Below are positions 1 through 64,000 of a stretch of 64,000 nt of DNA, one piece after another. Source of the DNA: Halorubrum ruber (GTDB taxonomy: Archaea > Halobacteriota > Halobacteria > Halobacteriales > Haloferacaceae). A program made the position numbers and the translations under genes. Under the pieces are notes generated by a model. That model was not told the origin of the DNA. It saw nothing but the letters and a program-made list of their open reading frames with translations, and searched no databases. The stretch's first letter is position 1, and every line of letters starts with the position of its first letter. The stretch covers positions 2,589,218 through 2,653,217 of the forward strand of contig NZ_CP073695.1 of NCBI RefSeq assembly GCF_018228765.1, read 5' to 3'.

Positions 1-1017
1 CTCGAGGACGGCCAGCAGGTGACCCTCGACGGCGACAAGGGAACGATCCGCGCGGGCGAGTCGGAGTCGGCCGAGCCCGGCGAGGAGTTCGAGCCGGTGG
101 AGGCCGCGCGCCCGGAGACCCCCGTGAAGCCGATGACGGCGACAGAGGTGAAGGTGAACGTCTCGATCCCGGAGGCGGCCGAGCGCGCCGCGGCGACGGG
201 CGCCGACGGCGTCGGCCTGCTCCGGATCGAACACATGGTCCTGTCGCTCGGCAAGACCCCGGAGAAGTACATCGCCGACCACGGCGCCCGCGCGTATCAG
301 GACGAGCTGATCGAGGGCGTCCGGCGCGTCGCCGACGAGTTCTACCCCCGACCGGTCCGCGTGCGGACCATCGACGCGCCGACCGACGAGTTCCGCGAGT
401 TAGAGGGCGGCGAGGGCGAGCCCGCCGAGCACAACCCGATGCTCGGCTGGCGCGGGATCCGCCGGAGCCTCGACAAGCCGGAGCCGTTCCGGCAGGAGCT
501 GGCCGCGTTCGCGCGGCTCTACGACATGGGGTACGACAACCTCGAGGTGATGTTCCCGCTCGTCAACGACGCGGCCGACGTCGAGGGAATCACGGGCCAC
601 ATGCGCGAGGCTGGGATCGACCCCGAGACGCACCGCTGGGGCGTGATGATCGAGACGCCCGCCAGCGCGCTCCAGATCGAGGAGCTCGCCGAGGCGGGGA
701 TCGACTTCGCCTCCTTCGGCACCAACGACCTCACGCAGTACACGCTCGCGGTCGACCGTAACAACGAGCACGTCGCCGACCGATTCGACGAGCTCCACCC
801 GGCCGTGCTGCGGCTGATCGGCGACACGATCGAGACGTGCCGCGAGCTCGGCGTCGACACCAGCATCTGCGGGCAGGCCGGCTCGAAGCCCGAGATGGTC
901 GAGTTCCTCGTCGAGAAGGGAGTCTCCTCCATCTCCGCGAACATCGACGCGGTCCGCGACGTCCAACACGAGGTGAAGCGGACCGAACAGCGCCTGCTGC
1001 TGGATTCGGTCCGCTGA
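1..1017 (+). CDS. ppsA: Phosphoenolpyruvate synthase, C-terminal part (5' truncated by window)
   Basis: The reading frame is open from base 1, so the gene begins outside the window; 338 C-terminal residues are present. The first residues match the end of the swivelling phosphohistidine domain. The rest is the TIM-barrel PEP/pyruvate-binding domain, with GVGLLRIEHM near residue 68, NPMLGWRG near 145, MIETPAS near 217, FGTNDLTQYTLAVDR near 239-253 and the active-site cysteine in ICGQAG near 290. The family converts pyruvate and ATP to PEP, AMP and phosphate for gluconeogenesis. A pyruvate kinase gene lies at 23858, so both directions of this step are encoded in the window. A pyruvate phosphate dikinase is the alternative name; the haloarchaeal context favours PpsA. 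Confidence 0.93.
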   Translation, partial: LEDGQQVTLDGDKGTIRAGESESAEPGEEFEPVEAARPETPVKPMTATEVKVNVSIPEAAERAAATGADGVGLLRIEHMVLSLGKTPEKYIADHGARAYQDELIEGVRRVADEFYPRPVRVRTIDAPTDEFRELEGGEGEPAEHNPMLGWRGIRRSLDKPEPFRQELAAFARLYDMGYDNLEVMFPLVNDAADVEGITGHMREAGIDPETHRWGVMIETPASALQIEELAEAGIDFASFGTNDLTQYTLAVDRNNEHVADRFDELHPAVLRLIGDTIETCRELGVDTSICGQAGSKPEMVEFLVEKGVSSISANIDAVRDVQHEVKRTEQRLLLDSVR

Positions 1018-1094
1018 GGCGGCCCGGAGCGGCTTTTCTCTGCCGAATCCCAGAGCGGAACGAGTAAGAGCCGCCCCCGGCAACAGGGGGGCAG

Positions 1095-2189
1095 ATGCGA
1101 CAGCCGGAACCGGAGCCGCAGTCGTTCAATCGGGTGCTCTCCTCGATGTGTACCGAGCCGCACCCGGACGCCCGCGCGGCCGCCGAGCGGTTCCTCGCGA
1201 CGAACCCGGGCGACCCCGCCACCTACGAGGCGGTGGCGGACCTCGAAGCCCAGGCGGTCGAAGGGCTCGCGACGCTCGCGGCCCACCCGACCCCGAGCGA
1301 CGCCGCGGGGTACGTCACCTCCGGCGGCACCGAGGCGAACGTTCAGGCGGTGCGGTCGGCGCGGAACCGGCACGAGGGGAGTGACGCCGAGAAGGGCGAG
1401 CGCGACATCAACGTCGTCGCGCCCGAGAGCGCGCACTTCTCGTTCCACAAGGCCGCGGAGCTGCTCGGGGTCGAGCTGCGGACGGTTCCCCTCGACGACG
1501 ACTATCGGGCTGATCCCGAGGCCGTCGCGGCCGCGGTCGACGACGCGACCGCGCTCGTCGTCGGCGTCGCCGGCAGCACGGAGTACGGCCGGGTCGACCC
1601 GATCCCCGAACTGGGATCGATCGCCGACGAAGTCGGAGCGGGGTTCCACGTCGACGCCGCGTGGGGCGGGTTCGTCCTCCCCTTCACTGACCACGCGTGG
1701 TCGTTCGCCGACGCGCCGGTCGACACGCTGACGATCGACCCCCACAAGTTCGGCCAGGCGCCGGTGCCGGCGGGCGGCCTACTGGCCCGCGAGGACGCCG
1801 CGCTCGACGCGCTCGCGGTCGACACGCCGTACTTAGAGACGCGCTCGCAGGCGACGCTCACCGGGACTCGGAGCGGCGCGGGCGTCGCCGGCGCGGTCGC
1901 GGCGATAGACGCGCTGTGGCCCGACGGCTACCGCGAGGCCGCGGAGCGCGCGGCCGAGAACGCCGAGTGGCTCGCCGGCGAACTCGCCGACCGCGGGTAC
2001 GACGCCGTCGAACCCGAGCTCCCGCTCGTCGCGGCCGACGTGCCCGAATCCGAGTTCCGCGCGCTCCGCGACGCCGGCTGGAAGGTGTCGCGGACCGGCA
2101 CGGGAGAGCTCCGCGTGGTGTGTATGCCGCACGTGACGCGTGCGGCGCTGCGGGCGTTCATCGACGACCTCGACCGGATCCGGAGGTAG
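1095..2189 (+). CDS. mfnA: PLP-dependent L-tyrosine/L-aspartate decarboxylase (MfnA family)
   Basis: This 364-residue group II PLP decarboxylase carries SGGTEAN near residue 76 (cofactor phosphate), HVDAAWGG near 185 (Asp to the pyridine nitrogen) and the Schiff-base lysine in DPHKFGQ near 218. In methanogens the family makes tyramine for methanofuran. Halophiles lack that cofactor, so the more likely role here is aspartate decarboxylation to beta-alanine for coenzyme A; this is inference. The start lies 78 bp after ppsA on the same strand. The length is normal and all key residues are intact. Confidence 0.88.
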
Positions 2190-2226
2190 AGGATATTTAA
2201 ATACGCGACCGCAGTGGCGAGTGACC

Positions 2227-2702
2227 TTTATAAATAAACCTGCTGGGCGGTGGCGCGTGCCTGCGAGCGGCCGGAGCGAAGCTGAGGCCGCGAGGAGCAC
2301 GCGCGAGGGAGTCGGTGGTCCGGAGCGAAGCGGAGGACCACCGACGAGGCTGGGGAGGCGTGAGGTGCTGTCGCGGTGCGGGGTGGGACTCGAAGGGGCA
2401 GCCGCGAGGGCGGCGCAGACGACGGAAGCACCGCAGCGAGTGAGCGGAGCGAACGAGCGAGGAGCGCACCGAGTGTGCGCCGCCCTCGCAGCTGGGGCTT
2501 CGGTGGCGGTCGCGTTGATCGTCGATTTATAAGTAGCCACGTACAGCCGAGCGGCTGGGGCTCGGTGGCGGTCGCGTTGATCGTCGATTTATAAGTAGCC
2601 ACGTGCGGCCGAGCGGCTGGGGCTTCGGTGGCGGTCGCGTTGATCGTCGATTTATAAGTAGCCACGTACAGCCGAGCGGCTGGGGCTTCGGTGGCGGTCG
2701 TC
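2227..2702 (+). repeat. Structured dispersed element, copy 1, with 3-4 tandem tail modules
   Basis: Copy 1 of a five-member family fills the gap between mfnA and a halocyanin gene. It opens with TTTATAAATA (2227-2236), then GGCGCGTGCCTGCGAG, which pairs with CGAGGAGCACGCGC and is capped by CGGCC/GGCCG. A hairpin follows with arms GTCGGTGGTCC (2311-2321) and GGACCACCGAC (2335-2345). Then come the core GAGGCTGGGGAGGCGTGAGG, the motif GGGACTCGAAGGGGCAG and a long stem GCGAGGGCGGCGCA/TGCGCCGCCCTCGC. The tail, starting GCTGGGGCTTCGG at 2491, is repeated from 2554, 2616 and 2679 (period 62-63 bp), and the first three units each contain ATTTATAAG. No plausible protein is encoded. Confidence 0.85.
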
Positions 2703-2765
2703 GTTCAACAGTGATCTCGCGTTCGGATCAACATATTCACTACGGGTCACCACGAACCGGCCTGT

Positions 2766-3404
2766 ATGAGTTCGGACGACGTCTCTCGGCGCGCGTTCAT
2801 GCGGACGGCCGGCGGTGCGGCGGCCGCCGCCGGCGCGGCGACGGCGACGGCGGGGACGGCGGCTGCACAGGAAGTGGAACCCGACTGGCCGAGCGCCGCC
2901 AACGGCAACGTCGGGTCGTACACCGACGCCCGCGGTCAGGACTCGGTGACCATCTCGGTCGGCGCCGGCGACCAGGGGCTCGCGTTCGACCCGACCCTCG
3001 TGTGGGTCGACGAGGGAACGACGATCACCTGGGAGTGGACAGGCGCCGGCGGCTCCCACAACGTCCAGACCGTCGACGGTGGCGGCCCGGCCAGCCTCGA
3101 CAGCGGCGACCCCGTCGGCGAGGAGGGCGCCACCTACGAGTACGAGACGTCGAGCGAGGACGCCGGCATCACCCACTACCACTGCGTGCCCCACACCGCG
3201 GTTGGCATGCACGGCGGCCTCGCCGTCGGCGAGGACGTCGCCACCGTCGAGGTCGGCGGCGGCGGCGGCTCGGACGCGGTGTTCGTCCCGGACGCCGCCC
3301 GCGCGCTCGGCATCGCGACGTTCATGGCGATGGTGAGCACGCTGGGGCTGGCGTTCGTCTTCATGAAGTACGGCGGCACGATCACCCGGCAGGAGCAGAC
3401 GTAG
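2766..3404 (+). CDS. Halocyanin-type blue copper protein, Tat-exported, C-terminally anchored
   Basis: The 212-residue protein has a twin-arginine signal (RRAFMR at residues 8-13, then an alanine-rich core) and a plastocyanin-like domain. The copper ligands are visible: His in GSHNVQ (near 97), Cys and His in HYHCVPH (near 140), and Met in GMHG. A glycine-rich linker leads to one transmembrane helix (about 178-200) and a short cytoplasmic tail, so the copper domain should face outside, as an electron carrier to a respiratory complex. The ATG follows copy 1 of the structured repeat; AACATATTCAC about 25 bp upstream may be the TATA element. Confidence 0.88.
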   Translation: MSSDDVSRRAFMRTAGGAAAAAGAATATAGTAAAQEVEPDWPSAANGNVGSYTDARGQDSVTISVGAGDQGLAFDPTLVWVDEGTTITWEWTGAGGSHNVQTVDGGGPASLDSGDPVGEEGATYEYETSSEDAGITHYHCVPHTAVGMHGGLAVGEDVATVEVGGGGGSDAVFVPDAARALGIATFMAMVSTLGLAFVFMKYGGTITRQEQT

Positions 3405-3455
3405 CGGACGACGGTTGCGCTCTTCTCGGGGTCGCCCTCGCCCGCAGCGGTCCCG

Positions 3456-4505
3456 TCACTCCCCGTCGACGAGCTCCTCGTACAGCGCGACGTAGCGGTC
3501 GATCACCGCCTCGCGGTCGAAGGAGGCGAACTCGCGGTCGACCGCGCGCCGTTCGAGGTCGCCGACCGCGACGAACTCGTCGGCTAACTCCGCCGGGCTT
3601 GTCACGAGGCGCCCGCGCTCGCGCCCCTCGACGAGTTCGTGTGCGCTCGAATCGGCCTGGTACTCGACGAGGGCGACGCAGCCGCACGCGACCGCCCACA
3701 GCAGGTCGGTCGCGAACGTCTCCCACGTCGCCGTCGCGACCGCGACGTGCGTTCCTTTAAATATCGGAATTCGCTCTTCGGTCGGGAGGTCGCCGAGGAA
3801 CTCGACCCGGTCGTCGATTCGGAGGTCGCTCGCGGTCGCCTCGATCCGGCCGCGCTCGGGGCCGTCGCCGATCACCGCCGCGGTCCAGTCGCGGCCGCGG
3901 AGCTCGGCGAGCCCGAGCAGGAACGTCTCGACGTTGGCGTGGCGGTCGAGCCGCCGCGAGTACACCGCGTCGAACCGGTCGTCGACGTCCGCGGCCTCGA
4001 CGGCGTCGAAGTCGATGCTCTCGGGGAGCACCCGCACGTCGGCGCCGTCGGCCCCGTGTTCGCGGACGCGCGTCTTGGTGGTCCGCGAGGGCGTCGTCAC
4101 CGCGTCCGCGCGCCGCGCGAGCGGTCGGTACCAGCGGCGGGCGTCGGCGGGGTGGTCGCGCCACCAGTCGACGACGACCGGCGCCCGCGACAGCGACCCG
4201 GCCACCGTGGCGGCGAGCGCGGGCGTCGGCGGGCTGTTGACCGCGTGGACGACGTCGGGCCCGACGCGCCGGAGCGCGGCCGGGAGCTTCGCGGCGAACG
4301 CGACCGGCGCGGGCTCGACGGTGACCGCCCGGTACTCGACGCCGTCCTCGTCGAAGGCGTCGTGGTCGCCGCCCCACCACTGCGCGCAGAGCCAGACCAC
4401 GTCGTGGCCGCGGTCGGCGAGCGCGCGGGCGGTCCGCAGGGTTCGCGTTCGCGCCGAGGTCTCCCCGTGTCCGGGGGCGAAGAGCGAGACGAACGCGACG
4501 CGCAT
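3456..4505 (-). CDS. Glycosyltransferase family 4 (GT-B fold)
   Basis: The 349-residue protein begins MRVAFVSLFAPGHG, the usual first strand of GT4 enzymes. It has an N-terminal acceptor domain and a C-terminal Rossmann half with VIGDGPERGR and the acidic stretch near DSSAHELVEG. A longer upstream extension in the same frame is rejected because it is Arg/Pro-rich and antisense-like; ATG at 4505 puts the first residue at the first beta strand. GT4 enzymes transfer sugars from nucleotide donors to glycans or lipids, and the donor cannot be told from sequence. It is convergent with the halocyanin gene. Confidence 0.82.
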   Translation of the reverse strand: MRVAFVSLFAPGHGETSARTRTLRTARALADRGHDVVWLCAQWWGGDHDAFDEDGVEYRAVTVEPAPVAFAAKLPAALRRVGPDVVHAVNSPPTPALAATVAGSLSRAPVVVDWWRDHPADARRWYRPLARRADAVTTPSRTTKTRVREHGADGADVRVLPESIDFDAVEAADVDDRFDAVYSRRLDRHANVETFLLGLAELRGRDWTAAVIGDGPERGRIEATASDLRIDDRVEFLGDLPTEERIPIFKGTHVAVATATWETFATDLLWAVACGCVALVEYQADSSAHELVEGRERGRLVTSPAELADEFVAVGDLERRAVDREFASFDREAVIDRYVALYEELVDGE

Positions 4506-4617
4506 ACGCCGACCGGACGGGGGGCGCCGGTAAAAAGACACGGCATCCGGGTGGCCGAAACCGCGTCGGGGTTCCGTCACCCGAAACGGTTTCCCGACAC
4601 GCGCGGAACCGAGTGGC

Positions 4618-6423
4618 ATGCGACAGTACGACATCGAACGCTACCTCAACGTCCGGAACGCGGGCGGCGCCGACCTCGGTCCCGACGGCCGGCTGTCCTT
4701 CCTCCTCGACACGACAGGAACGGGCCAAGTGTGGTCGGTCCGCGAGCCGGAGTCGTGGCCCGAACAGCACACCTTCTTCGAGGAGTCCGTCTCCTTCGTC
4801 GACTCCTCGCCGGAGCGCTCAGAGGCCGTCTTCGGCATGGACGAGGGCGGCAACGAGCGCGCGCAGCTGTACCGGCTCGATTACGAGTCCGGCGCGATCA
4901 CGGAGCTCACCGACATGCCCGAGGCGAAACACCGATGGGGCGGCTGGGACTCGACCGGCGACCGGTTCGCGTTCGCGTCGAACCGGCGCGACGAGGCCGT
5001 CTTCGACGTGTACGTTCAGGGCCGCGACGAGACGGGCGACGACGCCGAACTCGTGTACGAGGGCGACGGCTGGCTCTCCGTCGCCGGCTGGTCGCCGAGC
5101 GATGACCGGCTGATCGTCCACGAGGCGCACTCCTCGTTCGACCACGACGTGTACACCCTCGATCTGTCGACCGGCGACCTCACCCACCACACGCCCCACG
5201 AGGGCGACGTGCGCTACTCCGGCCCGGAGTGGGGCCCCGACGGCGAGGGGATCTACCTCGTCACCGACCGCGACACCGACACCCTTCGGTTAGAGCGGCT
5301 GGACCTGGAGACCGACGAGTTCGCGGTCGTCGCGGACGGCGGCGAGTGGAACGTCGACGGCGTCGCGATAGACGAGGAGTCCCGGCGACTGGTCTACTCC
5401 CGGAATGTCGACGGCTACACCGAGCTCACCGCCGGCGAACTCGTCGCGCCCGACCGGATCGACGAGTTCCCGGAACCGGACCTGCCGGACGGCGTCGCGG
5501 GCGGCGTGAGCTTCGGTCCCGACGGCGACCGGTTCGCGGTGACGGCGACGGGGAGCACGCACAACGCGAACGTCTACGTGGTCGACGCGACCACGGGCGA
5601 TGCGGAGCGGTGGACCCGCGCCTCGACCGCGGGGGTTCCCCCGGACACGTTCGTCGAGCGCGAGCTGGTCCACTACCCCACCTTCGACGGCAGAGAGATC
5701 CCCGCGTTCTTCTCCGTGCCGGAGACGGAGCCGCCGGAGTCGGGCTACCCGGTCGTCGTCGACATCCACGGCGGCCCCGAGTCGCAGCGGCGGCCCTCCT
5801 TCGCCTCCGTCACGCAGTACCTCCTGAACAACGGGTACGCCGTCTTCGAGCCCAACGTCCGCGGCTCCTCCGGATACGGGAAGGCGTACTCCGGGCTCGA
5901 CGACGTGGAGAACCGGATGGACTCGGTGAAAGACATTCGGGAGGGAGTCGGCTGGCTCCACGACCACCCCGAGGTCGACCCCGACCGCGTCGTCGCGATG
6001 GGCGGCTCCTACGGCGGCTTCATGGTGCTGGCGTCGCTAACGGAGTACCCCGAGCTGTGGGCCGCGGGCGTCGACATCGTCGGGATCGCGAACTTCGTCA
6101 CGTTCCTCGAAAACACCGGGGACTGGCGGCGGTCGCTGCGCGAGGCCGAGTACGGCTCGCTCGACGCGGACCGCGAGTTCCTCGAGTCCGTCTCGCCGAT
6201 CAACAACATCGAGCGGATCGAGACGCCGCTGTTCGTCCTCCACGGCGAGAACGACCCGCGGGTGCCCGTCGGCGAGGCCGAACAGATCGTCGAGGAGGCC
6301 CGCGAGCAGGGCGTCCCCGTCCGGAAGCTGATCTTCGACGACGAGGGGCACGGCTTCGCGAAGCTCGACAACCGGATCGAGGCGTACCGGGAGATCGTCG
6401 ACTTCCTCGCGGAGCACGTCTGA
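4618..6423 (+). CDS. S9 family (prolyl oligopeptidase/acylaminoacyl) serine peptidase
   Basis: This 601-residue peptidase has an N-terminal beta-propeller of WD40/Tol-like blades (residues about 1-350) and a C-terminal alpha/beta-hydrolase domain. The catalytic triad is complete: Ser in GGSYGGF (near 464), Asp in NDPRVP (near 545) and His in EGHGFAK (near 578). The oxyanion region DIHGGPES is intact. There is no signal peptide, so it is expected to cleave short peptides in the cytoplasm. The gene is divergent from the GT4 gene with a 112-bp spacer. Confidence 0.92.
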   Translation: MRQYDIERYLNVRNAGGADLGPDGRLSFLLDTTGTGQVWSVREPESWPEQHTFFEESVSFVDSSPERSEAVFGMDEGGNERAQLYRLDYESGAITELTDMPEAKHRWGGWDSTGDRFAFASNRRDEAVFDVYVQGRDETGDDAELVYEGDGWLSVAGWSPSDDRLIVHEAHSSFDHDVYTLDLSTGDLTHHTPHEGDVRYSGPEWGPDGEGIYLVTDRDTDTLRLERLDLETDEFAVVADGGEWNVDGVAIDEESRRLVYSRNVDGYTELTAGELVAPDRIDEFPEPDLPDGVAGGVSFGPDGDRFAVTATGSTHNANVYVVDATTGDAERWTRASTAGVPPDTFVERELVHYPTFDGREIPAFFSVPETEPPESGYPVVVDIHGGPESQRRPSFASVTQYLLNNGYAVFEPNVRGSSGYGKAYSGLDDVENRMDSVKDIREGVGWLHDHPEVDPDRVVAMGGSYGGFMVLASLTEYPELWAAGVDIVGIANFVTFLENTGDWRRSLREAEYGSLDADREFLESVSPINNIERIETPLFVLHGENDPRVPVGEAEQIVEEAREQGVPVRKLIFDDEGHGFAKLDNRIEAYREIVDFLAEHV

Positions 6424-6628
6424 GCCGGAGGGTCTCGGAGCGGGGGCGTCGGAGCCGCGCTCCCGAAACGAGGCCGCCGGAATCGGGCTCCCGCCGCGCG
6501 GCAGGACCGCTGTCCCGCCGGACGGCTCCGTGGTCCATTCCCCGTGCGGCGTCGCAGTCGGGGGAATCCGGAAATCACTGGTATTAACCGTCGTGACCGT
6601 TGCGTTCCCGGCGAGGAAGCGTGAGAAA

Positions 6629-8053
6629 ATGACCAGATCCGACGCGTCCGCGCTGCTGCTCGACCAGGCGCAGGACAAGATCGCCCTGCTCGACGACGAG
6701 GGGCGGTTCACCTACGTCAACGCGGCGGCGGAGCGGATCCTCGGGTTCGCGCCGGCGGAGCTCCTCGGCGACGTCGCCTTCGAGTACGTTCACCCGGACG
6801 AGCGGGACGCAGTCGAGGCGGCGTTCCGCCGCACGGTCGACACCGGCGACTTCACCGAGGAGTCGATCGAGTACCGCCATCGGGCCGCGGACGGGTCGTG
6901 GGTCTGGCTGGAGAGCCGGATGTCGAACCTCACCGACGATGCGCTCGACGGCTACGTGGTCAGCTCCCGCGACATCACCGACCGGATGCGGGCCGAACGG
7001 GAGCGCGCGGAGACGGCCTCGCACCTCAGGGAGATCGCCGCCGTCTCCAGCGACGTCCTCTGGATGTTCGACGCCGACTGGTCGGAGCTGCTCTTCGCGA
7101 ACCCCGCGTACGAGGAGGTCTACGGGACCCCGATCGAGGAGGTCCGCCGCGACCCCGAGACGTTCCTCGACGCGATCCATCCGGACGACCGCCCGGCCGT
7201 CGAGGAGGCGATGGAGGCCCTCTCGGCGGGCTCGTCGGTGGACATGGAGTACCGGGTGAACGCCGACGAGAACTACAACCGGTGCGTCTGGGTCCAGGGA
7301 GAGCCGATCGTCGAGGACGGCGAAGTGGTCCGCATCACGGGGTTCACGAAGGACATCACGGACCGGCGGCGGCGCGAGCGCCAGCTCGTCGTGATGGACA
7401 ACCTCCTGCGCCACAACCTCCGGAACAACCTCAACATCGTCCTCGGGAAGGTCGAGGAGCTAGAGGCGGAGATACCCGATTCGGCGGAGCACACGGCGGT
7501 GATCCGGCGGGTCGGCGAGAGCCTCCTCAGCACCGCACAGAAGGAGCGGGAGGTCATCGAGCTGATCACCGACGGGCGGGAGACCGACGCGATCGACCTC
7601 CGGAACGTGGTCGAGGAGGCGGTCGAGACCGTCCGCGAGCGGTACCCGGAGGGGTCGATCGCGGTCGAGGACCTCGACGCGGTGGCGGTGGAGGGGCGCT
7701 GCGAACTCCGCTCGGCGGTGATCGAACTCCTAGAGAACCCGTTCCAGCACAGCAACGAGGGGACGCCGACGGTGACGGTCAGCCTCCGCCGCACCGAGGC
7801 GGGCGCCGAGCTCGTGGTCGAGGACGACCTGCCCCCCATCCCGGCGGTCGAGGCCGACGTGCTCACCGGCGACCACGACATGAGCCAAGTGTATCACAGC
7901 AGCGGGCTCGGCTTCTGGCTCGTCTACTGGAGCGTGGAGCTGTCGAACGGGAGCGTGTCGGTCGACGTCGGCACGGCGGGCGGCGGGCATGATCGGGCCG
8001 GCGGCAAGCGCGGCAACCGGATCACGGTGTCGCTGCCGCTCGCGTCCGAGTGA
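6629..8053 (+). CDS. PAS-PAS sensor histidine kinase, soluble
   Basis: ATG at 6629 (MTRSDASALLLDQAQDK) is preferred over a start 99 bp upstream because the PAS fold begins at once. Two PAS domains (about 10-125 and 135-250) are followed by the haloarchaeal H-box LRHNLRNNLN with the phospho-accepting His near 262, an N-box ELLENPFQHSN near 366 and a degenerate G-region GLGFWLVYW near 427. There are no transmembrane segments, so the signal is probably intracellular (light, redox or a ligand). No response regulator is adjacent; it is an orphan kinase in this window. Confidence 0.87.
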   Translation: MTRSDASALLLDQAQDKIALLDDEGRFTYVNAAAERILGFAPAELLGDVAFEYVHPDERDAVEAAFRRTVDTGDFTEESIEYRHRAADGSWVWLESRMSNLTDDALDGYVVSSRDITDRMRAERERAETASHLREIAAVSSDVLWMFDADWSELLFANPAYEEVYGTPIEEVRRDPETFLDAIHPDDRPAVEEAMEALSAGSSVDMEYRVNADENYNRCVWVQGEPIVEDGEVVRITGFTKDITDRRRRERQLVVMDNLLRHNLRNNLNIVLGKVEELEAEIPDSAEHTAVIRRVGESLLSTAQKEREVIELITDGRETDAIDLRNVVEEAVETVRERYPEGSIAVEDLDAVAVEGRCELRSAVIELLENPFQHSNEGTPTVTVSLRRTEAGAELVVEDDLPPIPAVEADVLTGDHDMSQVYHSSGLGFWLVYWSVELSNGSVSVDVGTAGGGHDRAGGKRGNRITVSLPLASE

Positions 8054-8069
8054 GCGGCGCGTCAGGCGC

Positions 8070-8903
8070 TTACCAGTCGGGCCCGAAGTCGGGGTTGAGC
8101 TGGCGGTCGGTCCGGCCGAGGGAGTCGATCGCCGCGGCATCCTCGTCGTCGAGGTCGAGGTCGACGCTCGCGAGGTTGTCGCGGATGTGGTCGATCCCGG
8201 TCGCCTTCGGGATGGCCGTGACGCCCTTCTCGCGGAGCCACGCGAGGCTGACCTGCGCGGCGCTGACGCCGTGCTTCTCCGCGATGTCGACGATGTCGGG
8301 GTCGTCGAGGATCTCGCCGCGCGCGAGCGGCGAGTAGGCGACGAGCTCGACGTCGTTGGCGTCGGCGTACTCGCGGAGCTCCTCCTGACGGAGCAGCGGG
8401 TGCATCTCGACCTGGTTCGCGAACGGCGCCTCGCCGAGCGCGTCCGTCGCGGCGTCGAGGTGGTGCGGCTCGAAGTTGGAGACGCCGATCCGGTCGATCA
8501 GGCCGTCGTCGCGCAGCTCGGCGAACGCCGGCAGCGTCTCCTCGGGCTCGTACTCCCCGGCCGGCCAGTGGACGTACATGAGGTCAACCGCGTCGACGCC
8601 GAGCTTGTCGAGGCTCTCGCGGGTCGACGAGGCCACGTCGGCGGGCGCGAGGTTGTCGATCCACACCTTCGACGCGAGGAAGATGTCCTCGCGGTCCACG
8701 TCGCTTTTCGCGATCCCCTCGCCGACGGCCGCCTCGTTGCCGTAGATCTGGGCGGTGTCGACGTGGCGGTAGCCGGCGTCGAGCGCGTTCGCGACCGACT
8801 CGGTACACTGCGCGGGGTCGTCGTTCTCCCACGTCCCAAGCCCGAGAACGGGCATTCCGTTGCGGGTCGGTATCGCGGGCTGCTGCTGTTGATCTGTCAT
8901 CAC
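8070..8903 (-). CDS. Aldo/keto reductase
   Basis: The protein has 277 residues, normal for the family. The catalytic tetrad is visible: Asp49 and Tyr54 in DTAQIYGNE, Lys79 in ASKVW and His112 in YVHWP. The C-terminal NADPH-binding segment IPKATGIDHIRDN is present. It would reduce aldehydes or ketones to alcohols with NAD(P)H; the substrate is unknown. It converges with the histidine kinase gene, with only 16 bp between the stops. An alternative start is the second Met. Confidence 0.9.
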   Translation of the reverse strand: MMTDQQQQPAIPTRNGMPVLGLGTWENDDPAQCTESVANALDAGYRHVDTAQIYGNEAAVGEGIAKSDVDREDIFLASKVWIDNLAPADVASSTRESLDKLGVDAVDLMYVHWPAGEYEPEETLPAFAELRDDGLIDRIGVSNFEPHHLDAATDALGEAPFANQVEMHPLLRQEELREYADANDVELVAYSPLARGEILDDPDIVDIAEKHGVSAAQVSLAWLREKGVTAIPKATGIDHIRDNLASVDLDLDDEDAAAIDSLGRTDRQLNPDFGPDW

Positions 8904-8953
8904 CCTCGTCTACTCGCGTGAGCCGAAAATCGCTTGCGGTAGGGGCGGGCCGC

Positions 8954-9376
8954 TCAGTCGAACTCGTCGACGAGCACGAAGAGGTAGCCGACGACCGCGA
9001 GGTCGAGCGCGAGCGCGGCCGCGGGGGCGACGAGGCCGCCGCCGCCCCGGAGCGCGAAGAGGAGTTCGCCCGTCGATACCATGGCGCCGACGCCGAAGAA
9101 CAGGAAGGTGAGCCCGAGCGCTCGGGGGCTGCGTCGGCGGAGGCCGAGCGCGGCCCAGCATTTCACGGCCCCGATCGCGGCGACCGGGACCCCGATCAGG
9201 AACAGCGGACTCGCGACCAGCGCCAGTCCGCCGACGAGGTCAGTGAGGCCGCTGATCAGCGCGAGCGCGACGATCAGGGTGACGCCGAGCCGACGGTCGG
9301 TCTCGTCGTCGCTCTCGGCGTCGTCGGTCGAGGACGACCCCCGGTCGCGGCGCCGCTCGGCTTCGTGGAGGGACAT
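8954..9376 (-). CDS. Haloarchaeal membrane protein of unknown function
   Basis: The start MSLHEAERRR (9376) gives 140 residues: a charged, Asp/Ser-rich cytoplasmic head of about 35 residues and then four hydrophobic helices (from LIVALALISG to LDLAVVGYLFVLV), ending in DEFD. I recognise no domain. It lies between the copper ATPase (stop at 9431) and the aldo/keto reductase on the same strand, so it may be the distal gene of the copper cluster, though the 54-bp gap leaves room for its own promoter. Confidence 0.65.
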   Translation of the reverse strand: MSLHEAERRRDRGSSSTDDAESDDETDRRLGVTLIVALALISGLTDLVGGLALVASPLFLIGVPVAAIGAVKCWAALGLRRRSPRALGLTFLFFGVGAMVSTGELLFALRGGGGLVAPAAALALDLAVVGYLFVLVDEFD

Positions 9377-9430
9377 ACGTGGCGCCACGACCGGGACTGA
9401 AAAGTGCCTTCGGGTCGCGGCCGCGGGCGC

Positions 9431-11989
9431 TCAGTCGTCGGCCAGCAGCGCGCGCGAGGAGTTCGTCACCACGAGCAGGCTCGACGCGCCCATCGCGACG
9501 GCGGCGAACAGCGGGTTCAGGAGGCCGGTCGCCGCGAGCGGGATGGCGACCGCGTTGTAGCAGAACGCCCAGCCGATGTTGCCCCTCACGCGCCGGCCGG
9601 CCGCCCGGGCGAGCTCGAAGACGGTCGCCACGGAGCCGAGGTCGTCGTCGACGATAGCCACGTCGGCGGCGTCGGCCGCCATCGCGGTGCCGCCGCCGAG
9701 CGCGATCCCGAGGTCCGCCGCCGCGAGCGCCGGGGCGTCGTTCGTCCCGTCGCCGACCATCACGGTGACGCCGCGCTCCTTCAGCCGCCCGACGGCCTCG
9801 GCCTTCCCCTCCGGCGGCACGCCGGCGAACACCGACGACACCGCGTCGTGCTTGGCGAAGACGGTCGCCGCACGCTCGTCGTCGCCGGTGAGGACGATCA
9901 CCTCGACGCCCGACTCGTCGAGGGCGGTCACCGTCTCCTCCCACCCCTCGCGCAGCTCGTCGCCGACGACGACGTACCCCTCGGCGGCGCCGTCGCGGCC
10001 GACGGCGACGGGGACGCGGCCGACGTCGCGCGCGTCGGCGACCGCCTCGCGGATCTCGTCGGAGACGGTCCAGCCGCGCTCGTCGAAGAGGTCCGGGTGG
10101 CCGACGACGACCTCGACGCCGTCGACGACGCCGGAGACGCCGCGGGCGTGGCTCTCGAAGGACTCGACGGCGGGAGCGTCGCCTCCCTCGCCGGTCTCGC
10201 CGTCGACCGGCTCCACCCCGCCGTCCGCGACCGCCGGCGTCGCGCCGTCCTCGCCGGCCTCGCCGAGAGCGGCGTCGGCCGCGCCCGCCGCGGAGCGCGC
10301 CGCGGCGATCGCCTGCCCGACCGGGTGCGCGGAGCGCGATTCGAGGGCGGCCGCGAGCCGGAGCAGGTCGTCGTCGAGCTCGCGGGCGACGAGCCGCATC
10401 TCGCCGGTGGTCAGCGTGCCGGTCTTGTCGAAGACGACCGTGTCGGCGTCGCGGATCCGCTCGAAGACGGTGTCGTCGAACACGACGATGTTGCGTTCGA
10501 GGGCGTCGCGGATCCCGGCGGCGACCGCGAGCGGCGTCGCCAAGCCGAGCGCGCACGGACACGAGACGATCAGCACCGTCAGTCCGACGAGCATCGCGTC
10601 CGTCGGCGCGCCGCCGAGCGCGAGGGACGCGCCCGCCGCGACGGCGGCGATGACGAGGACGGCCGGGACGAAGACGGTCGCGAGCCGGTCGGCGAGCTTC
10701 TGGACGCCGTGGTTCCCGCTCTGGAGGTCGTAGACGAGCTCTGCGACGCGGTCGAGGCTGGAGGTCGCGTCCGGACCGACGGCGACCGTGAGCGATCCGT
10801 CCGTCACGACGGAGCCGCCGACCACCGCGTCGCCGGCGACCTTCCGGACCGGGAGCGACTCGCCGGTAACGACCGACTCGTCGACCGCGGCGTCGCCGTC
10901 GACCGCCTCGCCGTCGACGGGGACCCGCTCGCCGGCGCGCACGAGGAGCCGGTCGCCGGGTTCGAGCGCCTCAACGGCGACCGACTTGGTGTCGCCGTCG
11001 GCGGTCAGCCGCCGCGCGTCGTCGACCTGGACCGCGGTGACCTCGGAGAGCAGCTCCGTCGCGCGGTCCTTCACGGAGTCCTCGTAGTGGTTCCCGACGG
11101 TGACGATGACGATGATCGCGACGGTCACGTCGTAGTAGACCGAGGGCGACTCGACGAAGATCACCGCGAGCGTGCTGTAGAGGTACGCGCTCACCGCCGC
11201 GATGGCGACGAGGAGGTCCATGTTCGGCGAGCGCGTCTTCGCGCTGACGTACGCGCCGCGTAGTATCGGCTTCCCGGTGAAGAAGAGGACGATGGTCGTG
11301 AGGACGGCGATGACGATGAAGAAGTACGTCCCGGAGGTCGAGGCCATCGCCTCGTTGAGGTAGTCGAGGGTCCGCTGGTTGTAGAAGGGGAACGCGAAGT
11401 ACGTCGGGTAGATGAGCACGATGTACTGCAGCATGACGGCCATCCCGACGAGGACGCCGGCCGCGAGCCGCGCGGTCGCCATGTTGCTCGCCTGCCGCCG
11501 CGCGAAGGCGTCGTCGCGGGCGTAGGCGCTGTAGCCGAGGCCGCTCACCGTCTCCGTGAGGTCGTCGACGGTGACCGCGTCGGGGTCGCGGTCGATCCGC
11601 ACCGTGTCGGTGACGTAGCTCGCGCTCGCGCCGCTGACGCCGTCGGCGTCGGTCGCCACCGTTTCGATGAACGCCTCGCAGGTCGCGCAGTGCATCCCGT
11701 CGACCTCCAGGTACGTCGCCTCGTGGCCGTCGGGGACGTCGCGGTCGCCGTCGGCGGACCCCTCGCCGTCCTCCGCGGCACCGTCCCGCTCCCGCCGCCG
11801 TTCGCGGACCGCGTCGGCGTCCACGTCGACGTCGCCGAGGGCGCCATACACGTCCCGGCAGCCGGTACAGCAGAACCGGTTGCCCGCCTCGTCGGTGACG
11901 TCGACGCCCTCGGTCGAGAGTTCACAGAGCGTGCAGGCGGCGGGGTCGCCGTTCTTGCCTTCGCCCGGAGACGGAGGCCCCTCGCTCAT
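9431..11989 (-). CDS. Heavy-metal (copper-type) translocating P1B ATPase, CcoI/CopA-like
   Basis: The 852-residue protein has an N-terminal cysteine cluster (Cys19, Cys22, Cys40, Cys41, Cys44), an HMA domain with MHCATC (Cys101, Cys104), transmembrane helices, an actuator TGES motif, the ion-channel CPC in SCPCALGLATP (near 474), the phosphorylated Asp in DKTGTLTTGE (near 521) and GDGTNDAPAL (near 742). CPC plus the extra N-terminal cysteine region resembles the CcoI/FixI type that supplies copper to oxidases. The upstream SafE-type gene ends 1 bp before this ATG, so the two are surely cotranscribed. A glutamate- and glycine-rich insert lies in the nucleotide-binding region. Confidence 0.92.
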   Translation of the reverse strand: MSEGPPSPGEGKNGDPAACTLCELSTEGVDVTDEAGNRFCCTGCRDVYGALGDVDVDADAVRERRRERDGAAEDGEGSADGDRDVPDGHEATYLEVDGMHCATCEAFIETVATDADGVSGASASYVTDTVRIDRDPDAVTVDDLTETVSGLGYSAYARDDAFARRQASNMATARLAAGVLVGMAVMLQYIVLIYPTYFAFPFYNQRTLDYLNEAMASTSGTYFFIVIAVLTTIVLFFTGKPILRGAYVSAKTRSPNMDLLVAIAAVSAYLYSTLAVIFVESPSVYYDVTVAIIVIVTVGNHYEDSVKDRATELLSEVTAVQVDDARRLTADGDTKSVAVEALEPGDRLLVRAGERVPVDGEAVDGDAAVDESVVTGESLPVRKVAGDAVVGGSVVTDGSLTVAVGPDATSSLDRVAELVYDLQSGNHGVQKLADRLATVFVPAVLVIAAVAAGASLALGGAPTDAMLVGLTVLIVSCPCALGLATPLAVAAGIRDALERNIVVFDDTVFERIRDADTVVFDKTGTLTTGEMRLVARELDDDLLRLAAALESRSAHPVGQAIAAARSAAGAADAALGEAGEDGATPAVADGGVEPVDGETGEGGDAPAVESFESHARGVSGVVDGVEVVVGHPDLFDERGWTVSDEIREAVADARDVGRVPVAVGRDGAAEGYVVVGDELREGWEETVTALDESGVEVIVLTGDDERAATVFAKHDAVSSVFAGVPPEGKAEAVGRLKERGVTVMVGDGTNDAPALAAADLGIALGGGTAMAADAADVAIVDDDLGSVATVFELARAAGRRVRGNIGWAFCYNAVAIPLAATGLLNPLFAAVAMGASSLLVVTNSSRALLADD

Positions 11990-11990
11990 C

Positions 11991-12827
11991 TCACATACCC
12001 CCCATCATTCCGGCGTCGAGCGGGTTCCAGAACGGGAGCCGCGGGTGCGGCACGTGGATCCCGACCGACATCAGCCCGTGGGCGAACAGCACGTAGCCGA
12101 GCGCGACGAACGCGACGCCGAGTAGCCGGTGTATCCGGCGGCGGTGGACGGGGTCGACGCTCTCGATGAGGGTGCCGTACGCGAAGACGGCCGGGATCGT
12201 CCCGAGCCCGAGCGCGCCGAGCGCGACGCCGCCCGCGACCGCCGAGCCGCTCGCGAACGCGTACAGATACGCAGGGTAGAGGATCGGACAGGGGAGCAGC
12301 CCGTGGACCGCGCCGAGCGCGACGATGCCCGGGCCGTTCGCGAGCCGGTCGACGTGTCCGGTGAGCCACCCCGTGACGCGTTCGAGCCCGGGGAGGTGGA
12401 CCCCGCCGGTCGCGCCGCCGAGGAGGTAGCGGACGCCGACGAGGATCACGGCTGCGCCGACGAGGAGCCCGACTCCACCGCGGACCGCCGTCGCGGCGCC
12501 GGTCAGGGTCACGGTGGTGACGAGGACCGCACCGCCGAGCGCGCCGAGGGCGGTCCCGATCGTCGCGTAGCTCGCCGCGCGCCCGAGGTTGAACAGCGCG
12601 TGCTGGCGGACCTCGTAGGTTGTCAGGTGCCCTTCGCGGCCGGAGGTCCCGCTCGCGGTGCGCGCGGCGCCCGCCTCGCCGCCGTCGGTCCGCCCGGCGT
12701 CGGCGTCCATCCGGCTCGCGTACACCGTGACGAGCGGGCCGCACATGCCGATACAGTGGGCGCCGCCGAGCAGCCCGATCGCGAGGAACAGCAGGACGTC
12801 GGTTCCGAGGAGCGCGGAAAGGGTCAC
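11991..12827 (-). CDS. Sulfite exporter TauE/SafE-family membrane protein (UreH/CcoS-associated type)
   Basis: The 278-residue integral membrane protein starts MTLSALLGTDVLL and carries GGAHCIGMCGP at residues 21-31, a Cys-x3-Cys motif in the first helix typical of this branch, which usually travels with CcoI-type copper ATPases. About six to seven helices are visible, with a His- and Met-rich C-terminus ending in DAGMMGGM. It probably helps move copper or assemble a metalloprotein. A paralogue with the same motif starts at 63502. Confidence 0.82.
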   Translation of the reverse strand: MTLSALLGTDVLLFLAIGLLGGAHCIGMCGPLVTVYASRMDADAGRTDGGEAGAARTASGTSGREGHLTTYEVRQHALFNLGRAASYATIGTALGALGGAVLVTTVTLTGAATAVRGGVGLLVGAAVILVGVRYLLGGATGGVHLPGLERVTGWLTGHVDRLANGPGIVALGAVHGLLPCPILYPAYLYAFASGSAVAGGVALGALGLGTIPAVFAYGTLIESVDPVHRRRIHRLLGVAFVALGYVLFAHGLMSVGIHVPHPRLPFWNPLDAGMMGGM

Positions 12828-12887
12828 GCGAGTCGGTCACCTCCCGTTCGGCGCGCGGAGGGGAGCGGGGCTCTGGTCACGCGCGAC

Positions 12888-13313
12888 TCACTCCTCCACG
12901 ACGACCGTCCCGTACATCCCGCCCTCGCGGTGAGGGATACAGACGTACTCGTAGGCGCCGGGAACGGTGAAGGTGTGCTCGAACCGGTCGCCGTTCTCCA
13001 GTCGCCCGCCGAAGTCTGACTGCCACGCCGCCTCGGCGGTCGCGTAGTCGTCGAAGCCGCCCGACGCGAAGAACTCGGCGTCGTCCGGGATGCCGCCCGC
13101 GGTCGCGGTGACCGTGTGCGAGCGCGCGCTCGTGTTCTCCCAGACGACAGTGTCGCCGACCGAGACCGTGATCTCGCGGGGCTGGTACGCGGTCGCGAGC
13201 ATGCCGACGTCGTAGTCCGGTTCGCCGCCGACGCCCGCGCAGCCGGCGAGGGCGACCCCGGCCGCCGCGCTCCCGACGGCACCCGTCCGCCGGAGGAACC
13301 GTCTGCGATACAT
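12888..13313 (-). CDS. Small halocyanin/plastocyanin-like copper protein, lipoprotein-like
   Basis: The 141-residue protein has a Tat-like signal (MYRRRFLRRTG) followed by a lipobox-like ALAGCAG (Cys near 24), suggesting a lipid-anchored copper protein. Ligands fit a type 1 site: His in RSHTV, Cys and His in YVCIPH, and Met in GGMYG. It is upstream of the SafE-type gene on the same strand (60-bp gap), so copper import, assembly and the copper carrier appear grouped. ATG at 13313 is chosen because the signal peptide starts there. Confidence 0.85.
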   Translation of the reverse strand: MYRRRFLRRTGAVGSAAAGVALAGCAGVGGEPDYDVGMLATAYQPREITVSVGDTVVWENTSARSHTVTATAGGIPDDAEFFASGGFDDYATAEAAWQSDFGGRLENGDRFEHTFTVPGAYEYVCIPHREGGMYGTVVVEE

Positions 13314-13375
13314 ACCCCATCTGGGAGCCTGAACGGTTTTAATATCGCGGTCGACCCCGCCGCGCGGGAACGGGT

Positions 13376-14155
13376 TCACCCGCCGACGAGGTCCTCGAAG
13401 ACGCGGCGCTGCGCCGCCGCGAGGTGTTCCGAGAAGGTCGCGCGGGCGATGCCGATCGCGTCGGCCACCTCGGTCGCGCTCGCCCCGCGCGGGTGCTCGA
13501 AGTAGCCGAGCCGGTGGGCGGTCCGGACCACCTCCCGCTGGCGCTCCGTGAGCCGCCCGCGGTCGACGACGACCGGGTCCGAGCGGGTGTCGGCCCCGCC
13601 GGAGCTGGTGAGCCGTTCGAGCCGCACCGAGCCGCCGGTCGCCTCCAGCGCGTCGATCACGTCGCCCAGCGGGTCGGCCGCGGGCAGGGAGAGCCCGAGC
13701 CGAACGCGGTCGGGCGCCGTCCGGACCGTGACCGACGAGACGGGGTAGCCGAGCGACTCGACGGCGTCGGACGGGAACTGGTCCGGGGCCCGACTCCGGC
13801 AGCGGTAGACGAACTCGTCGCCCCCGTCGAAGACGAGTTCGGCGTCGACGGCGCGGTCGGCGCGGAACTGCGACACGGCGGCGCCGTCGACGCGGACGCG
13901 GTCGACGTCCTCCGCGACCGCGCCGGGCGGTAGCGCCTCCGCCACGGGCGCGGGCGTCGGATCGCGGACCACGACCTCGACGCGGACGCCGGCGTCGCCG
14001 GAGCCGCCCGGACCAGTGGACCGCCCGGCGTCCCGCGCCGCGTCCGAGCCGCTCCGCGCCGCGTCCGAGGTGCCACCGCCGTCGGAGCCCGAGGGGCCGG
14101 CCGACTCCGGGCGTTCGGCGCGGCTGGAGTCGGACGACCGCGACCGCTGTCCCAT
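13376..14155 (-). CDS. Bat-type (HTH-10) transcriptional regulator
   Basis: The 259-residue protein has a low-complexity Ser/Gly/Asp N-terminus (1-55), a central sensor-like domain and a C-terminal HTH-10 domain: LTERQREVVRTAHRLGYFEH then a recognition region ATEVADAIGIARATFSEHL. This C-terminus is the Bat (bacterio-opsin activator) type, although there is no obvious GAF/PAS domain. It sits between the copper cluster (same strand) and the crtI-hop pair (opposite strand), so it could control either. The choice is inference. Confidence 0.82.
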   Translation of the reverse strand: MGQRSRSSDSSRAERPESAGPSGSDGGGTSDAARSGSDAARDAGRSTGPGGSGDAGVRVEVVVRDPTPAPVAEALPPGAVAEDVDRVRVDGAAVSQFRADRAVDAELVFDGGDEFVYRCRSRAPDQFPSDAVESLGYPVSSVTVRTAPDRVRLGLSLPAADPLGDVIDALEATGGSVRLERLTSSGGADTRSDPVVVDRGRLTERQREVVRTAHRLGYFEHPRGASATEVADAIGIARATFSEHLAAAQRRVFEDLVGG

Positions 14156-14289
14156 GTGCCGATTTCGTGGTCGAAGCCGGAAAAAGAGGAACCCGAACGA
14201 GTACGCCTCGCGGCGGACCGGCGGCCCGCTTCATAAAGCCCCGTCGAGAGTTGGCAACGACTCACAGGGCGCGAGTCCCTACCGTACCC

Positions 14290-15825
14290 ATGAGCGACGA
14301 GTCGCTCCGCGGGGAGTCGGTAGGGGTAGTGGGCGGCGGCGTCGGCGGGCTCTCGGCGGCGGCCTACCTCGCGGCCGCCGGCGCGGAGGTGACGGTGTAC
14401 GAGCGGGCCGAGCGCGTCGGGGGCGTCGCCGGGCGGCTGGAGCTCGACGGGTTCCGGTTCGACACCGGCCCGTCGTGGTACCTGCTCCCGGACCTCTTCG
14501 AACGGTTCTTCGACGACTTCGGCCGGTCTCCAGATGATTTCTACGAGTTGGAGCGGCTCGACCCGCACTACCGCGTGTTCTGGGACGACGGCGACAGCGC
14601 CGACGTCCCCGCCGACCCCGCGGCCGCCGCCGACCTGTTCGAGTCGTACGAGGATGGGGCGGGAGCGGCGTTCCGCGAGTACCTCAACGACGCGGAGCGG
14701 GCGTACGACGCCGGCATGGAGCGGTTCGTGCTCCCCGGGCGGTCGCGCTTCCGCGACTACCTCTCGCTGGACGTCCTCGCCGGGGGGCGGGAGCTGGACC
14801 TCTTGTCCAGCCTCGACGAGACGGTGCGGTCGTACGTCGACCACCCGAAGCTCAGGCAGCTGTTAGAGTACACGCTCGTGTTCCTCGGCGGGTCGCCGCA
14901 CAACACGCCGGCGCTGTACCAGCTGATGAGCCACGTCGACTACGGGCTCGGCGTCTACTACCCGCTGGGCGGGATGTACGAGGTGATCGAGGCCGTCGAG
15001 ACGGTCGCCCGCGACGCCGGCGCCGACGTTCACACCGGCGTCGAGGTGACGGGGCTGGAGCCGATCGACGGCGGCGTCGAGGCCGAGCTCGGCGGCGACC
15101 GCTACGTCCACGACCGGGTGGTCTGTAACGCGCCGCCGGCCCACGTCGAGCGCGAGCTGCTCCCCGAGGGGACGGTGCCGCGGCTCGGCGACTACTGGGA
15201 CCGGCGGACGTACGGCCCCTCGGCGCACCTGCTGTACCTCGGCGTCGAGGGGGAGCTGCCGGAGTTAGAACACCACACGCTCGCGCTGCCGACGGACTGG
15301 GACCCGCACTTCGCGGCCATCTTCGACGACCCCGCGTGGCCGACCGGGGAGACGGAGCCGGTCGTGTACGTGAACGTCCCGTCCCGGACCGACCCGTCCG
15401 TCGCACCCGAGGGCCACGAGGCGGTCGTGACGCTCGTGCCGCTCGCTCCGGGGCTCGACGACACGCCGGAGCGGCGAGCGGCGCTCAGGGAACGCGTCCT
15501 CGACGCGGTGGCCTCGCGGGCCGGCGTCGACCTCCGCGACCGGATCGTCGCCGAGGAGTCGGCGTGCGTCTCCGAGTTCGCGGAGCGATTCGACCAGCCC
15601 GGCGGGAGCGCGCTCGGGCTCGCCCACACGATGCGACAGACCGGGCCGCTGCGCCCCGGGCCGCGCGTTCGGGGGACCGACCGGCTCTACTACGTCGGCG
15701 GGAGCGCGAACCCCGGGATCGGCGTGCCGATGTGCCTGCTCGGAGGCGAGCACTGCGCGGCCGCGGTCGAGGCGGACGCGGCCGGTGGAGGCCCCTTCGA
15801 CCGGCTGCCGCTGGTGGGTCAGTGA
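14290..15825 (+). CDS. crtI: Phytoene desaturase-family FAD oxidoreductase (CrtI-like)
   Basis: The start MSDESLRGESVGVVGGG (14290) is preferred over 14167 because the FAD-binding GGGVGGLSAA begins about residue 14. The 511-residue protein has VYERAERVGG (adenosine ribose), a substrate region with TGPSWYLLPD and the C-terminal FAD motif GGSANPGIGVPMCLLGG. The family desaturates carotenoids (phytoene to lycopene, or 3,4-desaturation in bacterioruberin synthesis). It lies 198 bp upstream of halorhodopsin, consistent with retinal and carotenoid supply. CTTCATAAAG at 14230-14239 could be its TATA element. Confidence 0.85.
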   Translation: MSDESLRGESVGVVGGGVGGLSAAAYLAAAGAEVTVYERAERVGGVAGRLELDGFRFDTGPSWYLLPDLFERFFDDFGRSPDDFYELERLDPHYRVFWDDGDSADVPADPAAAADLFESYEDGAGAAFREYLNDAERAYDAGMERFVLPGRSRFRDYLSLDVLAGGRELDLLSSLDETVRSYVDHPKLRQLLEYTLVFLGGSPHNTPALYQLMSHVDYGLGVYYPLGGMYEVIEAVETVARDAGADVHTGVEVTGLEPIDGGVEAELGGDRYVHDRVVCNAPPAHVERELLPEGTVPRLGDYWDRRTYGPSAHLLYLGVEGELPELEHHTLALPTDWDPHFAAIFDDPAWPTGETEPVVYVNVPSRTDPSVAPEGHEAVVTLVPLAPGLDDTPERRAALRERVLDAVASRAGVDLRDRIVAEESACVSEFAERFDQPGGSALGLAHTMRQTGPLRPGPRVRGTDRLYYVGGSANPGIGVPMCLLGGEHCAAAVEADAAGGGPFDRLPLVGQ

Positions 15826-15965
15826 GTGGCGCCGGGAAGAGCGGAGCAGAACGGAGCGGAGAGGAGGAGAGAAGAGCGGGGGAGAGAACAAAACGCTCGT
15901 CCACAGTTAGTGAGAAGAGAAAAAATATTTCGAAAAACAGGTCGCGAGATCAAAAACGGTTAGAA

Positions 15966-15983
15966 AACCTTACCAGTAAGGTT
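15966..15983. promoter_or_regulatory. Perfect dyad (operator candidate) upstream of halorhodopsin
   Basis: AACCTTAC at 15966-15973 and GTAAGGTT at 15976-15983 form a perfect 8-bp inverted repeat with a 2-bp spacer. It ends 4 bp before the AT-rich TATA-like stretch CATTTAATAAATA (15988-16000). The position just upstream of the TATA box suits an archaeal activator site, and a Bat-type regulator is encoded at 13376-14155. Confidence 0.65.
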
Positions 15984-15987
15984 AGTA

Positions 15988-16000
15988 CATTTAATAAATA
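15988..16000 (+). promoter_or_regulatory. TATA box of halorhodopsin
   Basis: CATTTAATAAATA is centred about 30 bp before the ATG at 16024. Transcription should start within a few bases of the ATG, giving a nearly leaderless mRNA. The surrounding 15890-16010 is clearly more AT-rich than the flanking genes. Confidence 0.65.
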
Positions 16001-16023
16001 CGCCACGTGATTAGCACTGTCGC

Positions 16024-16896
16024 ATGATCGAAACAGCAGCGGCTGACTTACTCGCAAGCGGAACAGTCCCGCTCGAAATGACCCAGACAGAGATATTCCA
16101 GTTCATTCAGAGCAACACGCTGTTGAGCGCGTCGCTCTGGGTAAACATCGCCCTCGCGGGCCTGTCGATCCTCCTGTTCGTCTATATGGGACGGAACGTG
16201 GAGGACCCGCGCGCGCAACTCATCTTCGTCGCAACCCTGATGGTACCGCTGGTGTCCATCTCCAGTTACACGGGGCTCGTCTCCGGACTCACCGTCAGCT
16301 TCCTCGAGATGCCGGCGGGACACGCGCTCGCCGGCGCGGGCGCCGGGCCGGAGGGCGGCGTGTTCACCCCGTGGGGCCGATACCTCACGTGGGCGTTCTC
16401 GACGCCGATGATCCTCGTCGCGCTCGGCCTGCTCGCCGGGTCGAACCTGAGCAAGCTGTTCACCGCCGTGGTGGCCGACGTCGGGATGTGTATCACCGGG
16501 CTCGCGGCCGCGCTGACCACGTCCTCCCTCCTGTTGCGGTGGGTCTGGTACGCCATCAGCTGCGCGTTCTTCGTCGTCGTCCTCTACATCCTGCTCGCCG
16601 AGTGGGCGAAGGACGCGGAGGTCGCCGGCACCGCGGACATCTTCAACACGCTGAAGGTGCTCACCGTGGTCCTCTGGCTCGGCTACCCGATCTTCTGGGC
16701 GCTCGGGGCGGAGGGGATCGCGGTGCTGGACATCGCGATCACCTCGTGGGCGTACAGCGGGATGGACATCGTCGCGAAGTACCTCTTCGCGTTCCTCCTG
16801 CTGCGCTGGGTCGTCAACAACGAGCGGACCGTCGCCGACATGGCCTCCGGCCTCGGCTCGGCCTCGCGCAGCGGCGCGGCGCCCGCCGACGACTGA
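16024..16896 (+). CDS. hop: Halorhodopsin, light-driven inward chloride pump
   Basis: The 290-residue, seven-helix microbial rhodopsin has GRYLTW at 118-123: Thr122 occupies the Asp85 position of bacteriorhodopsin and Ala133 the Asp96 position, which defines a chloride pump, not a proton pump. The retinal Schiff-base lysine is Lys252 in MDIVAKYLF. The N-terminal extension (about 30 residues) and the MPAGHALAG loop between helices B and C are typical of halorhodopsins. It follows crtI on the same strand with its own dyad and TATA box. Confidence 0.95.
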   Translation: MIETAAADLLASGTVPLEMTQTEIFQFIQSNTLLSASLWVNIALAGLSILLFVYMGRNVEDPRAQLIFVATLMVPLVSISSYTGLVSGLTVSFLEMPAGHALAGAGAGPEGGVFTPWGRYLTWAFSTPMILVALGLLAGSNLSKLFTAVVADVGMCITGLAAALTTSSLLLRWVWYAISCAFFVVVLYILLAEWAKDAEVAGTADIFNTLKVLTVVLWLGYPIFWALGAEGIAVLDIAITSWAYSGMDIVAKYLFAFLLLRWVVNNERTVADMASGLGSASRSGAAPADD

Positions 16897-17002
16897 GGAC
16901 GCTTTCGGTTCCGGCTTCTTTCTTTTTCGACTGGCGACGACGAGCCCCGCGACTCGGCGGCGGAGAGAAAAGCGCTAAACCCGCGGCGGCGGTGGAGACG
17001 GT

Positions 17003-17341
17003 ATGAAACAGGCCATCGTCGCCCGGACGGACATCGGCATGGGCGAGGGGAAGCTCGCCGCGCAGGTCGCGCACGCGTCGCTGTCCGCGTACCAGGACGC
17101 GGGCAAGCGCGCCCGCAAGAAGTGGCAGGGCGAGGGGCAGAAGAAGGTCGTGCTGAAGGGCGACTCCGAGAGCCAGCTGTTCGAGCTGGCCGACAAGGCC
17201 GACAAGGAGGGGCTTCCCTACGCCATCGTCCGCGACGCCGGCCACACGCAGCTGGAGCCCGGCACCGTCACCGCGCTCGCGGTCGGGCCCGCCCGTGACG
17301 ACAGTGTCGACCGCGTGACCGGCGACCTCTCGCTGTATTAA
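17003..17341 (+). CDS. pth2: Peptidyl-tRNA hydrolase, Pth2 type
   Basis: The 112-residue protein is the archaeal/eukaryotic Pth2 fold. [20 protein letters not shown] with [10 protein letters not shown] gives the catalytic Lys/His/Ser region, and [13 protein letters not shown] gives the conserved Asp/Thr motif. It releases tRNA from stalled peptidyl-tRNA. The stop TAA overlaps the ATG of truD by one base (TAATG at 17339-17343), so translational coupling is likely. Confidence 0.95.
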
Positions 17342-18798
17342 TGGCCGTCGAACGCACCCTTCGCGAGGCGCACCCGACCGAGCAGGCGGTCGGCATCGAT
17401 CACTACGTGAGCGACGCCGACGGGATCGGCGGCCGGCTCCGCGAGTCGCCCGAGGACTTCCGCGTCCGCGAGCTGGAGGCGTTCGACGCGGAACCGCTCG
17501 ACGCCGACCCCGGAAGTTACCCCGAGCTCGTCCTCCGGGCGACGCTCCGCGACTGGGACACGAACGACTTCGCGCGCCGGCTCTCGGACGCGCTCGGGAT
17601 CAGCCGCGAGCGCGTCTCGTGGGCCGGGACGAAGGACAAGCGCGCGGTCACCACCCAGCTGTTCACGGTCCGCGGGGTCGACGCCGACGAACTCCCCGAG
17701 ATCCGCGGCGCCGAGATCGAGGCGCTCGGCCGGGCGGGGCGGAGCCTCTCGTTCGGCGACCTCGCGGGCAACGCCTTCGAGATCCGGGTCACGGACGCGG
17801 TCGACGACGCCCCCGAACGCGTCACCGACGCGGTGCGGGACCTCCGCGCGTTCGCGGGCGACGGAGAGGCCCCTCCCGACGGTGAGGGCGACGTTCCGAT
17901 CGAAGCGACCGTCGGCGTCCCGAACTACTTCGGCCAGCAGCGGTTCGGCAGCCGGCGGCCGGTGACGCACCTCGTGGGGCTCGCGATCGCCCGGCGCGAC
18001 CCCCGCGAGGCGGTCCGGCTGTACGCCGGCAACCCGGCCGAGACGGAGCCCGACGACACCCGGGCCGCGCGCGACCGCGTCGACGCGGCGTTCGGCGTCG
18101 GCGGGGAGTCGGGTCCCGCCGCCGACGGCACGGGCGACGGCGACTGGGCCGCCTGCCTCGACGCGATCCCCGGCAAGCTCCGGTTCGAGCGGTCGATGGT
18201 CCACCGGCTCGCCGACCGCGGCGTCGACCCGGCCGCGCCGCCGGACGACGAGGACTGGTGGCACGCCTTAGAGGCGGTGCCCTCGAACCTCCAGCGGCTG
18301 TTCGTCAACGCCGCGCAGTCGTCCCTCTTCAACCGGGTCGTGAGCGAGCGACTGCGCCGCGGGCTCCCGTTCGACCGCCCCGTCGCCGGCGATGTGGTGT
18401 GTTTCGCCGACGGCGACGCGCCCGAGGAGCTGTACGCGCCGGACACGGACCGGCTCCAGCGGGTCGACGCCGACCGGGTCGACGTGGTCTCCCGGCACTG
18501 CGAGCGCGGGCGGGCGTTCGTCACCGCGCCGCTCGTCGGCACCGAGACGGAGCTCGGCGACGGCGAGCCGGGCGAGATCGAGCGGGAGGTCCTCGCCGAC
18601 GCCGGGATCGAGCCGGGCGACTTCGCGCTCCCCGGCGAGTTCGACTCCAAGGGGACGCGGCGGGCGATCCTCCTCCGTACCGACCTCGACGTGACGTTCG
18701 CGGGCGGCGACCCGTGCTTCGCGTTCGCGCTCCCGAGCGGTTCGTACGCGACCGTGCTGCTCCGCGAGTTCACGAAAAGCGGTCCGCTTGACCTGTGA
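17341..18798 (+). CDS. truD: tRNA pseudouridine(13) synthase TruD
   Basis: The 485-residue protein carries [13 protein letters not shown] with the catalytic Asp near residue 99, [16 protein letters not shown], and the TRUD insertion domain with FNRVVSERL and [11 protein letters not shown]. It isomerises U13 in tRNA. It is translationally coupled to pth2. The length is normal for haloarchaea; an Asp/Gly linker lies around residues 255-265. Confidence 0.94.
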
Positions 18799-18919
18799 GC
18801 GGTCTCCGGCCCGGATCGATCCGCGTTCGTGTACTACCGCGGCCGTTCGCCGGCCGAAACCACCACGATACTGCGAAACGTTCCGAGCCGTTTTTGTGCG
18901 ACAGCCCGCAACCGAAGGC

Positions 18920-19474
18920 ATGACCCGGATCGTCGTCATCGACCTCCACGGCCAGTTCACCCACCTCGAACGGCGGGCGCTCCGCGACCTCGGCGTCGAC
19001 ACCGAGATCATCTCCGCGGACACGCCGGCCGACGAGGTCGACGCGGACGGCGTCGTCCTCTCGGGCGGCCCGGACATGGACCGCGTCGGCAACGCCCCGG
19101 ACTACCTCGACCGCGACATTCCCGTCCTCGGCATCTGCCTCGGGATGCAGCTGATCGCGAGCGAGCTCGACGGCGCGGTCGGCGCGGGCGACTACGGCGG
19201 CTACGCCGACGTCGACGTCGAGATAACCGACGACGCGGACCCGCTCGTCGGTTCGCTCGCGCCCGAGACGCGCGTCTGGGCCTCGCACGCCGACGAGGTG
19301 ACTGAACTGCCGGACGGGTTCGCCCGCACCGCCACCTCCGACGTCTGCGGCATCGAGGCGATGTCGAACCCGGACGCGGGGCTGTACGGCGTCCAGTGGC
19401 ACCCCGAGGTCGCCCACACGGAGCGCGGCGAGGAGGTCTTCGAGAACTTCGTCGCGATCTGCGAGTCGGCGTAG
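18920..19474 (+). CDS. guaAA: GMP synthase, glutamine amidotransferase subunit A
   Basis: The 184-residue class I glutamine amidotransferase has Cys73 in GICLGMQ and the His/Glu pair in VQWHPEV (near 161-163). It releases ammonia from glutamine for the separate ATP-pyrophosphatase subunit B (not in this window), the split arrangement of archaea. ATG at 18920 (MTRIVVIDLHGQFTH) is preferred over 18788 because the fold starts there. A CTTTTTGTGC-like AT stretch lies about 30 bp upstream. Confidence 0.93.
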   Translation: MTRIVVIDLHGQFTHLERRALRDLGVDTEIISADTPADEVDADGVVLSGGPDMDRVGNAPDYLDRDIPVLGICLGMQLIASELDGAVGAGDYGGYADVDVEITDDADPLVGSLAPETRVWASHADEVTELPDGFARTATSDVCGIEAMSNPDAGLYGVQWHPEVAHTERGEEVFENFVAICESA

Positions 19475-19519
19475 GGGCGTCGGGAGGAGGCGGACGACTA
19501 GCGCGGCAGGGATCCGAGA

Positions 19520-19945
19520 CTATTCTCCGATGTGCGCCGTCAACACCGGGAGTTCGCTGTGTCGCACGACCCGCTCGGCGACCGAGCCCGCCGTGACGAA
19601 GCGGCCGATCCCGGTGCGGCCGTGGGTCCCCATCACGATCAGGTCGGCCCCGTAGTCAGTCGCGGCGTCGAGTATCTCCTCGTGCGGGCGACCGCGACGG
19701 AGGTGGAGCTCAGCTTCGACGCCCCGCTCCGCGGCCGCCTCCGCGACCGCGTCGAGGGCTCGCTCGCCGCGCTCCTCCTCGCGTTCGACGACTAGATCCC
19801 ACTCGTCGGCGCCGGCGATACCCTCGTCGACGACGAACAGCGCGTGGATCCGGGCGCCCGTCAGCGCGGCGAGGCCGCAGGCCTGCTCGATGGCGGCGGC
19901 GCTCCCGGCGCTCCCGTCGGTCGGGCACAGGATCGCGTCGTACAT
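19520..19945 (-). CDS. Universal stress protein (UspA family)
   Basis: The 141-residue single-domain UspA starts [15 protein letters not shown] and carries the ATP-binding signature GTHGRTG followed by [16 protein letters not shown]. Such proteins bind ATP and are linked to stress survival, with no defined reaction. It lies 24 bp downstream of a small zinc-ribbon gene on the same strand, so the pair may be cotranscribed. Confidence 0.92.
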
Positions 19946-19969
19946 CGGTATCGGTCTCGCGCCCCCGTC

Positions 19970-20167
19970 TCAGAGCCGGTACCGCCGAACCGTGGTGTCG
20001 CCACAGCCGGGGCACTCGTGGCGGTACTCGACGGTCGCGCCCGTCGTCGCGGCCGCCCACTCGCTCTCCTCGTCGACGAACCCACACTCCTCGCAGGCGT
20101 GCGGTCGGCCGTCGAAGCGCGCCCGGAGCCGGTCGAACGCCGTGGTACCGCCGGTACGAGATGACAT
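19970..20167 (-). CDS. Small zinc-ribbon protein (haloarchaeal hypothetical)
   Basis: The 65-residue protein has two CxxC knuckles, Cys25/Cys28 and Cys52/Cys55, separated by 23 residues, the spacing of a rubredoxin-like zinc ribbon. Function is unknown. The AT-rich segment just upstream (20183-20203) is a likely promoter. It probably forms a two-gene operon with uspA downstream. Confidence 0.75.
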   Translation of the reverse strand: MSSRTGGTTAFDRLRARFDGRPHACEECGFVDEESEWAAATTGATVEYRHECPGCGDTTVRRYRL

Positions 20168-20290
20168 GTGGCAACTGTACTCAATGTCATTATTAATAGT
20201 TTACTACGAGAGGAGGAGAGCAGCTGCGCCTAGCGGCAGAAGTGGCTCCTCGGGTCCGACATCGACTCCGGAAAAACGGGTGTGCCGCCC

Positions 20291-20350
20291 GGCTGACGGA
20301 CGGGCGCGCCGCGTGACGGACGGACGCGCCGCCTGAAAGTCGGGCGCGCG
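20291..20350. repeat. Three 20-bp tandem units, non-coding
   Basis: Units start at 20291 (GGCTGACGGACGGGCGCGCC), 20311 (GCGTGACGGACGGACGCGCC) and 20331 (GCCTGAAAGTCGGGCGCGCG). They lie in the 185-bp gap between the zinc-ribbon gene and the DUF3194 stop codon. Confidence 0.7.
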
Positions 20351-20352
20351 GC

Positions 20353-20670
20353 CTACTCGGCGAACAGCTCGTCGACGGCCTCGCCCGCGGTCTCGACCGC
20401 CTCCTGCGCGACCGCCTCGCGGTCGGGCTCCGCGTCCTCGGGCGCGTTGAGGTAGACGTCCACGTCGAGGACGCCCTCCTCGAACGTGACGGTGACGTCG
20501 AGGTCCGTGACCGTCGACTGGTCGTAGTGTTTGAACACGATTCCCTCGGCCGCCTCGGCGGCGGTGCGAACGACCTCGTCGTCGCTCGGCTCCGCGGCGG
20601 CGTCCGCGGCGTCCGCGGCGTCGTCCGCACCGTCGTTGGCCTCTGAATCGTCGGTTCCGTCGTCGGTCAC
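20353..20670 (-). CDS. DUF3194 family protein
   Basis: The 105-residue protein has an acidic Asp/Ala head (1-30) followed by the compact DUF3194 domain (AAEGIVFKHYDQSTVTDLDV through EAVDELFAE). In archaea this family regularly follows prefoldin beta in the L37Ae-RpoP-Pcc1-prefoldin cluster, as here. Function is unknown; a role beside prefoldin is inference from gene order. The gene starts 4 bp after the pfdB stop. Confidence 0.82.
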   Translation of the reverse strand: MTDDGTDDSEANDGADDAADAADAAAEPSDDEVVRTAAEAAEGIVFKHYDQSTVTDLDVTVTFEEGVLDVDVYLNAPEDAEPDREAVAQEAVETAGEAVDELFAE

Positions 20671-20674
20671 GGCC

Positions 20675-21076
20675 TTACGCGCCGCCGGCGCCCGGGCCGC
20701 CCGGTCCCATCGGGCCGCCGCCGCCGCCCGCGCCGCCCTGGAGCATCTGCTGGAGCTCGCTCTGGAGGTCGTCGAACTGCTCCTCGACGCGCTCCTCCTG
20801 CTTCTCGAGCTGCTCGACGCGGACCTCGAGCGAGTCGACCTTCTCCTCGAGGTCGTCGTAGGCGGACTCGTAGTCCGTCTCGACGAGGACCTCGCCGATC
20901 TCGCGGTACATCCCCGCGTCCTCGTCGACGTCTTCGAGCGCGTCGAGGGCGGTCTTCGACTCGTTGAGCGCGGACTGCGCCTGCTCCTTCTGCTCGGCGA
21001 CCTGCTGTGCGGTCTCCTGAAGCTCCTGCAGTTCCTCGATCTTCTCCTGTGCCTCGGGCGGCATGTTCCCTTGCAT
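20675..21076 (-). CDS. pfdB: Prefoldin beta subunit
   Basis: The start [19 protein letters not shown] (21076) gives 133 residues with two long coiled-coil helices flanking a short beta segment ([17 protein letters not shown]), the prefoldin beta layout. The tail is Gly/Pro-rich (residues 115-133). Prefoldin captures unfolded protein for the thermosome. An in-frame upstream extension is rejected as a shadow. Confidence 0.93.
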
Positions 21077-21183
21077 GGGCGGACCGAGGCGGCCCGGACG
21101 GAAAAACCCCTTACTTCTCGGACGACGGACTATTCGGAGCGCAGCGGGCCGAGAGGGCGCGGTATCGGCGTATCCGATGAGCC

Positions 21184-21441
21184 TCAATCGCGTCCCGCGC
21201 CGACGCCCTCGGCGACGGAGACCAGCCGTGACCAGCTGTTGACGCCGGCGCGCAGCGCCACGAGGTCGTCGGCGAGCACGCGGACGCGGACCGCGTCGCC
21301 CTCGCGGTCGACGGTCGCGCTCGACCGGGCGTCGTCGATCTCGCCGACCTCGGGGCCGAGCGCGGCGGCCACGACGCGGGCGCGTCGCTCGGTAGGGTAA
21401 CTGAAAGAGAGGACCGTCTCGTGTGCGCGCGTCGCCGTCAC
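21184..21441 (-). CDS. pcc1: KEOPS complex subunit Pcc1
   Basis: The 85-residue protein matches the Pcc1 fold ([19 protein letters not shown], then [19 protein letters not shown]). Pcc1 dimerises within KEOPS, which makes t6A37 in ANN-decoding tRNAs. It follows rpoP by 22 bp on the same strand in the conserved ribosomal and transcription operon. Confidence 0.9.
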
Positions 21442-21463
21442 GGTCCGAAATGGAGGGGGTCGC

Positions 21464-21598
21464 TTACTCGACGTCGACTTCCTTGATGTCGCCGCCGCGC
21501 TCCTTCAGGAGGACGCGGTGGCCGCAGTACGGGCAGCGCACGCCGCCGTACTCGTCGAGGGTGACGTCGCGCTTACAGCGGGAGCACTTGTAGCTCAT
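21464..21598 (-). CDS. rpoP: DNA-directed RNA polymerase subunit P
   Basis: The 44-residue zinc ribbon has Cys5/Cys8 and Cys22/Cys25 ([19 protein letters not shown]) and ends GDIKEVDVE. It is the archaeal Rpb12 homologue, needed for promoter opening. The gene lies 4 bp after rpl37ae on the same strand. Confidence 0.95.
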
Positions 21599-21602
21599 CG
21601 TC

Positions 21603-21869
21603 CTATTCCTCGTCGGCGAGCGCGGCGCGGATGGAGCGGCGGACGGTGCGACCGCCGGGCGTCTCGGGGCGGTACGCACCGCCCGTGAACGTCTCGCCGG
21701 TCTCCTCGTTGACCCAAATGCCGGTACCCACGCGCTTGACGTCGTCGCCGTCGACGGTCGCGTTGCGCATCTCCGCTTCGATGTCCTGGACCCGCTTGCG
21801 GGAGACCCGGCCGTAGCGAGCGCCGAATCGGCCCGCGCTGCCGGTGCTTCGAGCCTTGTCCTCAGCCAT
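21603..21869 (-). CDS. rpl37ae: Large-subunit ribosomal protein L37Ae (eL43), lacking zinc cysteines
   Basis: The 88-residue protein starts [20 protein letters not shown], diagnostic for L37Ae, and ends with the family tail [19 protein letters not shown]. The usual CxxC...CxxC zinc ribbon is absent: where cysteines are expected it reads [20 protein letters not shown]. There is no cysteine in the whole protein. The fold must be held without zinc. It heads the operon with rpoP, pcc1, pfdB and DUF3194. The start at 21869 is set by the [10 protein letters not shown] motif and the promoter-like gap upstream. Confidence 0.92.
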
Positions 21870-21960
21870 AGTAGCCACTTCTACCGCCAGCGTAGGTAAA
21901 AAGGCTGCGAGTTGCGGCGGTCGGGAAGGCACGCGCGACGATAAGCAGACAACTGGACGC

Positions 21961-22313
21961 GGCGGTGGCGCGTGCCTGCGAGGCCGCTCTGCGGCCGAGC
22001 AGCACGCGCGAGGGAGCGGTGAGCGACGGGCGACCGGAGGGAGCCCGGAGCGAACCGCGAGGCTGGGGAGGCGTGAGGTGCGGTCGCTGTGCGGTGCGGG
22101 GCGGGACTCAAAGGGGCAGTCGCGAGGACGAAGACGCGCGACGCAAGCACTGGAGGGAGCGAGCGTAGCGAGCGACCGAAGCGCGCAGCGAGCGCATCGA
22201 GTCCTCGCGACTGGGGCTTTGGCGGTGTTCGTGTCGGTAGCGTGCGTATATCACCGAGCGACTGGGGCGTTGGCGGTGTTCGCCGGGGCTCCCGTTTCGG
22301 TTACTTATAAATG
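21961..22313 (+). repeat. Structured dispersed element, copy 2
   Basis: Copy 2 lies between rpl37ae (-) and thi4 (+). GGCGCGTGCCTGCGAG pairs with GAGCAGCACGCGC around the tip GGCCGCtctGCGGCC. The second hairpin is weaker (GCGGT/ACCGC with GGGC/GCCC inside). Then come the core GAGGCTGGGGAGGCGTGAGG, GGGACTCAAAGGGGCAG and the long stem CAGTCGCGAGGAC/GTCCTCGCGACTG, followed by two tail modules starting at CTGGGGCTTTGG and CTGGGGCGTTGG. The end box is TTATAAAT at 22306-22313. The leading TATA-like box of the other copies is missing here. Confidence 0.82.
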
Positions 22314-22365
22314 TGCGAAGTGGACCCTGACACGACCTCCCACAGCTTCACCGTAACACCTATCA

Positions 22366-22389
22366 CAACCAAGTAATACTACCAAGTTG
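22366..22389. promoter_or_regulatory. Imperfect dyad at the thi4 start, candidate ThiR operator
   Basis: The 24-bp segment has the symmetry CAAC-n3-GTAnTAnTAC-n3-GTTG (16 of 24 positions symmetric) and ends 1 bp before the ATG at 22391. ACCAAGT also occurs twice as a direct repeat. A protein bound here would cover the expected start of a leaderless transcript, which suits repression. ThiR is encoded at 28328-29242. Confidence 0.45.
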
Positions 22390-22390
22390 T

Positions 22391-23326
22391 ATGAAGGGAT
22401 TCGACGGCTTCGCGGACGTGAGCGAGACGGACGTAACGAGAGCCATCGGCACCGAGTGGACGGACGGGTTCCTCGATTTCACGGATTCAGAGGTGATCGT
22501 CCTCGGCGGCGGTCCCTCCGGGCTGATGGCCGCGAAGGAGCTGGCCGAGCGCGGCGTGAAGGTGATGATCGTCGAGAAGAACAACTACCTCGGCGGCGGG
22601 TTCTGGCTCGGGGGATTCCTCATGAACACGGTGACAGTTCGGGATCCCGCCCAGGAGATCCTCGACGATCTCGACGTCGACTACGAGCCGGTCGGGGACG
22701 TCGACGGGCTCTACACCGCGGCCGGGCCGGAGGCCTGCTCCGGGCTGATCAAGGCGGCCTGCGACGCCGGCGCGCGCGTCCAGAACATGACGGAGTTCAC
22801 CGACCTCGTCGTCCGCGACGACCACGAGGTCGGCGGGATCGTGATGAACTGGACGCCCGTCCACGCGCTCCCGCGCGAGATCACCTGCGTCGACCCGATC
22901 GCGGTCGAGTCCGACCTCGTCATCGACGCGACCGGCCACGACGCCGTCGCGATCAGCAAGCTCGACGAGCGCGGCGTCCTCTCGGCGCCCGGCATCGAAC
23001 ACGCCAAGGAGAATAACACCGGGATGGACCAGACCGGCGACGGCGAGTACGGCGCCCCCGGCCACGACTCGCCCGGCCACGACTCGATGTGGGTCGGCGA
23101 GAGCGAGGACGCCGTCGTCGAGCACACCGGCGTCGTCCACGACGGCCTGATCGCCTCCGGGATGGCGGTCGCGACCGCCCACGGCCTCCCGCGGATGGGT
23201 CCCACGTTCGGCGCGATGTTGGTGTCGGGGAAGCGCGCCGCCCAGACCGCGCTGGACGAACTCGGCGTCGACGCGCCCGAGGTCGAGCTGTCGGTCGGGA
23301 GCGGGCCCGCCCCCGCGGACGACTGA
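22391..23326 (+). CDS. thi4: Thiamine thiazole synthase Thi4 (archaeal type)
   Basis: The 311-residue FAD/NAD-binding protein has [18 protein letters not shown] near 38-55, [11 protein letters not shown] near 65-75, the conserved Cys166 in REITCVDP and the C-terminal [15 protein letters not shown]. Thi4 makes the adenylated thiazole precursor of thiamine. Yeast Thi4 donates sulfur from its own cysteine, whereas archaeal enzymes are usually catalytic, and I cannot assign the mode from sequence. A Gly/His/Asp segment near 220-230 ([10 protein letters not shown]) may bind iron. The gene is bracketed by inverted copies of the structured repeat. Confidence 0.92.
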
Positions 23327-23379
23327 TAAACCACCGCTGACGCTTCGAGGACGGCCCCCTCCAACGCCTCTGACTCTTA

Positions 23380-23745
23380 TTTATAAATCGTCGACTTAGA
23401 TCAACGGCAAACTCCTCCAAAGCCCCAGCCGCTCGGCTATACTCGGTCAACTGTGGATCGACGGCGAACCCCTCCAAAGCCCCAGTCGCGAGGCCGCCGT
23501 ACGCTCGCTGCGCTCCTCACTCGGTCGCTCACTTCGTTCGCTCCCTCGTTCCGGTGCTTACGTCGCCTACGGCGGCCTCGCGACTGCCCCTTTGAGTCCC
23601 ACCCCCACCGCCCCGCACAGCAGCCTCACACCTCCCCAGCCTCGCCGCTCACGCCCTTCGGGCGTTCGCGGCGTCCCTCGCGCGTGCTGGCTCGCGGCCT
23701 ACCGGCCGCTCGCAGGCACGCGCCGACCGCGTATCGATTTATAAG
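23380..23745 (-). repeat. Structured dispersed element, copy 3 (minus strand)
   Basis: Copy 3 lies between thi4 and pyk on the minus strand. The leading box is CTTATAAAT (plus 23737-23745 region). The first tip is CGGCCggtaGGCCG. The second hairpin uses CGCCG/CGGCG with ACGCCC/GGGCGT inside (plus 23643-23673). The long stem is perfect over 19 bp: CAGTCGCGAGGCCGCCGTA at 23483-23501 pairs with TACGGCGGCCTCGCGACTG at 23568-23586. Two tail modules follow, and the element ends in TTTATAAAT (23380-23388). Confidence 0.85.
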
Positions 23746-23857
23746 TGGTCGCCGTACTCCGAGTCGGAGAACCGCGTCGGGACCGTTCTTCACGAACGTT
23801 TACTCGGGAGCGACGCAACCGGGTGCCTTTTTCCGGCGCTACGTCGAACCCGGCGAC

Positions 23858-25615
23858 ATGCGAAACGCCAAGATCGTCTGTACGATCGGTCCCGCCTCGG
23901 ACGACCGGGACACGATCCGCGGCCTCGCCGACGCGGGGATGTCCGTCGTCCGGCTCAACGCCAGCCACGGAACGACCGACCACCGGGAGACGGTGATCGA
24001 ACGCGCCCGCGAGGTCGACGACGAGATCGACGACCCGCTCGCGGTGATGGTCGACCTGAAGGGCCCGGAGGTCCGGACCGCCGAGATCGACGAGCCGATC
24101 TCGCTCGCGAAGGGCTCGGAGGTCACCTTCGCCGAGGGAGACGACGCGACGCCCGAGCGCGTCGGCCTCACCCACTCGATCGGGGCCGCGGGACCGGGCG
24201 ACACGATCCTGCTGGACGACGGTCGGATCGAGTGCCGCGTCGAGCGCGTCGAGGGCGAGTCCGTCGTCGCGACGGTCGTCTCCGGCGGGAAGCTCGGCTC
24301 CCGGAAGGGCGTGAACCTCCCCGGCGTCGCCATCGACGTGGACCTGATCACCCCCGAGGACGAGGCGGAACTCGACCTCGCGGCCCGGACGGACGCCGAC
24401 TTCGTCGCGGCTTCGTTCGTCCGGAACGCCGACGACGTGTACGAGATCGCCGACGAGCTGGAGGTCCGCGGCGGCGACGACATCCCGATCGTCGCGAAGA
24501 TCGAGCGCGCCGGCGCGGTCGAGAACTTAGAGGGGATCGTCGACGCCGCCGACGGCGTGATGGTCGCCCGCGGCGACCTCGGCGTCGAGTGCCCCTTAGA
24601 GGACGTACCGGTGATTCAAAAGCGGATCATCCGGACCTGCGTCAACGAGGGCGTCCCCGTCATCACCGCGACGGAGATGCTCGACTCGATGGTCACCTCG
24701 CGGCGGCCGACCCGCGCCGAGGCCTCCGACGTGGCCAACGCCGTCCTCGACGGCACCGACGCCGTCATGCTCTCCGGCGAGACCGCGGTCGGCGACGACC
24801 CCGTCAACGTCGTCGAGACGATGGACCGGATCGTCCGGCAGGTCGAGGCCAGCGACGAGTACGCGGAGACGCGCGAGCAGCGCGTCCCGACCGCGGAGGA
24901 GGGGTCGCGCACGGAGGCGCTGGCGCGGTCGGCGCGCTACCTCGCGCGCGACATCGGCGCCTCGACGGTCGTCGCCGTCTCCGAGTCCGGCTTCACCGCG
25001 CGCAAGACCGCCATGTTCCGGCCGGGCGTCCCGGTCGTCGCGACGACGCCGAACGACCGCGTCCGCCGTCAGCTCGCGCTCTCGTGGGGCGTCCGCCCCG
25101 TCTTAACCGAGTACGCCGACGACATGGAGGGGATCCTCGACAACGCGGTCGAGGCCGCGCTCGACCGCGGCGGCGCCAGGTCCGGCGACACCCTCGTGGT
25201 TCTCTCCGGCATGCTCACCGAGTTCGAGGGGACGAACACGACGAACACGCTGAAGGTCCACGTCGCCGCCGAGACGCTCGTGACCGGGAAGGCGGTCGTC
25301 GCCGGTCGCGTCGCCGCCCCCGTCCACCGGACCGCGGACGGCGACCTCGACGCGCTGCCGGACGGCGCCGTCGTCGCGCTCGGCCCCGACTTCGACGGGG
25401 AGTTCTCCGGCGACCTCGACCGGATCGCCGGGGTCATCGACGCCCGCGAGGGGATGACCGGCTACCCCGCCGTCGTCGCCCGCGAACTCGGCGTCCCGAT
25501 GGTCTCGGGCGCCCGCCTGCCCGAGTCCGTCGCGGACGGAACCACGGTGACCGTCGACGGCGAGCGCGGCGTCGTCTACGACGGCGACGTCCTCCGGGCG
25601 GCTCGCGAGCGGTAG
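23858..25615 (+). CDS. pyk: Pyruvate kinase with C-terminal PEP-utiliser-like domain
   Basis: The start MRNAKIVCTIGPASDD (23858) is the canonical N-terminus, and the longer upstream frame runs through repeat copy 3. The 585-residue protein has SVVRLNASHG, the B domain, catalytic AKIERAGAVENL and VARGDLGVE (Mg binding). After about residue 475 an extra phosphohistidine-like mobile domain (DFDGEFSGDLDRIAGVIDAR, GVPMVSGARLPESV) follows, as in many haloarchaeal and bacillar kinases; the phospho-His is not evident. It makes ATP and pyruvate from PEP. Confidence 0.94.
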   Translation: MRNAKIVCTIGPASDDRDTIRGLADAGMSVVRLNASHGTTDHRETVIERAREVDDEIDDPLAVMVDLKGPEVRTAEIDEPISLAKGSEVTFAEGDDATPERVGLTHSIGAAGPGDTILLDDGRIECRVERVEGESVVATVVSGGKLGSRKGVNLPGVAIDVDLITPEDEAELDLAARTDADFVAASFVRNADDVYEIADELEVRGGDDIPIVAKIERAGAVENLEGIVDAADGVMVARGDLGVECPLEDVPVIQKRIIRTCVNEGVPVITATEMLDSMVTSRRPTRAEASDVANAVLDGTDAVMLSGETAVGDDPVNVVETMDRIVRQVEASDEYAETREQRVPTAEEGSRTEALARSARYLARDIGASTVVAVSESGFTARKTAMFRPGVPVVATTPNDRVRRQLALSWGVRPVLTEYADDMEGILDNAVEAALDRGGARSGDTLVVLSGMLTEFEGTNTTNTLKVHVAAETLVTGKAVVAGRVAAPVHRTADGDLDALPDGAVVALGPDFDGEFSGDLDRIAGVIDAREGMTGYPAVVARELGVPMVSGARLPESVADGTTVTVDGERGVVYDGDVLRAARER

Positions 25616-25746
25616 GTCGATCCACCGAACTGGGGCCGCCGACCCGTCCCGCGCCCAACCCAACCACCCCAGCGATCTGACCGCTCCTCCCGACCCGACC
25701 GCCCGCGCCCGCCAGCCATTTATTACGGAGCCGCGTACGTCCGGCC

Positions 25747-26034
25747 ATGAGCGACGAATCCGGCGGCGACGCCCGCGACGGTGACTCGGCCGACTCCCCG
25801 GAGTCGGCGGAGTTCGGCGAGCGGAGCCGGGCCAACGACGCCGGCGACGAGAGCGCGGACGACGAGCGCGAGTGGCGCTTCGCGGTCGACGACGTCGGGC
25901 CCGACGGGGTCACGGAAGACACCGCCACGCCCGCGGACGAGCCGATAGAGCCGGGCGACGTCACCCTCGAACACGCGGTCTTCGTCGTCCTCGGGGTCGC
26001 GCTCACGGTCGGCGTCCTGCTGCTCGGGTTCTGA
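25747..26034 (+). CDS. Small acidic protein with C-terminal transmembrane helix
   Basis: The 95-residue protein has a highly acidic, Ser/Asp/Glu-rich cytoplasmic domain (1-73) and one C-terminal helix (AVFVVLGVALTVGVLLLGF), a tail-anchored layout. Domain function is unknown; similar small proteins are common in haloarchaea. TTTATTACGG about 28 bp before the ATG is a plausible TATA element, so the mRNA should be nearly leaderless. Confidence 0.7.
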   Translation: MSDESGGDARDGDSADSPESAEFGERSRANDAGDESADDEREWRFAVDDVGPDGVTEDTATPADEPIEPGDVTLEHAVFVVLGVALTVGVLLLGF

Positions 26035-26134
26035 GTCAGGTCGCCGCCGGTCGGGCGCGAACCGGGCGGGGACGGCCGCTCGACCGACGCCGCGGCCGCG
26101 CACCACTTATCAGGCCGCGGCCGTAGGACCGAAC

Positions 26135-26788
26135 ATGAACGCGCTCGCACAGTCCGGGCTCCTCTCGCCGGACACCCTCCCGCTCCTGCTTCTGACCGCG
26201 GGGCTGCTGCTCTCGATGGCGGAGGCGCTCGCCCCGGGGGCGAACTTCATCGTCGTCGGCATCGCGCTCATCGGCGCGGGACTCGGCGGGCTCCTCCTCT
26301 CGTCCGTCGTCGCCGGCGCCGGGCTGGTCGCCATCATGGCCCTCCTCACGCTCGTCTTCGGCGCCGCCGCCTTCTACGGCTACCACGAGTTCGACCTCTA
26401 CGGCGGGAAAGGGCAGCAACAGACCAGCGACAGCGACTCGCTGAAGGGGAAGACGGGGACGGTGACGGAGCGGGTGACGCCCACGGGCGGCGAGGTGAAG
26501 CTCGCCGGCGGCGGGTTCAATCCCCACTACTCCGCCCGGTCGATGGACGGCGAGATCGACGAGGGCGAGGAGGTGATGGTGGTCGACCCCGGCGGCGGCA
26601 ACGTCGTCACCGTCGAGTCGACCGGGTACGTCGAGGACGACATCGACCGCGAGCTGGCGGCCGACCGCGCCCGGAAGGCCGCCGCGAGCGACGACGACGC
26701 GGACGAGACCGCCCCGAGCGAGGCGAAAGGAGGCGACGCGGAACCGGAGACCGACGCGGAACGGGAGCCGGAGTTCGACCGGGAGTGA
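26135..26788 (+). CDS. NfeD-family membrane protein
   Basis: The 217-residue protein has three hydrophobic helices (residues about 15-90) and a soluble C-terminal OB-fold domain (GKTGTVTERVTPTGGEVKLAG ... GEEVMVVDPGGGNVVTVE), the NfeD arrangement, then an acidic tail of about 40 residues. NfeD proteins pair with stomatin-like or Clp-type membrane proteases in membrane quality control; no stomatin gene is adjacent. The start at 26135 precedes the first helix closely. Confidence 0.85.
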   Translation: MNALAQSGLLSPDTLPLLLLTAGLLLSMAEALAPGANFIVVGIALIGAGLGGLLLSSVVAGAGLVAIMALLTLVFGAAAFYGYHEFDLYGGKGQQQTSDSDSLKGKTGTVTERVTPTGGEVKLAGGGFNPHYSARSMDGEIDEGEEVMVVDPGGGNVVTVESTGYVEDDIDRELAADRARKAAASDDDADETAPSEAKGGDAEPETDAEREPEFDRE

Positions 26789-26866
26789 GGAGGTCCGCCG
26801 AGGCGCCGACCCGCGGCCGCGAGCCGGGCGGTAAAGCACTTGTCCGTCGAGGGAGATCGGCCGACT

Positions 26867-27610
26867 ATGCCCTCCCCGCTCGCCGCTCTCGCGAGCCTTC
26901 CCGGTAGCGCCCTCGACCGCGTTCGCGACGCCTTCGGCTCCCCCCGGGCCGGCGGGGTTGCGGTCGCGATGGTCGTCGTCGTCACGATCGGCACCAGCGT
27001 CGGAATCCTCGCGCTCGGAGCCGTCTTCGACGCGACGGTCGACCGGCAGATCACCGTCGACAACCCGGATCGCCCCCCGGAGCCGACCTGCGAGACGTTC
27101 GGCGACGACTCCGACTCCGTGTTCGCCGAGGAGTGCGACGAGCCGGAGCGGATCGAGGTCGACGCGGGGGAGGAACTACGCGACGCCGCGACCGGCTACC
27201 TCCACTACGGGCTGCTCGGCGTGCCGCTCTGGTGGGCGCTGTTCGCGGTCGCGCTCCACGTCGGCGCGCGCGTCGCCGGCGGCTCCGGCTCGGTCGGCGA
27301 CTCCTTCGTGATCGCGGGGTGGGCGATCGGCGTCGAGCTGCTCCGGCTCGCCGCCGGGCTCGCCGCGATCTGGTACGCGCTCTCGAACGCGGCGATCTCG
27401 GGGGAGACGTTCGAGGCGCTCTCGAACGAGATCGTCGCCGCGGTCACGAGCGCGACGGGGCCGCTGCTCGTCGCGTCCGCGGTCGGGATCGCGGTCCAGT
27501 GGGTCGTGGTCGTCGGCGGGTTAGAGGCAGAACACGACCTCGACCGCGGGAGCGCGGCGGGCGTGGCGACGGTCTTCGCGGTCGTCGCGCTGCTGCTCGC
27601 GGCGGTCTGA
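26867..27610 (+). CDS. Polytopic membrane protein, Yip1-like
   Basis: ATG at 26867 ([21 protein letters not shown]) is preferred over a TTG 27 bp upstream. The 247-residue protein has five hydrophobic helices, with an acidic extracytoplasmic loop holding two cysteines (PTCETFG, AEECDEP) between helices 1 and 2. The layout and [11 protein letters not shown] resemble haloarchaeal Yip1-domain proteins; the assignment is tentative. Function is unknown. Confidence 0.65.
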
Positions 27611-27689
27611 AGCGCCCCGGAACGTCCCGCCGCGCTCGCCGCGGCTGCGGATTCGGGAGTTTTTAAGCGCCGGCGCTCCCCCTCCCGGT

Positions 27690-28331
27690 ATGATCCTCTC
27701 CGACGCCGACATCCTCGACCGGCTCGCCGAGGGCGACCTCGCGATCGAGCCGCTCGACGACGTCGACCAGCAGGTCCAGCCCGCCAGCGTGGACCTGCGG
27801 CTGGGCGAGCGGTTCTTGGAGTTCCAGCGCACCAACATCCCCTGCATCCACCCGACCGACGCGGGCGAGGTGAGCGAGTACGTGACGGAGACGACTGTCG
27901 ATGAGGGCGACGAGTTCATCCTCCACCCCGGCGACTTCGTCCTCGGGACCACCGCGGAGCGCGTCGCGATCCCGGACGACCTCGTCGCCCACGTCGAGGG
28001 GCGCTCCTCGCTCGGCCGGCTCGCGATCGTGGTTCACGCCACGGCCGGCCTGTGCGATCCGGGGTACGAAGGACAGATCACGCTCGAACTCTCGAATCTC
28101 GGCACCGCTCCCGTCGCGCTCTCGCCCGGCATGCGCGTCTCGCAGCTCACCTTCACGGAGCTGAAACGGCCCGCCGAGCGCCCGTACGGCGCCGAGCGCG
28201 GCTCGAAGTACCAGAACCAGGACGGCCCGCAGGCGTCGCGGATCGGCGACGACCCCGAGTTCGCGGGCAAAGAGGGCGAGGGCGGCGACGCAGCCGACCG
28301 GTCGGGGAACCCGGAGGGCGAAGAGCGATGA
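27690..28331 (+). CDS. dcd: dCTP deaminase
   Basis: The 213-residue protein starts [17 protein letters not shown] and has the trimeric dUTPase/deaminase fold with [15 protein letters not shown] and the catalytic Glu region [15 protein letters not shown]. The C-terminal substrate-covering motif [12 protein letters not shown] is present. It deaminates dCTP to dUTP for dTTP synthesis. A haloarchaeal acidic extension follows residue 190. The stop overlaps the next start (ATGA at 28328-28331), so dcd and thiR are translationally coupled. Confidence 0.93.
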
Positions 28332-29242
28332 AGTTCATCGAGGAGGTCGTCGTCGATGAGTTCCTGCCGACCGTCCGCTCGATGCTCGCGGAGGACCTCC
28401 GCGACCGCGGGTTCACGCAGTCCGAGGTCGCCGACGCCCTCGGCATCTCGCAGTCCGCGGTCTCGAAATACGCCGCCGGCGACGTGGCGAGACACGAGGA
28501 CATCGTCGAAGACGAGCGCGTGCGCGACCTCGTCGAGCGCGTGGGCGAGGGGCTCGCGAGCGGCGACCTCACGCCCGTGGCCGCGCTCGTCGAGATCGAG
28601 GTGCTGATCCGCCAGTTAGAGGAGGGAGACCTCCTCGCGGACCTCCACGAGGCGGCGATGCCCGCGCTCGCCGACGCCGACGTGGAGTTCTCGGTCCACG
28701 ACCCGGACAGCGGCCTCCGCGAGCGCGAGCGCGTCCTCACCTCGGTCCGTCGCGGGCTCCGGACCCTGACGAACGCCTCCGGCTTCGCCGGGCTCATCCC
28801 GAACGTCGGCGCCAACGTCGCGGAGTGTACCGCCGACGCGGCCACCGTCGACGACGTCGCCGCGGTCCCCGGTCGACTCGTCGACGTGAAGGGCCGGGCG
28901 ATGGTGCCCGGCGAGCCGGAGTTCGGCGTGAGCGAACACGTCGCGACGGTGCTGCTCGCCGCGCGCGAGGCGGGCGCCGACGTCCGCGGCGCGGTGAACC
29001 TCCGGTACGACCCGGAAACGGTCGAGGCGCTCGCCGCCGACCGCCCGACCGTCGAGTTCGACGCCGAGCGGCCGACCCGCGAGGCGGTCGCCGACGCGGT
29101 CGCGGCCGCCGACCTCCCCGCCGACGCGGAGACGGAGACGCTCGTCCTGTACCAGACCGGCGCCGTCGGCGTCGAGCCGATCGTGTACGTCCTCGCGCCG
29201 ACCGCTGCCGAGGCCGCGCGGGTCGTTCGCGAGCTGCTGTGA
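28328..29242 (+). CDS. thiR: ThiR-type regulator: HTH plus ThiN (thiamine-phosphate synthase) domain
   Basis: The 304-residue protein has an N-terminal helix-turn-helix ([20 protein letters not shown], residues about 34-53) and a C-terminal ThiN-like domain ([20 protein letters not shown] through [16 protein letters not shown]). In archaea this fusion is ThiR, a regulator thought to sense thiamine phosphates through a ThiN domain without catalysis. It is coupled to dcd by an ATGA overlap. thi4, a typical target, is 5 kb upstream and has a dyad at its start. Confidence 0.85.
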
Positions 29243-29571
29243 GCCGGCGCGGGCCGCCCGCGGCCCGCTGCGAACCGACCGCCCCTCGGGCGACGCTTTT
29301 TAGACCGAACCGCGCGAACGAAGCGGTGTGACACCGTCTCGACGGCTTGGGATGCGGATGCGCCCCTTTTGCGGCGGGCGGACCCGTCGCGTCGCCGGCG
29401 GCCGGTAACGCGGTCGACGGCGCCGCGGCGGCGAATCCCGTCGCCTCTCCGCAGCGCCCGGGCCGTCGACCGCCTCGCGGACCGCGGCTCTCCCGTGGAC
29501 CGCGCGAGCTGCGTCGGCCCCGAACCAGCGGGCTTTAGACCCGATCGACCGACACACGACACACACACCAC
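29243..29571 (+). other. 329-bp intergenic stretch with an orphan TATA-like box and the metG promoter
   Basis: No convincing protein is encoded. CTTTTTAGA at 29296-29304 looks like a haloarchaeal TATA box and would start transcription near 29330, more than 240 bp before metG. A second box (CTTTAGA near 29532) fits metG, whose ATG is at 29572. The GC-rich stretch between them could be an unannotated small RNA; I see no tRNA, SRP or RNase P signature. Confidence 0.4.
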
Positions 29572-31740
29572 ATGAGCCACGACGACTTCCCCACCGACCG
29601 GCCCGCGGTGGTGACCTGTGGACTGCCGTACGCCAACGGCGACCTCCACATCGGTCACCTCCGCACCTACGTCGGCGGCGACGTGTACAGCCGCGCGCTC
29701 GAACGACTCGGCCAACGGACCGCGTTCGTCTCCGGCTCCGACATGCACGGGACGCCGGTCGCGGTCAACGCCGAGCAGGAGGGCGTCTCCCCCGAGAAGT
29801 TCGCGCTCGACTGGCACGAGCGCTACGCCGAGACGTTCCCGAAGTTCAACGTCGACTTCGACAACTACGGCCACACCCACGACGAGACGAACACCGAGAT
29901 CACCCAGCAGCTCGTCCGCGACCTCGACGAGGCGGGCCACCTCTACGAGAAGGAGATCATGGTCGCGTACGACCCCGTCGACGACCAGTACCTCCCCGAC
30001 CGCTACGTCGAGGGGACCTGCCCGTACTGCGGCGCGCACGCCCGCGGCGACGAGTGCGACGAGGGGTGCCAGCGCCACCTCGAACCCGGCGAGGTCGAGG
30101 ATCCCGAGTCGACGATCACCGGTAACCCCGCGGAGTACCGCGAGCGCACCCACAAGTTCTTCGCGGTCTCGGAGTTCGCCGACTACCTCTCCGACTTCCT
30201 CGACCGGCTGGAGGGCACCTCGAACGCCCGCAACCAGCCCCGCGAGTGGATCGAACAGGGGCTCCAGGACTGGTGTATCACCCGCGACATGGACTGGGGG
30301 ATCGACATGCCGGGCGGCGAGGCGACGGAGTCGCCTCGGGAAGGCGGCGAAGCCGCCGACTCCCAGGACCTCGTCCTCTACGTCTGGGTCGACGCCCCGA
30401 TCGAGTACATCTCCTCGACGAAGCAGTACTCCGAGCGCGTCGGCGCCGACGCCTTCGACTGGGAGGCCGCCTGGAAGGAGGGCGTCAGCGACGAGCACCC
30501 GGAGGGCGGCGAGGTCGTCCACGTGATTGGCCGCGACATCATCCAGCACCACACGATATTCTGGCCCGCGATGTTGGAGGCGACCGACCACGCCGAGCCG
30601 CGCGCGGTGATGGCGAGCGGCTTCGTCACGCTCGACGGCAAGGGGTTCTCGACCAGCCGCGACCGCGCGGTCTGGGCGGACGAGTACCTCGACGAAGGGT
30701 TCCACCCCGACCCGCTCCGCTACTACCTCGCGACCAACGGCGGGTTCCAGCAGGACGTGGACTTCTCGTGGGAGAAGTTCGCCGAGCGCGTCAACACCGA
30801 GCTGGTGGGCACCGTCGGCAACTTCCTCTACCGCTCCCTGCTTTTCGCCCACCGCAACTACGAGGACGGCCCCGACGCCGACGCCCCGAGCGACGAGGTG
30901 GCGGCGCGGATCGACGAGGCGGTCGAGGAGTTCGCGGCCGCGGTCAACGACTACTCCGTCCGCGCGCTGGGCGACGCCGTCACCGACCTCGCGCGATACG
31001 GCAACGAGTACATCCAACGCAACGAGCCGTGGAAGCTCGTCGACGAGGAGCCCGCGGAAGCGGAACAGGTCATCTACGACTGCGTCGCGCTCGCGAAGGC
31101 GATCGCCGTCCTCTTCGAGCCGCTGGCCCCGGAAAAGAGCGAGCGGCTCTGGGACCAGCTCGGCGAGCCCGGCTCCGTCCACGACGCCACCGTCGAGGCC
31201 GCTCGCGAAGGGCCCGCCGGCGACCTCGGCGAGCCGACCGAGCTGTTCGAGCAGGTCGAAGACGAGCGCGTCGAGGACCTGAACGAGAAGCTCGAAGCGC
31301 GCGTCGCCGAGTCGGAGAGCGACGACGGCGACGAGGGAGACGAAAGCGACGACGACGAGAACGACGACGAAACCGATACCACCGACGACACCGACATGAC
31401 CGACATCGAACCCCTCAGCGACGACCGCATCAGCTTCGACGACTTCCAGGAACTGGACATCCGCGTGGGCCGGATCGAGGAGGCGGAGGGGATCGAGGGC
31501 GCCGACGACCTCGTGAAGCTCACCGTCGATCTGGGTGCGGAGACCCGGACGATCGTCGCGGGCCTGAAACAGCTCCACGACGTCGACGACCTCCCCGACA
31601 CGAAGGTGATCGTCCTCGCGAACATGGAGAAGGCGGAGCTGTTCGGCGTCGAGTCGAACGGGATGGTCCTCGCGGCCGGCGAGGAGGCCGACCTCCTCAC
31701 CACCTACGAGGACGCCGCACCCGGGACGAAGGTGAAGTGA
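29572..31740 (+). CDS. metG: Methionine-tRNA ligase with C-terminal tRNA-binding domain
   Basis: The 722-residue class I synthetase has PYANGDLHIGHLR (HIGH), a zinc knuckle CPYCGAHARGDECDEGC near 145-161, LYVWVDAP, and LDGKGFSTSRDRAVWADE, where KGFSTS replaces KMSKS. After the anticodon domain an Asp/Glu-rich linker (near 580-608) joins a Trbp111-like OB domain (FQELDIRVGRIEEAEGI to the end). It charges initiator and elongator tRNA-Met. The linker is unusually acidic even for a halophile. Confidence 0.95.
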   Translation: MSHDDFPTDRPAVVTCGLPYANGDLHIGHLRTYVGGDVYSRALERLGQRTAFVSGSDMHGTPVAVNAEQEGVSPEKFALDWHERYAETFPKFNVDFDNYGHTHDETNTEITQQLVRDLDEAGHLYEKEIMVAYDPVDDQYLPDRYVEGTCPYCGAHARGDECDEGCQRHLEPGEVEDPESTITGNPAEYRERTHKFFAVSEFADYLSDFLDRLEGTSNARNQPREWIEQGLQDWCITRDMDWGIDMPGGEATESPREGGEAADSQDLVLYVWVDAPIEYISSTKQYSERVGADAFDWEAAWKEGVSDEHPEGGEVVHVIGRDIIQHHTIFWPAMLEATDHAEPRAVMASGFVTLDGKGFSTSRDRAVWADEYLDEGFHPDPLRYYLATNGGFQQDVDFSWEKFAERVNTELVGTVGNFLYRSLLFAHRNYEDGPDADAPSDEVAARIDEAVEEFAAAVNDYSVRALGDAVTDLARYGNEYIQRNEPWKLVDEEPAEAEQVIYDCVALAKAIAVLFEPLAPEKSERLWDQLGEPGSVHDATVEAAREGPAGDLGEPTELFEQVEDERVEDLNEKLEARVAESESDDGDEGDESDDDENDDETDTTDDTDMTDIEPLSDDRISFDDFQELDIRVGRIEEAEGIEGADDLVKLTVDLGAETRTIVAGLKQLHDVDDLPDTKVIVLANMEKAELFGVESNGMVLAAGEEADLLTTYEDAAPGTKVK

Positions 31741-31808
31741 GGTCGCGGCGCCCCCGTCACGGCGACGGTTCTCGAAGTTTTATTTGACTGACGTGCGACG
31801 GGTCGCGC

Positions 31809-32015
31809 ATGGCCCTCCTCGCGTGGTTCGAGGCCCTCTCGTTTCAGGCACAGCTGATCCTCGTCGCGGTCGTCTGCGACCCGATCGGGTTCGCCGCCGG
31901 CTACCTGCTCGCGCCCGAGTTCGGCGTCGAGCCGATCCTCGGCGGCGCGTACGGGCTCGTGGTCGCGAGCCTGCCGCTGTCGCTGCTCGTGTTGCGCGAG
32001 GCGGGCAGACGGTAG
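31809..32015 (+). CDS. Small two-helix membrane protein
   Basis: The 68-residue protein has two hydrophobic segments (LILVAVVCDPIGFAAGYLLA and GLVVASLPLSLLVL) joined by EFGVEPILGG and a basic C-terminus. Function is unknown. TTTTATTTGAC about 28 bp upstream is a plausible TATA element. It lies between metG and the first TnpB element. Confidence 0.65.
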   Translation: MALLAWFEALSFQAQLILVAVVCDPIGFAAGYLLAPEFGVEPILGGAYGLVVASLPLSLLVLREAGRR

Positions 32016-32177
32016 CGATCGGCCGCGGTCCGGTCGCCCCACGGTCCGACGCCCGCCTCAGCATTTTCGAGGTGGAGCCCCCGGCCTCAAGGAGCGAACG
32101 GAGTGAGCGAGTAGGTCGGGGAGGAAACCGACATGGGACGACACAACCGCCACACAGCGACCGACTGACTCCCAAGA

Positions 32178-32185
32178 ATATAAAT
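32178..32185 (+). promoter_or_regulatory. TATA box of tnpB element 1
   Basis: TATAAATA is centred 27 bp before the ATG at 32209, so a leaderless transcript is expected. Confidence 0.65.
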
Positions 32186-32208
32186 ACCGTTGGATACTCT
32201 CTGAAACT

Positions 32209-33456
32209 ATGGGCGTGCGTCGAACCGCCGTCGTGAAACTCGCTGTTTCCGACGAGCAACGCGACGTACTCCACCGAACCGCCGAACAATATCTGTACTG
32301 CGCGAAACGAACCGCCGACTACTGTTGGTCCGACACCTCCTACACCCAGTGTAAGACCAACAAGCGAGAGGTTCGCGACGCGCTCTACGCCGACCTTCGA
32401 GAGGAGACGGACCTACAGGCCCAACTTGTCCAAGCCGCTATCAAACGCGCTGTCGAAGCCGTCAAAGCGTGTGTTGAACGGTGGAAAAAGGGACAGCGCG
32501 TCTCTCAACCGACGTTCACCGCCGAAACGATGGACTACGACACGCGGAGCGCGACCTTCTACCGGAACAAGGTGTCACTGGCAACTGTTGAGGGCCGAGT
32601 CGAACCCTCGTTTGTTCTCCCGGCAGACAGTCCGACGCCCTACGAGCGGTACGTACTCTCGGAGGACTACGAGTTCCGCGAGAGTACGCTTCGGTACGAC
32701 GCGGCCACTGACGAGTTCTACCTCAACATTTCGACGCGGCGGACAGACGGTGACGATGAGGTTTCGGAAGATGCCGGGCACTCCGACCAAACGGTCCTCG
32801 GTATCGACCTCGGCGTCAACAGCCTCGCTGTGTCCTCAACCGGCACGTTTTGGCAGGGGGACGACTACGACCACTGGTGTCGTGAGTTCGAGAAGCGACG
32901 TGGCGAGATACAACGGCGCGGCACGCAGGCCGCACACAAGGCCCTGCTTCGCCTCGGGAAGCGCGAAGAAGCTTGGCGCAAACAGTACATCCACACCATC
33001 GCCAACGAACTCGTCTCGGAAGCCGTCGAACACGACTGCGACGTAATCGCGTTCGAGGACTTGAGTGACATTCGAGAGCGGCTTCCGGACGCGAAGTGGC
33101 ACCACGTTTGGGCGTTCCGACGCCTGTTTGAGTACGTCTCCTACAAAGCCCCTGAACAGGGGGTCTCCGTGGAGCAAGTCGAGCCGAACCACACATCTCA
33201 ACGCTGTTCTCGGACGGACTGTGGCTTTACACACGACGGCAACCGCCACGGCGAACAGTTCGAGTGCCAGAAGTGTGGGTATGAAGTGAACGCGGATTAC
33301 AACGCTGCAAAGAATATTGGCGTGCGGTACGCTCGGAAGCGGCAACACAAACTCCGTTCCTCGCCCAAGTCGGGGAGCGGAGACGCACAAGTAGACGTGC
33401 GTGTGAATGGTGGGACGTTGAACGGTGAGAGTCACCAGCCTCTTGCTGGCGACTGA
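32209..33456 (+). CDS. tnpB: TnpB, RNA-guided RuvC-like endonuclease (transposon-encoded)
   Basis: The 415-residue protein keeps the three RuvC acidic residues: Asp in VLGIDLGVNSLAV, Glu in VIAFEDLSDI and Asp in YEVNADYNAAKNI. A zinc ribbon (CSRTDCGF ... CQKCGY) and the QVEPNHTSQRCS block are intact. The N-terminal wedge/REC half starts GVRRTAVVKLAVSDEQ. Characterised TnpB proteins use an RNA from the element's right end to cut DNA next to a short motif; activity here is inference from intact residues. Codon use is visibly less GC-rich than in neighbours. Confidence 0.93.
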   Translation: MGVRRTAVVKLAVSDEQRDVLHRTAEQYLYCAKRTADYCWSDTSYTQCKTNKREVRDALYADLREETDLQAQLVQAAIKRAVEAVKACVERWKKGQRVSQPTFTAETMDYDTRSATFYRNKVSLATVEGRVEPSFVLPADSPTPYERYVLSEDYEFRESTLRYDAATDEFYLNISTRRTDGDDEVSEDAGHSDQTVLGIDLGVNSLAVSSTGTFWQGDDYDHWCREFEKRRGEIQRRGTQAAHKALLRLGKREEAWRKQYIHTIANELVSEAVEHDCDVIAFEDLSDIRERLPDAKWHHVWAFRRLFEYVSYKAPEQGVSVEQVEPNHTSQRCSRTDCGFTHDGNRHGEQFECQKCGYEVNADYNAAKNIGVRYARKRQHKLRSSPKSGSGDAQVDVRVNGGTLNGESHQPLAGD

Positions 33457-33547
33457 TTGCCGGGAGTCCACATCAAAGCCCTACCCTCAAGGACCGAGGC
33501 GCGGAGCGCCGAGGGAGTAGGGTAGGGTAGTTTACGTTCCCCTCCGG
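33380..33547 (+). ncRNA. Candidate omega (guide) RNA of TnpB element 1
   Basis: In characterised TnpB elements the guide RNA covers the 3' end of tnpB, the right-end hairpins and about 16-20 nt of flanking DNA. Here that is the region through the hairpin at 33481-33530 followed by a guide beginning TTTACGTTCCCCTCCGG, which is antisense to the VOC gene. Boundaries are approximate and rest on family knowledge. Confidence 0.4.
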
Positions 33548-33931
33548 GTCCCGAACGAACAGCACCGTCGTCCCGCTCTCGGTCGTTCGTGGCGGGCTCA
33601 GCGTCTCCACGTCGTCCGCGAGGTCGGCGTAGAACGCCTCGACGTCGTCGACGGCGAGGCCGAGGTGAGTCGCGCCGGGGCGGTTGAGCTCGGGCTCGTC
33701 GCTGGGGTCGACGTCCGGGTCGTACGCGACGAGTTCGACGACCGCGTCGCCGGCGTCGAGGTGCGCGAACTCGGCCGCGGCGCCCTCGACGCCGACCGCC
33801 TCGGCGAAGGCGTCGCCGCCGACCGAGAACTCGGCGACGACGTCGAGGTCGAACGTCGTTGTGTAAAACTCGACGGCCCGGTCGAGGTCGGCGACGGTGA
33901 CCCCGACGTGGTGTGCGGTTGGGTCGGACAC
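33473..33931 (-). pseudogene. VOC (glyoxalase/dioxygenase fold) protein with C-terminus replaced by TnpB element
   Basis: The first 133 codons (33931 down to about 33533) encode a normal VOC domain: HHVGVTVADLDRAVEFYTTT, ATHLGLAVDDVEAFYADL, then VLFVRDPEGN, after which the family usually continues with VELL or ELH and stops. Here the frame runs into the element's right end and adds about 19 foreign residues (NYPTLLPRRSAPRSLRVGL). A possible remnant of the old C-terminus, encoding LHLENAE on the minus strand, lies beyond the left end at 32057-32077. The last metal ligand region may be lost. Function unknown. Confidence 0.75.
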
Positions 33932-33970
33932 GGGTGGTCGCTCGGTCGGCCGGAGCTAAACGGTGTCGGG

Positions 33971-34096
33971 TCAGAGCCCGAACAGGCGGGCGGCGAGTCC
34001 CGCGAGCACGACCAGCGCGCCGAGAACGAACGTCCCCGGGAGCGGCAGGACGAACAGGAGCGCGCCGATCAGGACGACGATCGTCGACGTTCTCAT
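33971..34096 (-). CDS. 41-residue hydrophobic membrane peptide
   Basis: ATG at 34096 opens a 42-codon frame, MRTSTIVVLIGALLFVLPLP followed by GTFVLGALVVLAGLAARLFGL and TGA. Two short hydrophobic segments are joined by PLPGTF. The sharp codon bias, the start and stop, and the fit between two genes make it a credible small gene; I recall similar peptides in other haloarchaea. Function is unknown. Confidence 0.6.
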   Translation of the reverse strand: MRTSTIVVLIGALLFVLPLPGTFVLGALVVLAGLAARLFGL

Positions 34097-34215
34097 GACG
34101 CGCCCGCTTCGGTCCCGCGTCGGATACGCTTTGGGTCGCGGCGGCCTCCACGGCCAACGGTCGCAGCGGCCTCCCCGACCGAAACGACCATTCCGCGTCC
34201 GGACGACCCTCGCGT

Positions 34216-34893
34216 ATGCACGTGGTCGTCAACGCGGCCCAGAGCGTCGACGGGAAGCTCGCCACCCGCCGCCGGGAGCAGCTCCGGATCTCCGGGCCCG
34301 AGGATTTCGACCGGGTCGACCGCGTCCGGGCGGCCGCGGACGCGGTACTGGTCGGGGTCGGGACCGTCCTCGCGGACGACCCGCACCTCACGCTCGACGA
34401 GGAGGACCGCCGCGTCGAGCGCCTGCGGAACGGCCGACCGGGCGACCCCGCCCGCGTCGTGGTCGACTCCACCGGGCGGACGCCGACCGACGCCCGGATC
34501 CTCGACGACGCGGCGACGACGTACCTGCTCGTCTCGGCCGCGACCGACCGGGAGCGGCGCGAGGCGCTCGCCGACGCCGGCGCAGAGGTGATCGTGGCCG
34601 GCGAGGAGCGCGTCGACGTCGCCGAGGGGCTCGATCGGCTCGCCGACCGCGGCATCGACCGACTGATGGTCGAAGGGGGCGGCGAGGTGATCTTCTCCTG
34701 TTTCGATGCCGGCGTCGTGGACGAGCTCCACGTCTACGTCGGCTCGCTCGTGATCGGCGGCCGCGACGCGCCCACGCTGGCGGACGGCGCCGGATTCACC
34801 GAGGGGTTTCCCGACCTGACGCTCACGGGAACGGAGCGGCTCGACGACGGGGTCGTCCTCTCGTACGCGGTCGGGGAGGAGGACGGAGCGTGA
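34216..34893 (+). CDS. arfC: 2,5-diamino-6-ribosylamino-pyrimidinone 5'-phosphate reductase (RibD C-terminal domain)
   Basis: The 225-residue single-domain reductase starts MHVVVNAAQSVDGKLATRR and carries AVLVGVGTVLADDPHLT (NADPH and substrate binding) and DRLMVEGGGEVIFSCF (the dinucleotide loop). In archaea this stand-alone enzyme reduces the ribosylamino to the ribitylamino pyrimidine in riboflavin/F420 synthesis. The deaminase half of bacterial RibD is absent, as expected. The start is 24 bp after an AT-poor gap; no operon partner is adjacent. Confidence 0.9.
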   Translation: MHVVVNAAQSVDGKLATRRREQLRISGPEDFDRVDRVRAAADAVLVGVGTVLADDPHLTLDEEDRRVERLRNGRPGDPARVVVDSTGRTPTDARILDDAATTYLLVSAATDRERREALADAGAEVIVAGEERVDVAEGLDRLADRGIDRLMVEGGGEVIFSCFDAGVVDELHVYVGSLVIGGRDAPTLADGAGFTEGFPDLTLTGTERLDDGVVLSYAVGEEDGA

Positions 34894-35002
34894 CGACGGA
34901 CGGCGAGGGAGGCGGGCCGCGGCCGACGACCGTGTGAACCGTAACCACGGAAATCGCCGGGTACACGCTCCGTGGCACCGGTACGCACGAAAATCACCGA
35001 AG

Positions 35003-35057
35003 TATTTATGTATCGCCCGTTGGTAGTTGCTGGTACCAGAACGCCTCTGGCGCTGGT
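35003..35057 (+). promoter_or_regulatory. Promoter and 5' hairpin of the coiled-coil gene
   Basis: TATTTATG (35003-35010) would start transcription near 35033. The RNA would then open with a hairpin: ACCAG (35035-35039), AA, CGCC, loop TCT, GGCG, CTGGT (35053-35057). The main ATG is at 35155, so the leader is about 120 nt, long for a haloarchaeon. Confidence 0.5.
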
Positions 35058-35073
35058 GGAATCGCACGCTGAA

Positions 35074-35151
35074 ATGAACGGGAGTTCTTGCAGACGGCCC
35101 GACGCACCACAGCGAGCGTCCGCTATCGCCGGAGCGGTGATGGAGAGATAA
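35074..35151 (+). CDS. 25-codon upstream ORF (possible leader peptide)
   Basis: ATG at 35074 opens MNGSSCRRPDAPQRASAIAG and ends AVMER-TAA at 35151, three bases before the main ATG (35155) and in the same frame. Rare codons (TCT, TGC, AGA) cluster at its start and end. It may couple or gate translation of the downstream gene; chance occurrence cannot be excluded. Confidence 0.4.
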   Translation: MNGSSCRRPDAPQRASAIAGAVMER

Positions 35152-35154
35152 CAA

Positions 35155-36078
35155 ATGGTAACGAAAGAAGAAGTCATCGAGCAGTACGACGTGGAACCGA
35201 TGGACGAGGCGGACAACGTGGACCTTTCTGAGGACGACCTGGAGAACGGCTCCAAGGGCCAGCTCATCAAACGCGCCGGCCAGCTGCGAGACCGACGCAA
35301 CGAGCTGAACCAGATGGCGTCCGAGCGCGCCTCCGAGCGCGACGACCTCAACGCGAAGACGCGCGAGAAGGTCGACGAGGCCCAGGAACACCGCGAGAAG
35401 CGCGACGAGCTCAACGAGCAGGTCCAAGAGCACAAGGACAAGCGCAACGAGCTCAACGCCGAGGCCAACGAGCTGTTCGACGAGGTCGAGGAGCTCAAAC
35501 AGGACCTCGAGCTCGGCTCCGGGAAGTCCATCGAGGAGCTCGAAGAGGAGATCGAGGACCTCGAGTTCCGCCAGCAGACCGAGGTGCTCGACGCGGAGGA
35601 CGAGCGCGAGCTGATCGAGAAGATCGACGACAAACGCGAGAAGCTCGCCGAGAAGAAAGAGAAGGTCGACGACACGAGCGAGCTCGACGAGCTCGTCGAG
35701 GAGGCCGAGGAGGTCCGCTCCGAGGCGTCCCAGCACCACCAGAAGGTGACGGAGCTCGCGGACAAGGCCCAGGAACATCACAACCAGATGATCGAGGCCT
35801 ACCGCGAGGCCGACGACATCCGCGACGAGGCCGACGAGATGCACGAGCTCTTCGTCGAGGCCCAGGAGGCGGCCGACCGCCACCACGAGGACTTCGTCCG
35901 CGTCCAGAAGCGCCTGCGCGAGCTCGACAAGAAGGAGGAGGAGGAGCGGCAGGACGAGCGCGCCGAGAAGCGCGAAGAGGAGAAGGAAGAGGCCGAGGAG
36001 ATCTATCAGAAGTTCAAGGAGGGCGAGACGCTCGACACCGAGGACCTGATGAAGCTCCAGAAGACCGGCCTCCTGTAA
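35155..36078 (+). CDS. Long coiled-coil protein of unknown function
   Basis: The 307-residue protein is almost entirely charged coiled coil, with heptads running from about residue 30 to 285 (KGQLIKRAGQLRDRRNELNQ, EELEEEIEDLEF, EKRDELNEQV). It has no signal, helix-breaking core or enzymatic motif. It begins MVTKEEVIEQYDVEPMDEAD. Related archaeal coiled-coil proteins are sometimes labelled phosphoserine phosphatase, with no supporting motif here. It could be a structural or scaffolding protein. Its leader carries a hairpin and an upstream ORF. Confidence 0.8.
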   Translation: MVTKEEVIEQYDVEPMDEADNVDLSEDDLENGSKGQLIKRAGQLRDRRNELNQMASERASERDDLNAKTREKVDEAQEHREKRDELNEQVQEHKDKRNELNAEANELFDEVEELKQDLELGSGKSIEELEEEIEDLEFRQQTEVLDAEDERELIEKIDDKREKLAEKKEKVDDTSELDELVEEAEEVRSEASQHHQKVTELADKAQEHHNQMIEAYREADDIRDEADEMHELFVEAQEAADRHHEDFVRVQKRLRELDKKEEEERQDERAEKREEEKEEAEEIYQKFKEGETLDTEDLMKLQKTGLL

Positions 36079-36234
36079 GTCGGTCGAGTCCCCCGGTTCC
36101 GACGCGGTTTTCTGCGGTTTTCCACGGTCGACAGCGACGCGCTCGTCGACCGCGACGAGCCGCCGGCGCTCCCGCCCGCGATCGGCGGCGCCGCCCACGA
36201 CAGCTTATAAACGCGTGCGCCGCCAACCGTCGGT

Positions 36235-38587
<2,353 letters not shown>

Positions 38588-38680
38588 TTCCGTAACGGGC
38601 GGGAGAGGGGCCGCGGGGGCCGACCCGCGCGCGGCGGTCGACGGGGAGGATTTTTGTCCGGTCGCGGTGTGGGTCGACAC

Positions 38681-39817
38681 GTGACGACGCTGGTCATCTG
38701 CGTCGACCGCTCGGGGGCGATCGGTCGCGCCACCAACGTCCCGATGCCGGTCGCCGGCTGGGAGGCCGTCCGGTCGCTGGTCACGGACGCCGGGTTAGAC
38801 GACCCCGAGGACGCCAGCGTGAACTGCCTGCTGGAGTCGCTGCGCGTCGCGCGCGACCTCAGGGACGAGCGCGAGGAGTCGGTCGTGGCGGTCGTCTCCG
38901 CCGAGAGCGACACCGCGGTGGGCGCCGACCGCTCTATCGCCTCCCAGCTCGACGACCTCGTGGAGCGGTACGACCCGCGGGCCGCCATCGTCGTCGTCGA
39001 CTCCGCCGAGGACGAGCGGGTCCTCCCGGTCGTCGAGTCGCGGATCCCGGTCGACTCGGTCGACCGCGTCGTCGTCCGCCAGGCCCGGGACATCGAGTCC
39101 ACCTACTACCTGCTCAAGCAGTTCCTCGCCGACGAGCAGCTGCGGTCGACGATACTCGTGCCGTTCGGCGTCGCGCTGCTGCTCGTCCCCGCGCTGTTCT
39201 ACTGGTTCTCCGCCGGCGAGGCGATCGCGGGCGTCGCCGGCCTGCTCGGCGCCGCGCTCCTTTATAAGGGACTCGCGATCGACCGGTTCGTGGCGGGGAT
39301 GCCCGAGCGGGTCCGCGAGGCGCTGTACGCCGGGCAGGTGTCCGTCGTGACGTACGTGGTGGCGGGCGGGCTCGCCTTGGTCGGCGGGTTCTTCGGCTTC
39401 CTCGCCGCCTCGGACCTTGGTCCCGGATCGCCCCGGCTCGTCGAGGTCGTGGAGTTCGCCTACGCGGCGGTTCCGTGGTTCGCGGTCGCGGGCGTGACCG
39501 CGGCCGTCGGACGGCTGCTCGACGAGCTGATCCGCGACGAGGGGATCCGGACGCCGTACCTCAACCTCCCGTTCGTCATCGCCGCGGTCGCCCTCGTCGT
39601 CCGCGGGTTCGCGGGCTACTTCCTCGCGCAGGAGGCGATCCACGAGCCGCTGTCGATGTACGGGATGACGTTGACCCCGGTCCAGCAGCTCGCGGCGTTC
39701 ATCGTCGGCGGCATCGTCGTGTCGCTCGTCGGCGTCAAGGTCGCCAGCGACGTCGGCACCGAGACCCTCGAAGACGTTATCGACGCCGAGCGGGACGCCG
39801 AGGGGCAGCGGGAGTAG
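38681..39817 (+). CDS. DUF373 family membrane protein
   Basis: GTG at 38681 ([15 protein letters not shown]) gives 378 residues; this N-terminus is the DUF373 signature, and the longer upstream frame runs into the TnpB element. A soluble Rossmann-like domain (1-145) is followed by six to seven helices. DUF373 proteins are widespread in archaea with no known function. It is the first gene after TnpB element 2. Confidence 0.85.
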
Positions 39818-39882
39818 GGGCGGACCGGACCGCTCGGCGTCCGACCGACCGCCTTTTGTCGGTCGCGGCCGCGTGAGCGGGC

Positions 39883-40707
39883 ATGGACGTGTACGGACTG
39901 ATCGGGAACCCGGTCGGCCACTCGCTGTCGCCGCCGATGCACGAGGCGGGCTACGAGGCGCTCGGCCTCGACGCGCGGTACGTAACCTTCGAGCCGGACG
40001 CCGACGCCGCGGCCGCGGCGATTTCGGGCGCCGCCGACCTCGGCGTCGCGGGGCTCAACGTGACGGTGCCGTTCAAGCGAGACGCCCTCGGCGCGGTCGA
40101 CCCAGCCCCGCTCGCCGAGCGCATCGGCGCCGTCAACACGGTCGACTACGGGCCGGTCAGGGCGGGCGAGACCGACCGGCCGCGCGGCCACAACACCGAC
40201 GCAGCCGGGGTGACGCGGGCGCTCGCGCACCACGACGTGCCCGTCGACGGCCGCGACGCGCTCGTCGTCGGCGCGGGCGGCGCGGGGCGGGCGGCCGCGT
40301 TCGCGCTCGCCGACGCGGGCGCGACGGTCCACGTGGCGAACCGCACCGCGGAGCGCGCGACGGAGTTGGCCGCGGACGTGCCGGACGCGACCGGCGGTGG
40401 CCTCGACGACCTCGCTACCCGCGTCGCGGCCGCCGACCTGCTCGTCAACGCGACGAGCGTGGGGATGGAGGCGCCCGAGGAGACCCCGGTCCCCGCGGAG
40501 CACCTCCACGGCGACCTCGCGGTCCTCGACGCGGTGTACGCGCCGATCGAGACCCGGCTGCTCCGCGATGCCGCCGCCACGGGCGCGACGACCGTCGACG
40601 GCGCGTGGATGCTCCTCTATCAGGGGGTCGAGGCGTTCGAGATCTGGACCGGCGAGGACGCGCCAGTCGAGGCGATGAACGCGGCGTTACGGGCGGAACT
40701 GGAGTGA
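39883..40707 (+). CDS. aroE: Shikimate dehydrogenase
   Basis: The 274-residue protein starts [20 protein letters not shown] (shikimate-binding Ser pair), with the catalytic Lys in NVTVPFK and Asp in GHNTDAAG. The NADP Rossmann motif [13 protein letters not shown] and the C-terminal [18 protein letters not shown] are intact. It reduces 3-dehydroshikimate to shikimate in aromatic amino acid synthesis. The chorismate-using pab genes lie 1.7 kb downstream. Confidence 0.95.
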
Positions 40708-40720
40708 CGCGGTAGAGCGA

Positions 40721-41090
40721 TTATTTATAAACGGAACTGCGGCGGCGCGTGCCTGCGAGCGGCCGCCATCGGCGGCCGCGAGGAGCACGCGCGAGGGAGT
40801 CGGCGGTCCGGAGCGGAGCGGAGGACCGCCGACGAGGCTGGGGAGGTGTGAGGTGCTGTGCGGAGCGGTGCGGGGTGGGACTCAAAGGGGCAGCCGTGAG
40901 GCGGGCGCAGGCGAAGTAAGTACCGCAGGGAGCGAACGGGGTGAGCGACCGAGGAACGCAGCGAGCGTGCGCCCGCCTCACGGCTGGGGCTTTGGAGGTG
41001 TTCGCCGCCGATCTGCTGTCAGCTATTTATAAGCGAGCGACTGGAGCTTTGGAGCTATTCGCCGCCGATCTGCTATTAGCTATTTATAAG
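40721..41090 (+). repeat. Structured dispersed element, copy 4
   Basis: Copy 4 lies between aroE and the convergent CopD-like gene. The leading box is TTATTTATAAA (40721-40731), followed by GCGCGTGCCTGCGAG and the tip CGGCCGCCatcGGCGGCCG. The second hairpin has arms GTCGGCGGTCC (40799-40809) and GGACCGCCGAC (40823-40833). The long stem is perfect over 19 bp: CAGCCGTGAGGCGGGCGCA at 40891-40909 pairs with TGCGCCCGCCTCACGGCTG at 40968-40986. Two tail modules follow, each ending in CTATTTATAAGCG. Confidence 0.87.
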
Positions 41091-41137
41091 CGGCCGATGA
41101 CATCTTAAAAGAACCCGACTACCCGAACCAAGCCTCG

Positions 41138-41596
41138 TTAAAACAATCCAGGACTCGCGAGCAGTCCGGCGGTGACGATGAGTCCGACGGAGACCGCCGA
41201 AGCACCGTAGAGGAACGGCTTCGCGTCGCGGGCGGGCTCGCGGAGCTTGCCCGCGTCGAGGCCGTCAGCCAGCTTCGAGCCGCCGACCTCGACGAGCCCG
41301 GTGCCGACGAACCACAGCCCCAGCATCGTCAACACGAGGTGGCCGCGGGGCGTCCCCGTCAGCCCCTCGAACGTGTACAGCGTCCCGGCCATGTGGCCGC
41401 CGGTGGCGACGAACGCGATCGCGCCGATCCGGGTGATCCAGCGCAGACGGCCGACGACCGAGCCGAGCGCGTCGCCGCCGATGTCGCCGCGGAGCGCGGG
41501 CGGAAGGATCGCGAGGGTGACGAACAGCACGCTGCCGACCCAGAGGACGGCGAAGCCGACGTGGACCGACCACATGACCGGATTGAGAACGTCCAT
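41138..41596 (-). CDS. CopD-like/transporter membrane protein
   Basis: ATG at 41596 (MDVLNPVMWSVHVGFAVLWV) is chosen because TTATAAACC at 41621-41629 (minus-strand TATA) sits about 26 bp upstream; an ATG at 41620 lies inside that box. The 152-residue protein has four helices with His in WSVHVG and GGHMAG, like small CopD-type heme or copper membrane proteins. Function is uncertain. Confidence 0.7.
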   Translation of the reverse strand: MDVLNPVMWSVHVGFAVLWVGSVLFVTLAILPPALRGDIGGDALGSVVGRLRWITRIGAIAFVATGGHMAGTLYTFEGLTGTPRGHLVLTMLGLWFVGTGLVEVGGSKLADGLDAGKLREPARDAKPFLYGASAVSVGLIVTAGLLASPGLF

Positions 41597-41726
41597 ACCA
41601 TCGGAACGCGCCGGTCCCACTTATAAACCGGCGGGACGGATCGCCCGACCGTTGCGGCGGGACGGAGGCAACGGTTGGTTGCGGCGGAGAGGGTTTTTAA
41701 ATATCTCGCACGTGTAGCCGCCGGCA

Positions 41727-42344
41727 ATGGCTCTACTCCAGAAGCTCAAAGAGAAGCTCGGATTCGGGAGCGGTTCGGGCGAGCGCGAGTCCGGCGAGAC
41801 GGAAGTGACGGTCGAGCGCGAATCGGAGCCGGCGGCCGACGCGTCCGGGACCGACGGCACCGAGGCGAGCGATCCGGTCGAGGCGACGGAAGCAGCGGCT
41901 AAAGCGGAATCGGCGACTGAACCGGAATCTGCTGAAGAACCGGAATCTACTGAAGAACCGGAATCTACTGAAGAACCGGAATCTGCGGAGAGCGAGGCCG
42001 ACGAGACCGACAAGACCGACGGGGAGGCGGTCGCCGCCGAGACGGAGGCCGCCGCCTCGACCGAGTCGCTCGTCGACGACGAGGGCGCCGATGCGGACGA
42101 GGCGGCCGAGCAGGCGGAGGCCGCGGCGGGCGAAGAGGACGCCGTCGCGGTCGACGACGACGACCGCGGCCCGGACGTCGAGGAGATCAAGGGCATCGGC
42201 CCGGCGTACGCCGAGCGCCTCGCGGAGATCGGCATCGAGACGGTCGACGACCTCGCCGGCGCGGACGCCGCCGCGGTGGCCGAGGGGACGAGCGTCGGCG
42301 AGAACCGCGCCGCGACGTGGATCGACCGCGCGAGCGAGTTCTGA
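41727..42344 (+). CDS. Helix-hairpin-helix protein with long acidic repeat region
   Basis: The 205-residue protein has a short amphipathic N-terminus ([16 protein letters not shown]), an extremely acidic, disordered middle (20-150) and a C-terminal HhH domain ([20 protein letters not shown] then [16 protein letters not shown]), the non-specific DNA-binding fold found in ribosomal S13-like and DNA repair proteins. The middle holds four 18-bp tandem units (41919-41990) encoding EPES(T/A)E. The role is unknown, possibly chromatin or replication related. Confidence 0.8.
41919..41990 (+). repeat. Four tandem 18-bp units inside the HhH gene
   Basis: Units GAACCGGAATCTRCTGAA start at 41919, 41937, 41955 and 41973 (the last ends GCGGAG). 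They encode acidic EPES(T/A)E hexapeptides and are more A/T-rich than the surrounding gene, so recent expansion is likely. Confidence 0.85.
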
Positions 42345-42396
42345 GGGCGGGTCGGGCGACCGCAACTGTTTCGTCGCCTCCGCCGAACGGAGTCCC

Positions 42397-44070
42397 ATGA
42401 GGCGAACGGTACACACCGACCGGGAGCGGTTCCGAGCGGTCGCGGCCGCGGCGCCGGACGGCGCGCGGGTCCCGGTCGAACTCCGGGTCGACGTCGACGA
42501 CCCCTTCGACGCCTACCGCCGGGCGCGCGACGGCCCCGGCGGCGTCTTCTACGAGACGACCGGCGGCCAGTCCGGCTGGGGGTACTTCGGCGTCGACCCG
42601 GTCGAGCGGCTGACCGTCTCCGGCGAGGCGGTCGTCGCGGGCGGTGCGGCCGATCCTGCTGACGAGAGTGACGACCCGCCGTCGACCGGCGACTACCGTC
42701 GCCCGTCACCCTCACTCTCGGCGCTGGAGGGCGTCCTCGACGGCGAGCGGCTGGCGCGCGGCGACTGCGACGTGCCGTACCCCTGCGGCGCGTTCGGCTG
42801 GCTCTCCTACGACGCCGCCCGCGAGCTGGAGGAGTTCCCGCCCGCAGCGCCCGACGGTCCGGGAGCGGTCGACGACCGCGGGCTCCCGCGGCTCCGGGCC
42901 GTCCTCTTCGACCGTGTCGCGGCGTGGGAGTGCCCGGTGGACGGCGACGACGCCGACGCGAACGACGACCCCGTCACGCTTCGAGTGACCGCCTGTCCCC
43001 GCGTCCCGGACGGATTCGACGACCCCGACGCTGACCACGCCGCGCTCGACGCCCTGTTCGACGAGGGGCGGACGCGGGCCGCCGACCTGATAGACCGGAT
43101 CGAGGACGGCGACCCGGCCGCGGGACCGGCGCCGGACCCGACCGCCGAGAGCGCGACCTTCGAGAGCGACGTGGGCCGCGAGGGGTACGCCGACGCGGTC
43201 CGGCGGGTCAAGGAGTACATTCGCGAGGGCGACACGTTCCAGGCGAACGTCTCCCAGCGGCTCACCGCGCCGGCCGCGGTCCACCCGGTCGAGGCGTACG
43301 ACGCGCTCCGGGCAGTGAACCCGGCGCCGTACTCCGGGCTGATCGAGTTCGGCGGCCAGCCGAGCGGCGTCGACCTCGTGAGCGCGAGCCCGGAGCTCCT
43401 CTTGGCGCGCGAGCCGACCGACGACCCCGACCGCGGCGCGCGCCTCGTCACGGAGCCGATAGCGGGGACACGACCGCGAGGGGACACGGACGCCGCCGAC
43501 GCCGGACTGGAGACCGAGCTGACCGGCGACGAGAAGGAGCGCGCCGAACACGCGATGTTGGTCGACCTCGAACGCAACGACCTCGGGAAGGTGTCGCGGT
43601 TCGGCACGGTCGAGGTGAGCGAGTACCGCCGCGTCGACCGGTACAGCGAGGTGATGCACCTCGTGAGCCTGATCGAGGGGGAGGCCCGCCCTGACGCCGG
43701 GTTCGCGGACGCGGTCGCGGCCTGCTTCCCCGGCGGGACCATCACGGGCGCGCCGAAGCCACGGACGATGGAGATCATCGACGAGTTGGAGCCGACGCGC
43801 CGGGGGCCGTACACCGGGTCGATGTTCGCGGCCGGGTTCGACGGGCGCGCGACGCTGAACATCGTCATCCGGACGCTCGTGCGCCACGCGGCGGAGTACC
43901 ACCTCCGGGTCGGCGCGGGGATCGTCCACGACTCCGACCCGGACGCCGAGTACGAGGAGACGCTCGCGAAGGCACGCGCCCTCGTCAGCGCGGTCGACGA
44001 GGCGCTCGCCGCCGGCGGGATGGCGGTCGAGGCCGAGGGTGACCCCGTGGAGGAGGCGGTGGAGCGATGA
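42397..44070 (+). CDS. pabB: Chorismate-binding synthase component I (PabB/TrpE family)
   Basis: ATG at 42397 ([18 protein letters not shown]) gives 557 residues. The C-terminal chorismate-binding domain has [37 protein letters not shown] and [11 protein letters not shown]. The operon with an amidotransferase and a class IV aminotransferase points to aminodeoxychorismate (folate/pterin) synthesis, but PIAGTR is also the TrpE form, since PabB of E. coli has a lysine there. Anthranilate synthase is the alternative. The stop overlaps the next start (ATGA at 44067-44070). Confidence 0.85.
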
Positions 44071-44708
44071 CCGGGTCGGCGGCTGAGACGATGAAACGCG
44101 GCTGGCGCCCCGGCGCGGGCGACTCGGACGCCCGGGTCCTCGTCGTCGACAACTACGACTCGTTCGCGTACAACCTCGTCCAGTACGTTGGCGAGGTCGC
44201 CGGCGCGGTGACGGTCCGGCGGAACGACGCGGTCGACCTCGCGGGGATCCGCGCGCTCGATCCCGACGGCGTCGTCGTCTCGCCAGGGCCGGGGACGCCG
44301 GCCGACGCGGGGATTTCGACCGCGGTCTTCGAACTCGACCGGCCCGTGTTCGGCGTCTGCCTCGGCCATCAGGCGCTTTGCGCCAGCCGCGGGAGCCGCG
44401 TCGGCCACGCGCCGGAGGTCGTCCACGGGAAGCCCTCGACGATCACCCACGACGGCGAGGGGGTCTTCGACGGCCTCCCCGACCGCCTGCGCGTCGGCCG
44501 GTACCACTCGCTGTGCGTCGAGCGCGAGGACCTCCCGGACGAACTGGTCGAGACTGCGCGCACCGACGAGGAGCGCGAGGTCGTGATGGGCGTGCGCCAC
44601 CGCGAGAAGCCGCACGTCGGCGTCCAGTTCCACCCGGAGAGCATCCTCACGCCCCGCGGGAAGCGACTGGTCCGGAACTTCGTGGAGGTGTGCGAAGCGC
44701 ATGAGTGA
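44067..44708 (+). CDS. pabA: Glutamine amidotransferase, aminodeoxychorismate/anthranilate synthase component II
   Basis: The 213-residue class I amidotransferase has [24 protein letters not shown], the catalytic Cys in [10 protein letters not shown] and His/Glu in VQFHPES. About 20 extra N-terminal residues precede the fold, so an internal ATG (44091) is also possible. It feeds ammonia to the coupled PabB. Both ends overlap neighbours (ATGA with pabB; its stop lies inside the pabC start region). Confidence 0.9.
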
Positions 44709-45609
44709 CGACCCGCTGCGGTACCACGTCGACGGCGAGCTCGTCCCCGCCGCGGAGGCGACCGTCTCGGTGGAGGACCGCGGGTTCGCCTACGGCGACG
44801 CCGCCTTCGAGACGATGCGCGCGTACGGCGGCGACGTCTTCCGGTGGGAGGCGCACGCCGACCGGCTCGCCGATACCTGCGAGACGCTCGGGCTCGACCA
44901 CGGGATCGCCGACGCGGAGCTAAAGCGGCGGGTCGACGAGACGCTGGCCGCGAACGACCTCGCGGACGCGTACGTCAAGCTCTCGATCTCCCGGGGGGTC
45001 CAGCCCGGCACGCTCGACCCGCAGCCCGAGGTCGATCCCACCGTCGTCGTCATCGCGAAGCCGCTCCCGCGCGGCGGCGTCGGGAGCGATCCGGCCCACG
45101 ACGGCCCGGCCGCGCTCCAGACGACGAAGACGCGCAAGCCGGCGGACCGCGCGCTCCCGGCCGCGGCGAAGACGCACAACTACCTGAACGGAATCGTAGC
45201 CCGGCTCGAACTCCGCGTCACCGGCGCCGACGAGGCGCTGATGCTCGACCCCGACGGAAACGTCGCCGAGGGCGCGACCTCGAACCTCTTCTTCGTCGAC
45301 GGGACCGCCCTCAAGACTCCGTCGCTCGACGGCCCGATCCTCCCCGGAGTCACCAGAGCGACCGTGATCGACATCGCGGAGTCGGAGGGGATCCCGGTCG
45401 AGGAGGGGACGTACGCGCCGGACGCCGTCCGCGAGGCCGACGAGGCCTTCCTCACGAACTCGACGTGGGAGATTCGACCCGTGGAGACCGTCGACGGCAT
45501 CGCGGCCGACGGCGACGGCGAGGGGGTCGCCGGGCCGCTCACGACGCTCCTCTCGCGGCTGTTCGACCGGCGGATCGAAGAGGGGTACTACGACGGCGGG
45601 CGGCTGTAG
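44701..45609 (+). CDS. pabC: Class IV PLP aminotransferase, probable aminodeoxychorismate lyase
   Basis: The 302-residue fold-type IV PLP enzyme has YHVDGELVPAAEATVSVEDR, RGFAYGDAAFETMR, the Schiff-base Lys in AAKTHNYLNGI, EGATSNLFFVDG and LPGVTRATVI. With pabB and pabA upstream, overlapping by 8 bp, it most likely releases 4-aminobenzoate and pyruvate from aminodeoxychorismate. Branched-chain or D-amino acid aminotransferase are alternatives on sequence alone. Confidence 0.87.
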   Translation: MSDDPLRYHVDGELVPAAEATVSVEDRGFAYGDAAFETMRAYGGDVFRWEAHADRLADTCETLGLDHGIADAELKRRVDETLAANDLADAYVKLSISRGVQPGTLDPQPEVDPTVVVIAKPLPRGGVGSDPAHDGPAALQTTKTRKPADRALPAAAKTHNYLNGIVARLELRVTGADEALMLDPDGNVAEGATSNLFFVDGTALKTPSLDGPILPGVTRATVIDIAESEGIPVEEGTYAPDAVREADEAFLTNSTWEIRPVETVDGIAADGDGEGVAGPLTTLLSRLFDRRIEEGYYDGGRL

Positions 45610-45737
45610 TCGGGGGAAGCGGGTCGCCGAAGCGGCCCCTCGGATCACCGCCGGACGGATCCAGCGGGCGGCCGCCGAACCGGTCCGCGAGTCACGCTCG
45701 ACCACACCGTTATCCCGCCGGGAGCCGTAGACGGGGG

Positions 45738-46337
45738 ATGGCAGACGACAAGGACGGACGAGAGAAACAGGCCGCAGACGAGGACCGCCGACAGCGCGAG
45801 CGCGACGTCGAGTCCGAGCTGGAGCGCGGCGACGAGGCCGAGCCCCCGATCGACTCCGACGAGGTCGACGAGTTCGAGGCGGCGCTCGAACCGCTGACGT
45901 TCCCGGCGACGGGCCGCGAGATCGTCGCCGCGGTCGGCGACCGCGAACTGGCGTCGCCCGCTCGCGTGTACACCGTCGCCGACCTGCTCCCCGACGCCGA
46001 TCTCGAGGCGTTCGACACGCCCGCGACCGTCCGGGAACGCGTCCGTCGCCCAGCGGTCGCGGCCGCGATGAAACGGGTCGTCGAGGCGGCTGCGACGCTC
46101 GAGAACGAGGAGTTCGGCCGGTCACAACACGAGGCGTTCGAGCGGACGTTCCGGGCGCTGAGTGACATCGACGAACTCGACGACGAGGAGGGCGTCGAGG
46201 CGATGGCCGACTGGGCCGTCGACCGGATCGCGGAGAAGGAGACGGTCCCCGGGTCGCGGGACCTCCGCCGACAGGCCGCGAAGTACTGTCGGAAGCACGG
46301 CTACGAGGTCCGCGACGACGAGTGGCTCGGCGTCTGA
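45738..46337 (+). CDS. Haloarchaeal conserved hypothetical (DUF5789-like region)
   Basis: The 199-residue soluble protein has a charged N-terminus (1-45), a compact alpha/beta middle (FEAALEPLTFPATGREIVAA through LLPDADLEAFDTPATVRERV) and a helical C-terminus ending ADWAVDRIAEKETVPGSRDL and YEVRDDEWLGV. The middle resembles small haloarchaeal DUF5789 proteins; this is tentative. It has its own start well separated from pabC (128 bp). Confidence 0.7.
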   Translation: MADDKDGREKQAADEDRRQRERDVESELERGDEAEPPIDSDEVDEFEAALEPLTFPATGREIVAAVGDRELASPARVYTVADLLPDADLEAFDTPATVRERVRRPAVAAAMKRVVEAAATLENEEFGRSQHEAFERTFRALSDIDELDDEEGVEAMADWAVDRIAEKETVPGSRDLRRQAAKYCRKHGYEVRDDEWLGV

Positions 46338-46441
46338 GTCGGGCCACAGAGGGAGTCGCGTTCGAGCGACGGAGAATCGGGAATCCCGCGACCGACGCGG
46401 GAACGCACAACGTTCAAGCCGGTCGCCGGCCTCGCTCGGAC

Positions 46442-46912
46442 ATGGACGAGCACCGCCGGATCGCCGGCGTCGAGGAGGTTCCCGAGGAGAGCACGCTGCT
46501 CGCGACGCTCCGACCGACCGACCCGGACGCCGTCGACGAGGGCGAGGGCGACCTCGGGGAGAGCGAGGACGGGGCTCCGGAGGTCGAGGCGATCCTCACG
46601 CGGGCCGCCGGCGAGGTGCGCGCGTTCCGCAACTACTGTCAACACTGGACCGACGTCCGCCTCGACAAGGACGACGGGGCGTTCGTGCGCAACGGCGAGG
46701 TGTTCTGTCAGACACACGGCGCGACGTTCGAGGCCGACGGCGGCTACTGTAACTTCGGCCCCTGCGAGGGCGCCGTCCTCGAATCGGTCGACGTGACGGT
46801 GGCCGACGACGCGGTGTACCTCGACGACGACGCCTACGAGTTCGTCCGGCTCGGCCCCTCGGCCGGAAAAGGCGACGGCAGCGGCTCGCGGATCGACTTC
46901 ACCGGGAACTGA
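46442..46912 (+). CDS. Rieske [2Fe-2S] ferredoxin-like protein
   Basis: The 156-residue protein carries the Rieske ligands CQH (in RNYCQHWTDVRL) and CQTH (in EVFCQTHGATFE), with the usual C-x-H...C-x2-H pattern and 19 residues between. There is no signal or membrane segment, so it is a soluble electron carrier or a component feeding an oxygenase. An Asp/Glu-rich insert (residues 35-48) is halophilic. The start ATG at 46442 is set by the domain boundary. Confidence 0.87.
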   Translation: MDEHRRIAGVEEVPEESTLLATLRPTDPDAVDEGEGDLGESEDGAPEVEAILTRAAGEVRAFRNYCQHWTDVRLDKDDGAFVRNGEVFCQTHGATFEADGGYCNFGPCEGAVLESVDVTVADDAVYLDDDAYEFVRLGPSAGKGDGSGSRIDFTGN

Positions 46913-46946
46913 GGGTCACGGGCCGGGGGACGCGGCGGTCGTTCCG

Positions 46947-47393
46947 TCAGAACCGCGTGCGACCGCCACCCCCGCTCGCGTCGTCGCGGCCGAGCGCCTT
47001 CTTCAAGAAGTTCATCCAGCGCTTCTGATCCGCGGCCTCCTGCCGCTGCTCCTCGGTCTCCGGATCGGGCGCGTCGAGCCCCTCTAACGCCTCCAGCGCG
47101 CGGTCGATGCCGATGATCGACGCCGCCAGCTCCTCGCCTTCCTCGTAGCTCACCTCGTTCTCCTCGATGGGTTCGAGCCGGTCGAGCCGCTCGCGCCGCA
47201 GGTTCCGCTTGGCGCGGTCGACCCGGTCGCGCTCGCCGGGCGGGACCGAGTCGCGGCGCTTGATCTCGAAGACGAACGACCGCAGGTCGATCGCCTCGCC
47301 CTGGATCTCGATCGACTCCGGGATGTCGACGCCGATCGTCGAGGACTCCCGCTCGACCCGTTCCAGGAGCTGTTTTCGCTCGAACTCCTTCAC
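46947..47393 (-). CDS. Haloarchaeal conserved hypothetical (DUF5788-like)
   Basis: The 148-residue, mostly helical, charged protein starts MKEFERKQLLERVERESSTI and ends in a Gly/Arg-rich tail (ASGGGGRTRF). No catalytic motif is visible. RSFVFEIKRRDSVPPGERDR and KRWMNFLKKALG are its most distinctive parts. It converges with the Rieske gene and is divergent from the GT2 gene. Confidence 0.75.
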   Translation of the reverse strand: MKEFERKQLLERVERESSTIGVDIPESIEIQGEAIDLRSFVFEIKRRDSVPPGERDRVDRAKRNLRRERLDRLEPIEENEVSYEEGEELAASIIGIDRALEALEGLDAPDPETEEQRQEAADQKRWMNFLKKALGRDDASGGGGRTRF

Positions 47394-47538
47394 GCCGAGC
47401 CGGTAGGCGGCGGGCGTACTTCGCTCCTTCGCCCCGGGGCGAGGTGAGGTGGCTCCGATCGGGGGTACCGACCGTCAACAGGCCGCGAAATCGACACCAG
47501 ATACGGTTATGCCCTCGCGGCGCCTCCGGGCAGATCGA

Positions 47539-49095
47539 ATGCGTCTCAGGGGAGTTATCACGTGGGAGGTAGCCGCGGTGCTGTCGCTGATCGCGGTCGC
47601 CGTCCTCGGGCTGGCGCTGCTGCTCCCGCGAGAGCTTCTCACGCTCGTCCTCGCCGTCGGCGCGATGGCGGTCGTGTACTTCAGCGGCGCGGTCTACCTG
47701 CTCGGCCGTCCGGCGTGGATCCCGGCCCGGTTCGACCGGCTTCCGGTGGCGCTGGGCGTCGGCTTCCCCCTCGTCGTCGTCGGCGTCGTCGGGTACTACT
47801 ACAGGGCGCTCCTGACTCCCGTGGCGGTGGTGTTCGCGCTCGGCCTGCTGTTCGTCTTCCTCTACTACTGGCTGGTGGTGCCGCTCGCGCTGTTCCAGAA
47901 GATACGACACGCGAGCGAGACGCCGACACCCGACGAATGGCCGCCCCTGACGGTGCTCGTCCCCGCGTACAACGAGCAGCACTACGTCGGGGACTGCGTC
48001 CGGTCGGTCCAAGAGTCGGACTATCCCGGCGCGCTGTCGGTTGTCGTCGTCGACGACGGCAGCACCGACGGCACGTTCGCGGAGGCGGCGTCGGCCGCGG
48101 ACGATCGGACCCGAGTGGTCCACACCGGCAACGGCGGAAAACACGCCGCATTGAACCTCGGTCTCAGTTACGTCGAGACGGAGCTCGTCGTCTCCGTCGA
48201 CGCCGACTCCACGATCCACCCCGAGGCGCTCACCGAACTGGCCCGCGACTTCGAGCGCCACGAGGCAGTCGGCGCGATCGCCGGCAACGTCAAGGTCGTC
48301 AACCGCGGGTCGCTGGTGACCGATCTCCAAGCGCTTGAGTACGTCGTCGGTATCAACACGTTCCGGCGGGCGTTCGACCTGTTCGGGGCCGTGACCGTCG
48401 TTCCCGGCTCCCTCGGCGCGTTCCGGCGAGACGTCCTCGAAGCGGTCCAGGGCTACAGCGCCGACACCGTGACCGAGGACTTCGATCTCACGATCGCGAT
48501 CCTCAAGCAGGGGTACGCGATCCACGCCAGCGAGGCGACCGTGTACACCGAGGCTCCGGACACCTGGCGCGACCTCTACGCGCAGCGTCGGCGCTGGTTC
48601 CAAGGGAACCTCCAGACGGTCGTCAAACACCGCGACGTGTTCGCCGACAGCCGGTACGGTCTCCTTCACAGAGTCGCGTTTCCCTACGTGTTCCTGTCGA
48701 TGTCCGCGCTGCCGCTCCTCGGCGTCCTCGTCTTGGCGCTGATTGTGGCCTCGCTATTCGTCGGCGGCACCGGGGTTCTCCTCCAGCTGGCGGGGTTTTT
48801 CGTCCTCCTCCAGATCCTGCTGTCCGCGCTCGCGGTGCTGATCGAAGGCGAGGATCTCCGGCTCGTCCTGCTCGCGCCCCTCTCGCTTTTCGGATACAAG
48901 CAGTTCCAAGACGCCGTGCTGCTTCGGAGCCTCGGCGCGCTCCGGCCCGGGCGCCAGAACGAATGGCTGAAGCCGACCCGCGTCAAGCAGCGAGCGACCG
49001 AGGGGCCGGCGGGCGCGGCCGAGGCGGCCGTCTCCGAAGCGGACAAATACGGGGACGAGGTCACCGCCGACGCCGGTCGCGAGGAACGGTGTTAA
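47539..49095 (+). CDS. Membrane-embedded family 2 glycosyltransferase (processive type)
   Basis: ATG at 47539 (MRLRGVITWEVAAVLSL) is preferred; 47509 is possible. The 518-residue protein has three to four N-terminal helices, the GT-A domain (LVPAYNEQHYVGDCVRS, VVVDDGSTDGTF, VDADSTIHPE, TEDFDLTIAI, QRRRWFQGN) and C-terminal helices. D, DxD, TED and QxxRW place it with cellulose/hyaluronan/NAG synthase-like enzymes that polymerise and export a sugar chain. The product is unknown. Confidence 0.88.
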   Translation: MRLRGVITWEVAAVLSLIAVAVLGLALLLPRELLTLVLAVGAMAVVYFSGAVYLLGRPAWIPARFDRLPVALGVGFPLVVVGVVGYYYRALLTPVAVVFALGLLFVFLYYWLVVPLALFQKIRHASETPTPDEWPPLTVLVPAYNEQHYVGDCVRSVQESDYPGALSVVVVDDGSTDGTFAEAASAADDRTRVVHTGNGGKHAALNLGLSYVETELVVSVDADSTIHPEALTELARDFERHEAVGAIAGNVKVVNRGSLVTDLQALEYVVGINTFRRAFDLFGAVTVVPGSLGAFRRDVLEAVQGYSADTVTEDFDLTIAILKQGYAIHASEATVYTEAPDTWRDLYAQRRRWFQGNLQTVVKHRDVFADSRYGLLHRVAFPYVFLSMSALPLLGVLVLALIVASLFVGGTGVLLQLAGFFVLLQILLSALAVLIEGEDLRLVLLAPLSLFGYKQFQDAVLLRSLGALRPGRQNEWLKPTRVKQRATEGPAGAAEAAVSEADKYGDEVTADAGREERC

Positions 49096-49120
49096 CACAG
49101 TCGACCGCGTTCGATCGACT

Positions 49121-49897
49121 ATGAAGTCGCTCGAAGCCGAACTCGCCGCCGCCCGCGACCTCGACGTCGCGGACCTCGCGGACGCCATCGAGTCCATCGG
49201 GTTCGAGTGCACGCGCTGTGGCGGCTGCTGTACCGGCTACGCGCCCGACGAGCCGGGCGGCGCGCCGGCGGGAGCGGGGAAAGACGAGGACGCGGTCGAG
49301 GCGGACAGCTGCCACGACGGCGACGACGCCGACCGCGAGCCCCACACCGCGACCGTCTTCCCGGACGAGGTCCGGCGCGTCGCCGACGCTGCCGAGGACG
49401 AGTTCGGCGAGGCGTACGACTGGCGCGACGTGGCGCGGCCGATGCCGTTCGGGCTCGACGCCGACGCGGACGGCGACCCGGTCGGCGAGACGTTCGAGTG
49501 GGCGCTCGCGACCGACGACTGCGGCGACTGCACCTTCTACGAGGAGTCCGACGGGCAGGGCGCCTGTACGGTCCACGACGCGCGCCCGCTCATCTGCCGG
49601 ACCTACCCGTTCAGCGTCGCCTTAGAGGGGACGAGCCAGCCGATGGGCGAAGCGGTCGACGAGGCGGGCGTCGTCCGGGCGCACGAGTGCGAGGGGCTCG
49701 GCCGCGACATCTCCCGCGAGGACGCCGAGGAGCTGGCCGGCGCGCTGAAGGAGCGCGCGGTGCGCGAGCTGGAGGAGGCGATCGGCGTCCGCGACGGCTA
49801 CGACCCCGGCGCGCGCGAGCGGGCCGACGGCGACGTCGTCGTCTTCGACTCCGAGGGGCCGAAGGAGGCCGACGGGACCCCCGTCCGCAGCGAGTAG
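49121..49897 (+). CDS. YkgJ-family cysteine cluster protein
   Basis: The 258-residue protein has the N-terminal cluster FECTRCGGCCTGY (residues about 28-40), a central DDCGDCTFYEE and GACTVHDARPLICRTYPFS, the conserved CxxCGxCC...C...C pattern of Fe-S or zinc binding YkgJ proteins. An Asp/Gly-rich insert separates the parts. Function is unknown. It starts 25 bp after the GT2 gene and may be cotranscribed. Confidence 0.85.
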   Translation: MKSLEAELAAARDLDVADLADAIESIGFECTRCGGCCTGYAPDEPGGAPAGAGKDEDAVEADSCHDGDDADREPHTATVFPDEVRRVADAAEDEFGEAYDWRDVARPMPFGLDADADGDPVGETFEWALATDDCGDCTFYEESDGQGACTVHDARPLICRTYPFSVALEGTSQPMGEAVDEAGVVRAHECEGLGRDISREDAEELAGALKERAVRELEEAIGVRDGYDPGARERADGDVVVFDSEGPKEADGTPVRSE

Positions 49898-49923
49898 CGG
49901 TCGGATACCGGATTTCGTCGCTC

Positions 49924-50829
49924 TCAGACCACGTCCAGCGCCGCGTCCACGTCGGCGCGGATCGCCTTGCGAGCGTCCTCGTCCGGGAGCGTGAGCGGCG
50001 GGCGGACGCGCGGGTCCGGGATGAACCCGCGGTGGGCGGCCGCGACCTTCGTCGCGGGCGCGAAGCCGTGGTCGGCGCAGCGGGCGAACAGCGGCCTGAC
50101 CGCGCGGCGGTGGAGCGTCAGCGCTCGCTCGTCGTCGCCGTCGCGGAGCGCGTCCCCGAGCGCGACGAATACCTCCGGTATCACCTGCGAGAGCGCGTTT
50201 ATCCCGCCGTCGACGCCGAGGCTCGCGCTCGGGTATAACAGCGCGTCGACGCCCTGGAAGACCGTGAACTCGTCCGGGGTCCGGTCGACGGCGGTGTCGA
50301 CCGCCGAGACGTTGCCGCTCGTGTCTTTCAGCCCGACGATCGACTCGCGCTCGGCGGCGGCCGCGAGGACGTCGGGGTCGATCGGCTCGCCGACCGTCGA
50401 CGGGATGTCGTAGAGGTAGATCGGGAGCGGCGCGTCGTCGGCGACCGCGTCGAGGAAGGCCCGCTGTCCCGCCGGCGCCGTCGAGTTGTGGTAGTACGGG
50501 AGGGTGACCAGCGCCGCGTCCGCGCCGGCCGCGTCGACGGCTTCGAGGCGCTCGCGGACCCCCGCGACGGAGGTGTCCGCCGCGCCGGCGATCACCGGCA
50601 CGCGCCCGTCGGCCGCGTCGACGACGGTCTCGACCACGGTCCGCCGCTCCTCGTCGGTGAGGCTGGCGAACTCGCCCGTGGTCCCGCACGGGACCACTCC
50701 GTCGAGCCCGGCGTCGACGAGCGCGTCGACGTGCCCCGCGAGCGTGTCGGTGTCGACGTCGCCGTCGGCGTCGAACGGGGTGACGATCGGTGGTGAAACG
50801 GCGCCGTGTCGGAACTCCGGAGCTGTCAT
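49924..50829 (-). CDS. DapA-family aldolase (dihydrodipicolinate synthase-like)
   Basis: ATG at 50829 (MTAPEFRHGAVSPPIVTPFD) gives 301 residues of TIM barrel. It has GTTGEFASL, the catalytic Tyr region PIYLYDIPS and the Schiff-base Lys in IVGLKDTSGN. The Arg that binds the carboxylate in true DapA (YNVPxRT) is replaced: here it reads YDIPSTV. So the substrate may not be aspartate semialdehyde; a 2-keto-3-deoxy sugar acid aldolase is a good alternative. Confidence 0.82.
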   Translation of the reverse strand: MTAPEFRHGAVSPPIVTPFDADGDVDTDTLAGHVDALVDAGLDGVVPCGTTGEFASLTDEERRTVVETVVDAADGRVPVIAGAADTSVAGVRERLEAVDAAGADAALVTLPYYHNSTAPAGQRAFLDAVADDAPLPIYLYDIPSTVGEPIDPDVLAAAAERESIVGLKDTSGNVSAVDTAVDRTPDEFTVFQGVDALLYPSASLGVDGGINALSQVIPEVFVALGDALRDGDDERALTLHRRAVRPLFARCADHGFAPATKVAAAHRGFIPDPRVRPPLTLPDEDARKAIRADVDAALDVV

Positions 50830-51059
50830 GGGGGCCGATTCGACCGGGCGTGACAAAGACCTTGGTCCCGTGGCGAGGTGTTCCGGGGGCGATTGGTTCC
50901 GTGGACGGGACGTTCCGGAGCCGGCGAGGATCCGGGAACGGCGGGGACCCGGGGACGGTGGGGATCCGACGACCGATCGGGACTCTGTTCGGCGCGGCGC
51001 CTGACTGTGTCGGCGGTACAACTATACTGGCTCGCGATCAGTCTCCGGTGGAGTCTACT

Positions 51060-51470
51060 ATGGAAATCTCCGAGAAGCTCCTCTGTCTGTTCAGCGCGGA
51101 AGTTCGCGAGACCGACGACGGCGAGTACGTCGTCGACGTGCCCGACCGAGAGATCGACGCCGGATCGCTGGAGCCGGGCGAGACGTACCGCGTCGCGCTC
51201 GTCGCCCGCGACGGCTCCGCGGAGGGGACGGCCGACGCCGACGCCTCTCCCTCGCGGAACGACGACGGGCCGCAGCCGCCGGTCGAACCCGGCGAGATGC
51301 GGTACGTCGAGATCGAGGACCTCGGCAAGCAGGGCGACGGGATCGCCCGCGTCGAGCGCGGGTACGTGATCATCGTCCCCGACACCGAGGTGGGCGAACG
51401 GGTGAAGATCGAAGTGACCGAAGTGAAGTCCAACTTCGCCGTCGGCGAAGTCGTCGAAGAAGCGGGCTGA
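51060..51470 (+). CDS. TRAM-domain protein
   Basis: The 136-residue protein ends in a TRAM domain (YVEIEDLGKQGDGIARVERG then YVIIVPDTEVGERVKIEVTE), a small beta-barrel that binds RNA. The N-terminal 60 residues (MEISEKLLCLFSAEVRETDD) form a second small domain common in haloarchaeal TRAM proteins. Single TRAM proteins act as cold-shock-like RNA chaperones in archaea. CAACTATACT at 51017-51026 is a TATA candidate, giving a short leader. Confidence 0.85.
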   Translation: MEISEKLLCLFSAEVRETDDGEYVVDVPDREIDAGSLEPGETYRVALVARDGSAEGTADADASPSRNDDGPQPPVEPGEMRYVEIEDLGKQGDGIARVERGYVIIVPDTEVGERVKIEVTEVKSNFAVGEVVEEAG

Positions 51471-51485
51471 GCGGCGGCGAGGCGG

Positions 51486-52205
51486 CTACTCTTCCTCCGG
51501 CACCCGGGCGTCCCAGTACGACACCGAGGCGACGTAGTCGCCGGGAACCGTGTCGCCCGCGAACTCGTCGAGGGCCCGGAACGGCTTCGCGACGGCGCCC
51601 GGGAGCTCGCGGTAGAAGCCGTACGGCAGCACGAAGTCGTGCTCCTCGTTCGCGAGGGTGAGCCCCGCCTCGCCGAGCATGGCGGCGACCTGCCGCTCCG
51701 AGTAGAGCCGCGAGCCCATCGGGAGCAGCCAGGTGTACAGCGTCCGCAGGCTGCGGCCGTTGAACGTGTCGAAGAACACCTGATCGCGGCTGACCCGGCG
51801 GAGCTCCTTCGCGAACGGGACCGGGTCGTCCATCAGGTGGAAGAAGCGCATCGCGACGACCGTGTCGAAGTGGTCGTCCGGGAACGGGAGCCGCGAGGCG
51901 TCGCCGCGGAGGAACTCGACCGCGTCGGCGTGACCGGCGGCCGCGACCTTCTCGCGGGCCTGTTCGAGCATCTCGCGGGAGACGTCGAGCCCGACGACGT
52001 CCGCCCCTTGGTCGGCGAGCATCGTCGTGAACCGCCCGGTGCCGCAGGCGACCTCCAGCACGCGGTGGCCCGGGTCGATCGGGCCGAGTGCGGCGAGGAC
52101 GGCCTCCTTCTCCCGGCGGTCGATGAGCTGTCCGCCGCCGGAGAAGCGGACGTCGTCGTACTCCTCGGCGACCTCGTCGGCCTGGTACCAATCCTGTCCC
52201 TTCAC
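51486..52205 (-). CDS. SAM-dependent class I methyltransferase
   Basis: The 239-residue protein has motif I VLEVACGTGRFTTML, motif II VGLDVSREMLEQAR, the GDASRLPFPDDHFD segment and motif IV AMRFFHLMDD. This methyltransferase-11 type often modifies quinones, lipids or small molecules; the target is unknown. It converges with the TRAM gene, with 15 bp between the stop codons. Confidence 0.87.
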   Translation of the reverse strand: MKGQDWYQADEVAEEYDDVRFSGGGQLIDRREKEAVLAALGPIDPGHRVLEVACGTGRFTTMLADQGADVVGLDVSREMLEQAREKVAAAGHADAVEFLRGDASRLPFPDDHFDTVVAMRFFHLMDDPVPFAKELRRVSRDQVFFDTFNGRSLRTLYTWLLPMGSRLYSERQVAAMLGEAGLTLANEEHDFVLPYGFYRELPGAVAKPFRALDEFAGDTVPGDYVASVSYWDARVPEEE

Positions 52206-52317
52206 GTTGTCCGTGATGGAGCCCGGACCGACAAAACCGTACTGGATGCGGTCCGGCGGCGGCCCCTGTGCGGTCGGTCGGACGCGGTCCGGTGGGGACT
52301 CCGTGGGGAGCCCGCAG

Positions 52318-52710
52318 TCACCCGCTCGTGGCGACGTTCTCGGCCGGAATCTTGACGATCACACGTGCGCCCTCTTCCTCGTCATGGTGGGGGTACTCGT
52401 CGACGCCGAAGTAGCGGCGGGCGAGCTCGTCGATGTGTTCGCGCGCGCCCTCCTCCGTCAGCTCTGCCTCGCCGCGGACGGAGACGTACCGGTACGGGTC
52501 GTCGGGGTCGAGCACGCTGACGCCGACCTTCGGGTTGTGTCGGACGTTCCGCTCCTTGCGTCGCCCGCGGGCGGTGTTCACGAGGACGTACTCGCGGTCC
52601 TCGTGGTCGACCCACACCGGCGTGACGTGGGGGAGTCCATCCGGTCCGACGGTGGCGAAGTGCGCGTACGACTCGGCTTCGAGGATGTCGATGTGGGACT
52701 CGGGTATCAC
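52318..52710 (-). CDS. PPOX-class FMN/F420-binding protein
   Basis: The 130-residue split-barrel protein has YAHFATVGPDGLPHVTPVWV, NTARGRRKERNVRHNPKVGV and YRYVSVRGEAEL, the pattern of F420- or FMN-dependent pyridoxamine-phosphate-oxidase-like reductases. The physiological substrate is unknown. It is divergent from the small MarR-like gene across a 151-bp AT-rich spacer with dyads. Confidence 0.87.
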   Translation of the reverse strand: MIPESHIDILEAESYAHFATVGPDGLPHVTPVWVDHEDREYVLVNTARGRRKERNVRHNPKVGVSVLDPDDPYRYVSVRGEAELTEEGAREHIDELARRYFGVDEYPHHDEEEGARVIVKIPAENVATSG

Positions 52711-52776
52711 GCGACGTGATAGGGCCCCGCGTCGGAAAACCTACCTCATAGATCGTCTATGATAGGCGGACGAAAA

Positions 52777-52802
52777 GTGATATTAACACATTATATTATC
52801 AC
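52777..52802. promoter_or_regulatory. Near-perfect dyad in the divergent spacer
   Basis: GTGATATTA (52777-52785) and TATTATCAC (52794-52802) are inverted with one mismatch and an 8-bp spacer. The dyad lies in an AT-rich patch between a PPOX gene and a small winged-helix gene. Confidence 0.45.
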
Positions 52803-52840
52803 AGGCAGATTCCCCTATATGTAGCCAACCTTTACCAGTA

Positions 52841-52859
52841 CTCACGGGATTCGTGTGAG
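52841..52859. promoter_or_regulatory. Dyad at the expected start of the winged-helix gene transcript
   Basis: CTCAC (52841-52845) and GTGAG (52855-52859) flank a 9-bp spacer. CTATAT (52815-52820) upstream would start transcription near 52842, so a repressor here would block initiation. Confidence 0.4.
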
Positions 52860-52861
52860 AC

Positions 52862-53134
52862 ATGAGTACCAGTCCCGCGGAGACCGCTGACCAGGACCGC
52901 CTGTCGGAGTCCGAGTACCGCGACCGCCTGCGCGAGCTGCCCCCGAGCGCGAAGCTCGTCGCGAAGGTGCTGGAGGGGGACGCCCCCCTCTCGCAGGGCG
53001 GCCTCGCTGAGGAGTCGCTGCTCCCCGACCGCACCGTCCGCTACGCGCTCAACCGCCTCGAGGAGGAGGGCCTCGTCGACTCGCGGTACAGCTTCAAGGA
53101 CGCGCGCAAGCAGGTGTACTACCTGACGACCTGA
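52862..53134 (+). CDS. Small winged-helix (MarR-like) transcriptional regulator
   Basis: The 90-residue protein is little more than a winged helix: PPSAKLVAKVLEGDAPLSQ, then SLLPDRTVRYALNRLEEEGL (recognition helix) and the wing VDSRYSFKDARKQVYYLTT. It is expected to dimerise on short dyads; two lie just upstream, so self-regulation is plausible. Confidence 0.85.
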   Translation: MSTSPAETADQDRLSESEYRDRLRELPPSAKLVAKVLEGDAPLSQGGLAEESLLPDRTVRYALNRLEEEGLVDSRYSFKDARKQVYYLTT

Positions 53135-53261
53135 ACGGCTCTCGCACCGTAGCTCATCGTCTCCCGCACCGTTCTCGACGACCGCGCCGGCTCGGCGCCG
53201 GTTCGGCCGCACCGACCGCACACGCAGTCCTTTTTACCTCCTCGCCACGATAGCGGCTCGT

Positions 53262-54311
53262 ATGGACCTCTCGGTCGTCGTCCCGACGCTCAACGGTCGG
53301 GACCGGTTGGCCGCCTGCCTCGACGCGCTGGCGGCCGAGGCCACCGACGCCGAGGTGATCGTCGTCAACGGTCCCTCGGCCGACGGCACGACCGGCATGG
53401 TTCGCGACCGCGACGACGTCGACGTGTTAGTCGAGATATCCGACCGCACCGTCAACGTCGCCCGCAACGCCGGCATCGAGGTGGCGACGGGCGACGCGGT
53501 CGCGCTGGTCGACTACGACAACCGGATCGAGCCGGGGTGGCGCGACGCGGTCGCCGACGGCCTCGACGCGGCCCCCGTGGTCTCGGGACCGGTGACGCCG
53601 ATCCCGCCGAGCGGGGCGGACGCGGGAGCTGACCGCCCGGACGACGCGCCGGCCGACGACCCGAGCGAGCCGGAGCGCAACCGAATCGCGGGTCGAGACG
53701 TCACCTACTTCGAGAGCGGGAACGTCGCGTTCCGGCGGGACGCCCTCCGGGACCTCGACGGCTTCGACGAGTACCTCCGGGTCGGCGGCGCGCGCGACGC
53801 GGCCCACCGGCTCGCGCGTATGGACCGCGAGGTGGCGTGGCGGCCGGCGATGGCCGCGCGGAAGGAGCTCCCGACCCCGACCGCCGCGGACGGCGGGCGG
53901 AGCGCCCACGAGTGGGGCTGGAAGTACCGCGGGCTCGCCTACCGCCTACTGAAGAACTACGGCGTGCGGCCGACCGCCCTCCTCCGGACGGGGTCGCACG
54001 CGATCGGCGACGCGCTCGGCGCGGCAAAAGACGTGATCCGCGGCGAGTCGACTCCCTCACGGTGGGCCGCGACGGGCCGCGACGTGCTGGTCGGGCTCAC
54101 CGGCGGGAGCTCCGACGGCCTCGTCGCGCGGCGCCGGGACCGGAGTCCCGCGCGGAACCCGAACGGCATCTCGACGCGCGCGGACCGCGCCGTCGCGAAG
54201 TACGACCGGCGGGCGGAGACGGACGGCGACGGCGGGAGCGGGGCGGACCGCGGCGACCGCGCCGCGGCCGAGGACGGAGCCACCGAGGCCGACGGCGACG
54301 ACGCCAAGTGA
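53262..54311 (+). CDS. Soluble family 2 glycosyltransferase
   Basis: The 349-residue protein has the GT-A core: MDLSVVVPTLNGRDRLAACL, EVIVVNGPSADGTTGM, NVARNAGIEVATGDAVALVD and YDNRIEPGW (DxD-like). GRDVTYFESGNVAFRRDAL and GARDAAHRLARMD follow. A basic then acidic tail (270-349) is low-complexity. There are no membrane helices. It may decorate archaeal lipids or S-layer glycans. The stop is 47 bp before hisF. Confidence 0.82.
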   Translation: MDLSVVVPTLNGRDRLAACLDALAAEATDAEVIVVNGPSADGTTGMVRDRDDVDVLVEISDRTVNVARNAGIEVATGDAVALVDYDNRIEPGWRDAVADGLDAAPVVSGPVTPIPPSGADAGADRPDDAPADDPSEPERNRIAGRDVTYFESGNVAFRRDALRDLDGFDEYLRVGGARDAAHRLARMDREVAWRPAMAARKELPTPTAADGGRSAHEWGWKYRGLAYRLLKNYGVRPTALLRTGSHAIGDALGAAKDVIRGESTPSRWAATGRDVLVGLTGGSSDGLVARRRDRSPARNPNGISTRADRAVAKYDRRAETDGDGGSGADRGDRAAAEDGATEADGDDAK

Positions 54312-54357
54312 GCCCCGGGCCTTTTAACCGGAACCGCGGCCTACGCTCCGCCAACGA

Positions 54358-55176
54358 ATGGGACTCACGAAGCGCATCATCCCCTGTATCGACGTCGACC
54401 TCGACGAGGACGGCGACGCCGCGGTGTACACCGGCGTCAACTTCGAGAACTTAGAGTACACCGGCGACCCCGTCGAGCTGGCCAAGAAGTACAACGAGGC
54501 GGGCGCAGACGAGTTCGTCTTCCTCGACATCACCGCGAGCGCCGACGGGCGCGAGACGATGCTCGACGTGGTCAACCGGGTCGCCGACGAGTGTTTTATC
54601 CCGCTGACGGTCGGCGGCGGCATCCGGACGAAAGGAGACATCAAGGAGACGCTCCGGGCCGGCGCGGACAAGGTGTCCATCACGACCGGCGCCTTGGAGC
54701 GGCCGGAGCTGATCGAGGAGGGCGCAGCCGCGTTCGGCAGCCAGTGCATCGTCATCTCCGTCGACGCGCGGCGCCGATACGACGACGAGGGTGACCACTT
54801 CTACGAGGACGAGGACGGCGAGACAGTGTGGTTCGAGTGCACGAAGAAGGGCGGCCGCGAGGGCACCGGGATCGACGCCGTCTCATGGGCGAAGGAGGCC
54901 GAGGAGCGCGGCGCGGGCGAGCTGTTCGTCAACTCCATCGACAAGGACGGGACGAAGGACGGCTACGACATCCCGCTGATGAAGGCGGTCGGCGAGGCGG
55001 TCTCGACCCCGCTCATCGCGTCGTCGGGGTGCGGGAGTCCCGAGGACATGTACGACGTGTTCACCGAGGCGAACGCGGACGCCGGGCTCGCGGCCTCCAT
55101 CTTCCACTTCGGCGACTACTCCATCGAGGAGACGAAGGCGTACCTCGACGAGCGCGGCGTGCCGGTGCGCCGCTGA
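54358..55176 (+). CDS. hisF: Imidazole glycerol phosphate synthase, cyclase subunit HisF
   Basis: The 272-residue TIM barrel has the catalytic Asp in IIPCIDVD (near 11) and the second Asp in [15 protein letters not shown]; phosphate loops [12 protein letters not shown] and [12 protein letters not shown] are intact. With HisH (not in the window) it forms imidazole glycerol phosphate and AICAR in histidine synthesis. CTTTTAACC about 30 bp upstream is a likely TATA box. Confidence 0.95.
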
Positions 55177-55274
55177 GCTCGGCGCGTCGGTGGTGCGTTA
55201 ACTACCGCTGTAGTGTCTATTTTTCCGCGTCCGAAACCAACAGTTATTATCCGACGGAGCGCGAACTGTGACGT

Positions 55275-55463
55275 ATGTCCACGTCCACGTCACCCACGCG
55301 TGTTCGCGACGGCTCGCCGGAGCTCGTCTGTAAACGGACCGACGACGGTGACGACGGCGGCGAGGTGACGTTCTTCGAGCGGGACGTCGACCCGGACGAG
55401 CGGACCACTCGGTGGATCACAGTCCGCGAATCCGACTGCGTCTCCCGCGACGAGTGGCGATAG
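55275..55463 (+). CDS. Small haloarchaeal protein (DUF7511-like)
   Basis: The 62-residue acidic protein ends TTRWITVRESDCVSRDEWR, the conserved end of a family of short haloarchaeal proteins of unknown function. AGTTATTATCC about 30 bp before the ATG is a good TATA candidate. Confidence 0.7.
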   Translation: MSTSTSPTRVRDGSPELVCKRTDDGDDGGEVTFFERDVDPDERTTRWITVRESDCVSRDEWR

Positions 55464-55490
55464 GAGGAATTTTGTGGCAGTTTTGGTGGT

Positions 55491-55938
55491 TATTTATAAA
55501 TCGGTGTTAGCGGAGCGATGACAATTACCTCCGGAACTCCAACCGCTCATTTATAAATAACAGACGGTAGATCGACAGCGAACACCTCCAAAGCCCCAGC
55601 CGCGAAGGCGGACGCACGCTCGCTGCGCTCCTCACTCGGTCGCTCACTCCGTTCGCTCCCTCGTTGCGGTGCTTACGTCGCCTGCGCCCGCCTTCGCGGC
55701 TGCCCCTTTGAGTCCCGCCCCACCGGAAGACGTTCCTGCTCGCTTCGCTGCGCGGGCTGCGACTTCCGTGCTCCCGCTCGCTTCGCTCGCGGGAACGCAC
55801 AGCACCGCCCCGCGCCTCACGCCTCCCCAGCCTCGTCGGTCGCCGTCGCTTCGCTCGGCGACCGACTCCCTCGCGCGTGCTGCTCGGCCGCGAAGCGGCC
55901 TCGCAGGCACGCGCCACCGCAGTTGTTATTTATAAATA
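55491..55938 (-). repeat. Structured dispersed element, copy 5 (minus strand), with extra hairpins
   Basis: Copy 5 lies between two convergent genes on the minus strand. The leading box is TTTATAAATA (plus 55926-55938). The first tip is GGCCGCttcGCGGCC. The second hairpin has arms GTCGGTCGCC (plus 55835-55844) and GGCGACCGAC (55857-55866). The long stem CAGCCGCGAAGGCGG/CCGCCTTCGCGGCTG is perfect over 15 bp. An insertion of about 80 nt (plus 55728-55800), with its own palindrome CCCGCgagcgaagcgaGCGGG, splits the core. There are two tail modules, the second degenerate, each ending in TTTATAAAT. Confidence 0.85.
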
Positions 55939-55953
55939 GTCGTCGAGGTCCGG

Positions 55954-58080
55954 TCAGTCGTCGTCCGCGGCGGCACGGTCGGCGAACTGCGGGAGTTCGT
56001 CGTCGAGGAGCGCAACCGTCGCAAGCCGGATCGCGTGCGGCCAGCCGAGCGGGGTCGCGCTGTCGGGCGTCCCGTCGTCGAAGAACTGCTCAGGGAGGTA
56101 CGTCGTCGGCTCGCAGAGGGAGCCACCGGGTGAGACGTGCGCGAGCAGGTCGCGGGCCCGGGCCGTCATCTCGGCCGCGCGCGGGTCATCGTGCGCCGCG
56201 AGCAGGGCCGCGAGCTCCGCGCAGGCGTTCGCGCCCCACGCGGTCGAGACGGTCCACACCTTCTCGGAGAGCTGGTCAGCCCGTCGCCAGCCGTCGCCCT
56301 CGTAGCGGATCAGCCCGGTGATCTCGTCGGTGTCGTGGTAGAGCCCGTCGACGACCGTCTCGACGTGCGAGACCAGCCGGTCGAGGCGCTCGTCGTCGAC
56401 CGCGCCGACCGCGTCGAACGAGCGGTGCGCGGCCGCGAGCGCCAGCGTCGCGGAGTCGAGCCGGTCGTCGATCCCGCCGTCGAGCGTCTCGCGGACCGCG
56501 TAACAGCCCCGCTCGGGAACCCACAGGTCGTCGAGCGCGTCGTACACCTCCCGGGCCCGGTCGCGGGCGTGCGCGGCGAGGTCCTCGGGCAGCGAGTCGG
56601 CGCCGGGCACGGCGTCGGGGTCGTCGAGCGCGTCGACGGCGAGCCCCTCGCCGTGGCGGCCCAGCTCGCTGTACGCCTCGAGGAACGTCGCGGCGGTGTG
56701 CGCGAACCGGCCGGCGGAGTCCTCCCACGCGTTCTGACAGACGACCGGGCGGCCGTCGGGTTCGAGCGTCCGGTCGAGGCCCGCGAGCGCGGCAACGAGC
56801 GTCCGGTCGAGGCCGTCGACGTCGACGCCTTCCGCCCGAGCCCGCGCGAGGTACGCGACGACGCTGCCGGTCTGGTCGGCCTGGTAGTCGACGTCCGGGC
56901 CGTCCTCGATGCGAGCGTTCGCCCACCCGGGCGCGAGCGCGCCGTCGCGCGGCCACACCCGGTGAGGCCACGAGCCGTCGGGGCGCTGCGTGGCGACGTA
57001 CATCCGCGCGGAGCGGGCGTGCCAGTCATCGAGGTCGAGGCCGACCGCGTCCGCGGCGCCGAGCAGGAACCCGGATATCTCTGCGTCGTCACGGAACCAC
57101 GTGTAGCCGTAGCCCCCGGAGTGTTCGTAGTAGGGGTCGAAGTCCGGCCCCGCGATCCGGAGCCCGCTGGGGGCGGAGAGCAGCGAAAGGACGCGCAGGT
57201 CCGCGACGACGGACTCGCGGGCGGGCGCCGACTCGGGCACCGAGGGGAGCGCGTCGGCGGCCGCCTCCCGCAGGGCGTCGACGCTGTCGAGGTCCGAAAA
57301 GAGCGCGTCGAGCCGGTCGCGGGCCGCCTCTCGGTCGGTCTCCGCCCCGTCCGTCAGGAGCGTGGCGACGGTGGCGACGCCGTCGGAGAACGGCACGTCG
57401 GCGATCACCTCGCCCGAGAGGCGCTCCTCCTCGTAGCGGTCGCCGTCGCGGTCGCGCGGGAGGTCGGTCGGGTCGTCGGCGAGCAACTCCGGGAACGTCG
57501 CCGGGAGCTGCCCGCGGAGGTCCGCGAAGCCGGTCGCGCTCGCGAGGAAGTCGTGCTCGTCGGCGTGGTACACCTCGACGGCGTCGTCGTAGCGGAGCTG
57601 GCCCACCCGGTCGTCGCGGCCGTCGGGCGCGAAGCGCGCGTAGACGACGAGCGAGGCGTCCGCGGGGTCGGCGTCGGCGCCGTCGGCGCTATCGTCGCCC
57701 GACGCGTCCTCGGCGAACTCGACCGACGCCCGGGTGAGGTGCGCGTCGCCGAGCGTGACGTCGTGGCGCGTCACCGTCGCGCGCGGCGTCTCGTGGACCG
57801 TCTCGACCAGCGCGGCGTCGCCGACGTACCGCTGTGTCGTGTCGGCCTCGTCGAGCCACGCCACCTCGTCACCGACGGCGAGCCCGATCCGCGACCGGAC
57901 GAGCCCGGTCCGGCCGGTGAGCGGGTAGCCGAAGTCGCGGAGTTCGCCGTCGTCGCCGACGTGGACGAGCCGACCGTCGCCGCCCGAAAACCGGCCGGAG
58001 ACGGTGCGCCGCTCGCCGGGGAAGCGCGTCCCGTCGCCGGCGTGGCGCTTGTAGTCGTCGAGCGCGTCGCGAAGCTGCAT
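55954..58080 (-). CDS. Glycoside hydrolase family 15 (glucoamylase/glucodextranase-like)
   Basis: ATG at 58080 (MQLRDALDDYKRHAGDG) gives 708 residues. The N-terminal beta-sandwich (1-300) precedes an alpha/alpha barrel with YGYTWFRDDAEISGFLLG and QRPDGSWPHRVWPRDG; the acid Glu is probably in ARIEDGPDVDYQADQTG and the base in QLSEKVWTVSTAWGANAC. There is no signal peptide, so it should act inside on maltodextrins or trehalose-like sugars, releasing glucose. It is divergent from a GH13 gene, with a TrmB regulator downstream. Confidence 0.88.
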   Translation of the reverse strand: MQLRDALDDYKRHAGDGTRFPGERRTVSGRFSGGDGRLVHVGDDGELRDFGYPLTGRTGLVRSRIGLAVGDEVAWLDEADTTQRYVGDAALVETVHETPRATVTRHDVTLGDAHLTRASVEFAEDASGDDSADGADADPADASLVVYARFAPDGRDDRVGQLRYDDAVEVYHADEHDFLASATGFADLRGQLPATFPELLADDPTDLPRDRDGDRYEEERLSGEVIADVPFSDGVATVATLLTDGAETDREAARDRLDALFSDLDSVDALREAAADALPSVPESAPARESVVADLRVLSLLSAPSGLRIAGPDFDPYYEHSGGYGYTWFRDDAEISGFLLGAADAVGLDLDDWHARSARMYVATQRPDGSWPHRVWPRDGALAPGWANARIEDGPDVDYQADQTGSVVAYLARARAEGVDVDGLDRTLVAALAGLDRTLEPDGRPVVCQNAWEDSAGRFAHTAATFLEAYSELGRHGEGLAVDALDDPDAVPGADSLPEDLAAHARDRAREVYDALDDLWVPERGCYAVRETLDGGIDDRLDSATLALAAAHRSFDAVGAVDDERLDRLVSHVETVVDGLYHDTDEITGLIRYEGDGWRRADQLSEKVWTVSTAWGANACAELAALLAAHDDPRAAEMTARARDLLAHVSPGGSLCEPTTYLPEQFFDDGTPDSATPLGWPHAIRLATVALLDDELPQFADRAAADDD

Positions 58081-58184
58081 TACGCGAACACACGCCGCCG
58101 CTCGGTATGAAGCTTTGGTGTAATTATTGTTCAATCGTTTAGCGAACGGAAACCCTCAAACCGCGGCGCGACGAGAGGCGGAGC

Positions 58185-60502
58185 GTGCACGAACCCGGCC
58201 CCCCGCGAACGACGAGCGTCGGCGAGCCCGTCGAGTTAGCGCCGCGGTCTCCCGACCCCGACGGGACCTACCGGTGGACCGTCCGCGACGCGCCCGCCGA
58301 CAGCGACCTCTCCCCCGGAGACGGTCCGGACCCGGACGCGACGGGCCCGCCGAGCTCGGCGACGGCGGTCGAGGACGAGGAGCCATCGACCGCGGACGCC
58401 TCGTCGGCGGTGCTGCGCGCGGGCGAGACGGGCCGCGACGACGACCCGGTCGTCCACCTCGACCCGGACGCCCCCGGGACCTACGTCCTCGCGCTCGACG
58501 CGCCGGACGGGACCCACCGCCAGCGCGTGCGCGTCTTCCCCGACGAGCGACGCGAGGCGGAGATCCGCGTGCCGGTCGAGGAGCTCGCCGGCGACGGCCT
58601 CGCCCGCGACGAGACCGACCCCGACCGCGTCTCCCTGCTGTGGCACCTCAACGAGAACCGGCTCGCGCTCGACCGGGCCGAGCGCGACGGGGACGAGTGG
58701 GTCGCGTCCGTGCGCGTCCCGCCCGGCAGCCACGGATTCGGCTTCGTCCCCGACGGCGACCGCTCGGCCGCGGTCCACGGCGACTGCGAGGTCCCCGGCC
58801 CCGGCCGACCGCGGCTCTCGCTCGACGCGACGGTGGTCGGGGCCGACGGCCCGGGGAGGACGGCAACCCGGGGGCGGGCGAGCGACTCCGCCTGACCGCC
58901 GCGGTCGAGCCCGCGCCCGAGATCGACGACGTCGAGCGCGGCGGCGACCCGGACGCGCTCGACGCGACGTTCCTCGTCGACGACCGCGACGCCGACCCGG
59001 AGACGGTCGCGGCGGTCGAGTCGCGCGCGGACGGCCGGACGCTCACGGTCCCGCTCGACGAGCTCCCTGACTCGGTCCGGATCCACGCGGTCCCGCACGG
59101 CGAGCGGTACGGGGCCGGGGAGACGGTGCGGATCGAGGCCGTCGACGGCGGTGCGTCGGTCGCGGTCGCCGACCCGAACCCGACGCCCGAGTGGGCCGAA
59201 TCGCCGACGATCTACGAGGTCTTCGTGCGGTCGTTCGCGGGCGACACGCTGCCGACGACGTTCCGGGAGATCGAGCGCCGTGTCGAGTACCTCGAACACC
59301 TCGGGGTCGACGCGCTCTGGCTCACCCCCGTCCTCGCCTCGCCGACGGACCACGGCTACCACGTCACCGACTACTACGACACCGCCGCGGACCTCGGCTC
59401 GCGCGAGGCGTTCGAGTTGCTCGTCGACGCCTGCCACGACGCCGGGATCCGCGTCGTCTTCGATCTCGTGATCAACCACACCTCTCGCGACCACCCCGCC
59501 TTCCAGCTCCACTCGGCCGGCGTCGACGCGTACGCCGACCACTACCGACGCACCGACGCGAGCGCCGATGTGACCGGGATCGACTGGGCCGAGCTCGGCG
59601 AGGGGGACGCGCCCGACTACTACTTCGAGTGGGGCCGCATCCCGAATCTCAACTACGACAGCCCGGCGGTCCGCGAGTGGCTGCTCGACGTCGTCGACGA
59701 GTGGGCCGACGTCGTCGACGGCTTCCGCGCCGACGTGGCGTGGGGCGTCCCGCACGGGTTCTGGAAGGAGGTCGCCGACCGCGTCCCAGACGACACCCTC
59801 CTGCTCGACGAGACCCTGCCGCACGACCCGTTCTACGGCGAGGGGGAGTTCCACCGCCACTACGACACCTCGCTGTACGAGACGCTTCGCGCGGTCGGCG
59901 CGGGCGAGGAGCCGGCCGACGCCGTCGAGACAGCCCTCGCTCGCGGCGAGTGGCTCGGCTTCGACGATCCCGCTTCCCAGATGCGCTACGTCGAGAACCA
60001 CGACGAGGACCGGTACCTCGCCGAGTACGGCCGGGCGGCCCTCCGCGCGGCCGCGGCCGTGACGTTCACGCTGCCCGGCGCGCCGATGATCTACGCCGGT
60101 CAGGAGCGCGGCAACGAGACGTACCGAGGCCCGATTCGATGGCACGACGGCGACAACGCCCTCACCGATTTCCATCGCCGGCTGGCCGCGCTGCGCGAGG
60201 CGGAACCGATCCTGCGGACCGGCGCGGTCGACTTCGGCGGTCGGGCCGCCGACGTGCGCGTCGTCGAGGGGGACGCCGAGCGCGTGGTCGCCTACGAGCG
60301 GACGCCGCCGGCGGACGGGGCGGCCAACGGCGACGCCGACCGCGACCCGCTCCTCGTCGTCGTCAACTTCGCCGAGGAGTCGGCGACGGTGGCGGTCCCC
60401 GACTCGGCCGAGGCGGAGCTGTTCGGGGCGGGGAACGCGGCGGAACTCGACGGTGACGGCGGGACTCGGGTCGCGGTCGACGCGGTCGCCGTGCTTCGGT
60501 GA
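58185..60502 (+). pseudogene. Alpha-amylase family (GH13) enzyme, apparently frameshifted
   Basis: GTG at 58185 opens an N-terminal domain (MHEPGPPRTTSVGEPVELAP) that runs to a stop at 58893-58895. The catalytic part continues in the -1 relative frame to 60502. One missing G in the run CCGGGGA (58853-58856) would join them as DGPGEDGNPG. The GH13 motifs are intact: DLVINH (near 59461), the nucleophile in GFRADVAW (near 59729), the acid Glu in LLDETLP (near 59800) and ENHDED (near 59995). It resembles haloarchaeal maltogenic or cyclomaltodextrinase-type enzymes. A sequencing error would also explain it. Confidence 0.85.
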
Positions 60503-60557
60503 CGACCCGTTCGATGTCGGCCGGCCGCGGGGCGGCGAGGTCGCCCGGGACCGACCC

Positions 60558-60564
60558 CTATAAG
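60558..60564 (+). promoter_or_regulatory. TATA box of the TrmB-family gene
   Basis: CTATAAG is centred 27 bp before the ATG at 60588, predicting a leaderless transcript and supporting that start over 60564. Confidence 0.65.
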
Positions 60565-60587
60565 TGTCGCTCGGAAGAGGCGTGCGT

Positions 60588-61649
60588 ATGGACGACCGGA
60601 CGCTGACCGACCTCCTCCGTCGCTTCGGGCTCTCGGACAAGGAGGTGGACACCTATCTCAGCCTGCTGGAACACGGCGAGGCGAAGGCGAGCACCGTCGC
60701 CGACGCGGCGGGCGTCTCGAAGCGGTACGTGTACAGCGTGAGCGAGTCGCTGGAGGAGCGCGGCTTCGTCGAGGTGAACGACCACGTCGTGCCGACGACG
60801 ATCCGCGCGAACCCGCCCGACGAGGTGATAGACCGGCTCCGGTCCGACGTGGACGCGATGCGGCCCGGGTTAGCGGAGCGGTACTCCCGCGTGGAGCGCC
60901 AGGCCGAGCAGTTCGAGGTGATCAAGTCGCGGGCCACCGTCATCAAGCGGATCCGGTCGCTGCTCGCTGACGCCGAGTCGGAGGTGGCGCTGTCGATCAC
61001 CGCAAAGCAGCTCTCCGAGGTGCGGGAGGCGCTCGTCGACGCGGTCGACCGCGGCGTTTTAGTCCTCCTCGTCGTCTCCGACGCGGCTGCGGACCTTGAC
61101 GCCGACGACCCCGGGCTGGCGGGCGTCGCGAACGTCGTCCGGACGTGGGGCGAAGCGATGCCGACGCTGCTCACCGTCGACTCCGCGGCCGGGGTCGTCT
61201 CCCCCCCGGAGCTGCTCCGCCGGTCGACGACCGACCGACAGGCCATCGCCTTCGCGCAGGAGCAGCTCGCGCCAGTGATCGTCGGCTCCTTCCTCGGGAA
61301 CTACTGGCCCGCCGCGACCGAGCTCGCCGTCGCCGACCCGGCGCCGCTCCCGGCCGAGTACACCGACTTCAGACACACCGTCCTCCAGGCGACGCTGCGG
61401 CTCCGCGCCGGCGACGCGCCGCGGGTGACCGTCGGCGGTCGGTGGACCGACGACGACGAGCCGGCCGAGGTCGTCGGCCGCGTCGTCGAGACGAGACAGG
61501 GGATGGTGGAGCCGACGAACAACGAGTTCCCGGTCGAGCATTCCCTCGTCGTCGAGACCGACGACGGCGACGTCACCGTCGGGGGCCAAGGCGCGTTCGT
61601 CGAGGATGTCGAGGCCGACCTCGTCCGGATCGAGGCGGGCGACGAGTAG
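60588..61649 (+). CDS. TrmB-family sugar-responsive transcriptional regulator
   Basis: The 353-residue protein has an N-terminal winged helix (LRRFGLSDKEVDTYLSLLEH, ASTVADAAGVSKRYVYSVSE), a short coiled coil, a phospholipase-D-like sensor domain (EVALSITAKQLSEVREALVD) and a C-terminal TrmB beta domain (TVGGRWTDDDEPAEVVGRVV). TrmB proteins sense maltose or glucose and control sugar genes; the adjacent GH13 and GH15 genes are likely targets. Confidence 0.9.
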   Translation: MDDRTLTDLLRRFGLSDKEVDTYLSLLEHGEAKASTVADAAGVSKRYVYSVSESLEERGFVEVNDHVVPTTIRANPPDEVIDRLRSDVDAMRPGLAERYSRVERQAEQFEVIKSRATVIKRIRSLLADAESEVALSITAKQLSEVREALVDAVDRGVLVLLVVSDAAADLDADDPGLAGVANVVRTWGEAMPTLLTVDSAAGVVSPPELLRRSTTDRQAIAFAQEQLAPVIVGSFLGNYWPAATELAVADPAPLPAEYTDFRHTVLQATLRLRAGDAPRVTVGGRWTDDDEPAEVVGRVVETRQGMVEPTNNEFPVEHSLVVETDDGDVTVGGQGAFVEDVEADLVRIEAGDE

Positions 61650-61669
61650 CGGCCGGCCCCCAGTCGCCC

Positions 61670-62503
61670 TTACTCCTCCAGACTCGGGTGCGTCTCCTGC
61701 GGGTCCGGGTGGGGCTCCGCGAACCGGTCGCGGGTCGCGTCGAGCGCGGCCGCCTCGCGCTCTTTGCGCTCCGCGGCGTCGATCTCCTCGCAGCCCGGCG
61801 GCACCTCGCGGTCGCGGTCGGTGAAGTACCCCTCGGGCGCGACCCAGTCGTGGTAGAACGGAGTCTCCGCTTCTTCGAGCAGCGTCACCGCGACCTCGGC
61901 GCCGTGGCCGGCGCACACCGCCGCCTGATGCGGTTTGCGAGCGAGCCGCCCCGCGGCGTACAGCCCGTCGACCCCGGTCCGGCCGCGCTCGTCGGTGTCG
62001 ACGTACGCCTTCCCGCGGTCGACGATCGAGACGCCGTCGAGATCCGTCAGGTAGCCGACCTCGTTCTTCGTCGCGGCGACGACGTGCCGCGCCCGGATTC
62101 GGTCCCCGCCGTCGGTCGCGACGACGAAGCGGTCACTGTCGGCCGCGTCGGCGGGGGCGTCGGCCGCGTCTGCGCCTCCGTCGGGATCGACGAGCGAGAC
62201 CCGCGTGACGCGGGCGTCAAGGCGGTCCGCGCCGGCGGTCTCGGCCTGCTCCGTGAGCAGGTCCAGCAGGCGGCGCGCGTCGACGCCGAGCGGGAAGCCG
62301 GGGAAGTTCTCCAGACGCGCGTTGCGCCGGAGGATCGAGCCGCCGGGGTCGACGACGAGCGTATCGAGGCCCTGCCGGGCAGTGTAGACGGCCGCCGAGA
62401 GGCCGGCGACCCCGCCGCCGACGACCACCACGTCGCGCGCGGCGGGTGCCTCGGTTCCCGGGGCGGTCGATCCCTCGAGCGCACCCGTCGTCTCCTCGGT
62501 CAT
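61670..62503 (-). CDS. NAD(P)/FAD-dependent oxidoreductase (thioredoxin reductase-like, no CxxC)
   Basis: The 277-residue protein has VVVVGGGVAGLSAAVYTARQ, ENFPGFPLGVDARRL and the second FAD motif TGVDGLYAAGRLA. The redox CxxC of thioredoxin reductases is absent and the NADPH domain is shortened, so it is not a normal thioredoxin reductase. The C-terminal 65 residues (FYHDWVAPEGYFTDRDREVP) are specific to haloarchaea. The substrate is unknown. It converges with trmB. Confidence 0.85.
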   Translation of the reverse strand: MTEETTGALEGSTAPGTEAPAARDVVVVGGGVAGLSAAVYTARQGLDTLVVDPGGSILRRNARLENFPGFPLGVDARRLLDLLTEQAETAGADRLDARVTRVSLVDPDGGADAADAPADAADSDRFVVATDGGDRIRARHVVAATKNEVGYLTDLDGVSIVDRGKAYVDTDERGRTGVDGLYAAGRLARKPHQAAVCAGHGAEVAVTLLEEAETPFYHDWVAPEGYFTDRDREVPPGCEEIDAAERKEREAAALDATRDRFAEPHPDPQETHPSLEE

Positions 62504-63021
62504 CGGTCGATCACCCGGCGGCGTCGTCGCGGGCCGTCTCCGGCCCGGTCGCGGTTCGGGTCCATACCGGTCGATGCGGCCGAGACGAGATACGGGCGTC
62601 GGTCCCGGGCCGCGTCGGTCGCGCCGGACCGAGGGAGCGGGAGCGGAATCGGTCGGGGACGCCCGGTCAGCGGCGCACCCGAACTGGACGGTCCGCGGCG
62701 ATGAACGGCTCGTCCCGGTCGGCCGCTGCGAACGCGATCTCGCCGGCCTCCCCGCGCTCGACGCGCGCTGGCGGTGTCTGAGCGTGCGGCCCGCGATGGA
62801 GACCTGTCGGAGCGGCCGACGAGGCGATAAGTGCCGCGCGGGAGCGAGACGCGCTCGGAGGGTGACAGAAGCCGAACGCGCAACACCTCCGACCGCCCAC
62901 GATCTCGGAGGATGGTATCGATGTGTGCCTTCTATTTTTTACTTAAAAATGTGAAATAATATACATACGCCGGCTTCGCTAACTGTTGTAATTATTCTAT
63001 TCCGTAGAAACAGGGTCACCG
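62504..63021. other. Gene-poor stretch marking a composition boundary
   Basis: I can support no gene here. The frames at 62574-62954 (+) and 62500-62886 (-) are Arg-rich shadows. The minus frame ending at 62667 (AFAAADRDEPFIAADRPVRV) is the only one with plausible haloarchaeal composition and could be the end of a small protein; it lacks a good start. From about 62930 the DNA becomes strongly AT-rich (TTTTTTACTTAAAAATGTG), and downstream genes use fewer G/C third positions. Confidence 0.45.
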
Positions 63022-63318
63022 TCACTCGTCGGCGAGAACGACTCGACAGCACTCGATCGCTGCTTCGATGTGGCGGTCGGCGACGGCGTCGCCCGTTTCG
63101 TCGGCCGACTCAAGCAGTGTGGCGACTTGGCGGACCCGTTTCCGTCTGGTTTGCGTGTCAAGGTCGTCACTGGTGGCATCGCGGGCGACGGCTTCAGCCT
63201 CTCCGAGCCATCGGTTCGTCGCTGGCGGGACTGGGCGGTCTGCGGTCGCAGTCAGATGGGCCGCCAGTGCGTCGACCGCAGCCCGCGGCTCGGTTGGGAT
63301 ATCGATTTCGTCCGTCAT
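63022..63318 (-). CDS. Small haloarchaeal helical protein, unknown function
   Basis: ATG at 63318 (MTDEIDIPTEPRAAVDALAA) gives 98 residues, largely helical, with VPPATNRWLGEAEAVARD and KRVRQVATLLESADETG. I do not recognise a named domain. Third positions are less GC-rich than in the rest of the window. It lies divergent to a SafE-type gene (63502) across a 183-bp spacer, so it may belong to the same acquired copper or metal module. Confidence 0.7.
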   Translation of the reverse strand: MTDEIDIPTEPRAAVDALAAHLTATADRPVPPATNRWLGEAEAVARDATSDDLDTQTRRKRVRQVATLLESADETGDAVADRHIEAAIECCRVVLADE

Positions 63319-63501
63319 CGTCTGTGTATTGGCGCCTACTGTGAAGAATTGTTCCGCCAAGAGCCACACTCCAGATGCTTTCGAACGTCTCCAGCCGAGT
63401 GCGACCTCTTTTAGCCTCCCGTGACACGTCCTCGGTATCTGTCCGGGCTCGTTCGAGAGACACACCAGACGACACAAATCCGTACGCAACCGAGAACGAC
63501 T

Positions 63502-64000
63502 ATGATCGAGTCGCTCCTCCGGATTGACGTCGTCCTCTTCGTTCTCATCGGCGTGCTGGGCGGCGCACACTGTATCGGGATGTGCGGTCCACTTGTGACG
63601 ATGTACTCGAAGCAGATGACGCCGCAGCCAGACGGCGGGACGGTGACAGCCGACGACGGGCGTGCCGGTCATCTCACGACCTACGAGGTTCGCCAGCACT
63701 TCCTGTTCAACGTCGGCCGGGCGACGACGTACGCGATTCTCGGGGCCGTCTTCGGCGCTCTCGGAAGCGTCGTGTTCGTCACCGCTGACCAGTTGACACC
63801 GATCGCCGACCTCCTGCGAGGTGTTGTCGGTCTCGCGGTCGGAGGGTTCATCGTGGCGACCGGCGTTCGGTACGTCATCGGCGGAAGCGGAGGAGATATT
63901 CGAATACCCGGCGTCCAGCGCGTTACGTCGTGGCTCGCAACGAGAGTCCATCGGCACGTCAACAGCCCGAGTATTGTCGGGCTCGGCGCCGTCCACGCGT
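63502..64000 (+). CDS. Second SafE/TauE-type membrane protein (3' truncated by window)
   Basis: ATG at 63502 opens MIESLLRIDVVLFVLIGVLG and stays open to the window edge (166 codons). It has GGAHCIGMCGPLVTMYS, HLTTYEVRQHFLFNVGRATT and VGLAVGGFIVATGVRYVIGG, and so closely parallels the gene at 11991-12827 (GGAHCIGMCGPLVTVYA, HLTTYEVRQHALFNLGRAAS). Codon use is less GC-biased than its paralogue's, suggesting a different origin. A CcoI-type ATPase may follow outside the window. Confidence 0.85.
   Translation, partial: MIESLLRIDVVLFVLIGVLGGAHCIGMCGPLVTMYSKQMTPQPDGGTVTADDGRAGHLTTYEVRQHFLFNVGRATTYAILGAVFGALGSVVFVTADQLTPIADLLRGVVGLAVGGFIVATGVRYVIGGSGGDIRIPGVQRVTSWLATRVHRHVNSPSIVGLGAVHA

Follow-up and report, generated by a model that had tools for sequence, protein, structure and literature searches.

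Short palindromic repeats located in intergenic, non-coding DNA of bacteria, such as BOX, ERIC, Correia/NEMIS, RU-1/2/3 and REP/BIME, are modular, contain repeated sub-units and are present in tens to hundreds of copies. Structured non-coding ends are found in the IS200/IS605 elements and in the TnpB omega-RNAs, which are multi-copy in haloarchaea. Helix-embedded RNA G-quadruplexes (G4) are represented by the Spinach and Mango aptamers, both selected in the laboratory. The haloarchaeal cytoplasm contains multi-molar K+. Selection on cellular G4 is usually argued from sequence composition or antibody staining. More than 5800 potential G4 sequences are reported for Haloferax volcanii, and cellular staining has revealed G4 in both DNA and RNA (PMC12873603).

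The stretch of DNA analyzed here (the window) comprises 64,000 nucleotides from Halorubrum ruber and contains copies of what appears, from sequence comparison, to be a structured, multi-copy, non-coding element of the class Halobacteria. The five copies with a common layout that the earlier note had reported were recovered, with anchors at about 2346 (+), 22059 (+), 23624 (-), 40834 (+) and 55815 (-), and the anchor count in the window is exactly five. The copy studied in detail is the one anchored at 40834 (+). Three others are located at 22059-22234 (+), 23476-23643 (-) and 55590-55834 (-), and in the one at 2346-2515 (+) the AAAG/CTTT flanks are replaced by GAAG/CTTC, a compensated change. 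The G-only internal loop at the base of the long stem is probably one half of a G4 core within this element.

All features of the copy anchored at 40834 that are described below are on the + strand. A TATA-like box, TTTATAAA (40724-40731), assigned from the sequence and from the position statistics of TTWTAW, is located 5' of the element. It is followed by a Halorubrum-specific 5' domain (40745-40792), alike in other copies, in which GCGCGTGC (40745-40752) is paired with GCACGCGC (40785-40792) with hairpin 1 inside, and by hairpin 2 (40799-40833), which is variable in sequence and replaced between orthologous copies. The purine-rich conserved anchor GAGGCTGGGGAGGTGTGAGG (40834-40853) has 160 exact matches in the H. 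ruber genome. Further downstream, AAAGGGGCAG is found at 40884-40893 and CTGGGGCTTT at 40984-40993. The layout claimed for them in the earlier note is correct, and its coordinates are exact: AAAG (40884-40887) is paired with CTTT (40990-40993) in an outer helix and CAG is paired with CTG, leaving GGG at 40888-40890 (tract 3) opposite GGG at 40987-40989 (tract 4), as also seen in the copy alignment. The CAG strand opens the long stem-loop 3 (40891-40983), formed by a basal helix and then 2-bp steps split by short purine-rich internal loops, and its partner CTG lies at 40984-40986, both assigned from covariation. Two tandem 3' units of about 57 nt (40984-41097) start with CTGG(G/A)GCTTTGGAG, and each includes a CTGGGGCTTTGG strand and a TATTTATAA box; other copies are trailed by similar units, the number of which differs among many of them. 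Most copies have 2-bp steps that alternate with purine-rich mismatches (GA/AG, GGA/GGA) in hairpin 2 and in stem 3, as in GGAGCGAAGCGGAGG, and the same architecture was found in several hairpins of the element. A terminal helix between 5' GCGGTG and 3' CACCGC, plausible by eye, was discarded as unsupported (z 0.6). The window also contains an ORF at 37411-39102 (-), the C-terminal half of which resembles, by eye, an IS1341-type TnpB, and which adjoins no element copy.

The H. ruber genome (3.02 Mb) holds about 160 copies of the element, or approximately one in every 19 kb. The 10-mer AAAGGGGCAG has 167 matches there versus 7 for its reversed control and the 17-mer GGGACTCAAAGGGGCAG has 143 versus none, which excludes chance; the upstream anchor GAGGCTGGGGAGGYGTGAGG has 160 matches. 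To avoid circularity, copies were picked not by the loop but by the loop-free upstream anchor and sampled as stretches, 83 from H. ruber and 202 across the genus. The GGG/GGG loop was found in 83/83 and 200/202 of them, respectively. The neighbouring pairs of the same 202 copies do change: the outermost pair of the outer helix is A-T in 186 and, with an AT-to-GC replacement, G-C in 14, compensated changes further in turned CAG/CTG into CGG/CCG twice and G-C into C-G once, and every pair type is found in the stem above the loop. In a 40-copy alignment 96.5% of the cells are paired and 24 of the 33 pairs changed on both sides, versus a shuffled mean of 14.1, and this signal was lost once one strand was slid. 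The loop is fixed while the adjacent pairs covary, and there is strong support for the proposal that it is a functional site kept between helices that covary. Conservation merely through young copies or through homogenization by gene conversion might be expected in a multi-copy family whose hairpins are exchanged between copies; it is nevertheless extremely improbable, being contradicted by many compensated changes at adjacent positions of the same copies and across families. One locus (L340, genome G115) retains the full G core and lacks the internal loop CAAGCACCG / GAGCGCAGCGAG that is otherwise conserved in the long stem, so these two conserved parts are separable.

Two further invariant G tracts had been overlooked in the earlier note, tract 1 at 40873-40875 (G in 97-100% of the 202 Halorubrum copies) and tract 2 at 40877-40879 (98-100%), so that each of the six positions is G in 97-100%. 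They are joined by a free 1-nt linker at 40876, which is T in this copy and in 104 of the 202, C in 91, A in 4 and G in 3. The resulting GGG-N-GGG-ACTC lies directly 5' of the outer helix, and the sequence 5' of it is variable. The core strand, with its four G tracts, reads GGG-N-GGG-ACTC-AAAG-GGG-CAG-stem-CTG-GGG-CTTT; linker 1 can be any base and has 1-2 nt, and linker 2 (ACTC/ACTG) is conserved too. GGG-N-GGG was found at fixed spacing in 190 of the 202 copies, and six of the 12 misfits hold two runs of at least three G with a longer linker or a shifted register (L086, L205, L207, L214, L216, L186). These tracts could instead form a third helix, GGNGGG pairing with TTCNCC located 3' of CTTTGGAGGTG, which would leave the loop as an ordinary internal loop. 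Both segments are paired in the consensus folding, and their variable bases are associated (T with A, C with G) when all Halorubrum copies are considered (p = 5e-5). However, this composition-confounded association has p = 0.35 in the H. ruber genome and 0.015 in the remaining copies, variation is confined to the partner side, the Gs being invariant, and no register is outstanding outside Halorubrum; this pairing is considered improbable.

A covariance model built from 40 Halorubrum copies matched 99 of the 146 genomes taken from the order, in 41 of 56 genera. Of 38 genomes chosen outside Halorubrum, 37 contained the element, each with 1-70 matches at E <= 1e-5. The core outside Halorubrum reads GGG-N-GGG-ACTG-AAAG-GGG-C(CG)...(CG)G-GGG-CTTTC, and the Halorubrum-type 5' hairpin domain is often missing. 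A 19-mer of this core was found in 154 of 292 genomes, belonging to 52 of 77 genera, and its reversed control had no matches. Of 88 copies from the other genera, 79 have the GGG/GGG loop, and a shift of register accounts for some of those that do not; neither there nor in Halorubrum are its six G positions freely substituted. The alignment of these 88 copies revealed changes on both sides in 30 of 33 pairs (23.0 when shuffled) and a covariation score of 0.604, versus 0.162 for shuffled and 0.02-0.05 for slid controls; the fit of this alignment to the model structure works to the advantage of the score, but the slid controls are very far lower. Outside Halorubrum, elements often occur in head-to-head pairs with a spacer of about 16-45 nt (L321, L325, L331; G155, G233, G328).

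The length of the G tracts was found to be matched between the loop and the upstream segment. Copies with the 3x3 loop (A-type) have upstream tracts of 3+3 in 258 of 276 cases and of 2+2 in one. In a B-type subfamily with a 2x2 GG/GG loop, in the context AAAG-GG-CGAG / CGAG-GG-CTTT, the upstream segment is exactly GG-N-GG in 32 of 36 copies and 3+3 in one; the search with GGANTGAAAGGGCGAG by which these copies were obtained requires two Gs in the second tract, allows a third and leaves the first tract untouched. The B-type subfamily was found in 63 genomes of 31 genera, and two of these genomes hold more than 100 copies each. Four equal tracts on one strand, as expected of an intramolecular G4, are present in both types, as 3-3-3-3 (258/276) or 2-2-2-2 (32/36). 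Equal length on all four strands fits the demand of stacked G-tetrads, and neither a helix nor a simple protein site obviously demands such matching. Because the copies are related, they do not count as independent events, and the 2-G subfamily, with its 3-to-2 change, may have had a single origin, so that the Fisher p for tract matching refers to copies and not to events. Of 76 A-type copies outside Halorubrum, 13 retain an intact 3x3 loop while at least one of the upstream tracts is shortened or degraded, and joint loss of the loop and the upstream tracts was not significant (Fisher p = 0.12) in a first parse.

In the proposed G4 core, a stack of three tetrads would be formed by four strands, two from GGG-N-GGG and two from the internal loop, with the outer AAAG/CTTT helix below it and the CAG/CTG helix and long stem-loop above it, and the sister subfamily would form a two-tetrad version from GG-N-GG and its GG/GG loop. 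Tracts 3 and 4 would be antiparallel, held by a helix at either side. Tracts 1 and 2 are likely to be mutually parallel because they are joined by a single base, and the linker between tract 2 and the distal end of the outer helix has four bases, a shortness that would suit an orientation of both like that of tract 4. The outcome would be a 3+1 quadruplex between two helices, the tetrads of which would be stabilized by K+. A point against this arrangement is that antiparallel tracts 3 and 4, forced by the helices, make an unusual fold for an RNA quadruplex. The earlier note had offered metal, ligand or protein binding or G-rich stacking as functions of the loop. G stacking is favoured among them, though not of the loop alone, because the loop strands are conserved together with GGG-N-GGG and all four tracts change from 3 to 2 jointly. 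The G positions could also be direct contacts of a protein (or a metal or ligand) reading the G-rich grooves of the loop and of GGG-N-GGG, without tetrads. A dedicated binder would explain the invariance equally well, and the whole core is conserved, including the non-G ACTC/ACTG linker, as in a protein site; however, neither the variable linker base nor the joint 3-to-2 change on four strands is predicted by a protein site alone, and this alternative is regarded as unlikely.

Among the non-Watson-Crick pairs in the first ten pairs of the long stem, 60 are G-U and 16 are A-C, and a second count gave 90 and 23. This excess indicates that the folding strand is the one given here and not its complement, although single-stranded DNA would look much the same. 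A TTWTAW peak is located 15-18 nt 5' of the element start, with 69 matches in those four nucleotides among 141 Halorubrum copies, and no TATA-like hexamer was found in the 150 nt that precede the core in 85 copies of other genera; being confined to Halorubrum, the peak would make an own promoter at most a trait of this genus. The G-U excess and the Halorubrum peak are indirect signs of transcription, and the active form is probably an RNA of this strand. We lean, with some reserve, towards class-wide natural structured RNAs of haloarchaea with a helix-embedded G4, in which the tetrad number (3 or 2) would covary across the four strands.

Concerning the genomic placement, the commonest position of the element is between convergent genes (62 of 170 copies) and the rarest between divergent genes (21 of 170), as classified with a crude gene finder. 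When ORFs were judged by eye, the low-copy loci had no common neighbouring gene and no transposase or TnpB gene was a consistent neighbour of the element. Inspection by eye suggested strand domains on the chromosome, but these were not significant (p = 0.09). Near species largely share positions (20/20 for H. ruber versus G018 and 11/13 versus G017), and absences occur in G040 and other species. Orthologous copies are about 70% alike, compared with 55-61% for random pairs, despite flanking DNA that is mostly 85-97% identical, which argues for fast swapping or rebuilding of the hairpins with the core fixed. In orthologous copies at the aroE locus (L239, L240), short perfect palindromes with TTGCC/CTGTC-like spacers are inserted in a cassette-like manner. 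Near position 2567980 of the own-genome contig C1 (own-region position 67979, L265), the element and its surroundings are inverted in place with respect to G017 (L287), and the inversion is bounded by inverted GGGAGTGRGT arms. Such arms are likewise found around other copies at a constant distance (174 bp three times). A MITE would have terminal inverted repeats and a target-site duplication; some copies do lie between these inverted arms, and no clean empty site or target duplication was resolved. Similar sequence was found in three plasmid records only.

Some of these features would also be expected if what is conserved were a DNA hairpin, formed by a single strand of a transposable element and recognized by a transposase, with the G tracts acting in DNA: copy number ranges from none to more than 100 among related species, some Halorubrum copies lie in units with inverted arms, one of which was flipped between species, and DNA hairpins would tolerate G-T too. 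Against this, the Y1 transposase family (PF01797) is missing from the high-copy genomes G129, G054, G083, G290 and G016, the reverse-transcriptase family PF00078 is unmatched in 28 genomes, including high-copy ones, the exact core patterns have no match in 2.9 million viral contigs, and near species keep the positions of their copies. This DNA alternative is considered somewhat unlikely. The absences of Y1 and of the reverse transcriptase led to the rejection of mobilization by IS200/IS605 (PATE/REP type) and of a retron, a group II intron or another RNA mobilized by a reverse transcriptase. The favoured interpretation is a mobile or once-mobile element, the core of which would be held fixed by some recognition factor, and we infer that this factor may be needed for the element to persist. 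Candidate roles of the core are protein docking, stabilization of 3' ends or transcripts, or the spread of the element itself.

No Rfam 15 covariance model reached its gathering score on the element, either within the window or at 8 loci from other genera, and no description of it was found in the papers searched. The covarying helices that surround the tracts, the free linker and the joint shift of tract length from 3 to 2, all drawn from hundreds of natural copies, make the G4 core a specific structural claim that is directly testable. If true, it would be a G4 backed by phylogenetic covariation, in organisms with an exceptionally K+-rich cytoplasm.

Compared with the described systems, the element resembles BOX, ERIC, Correia/NEMIS, RU-1/2/3 and REP/BIME in being intergenic, multi-copy and modular, and differs from them in its deeper conservation, across many genera and families of one class, and in its fixed non-Watson-Crick G core, matched tracts and exchanged hairpins. 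Unlike IS200/IS605 elements and TnpB omega-RNAs, it has no consistent neighbouring transposase or TnpB gene, and several high-copy genomes are devoid of Y1. It shares with the G4 predicted in Haloferax volcanii a G4-prone sequence in a haloarchaeon; those were obtained by scanning linear sequence with G4Hunter (PMC12873603), whereas the fourth tract of the element follows a stem-loop of about 90 nt, which is ill-suited to short-loop scans. As in Spinach and Mango, a small G4 would be placed in an internal loop or junction beside helices, here deduced from comparative sequence, but the pattern of the element is natural. As a repeat, the element belongs to the known kind of intergenic modular palindromic elements, and its apparent novelty is the conserved G core with matched tract lengths.
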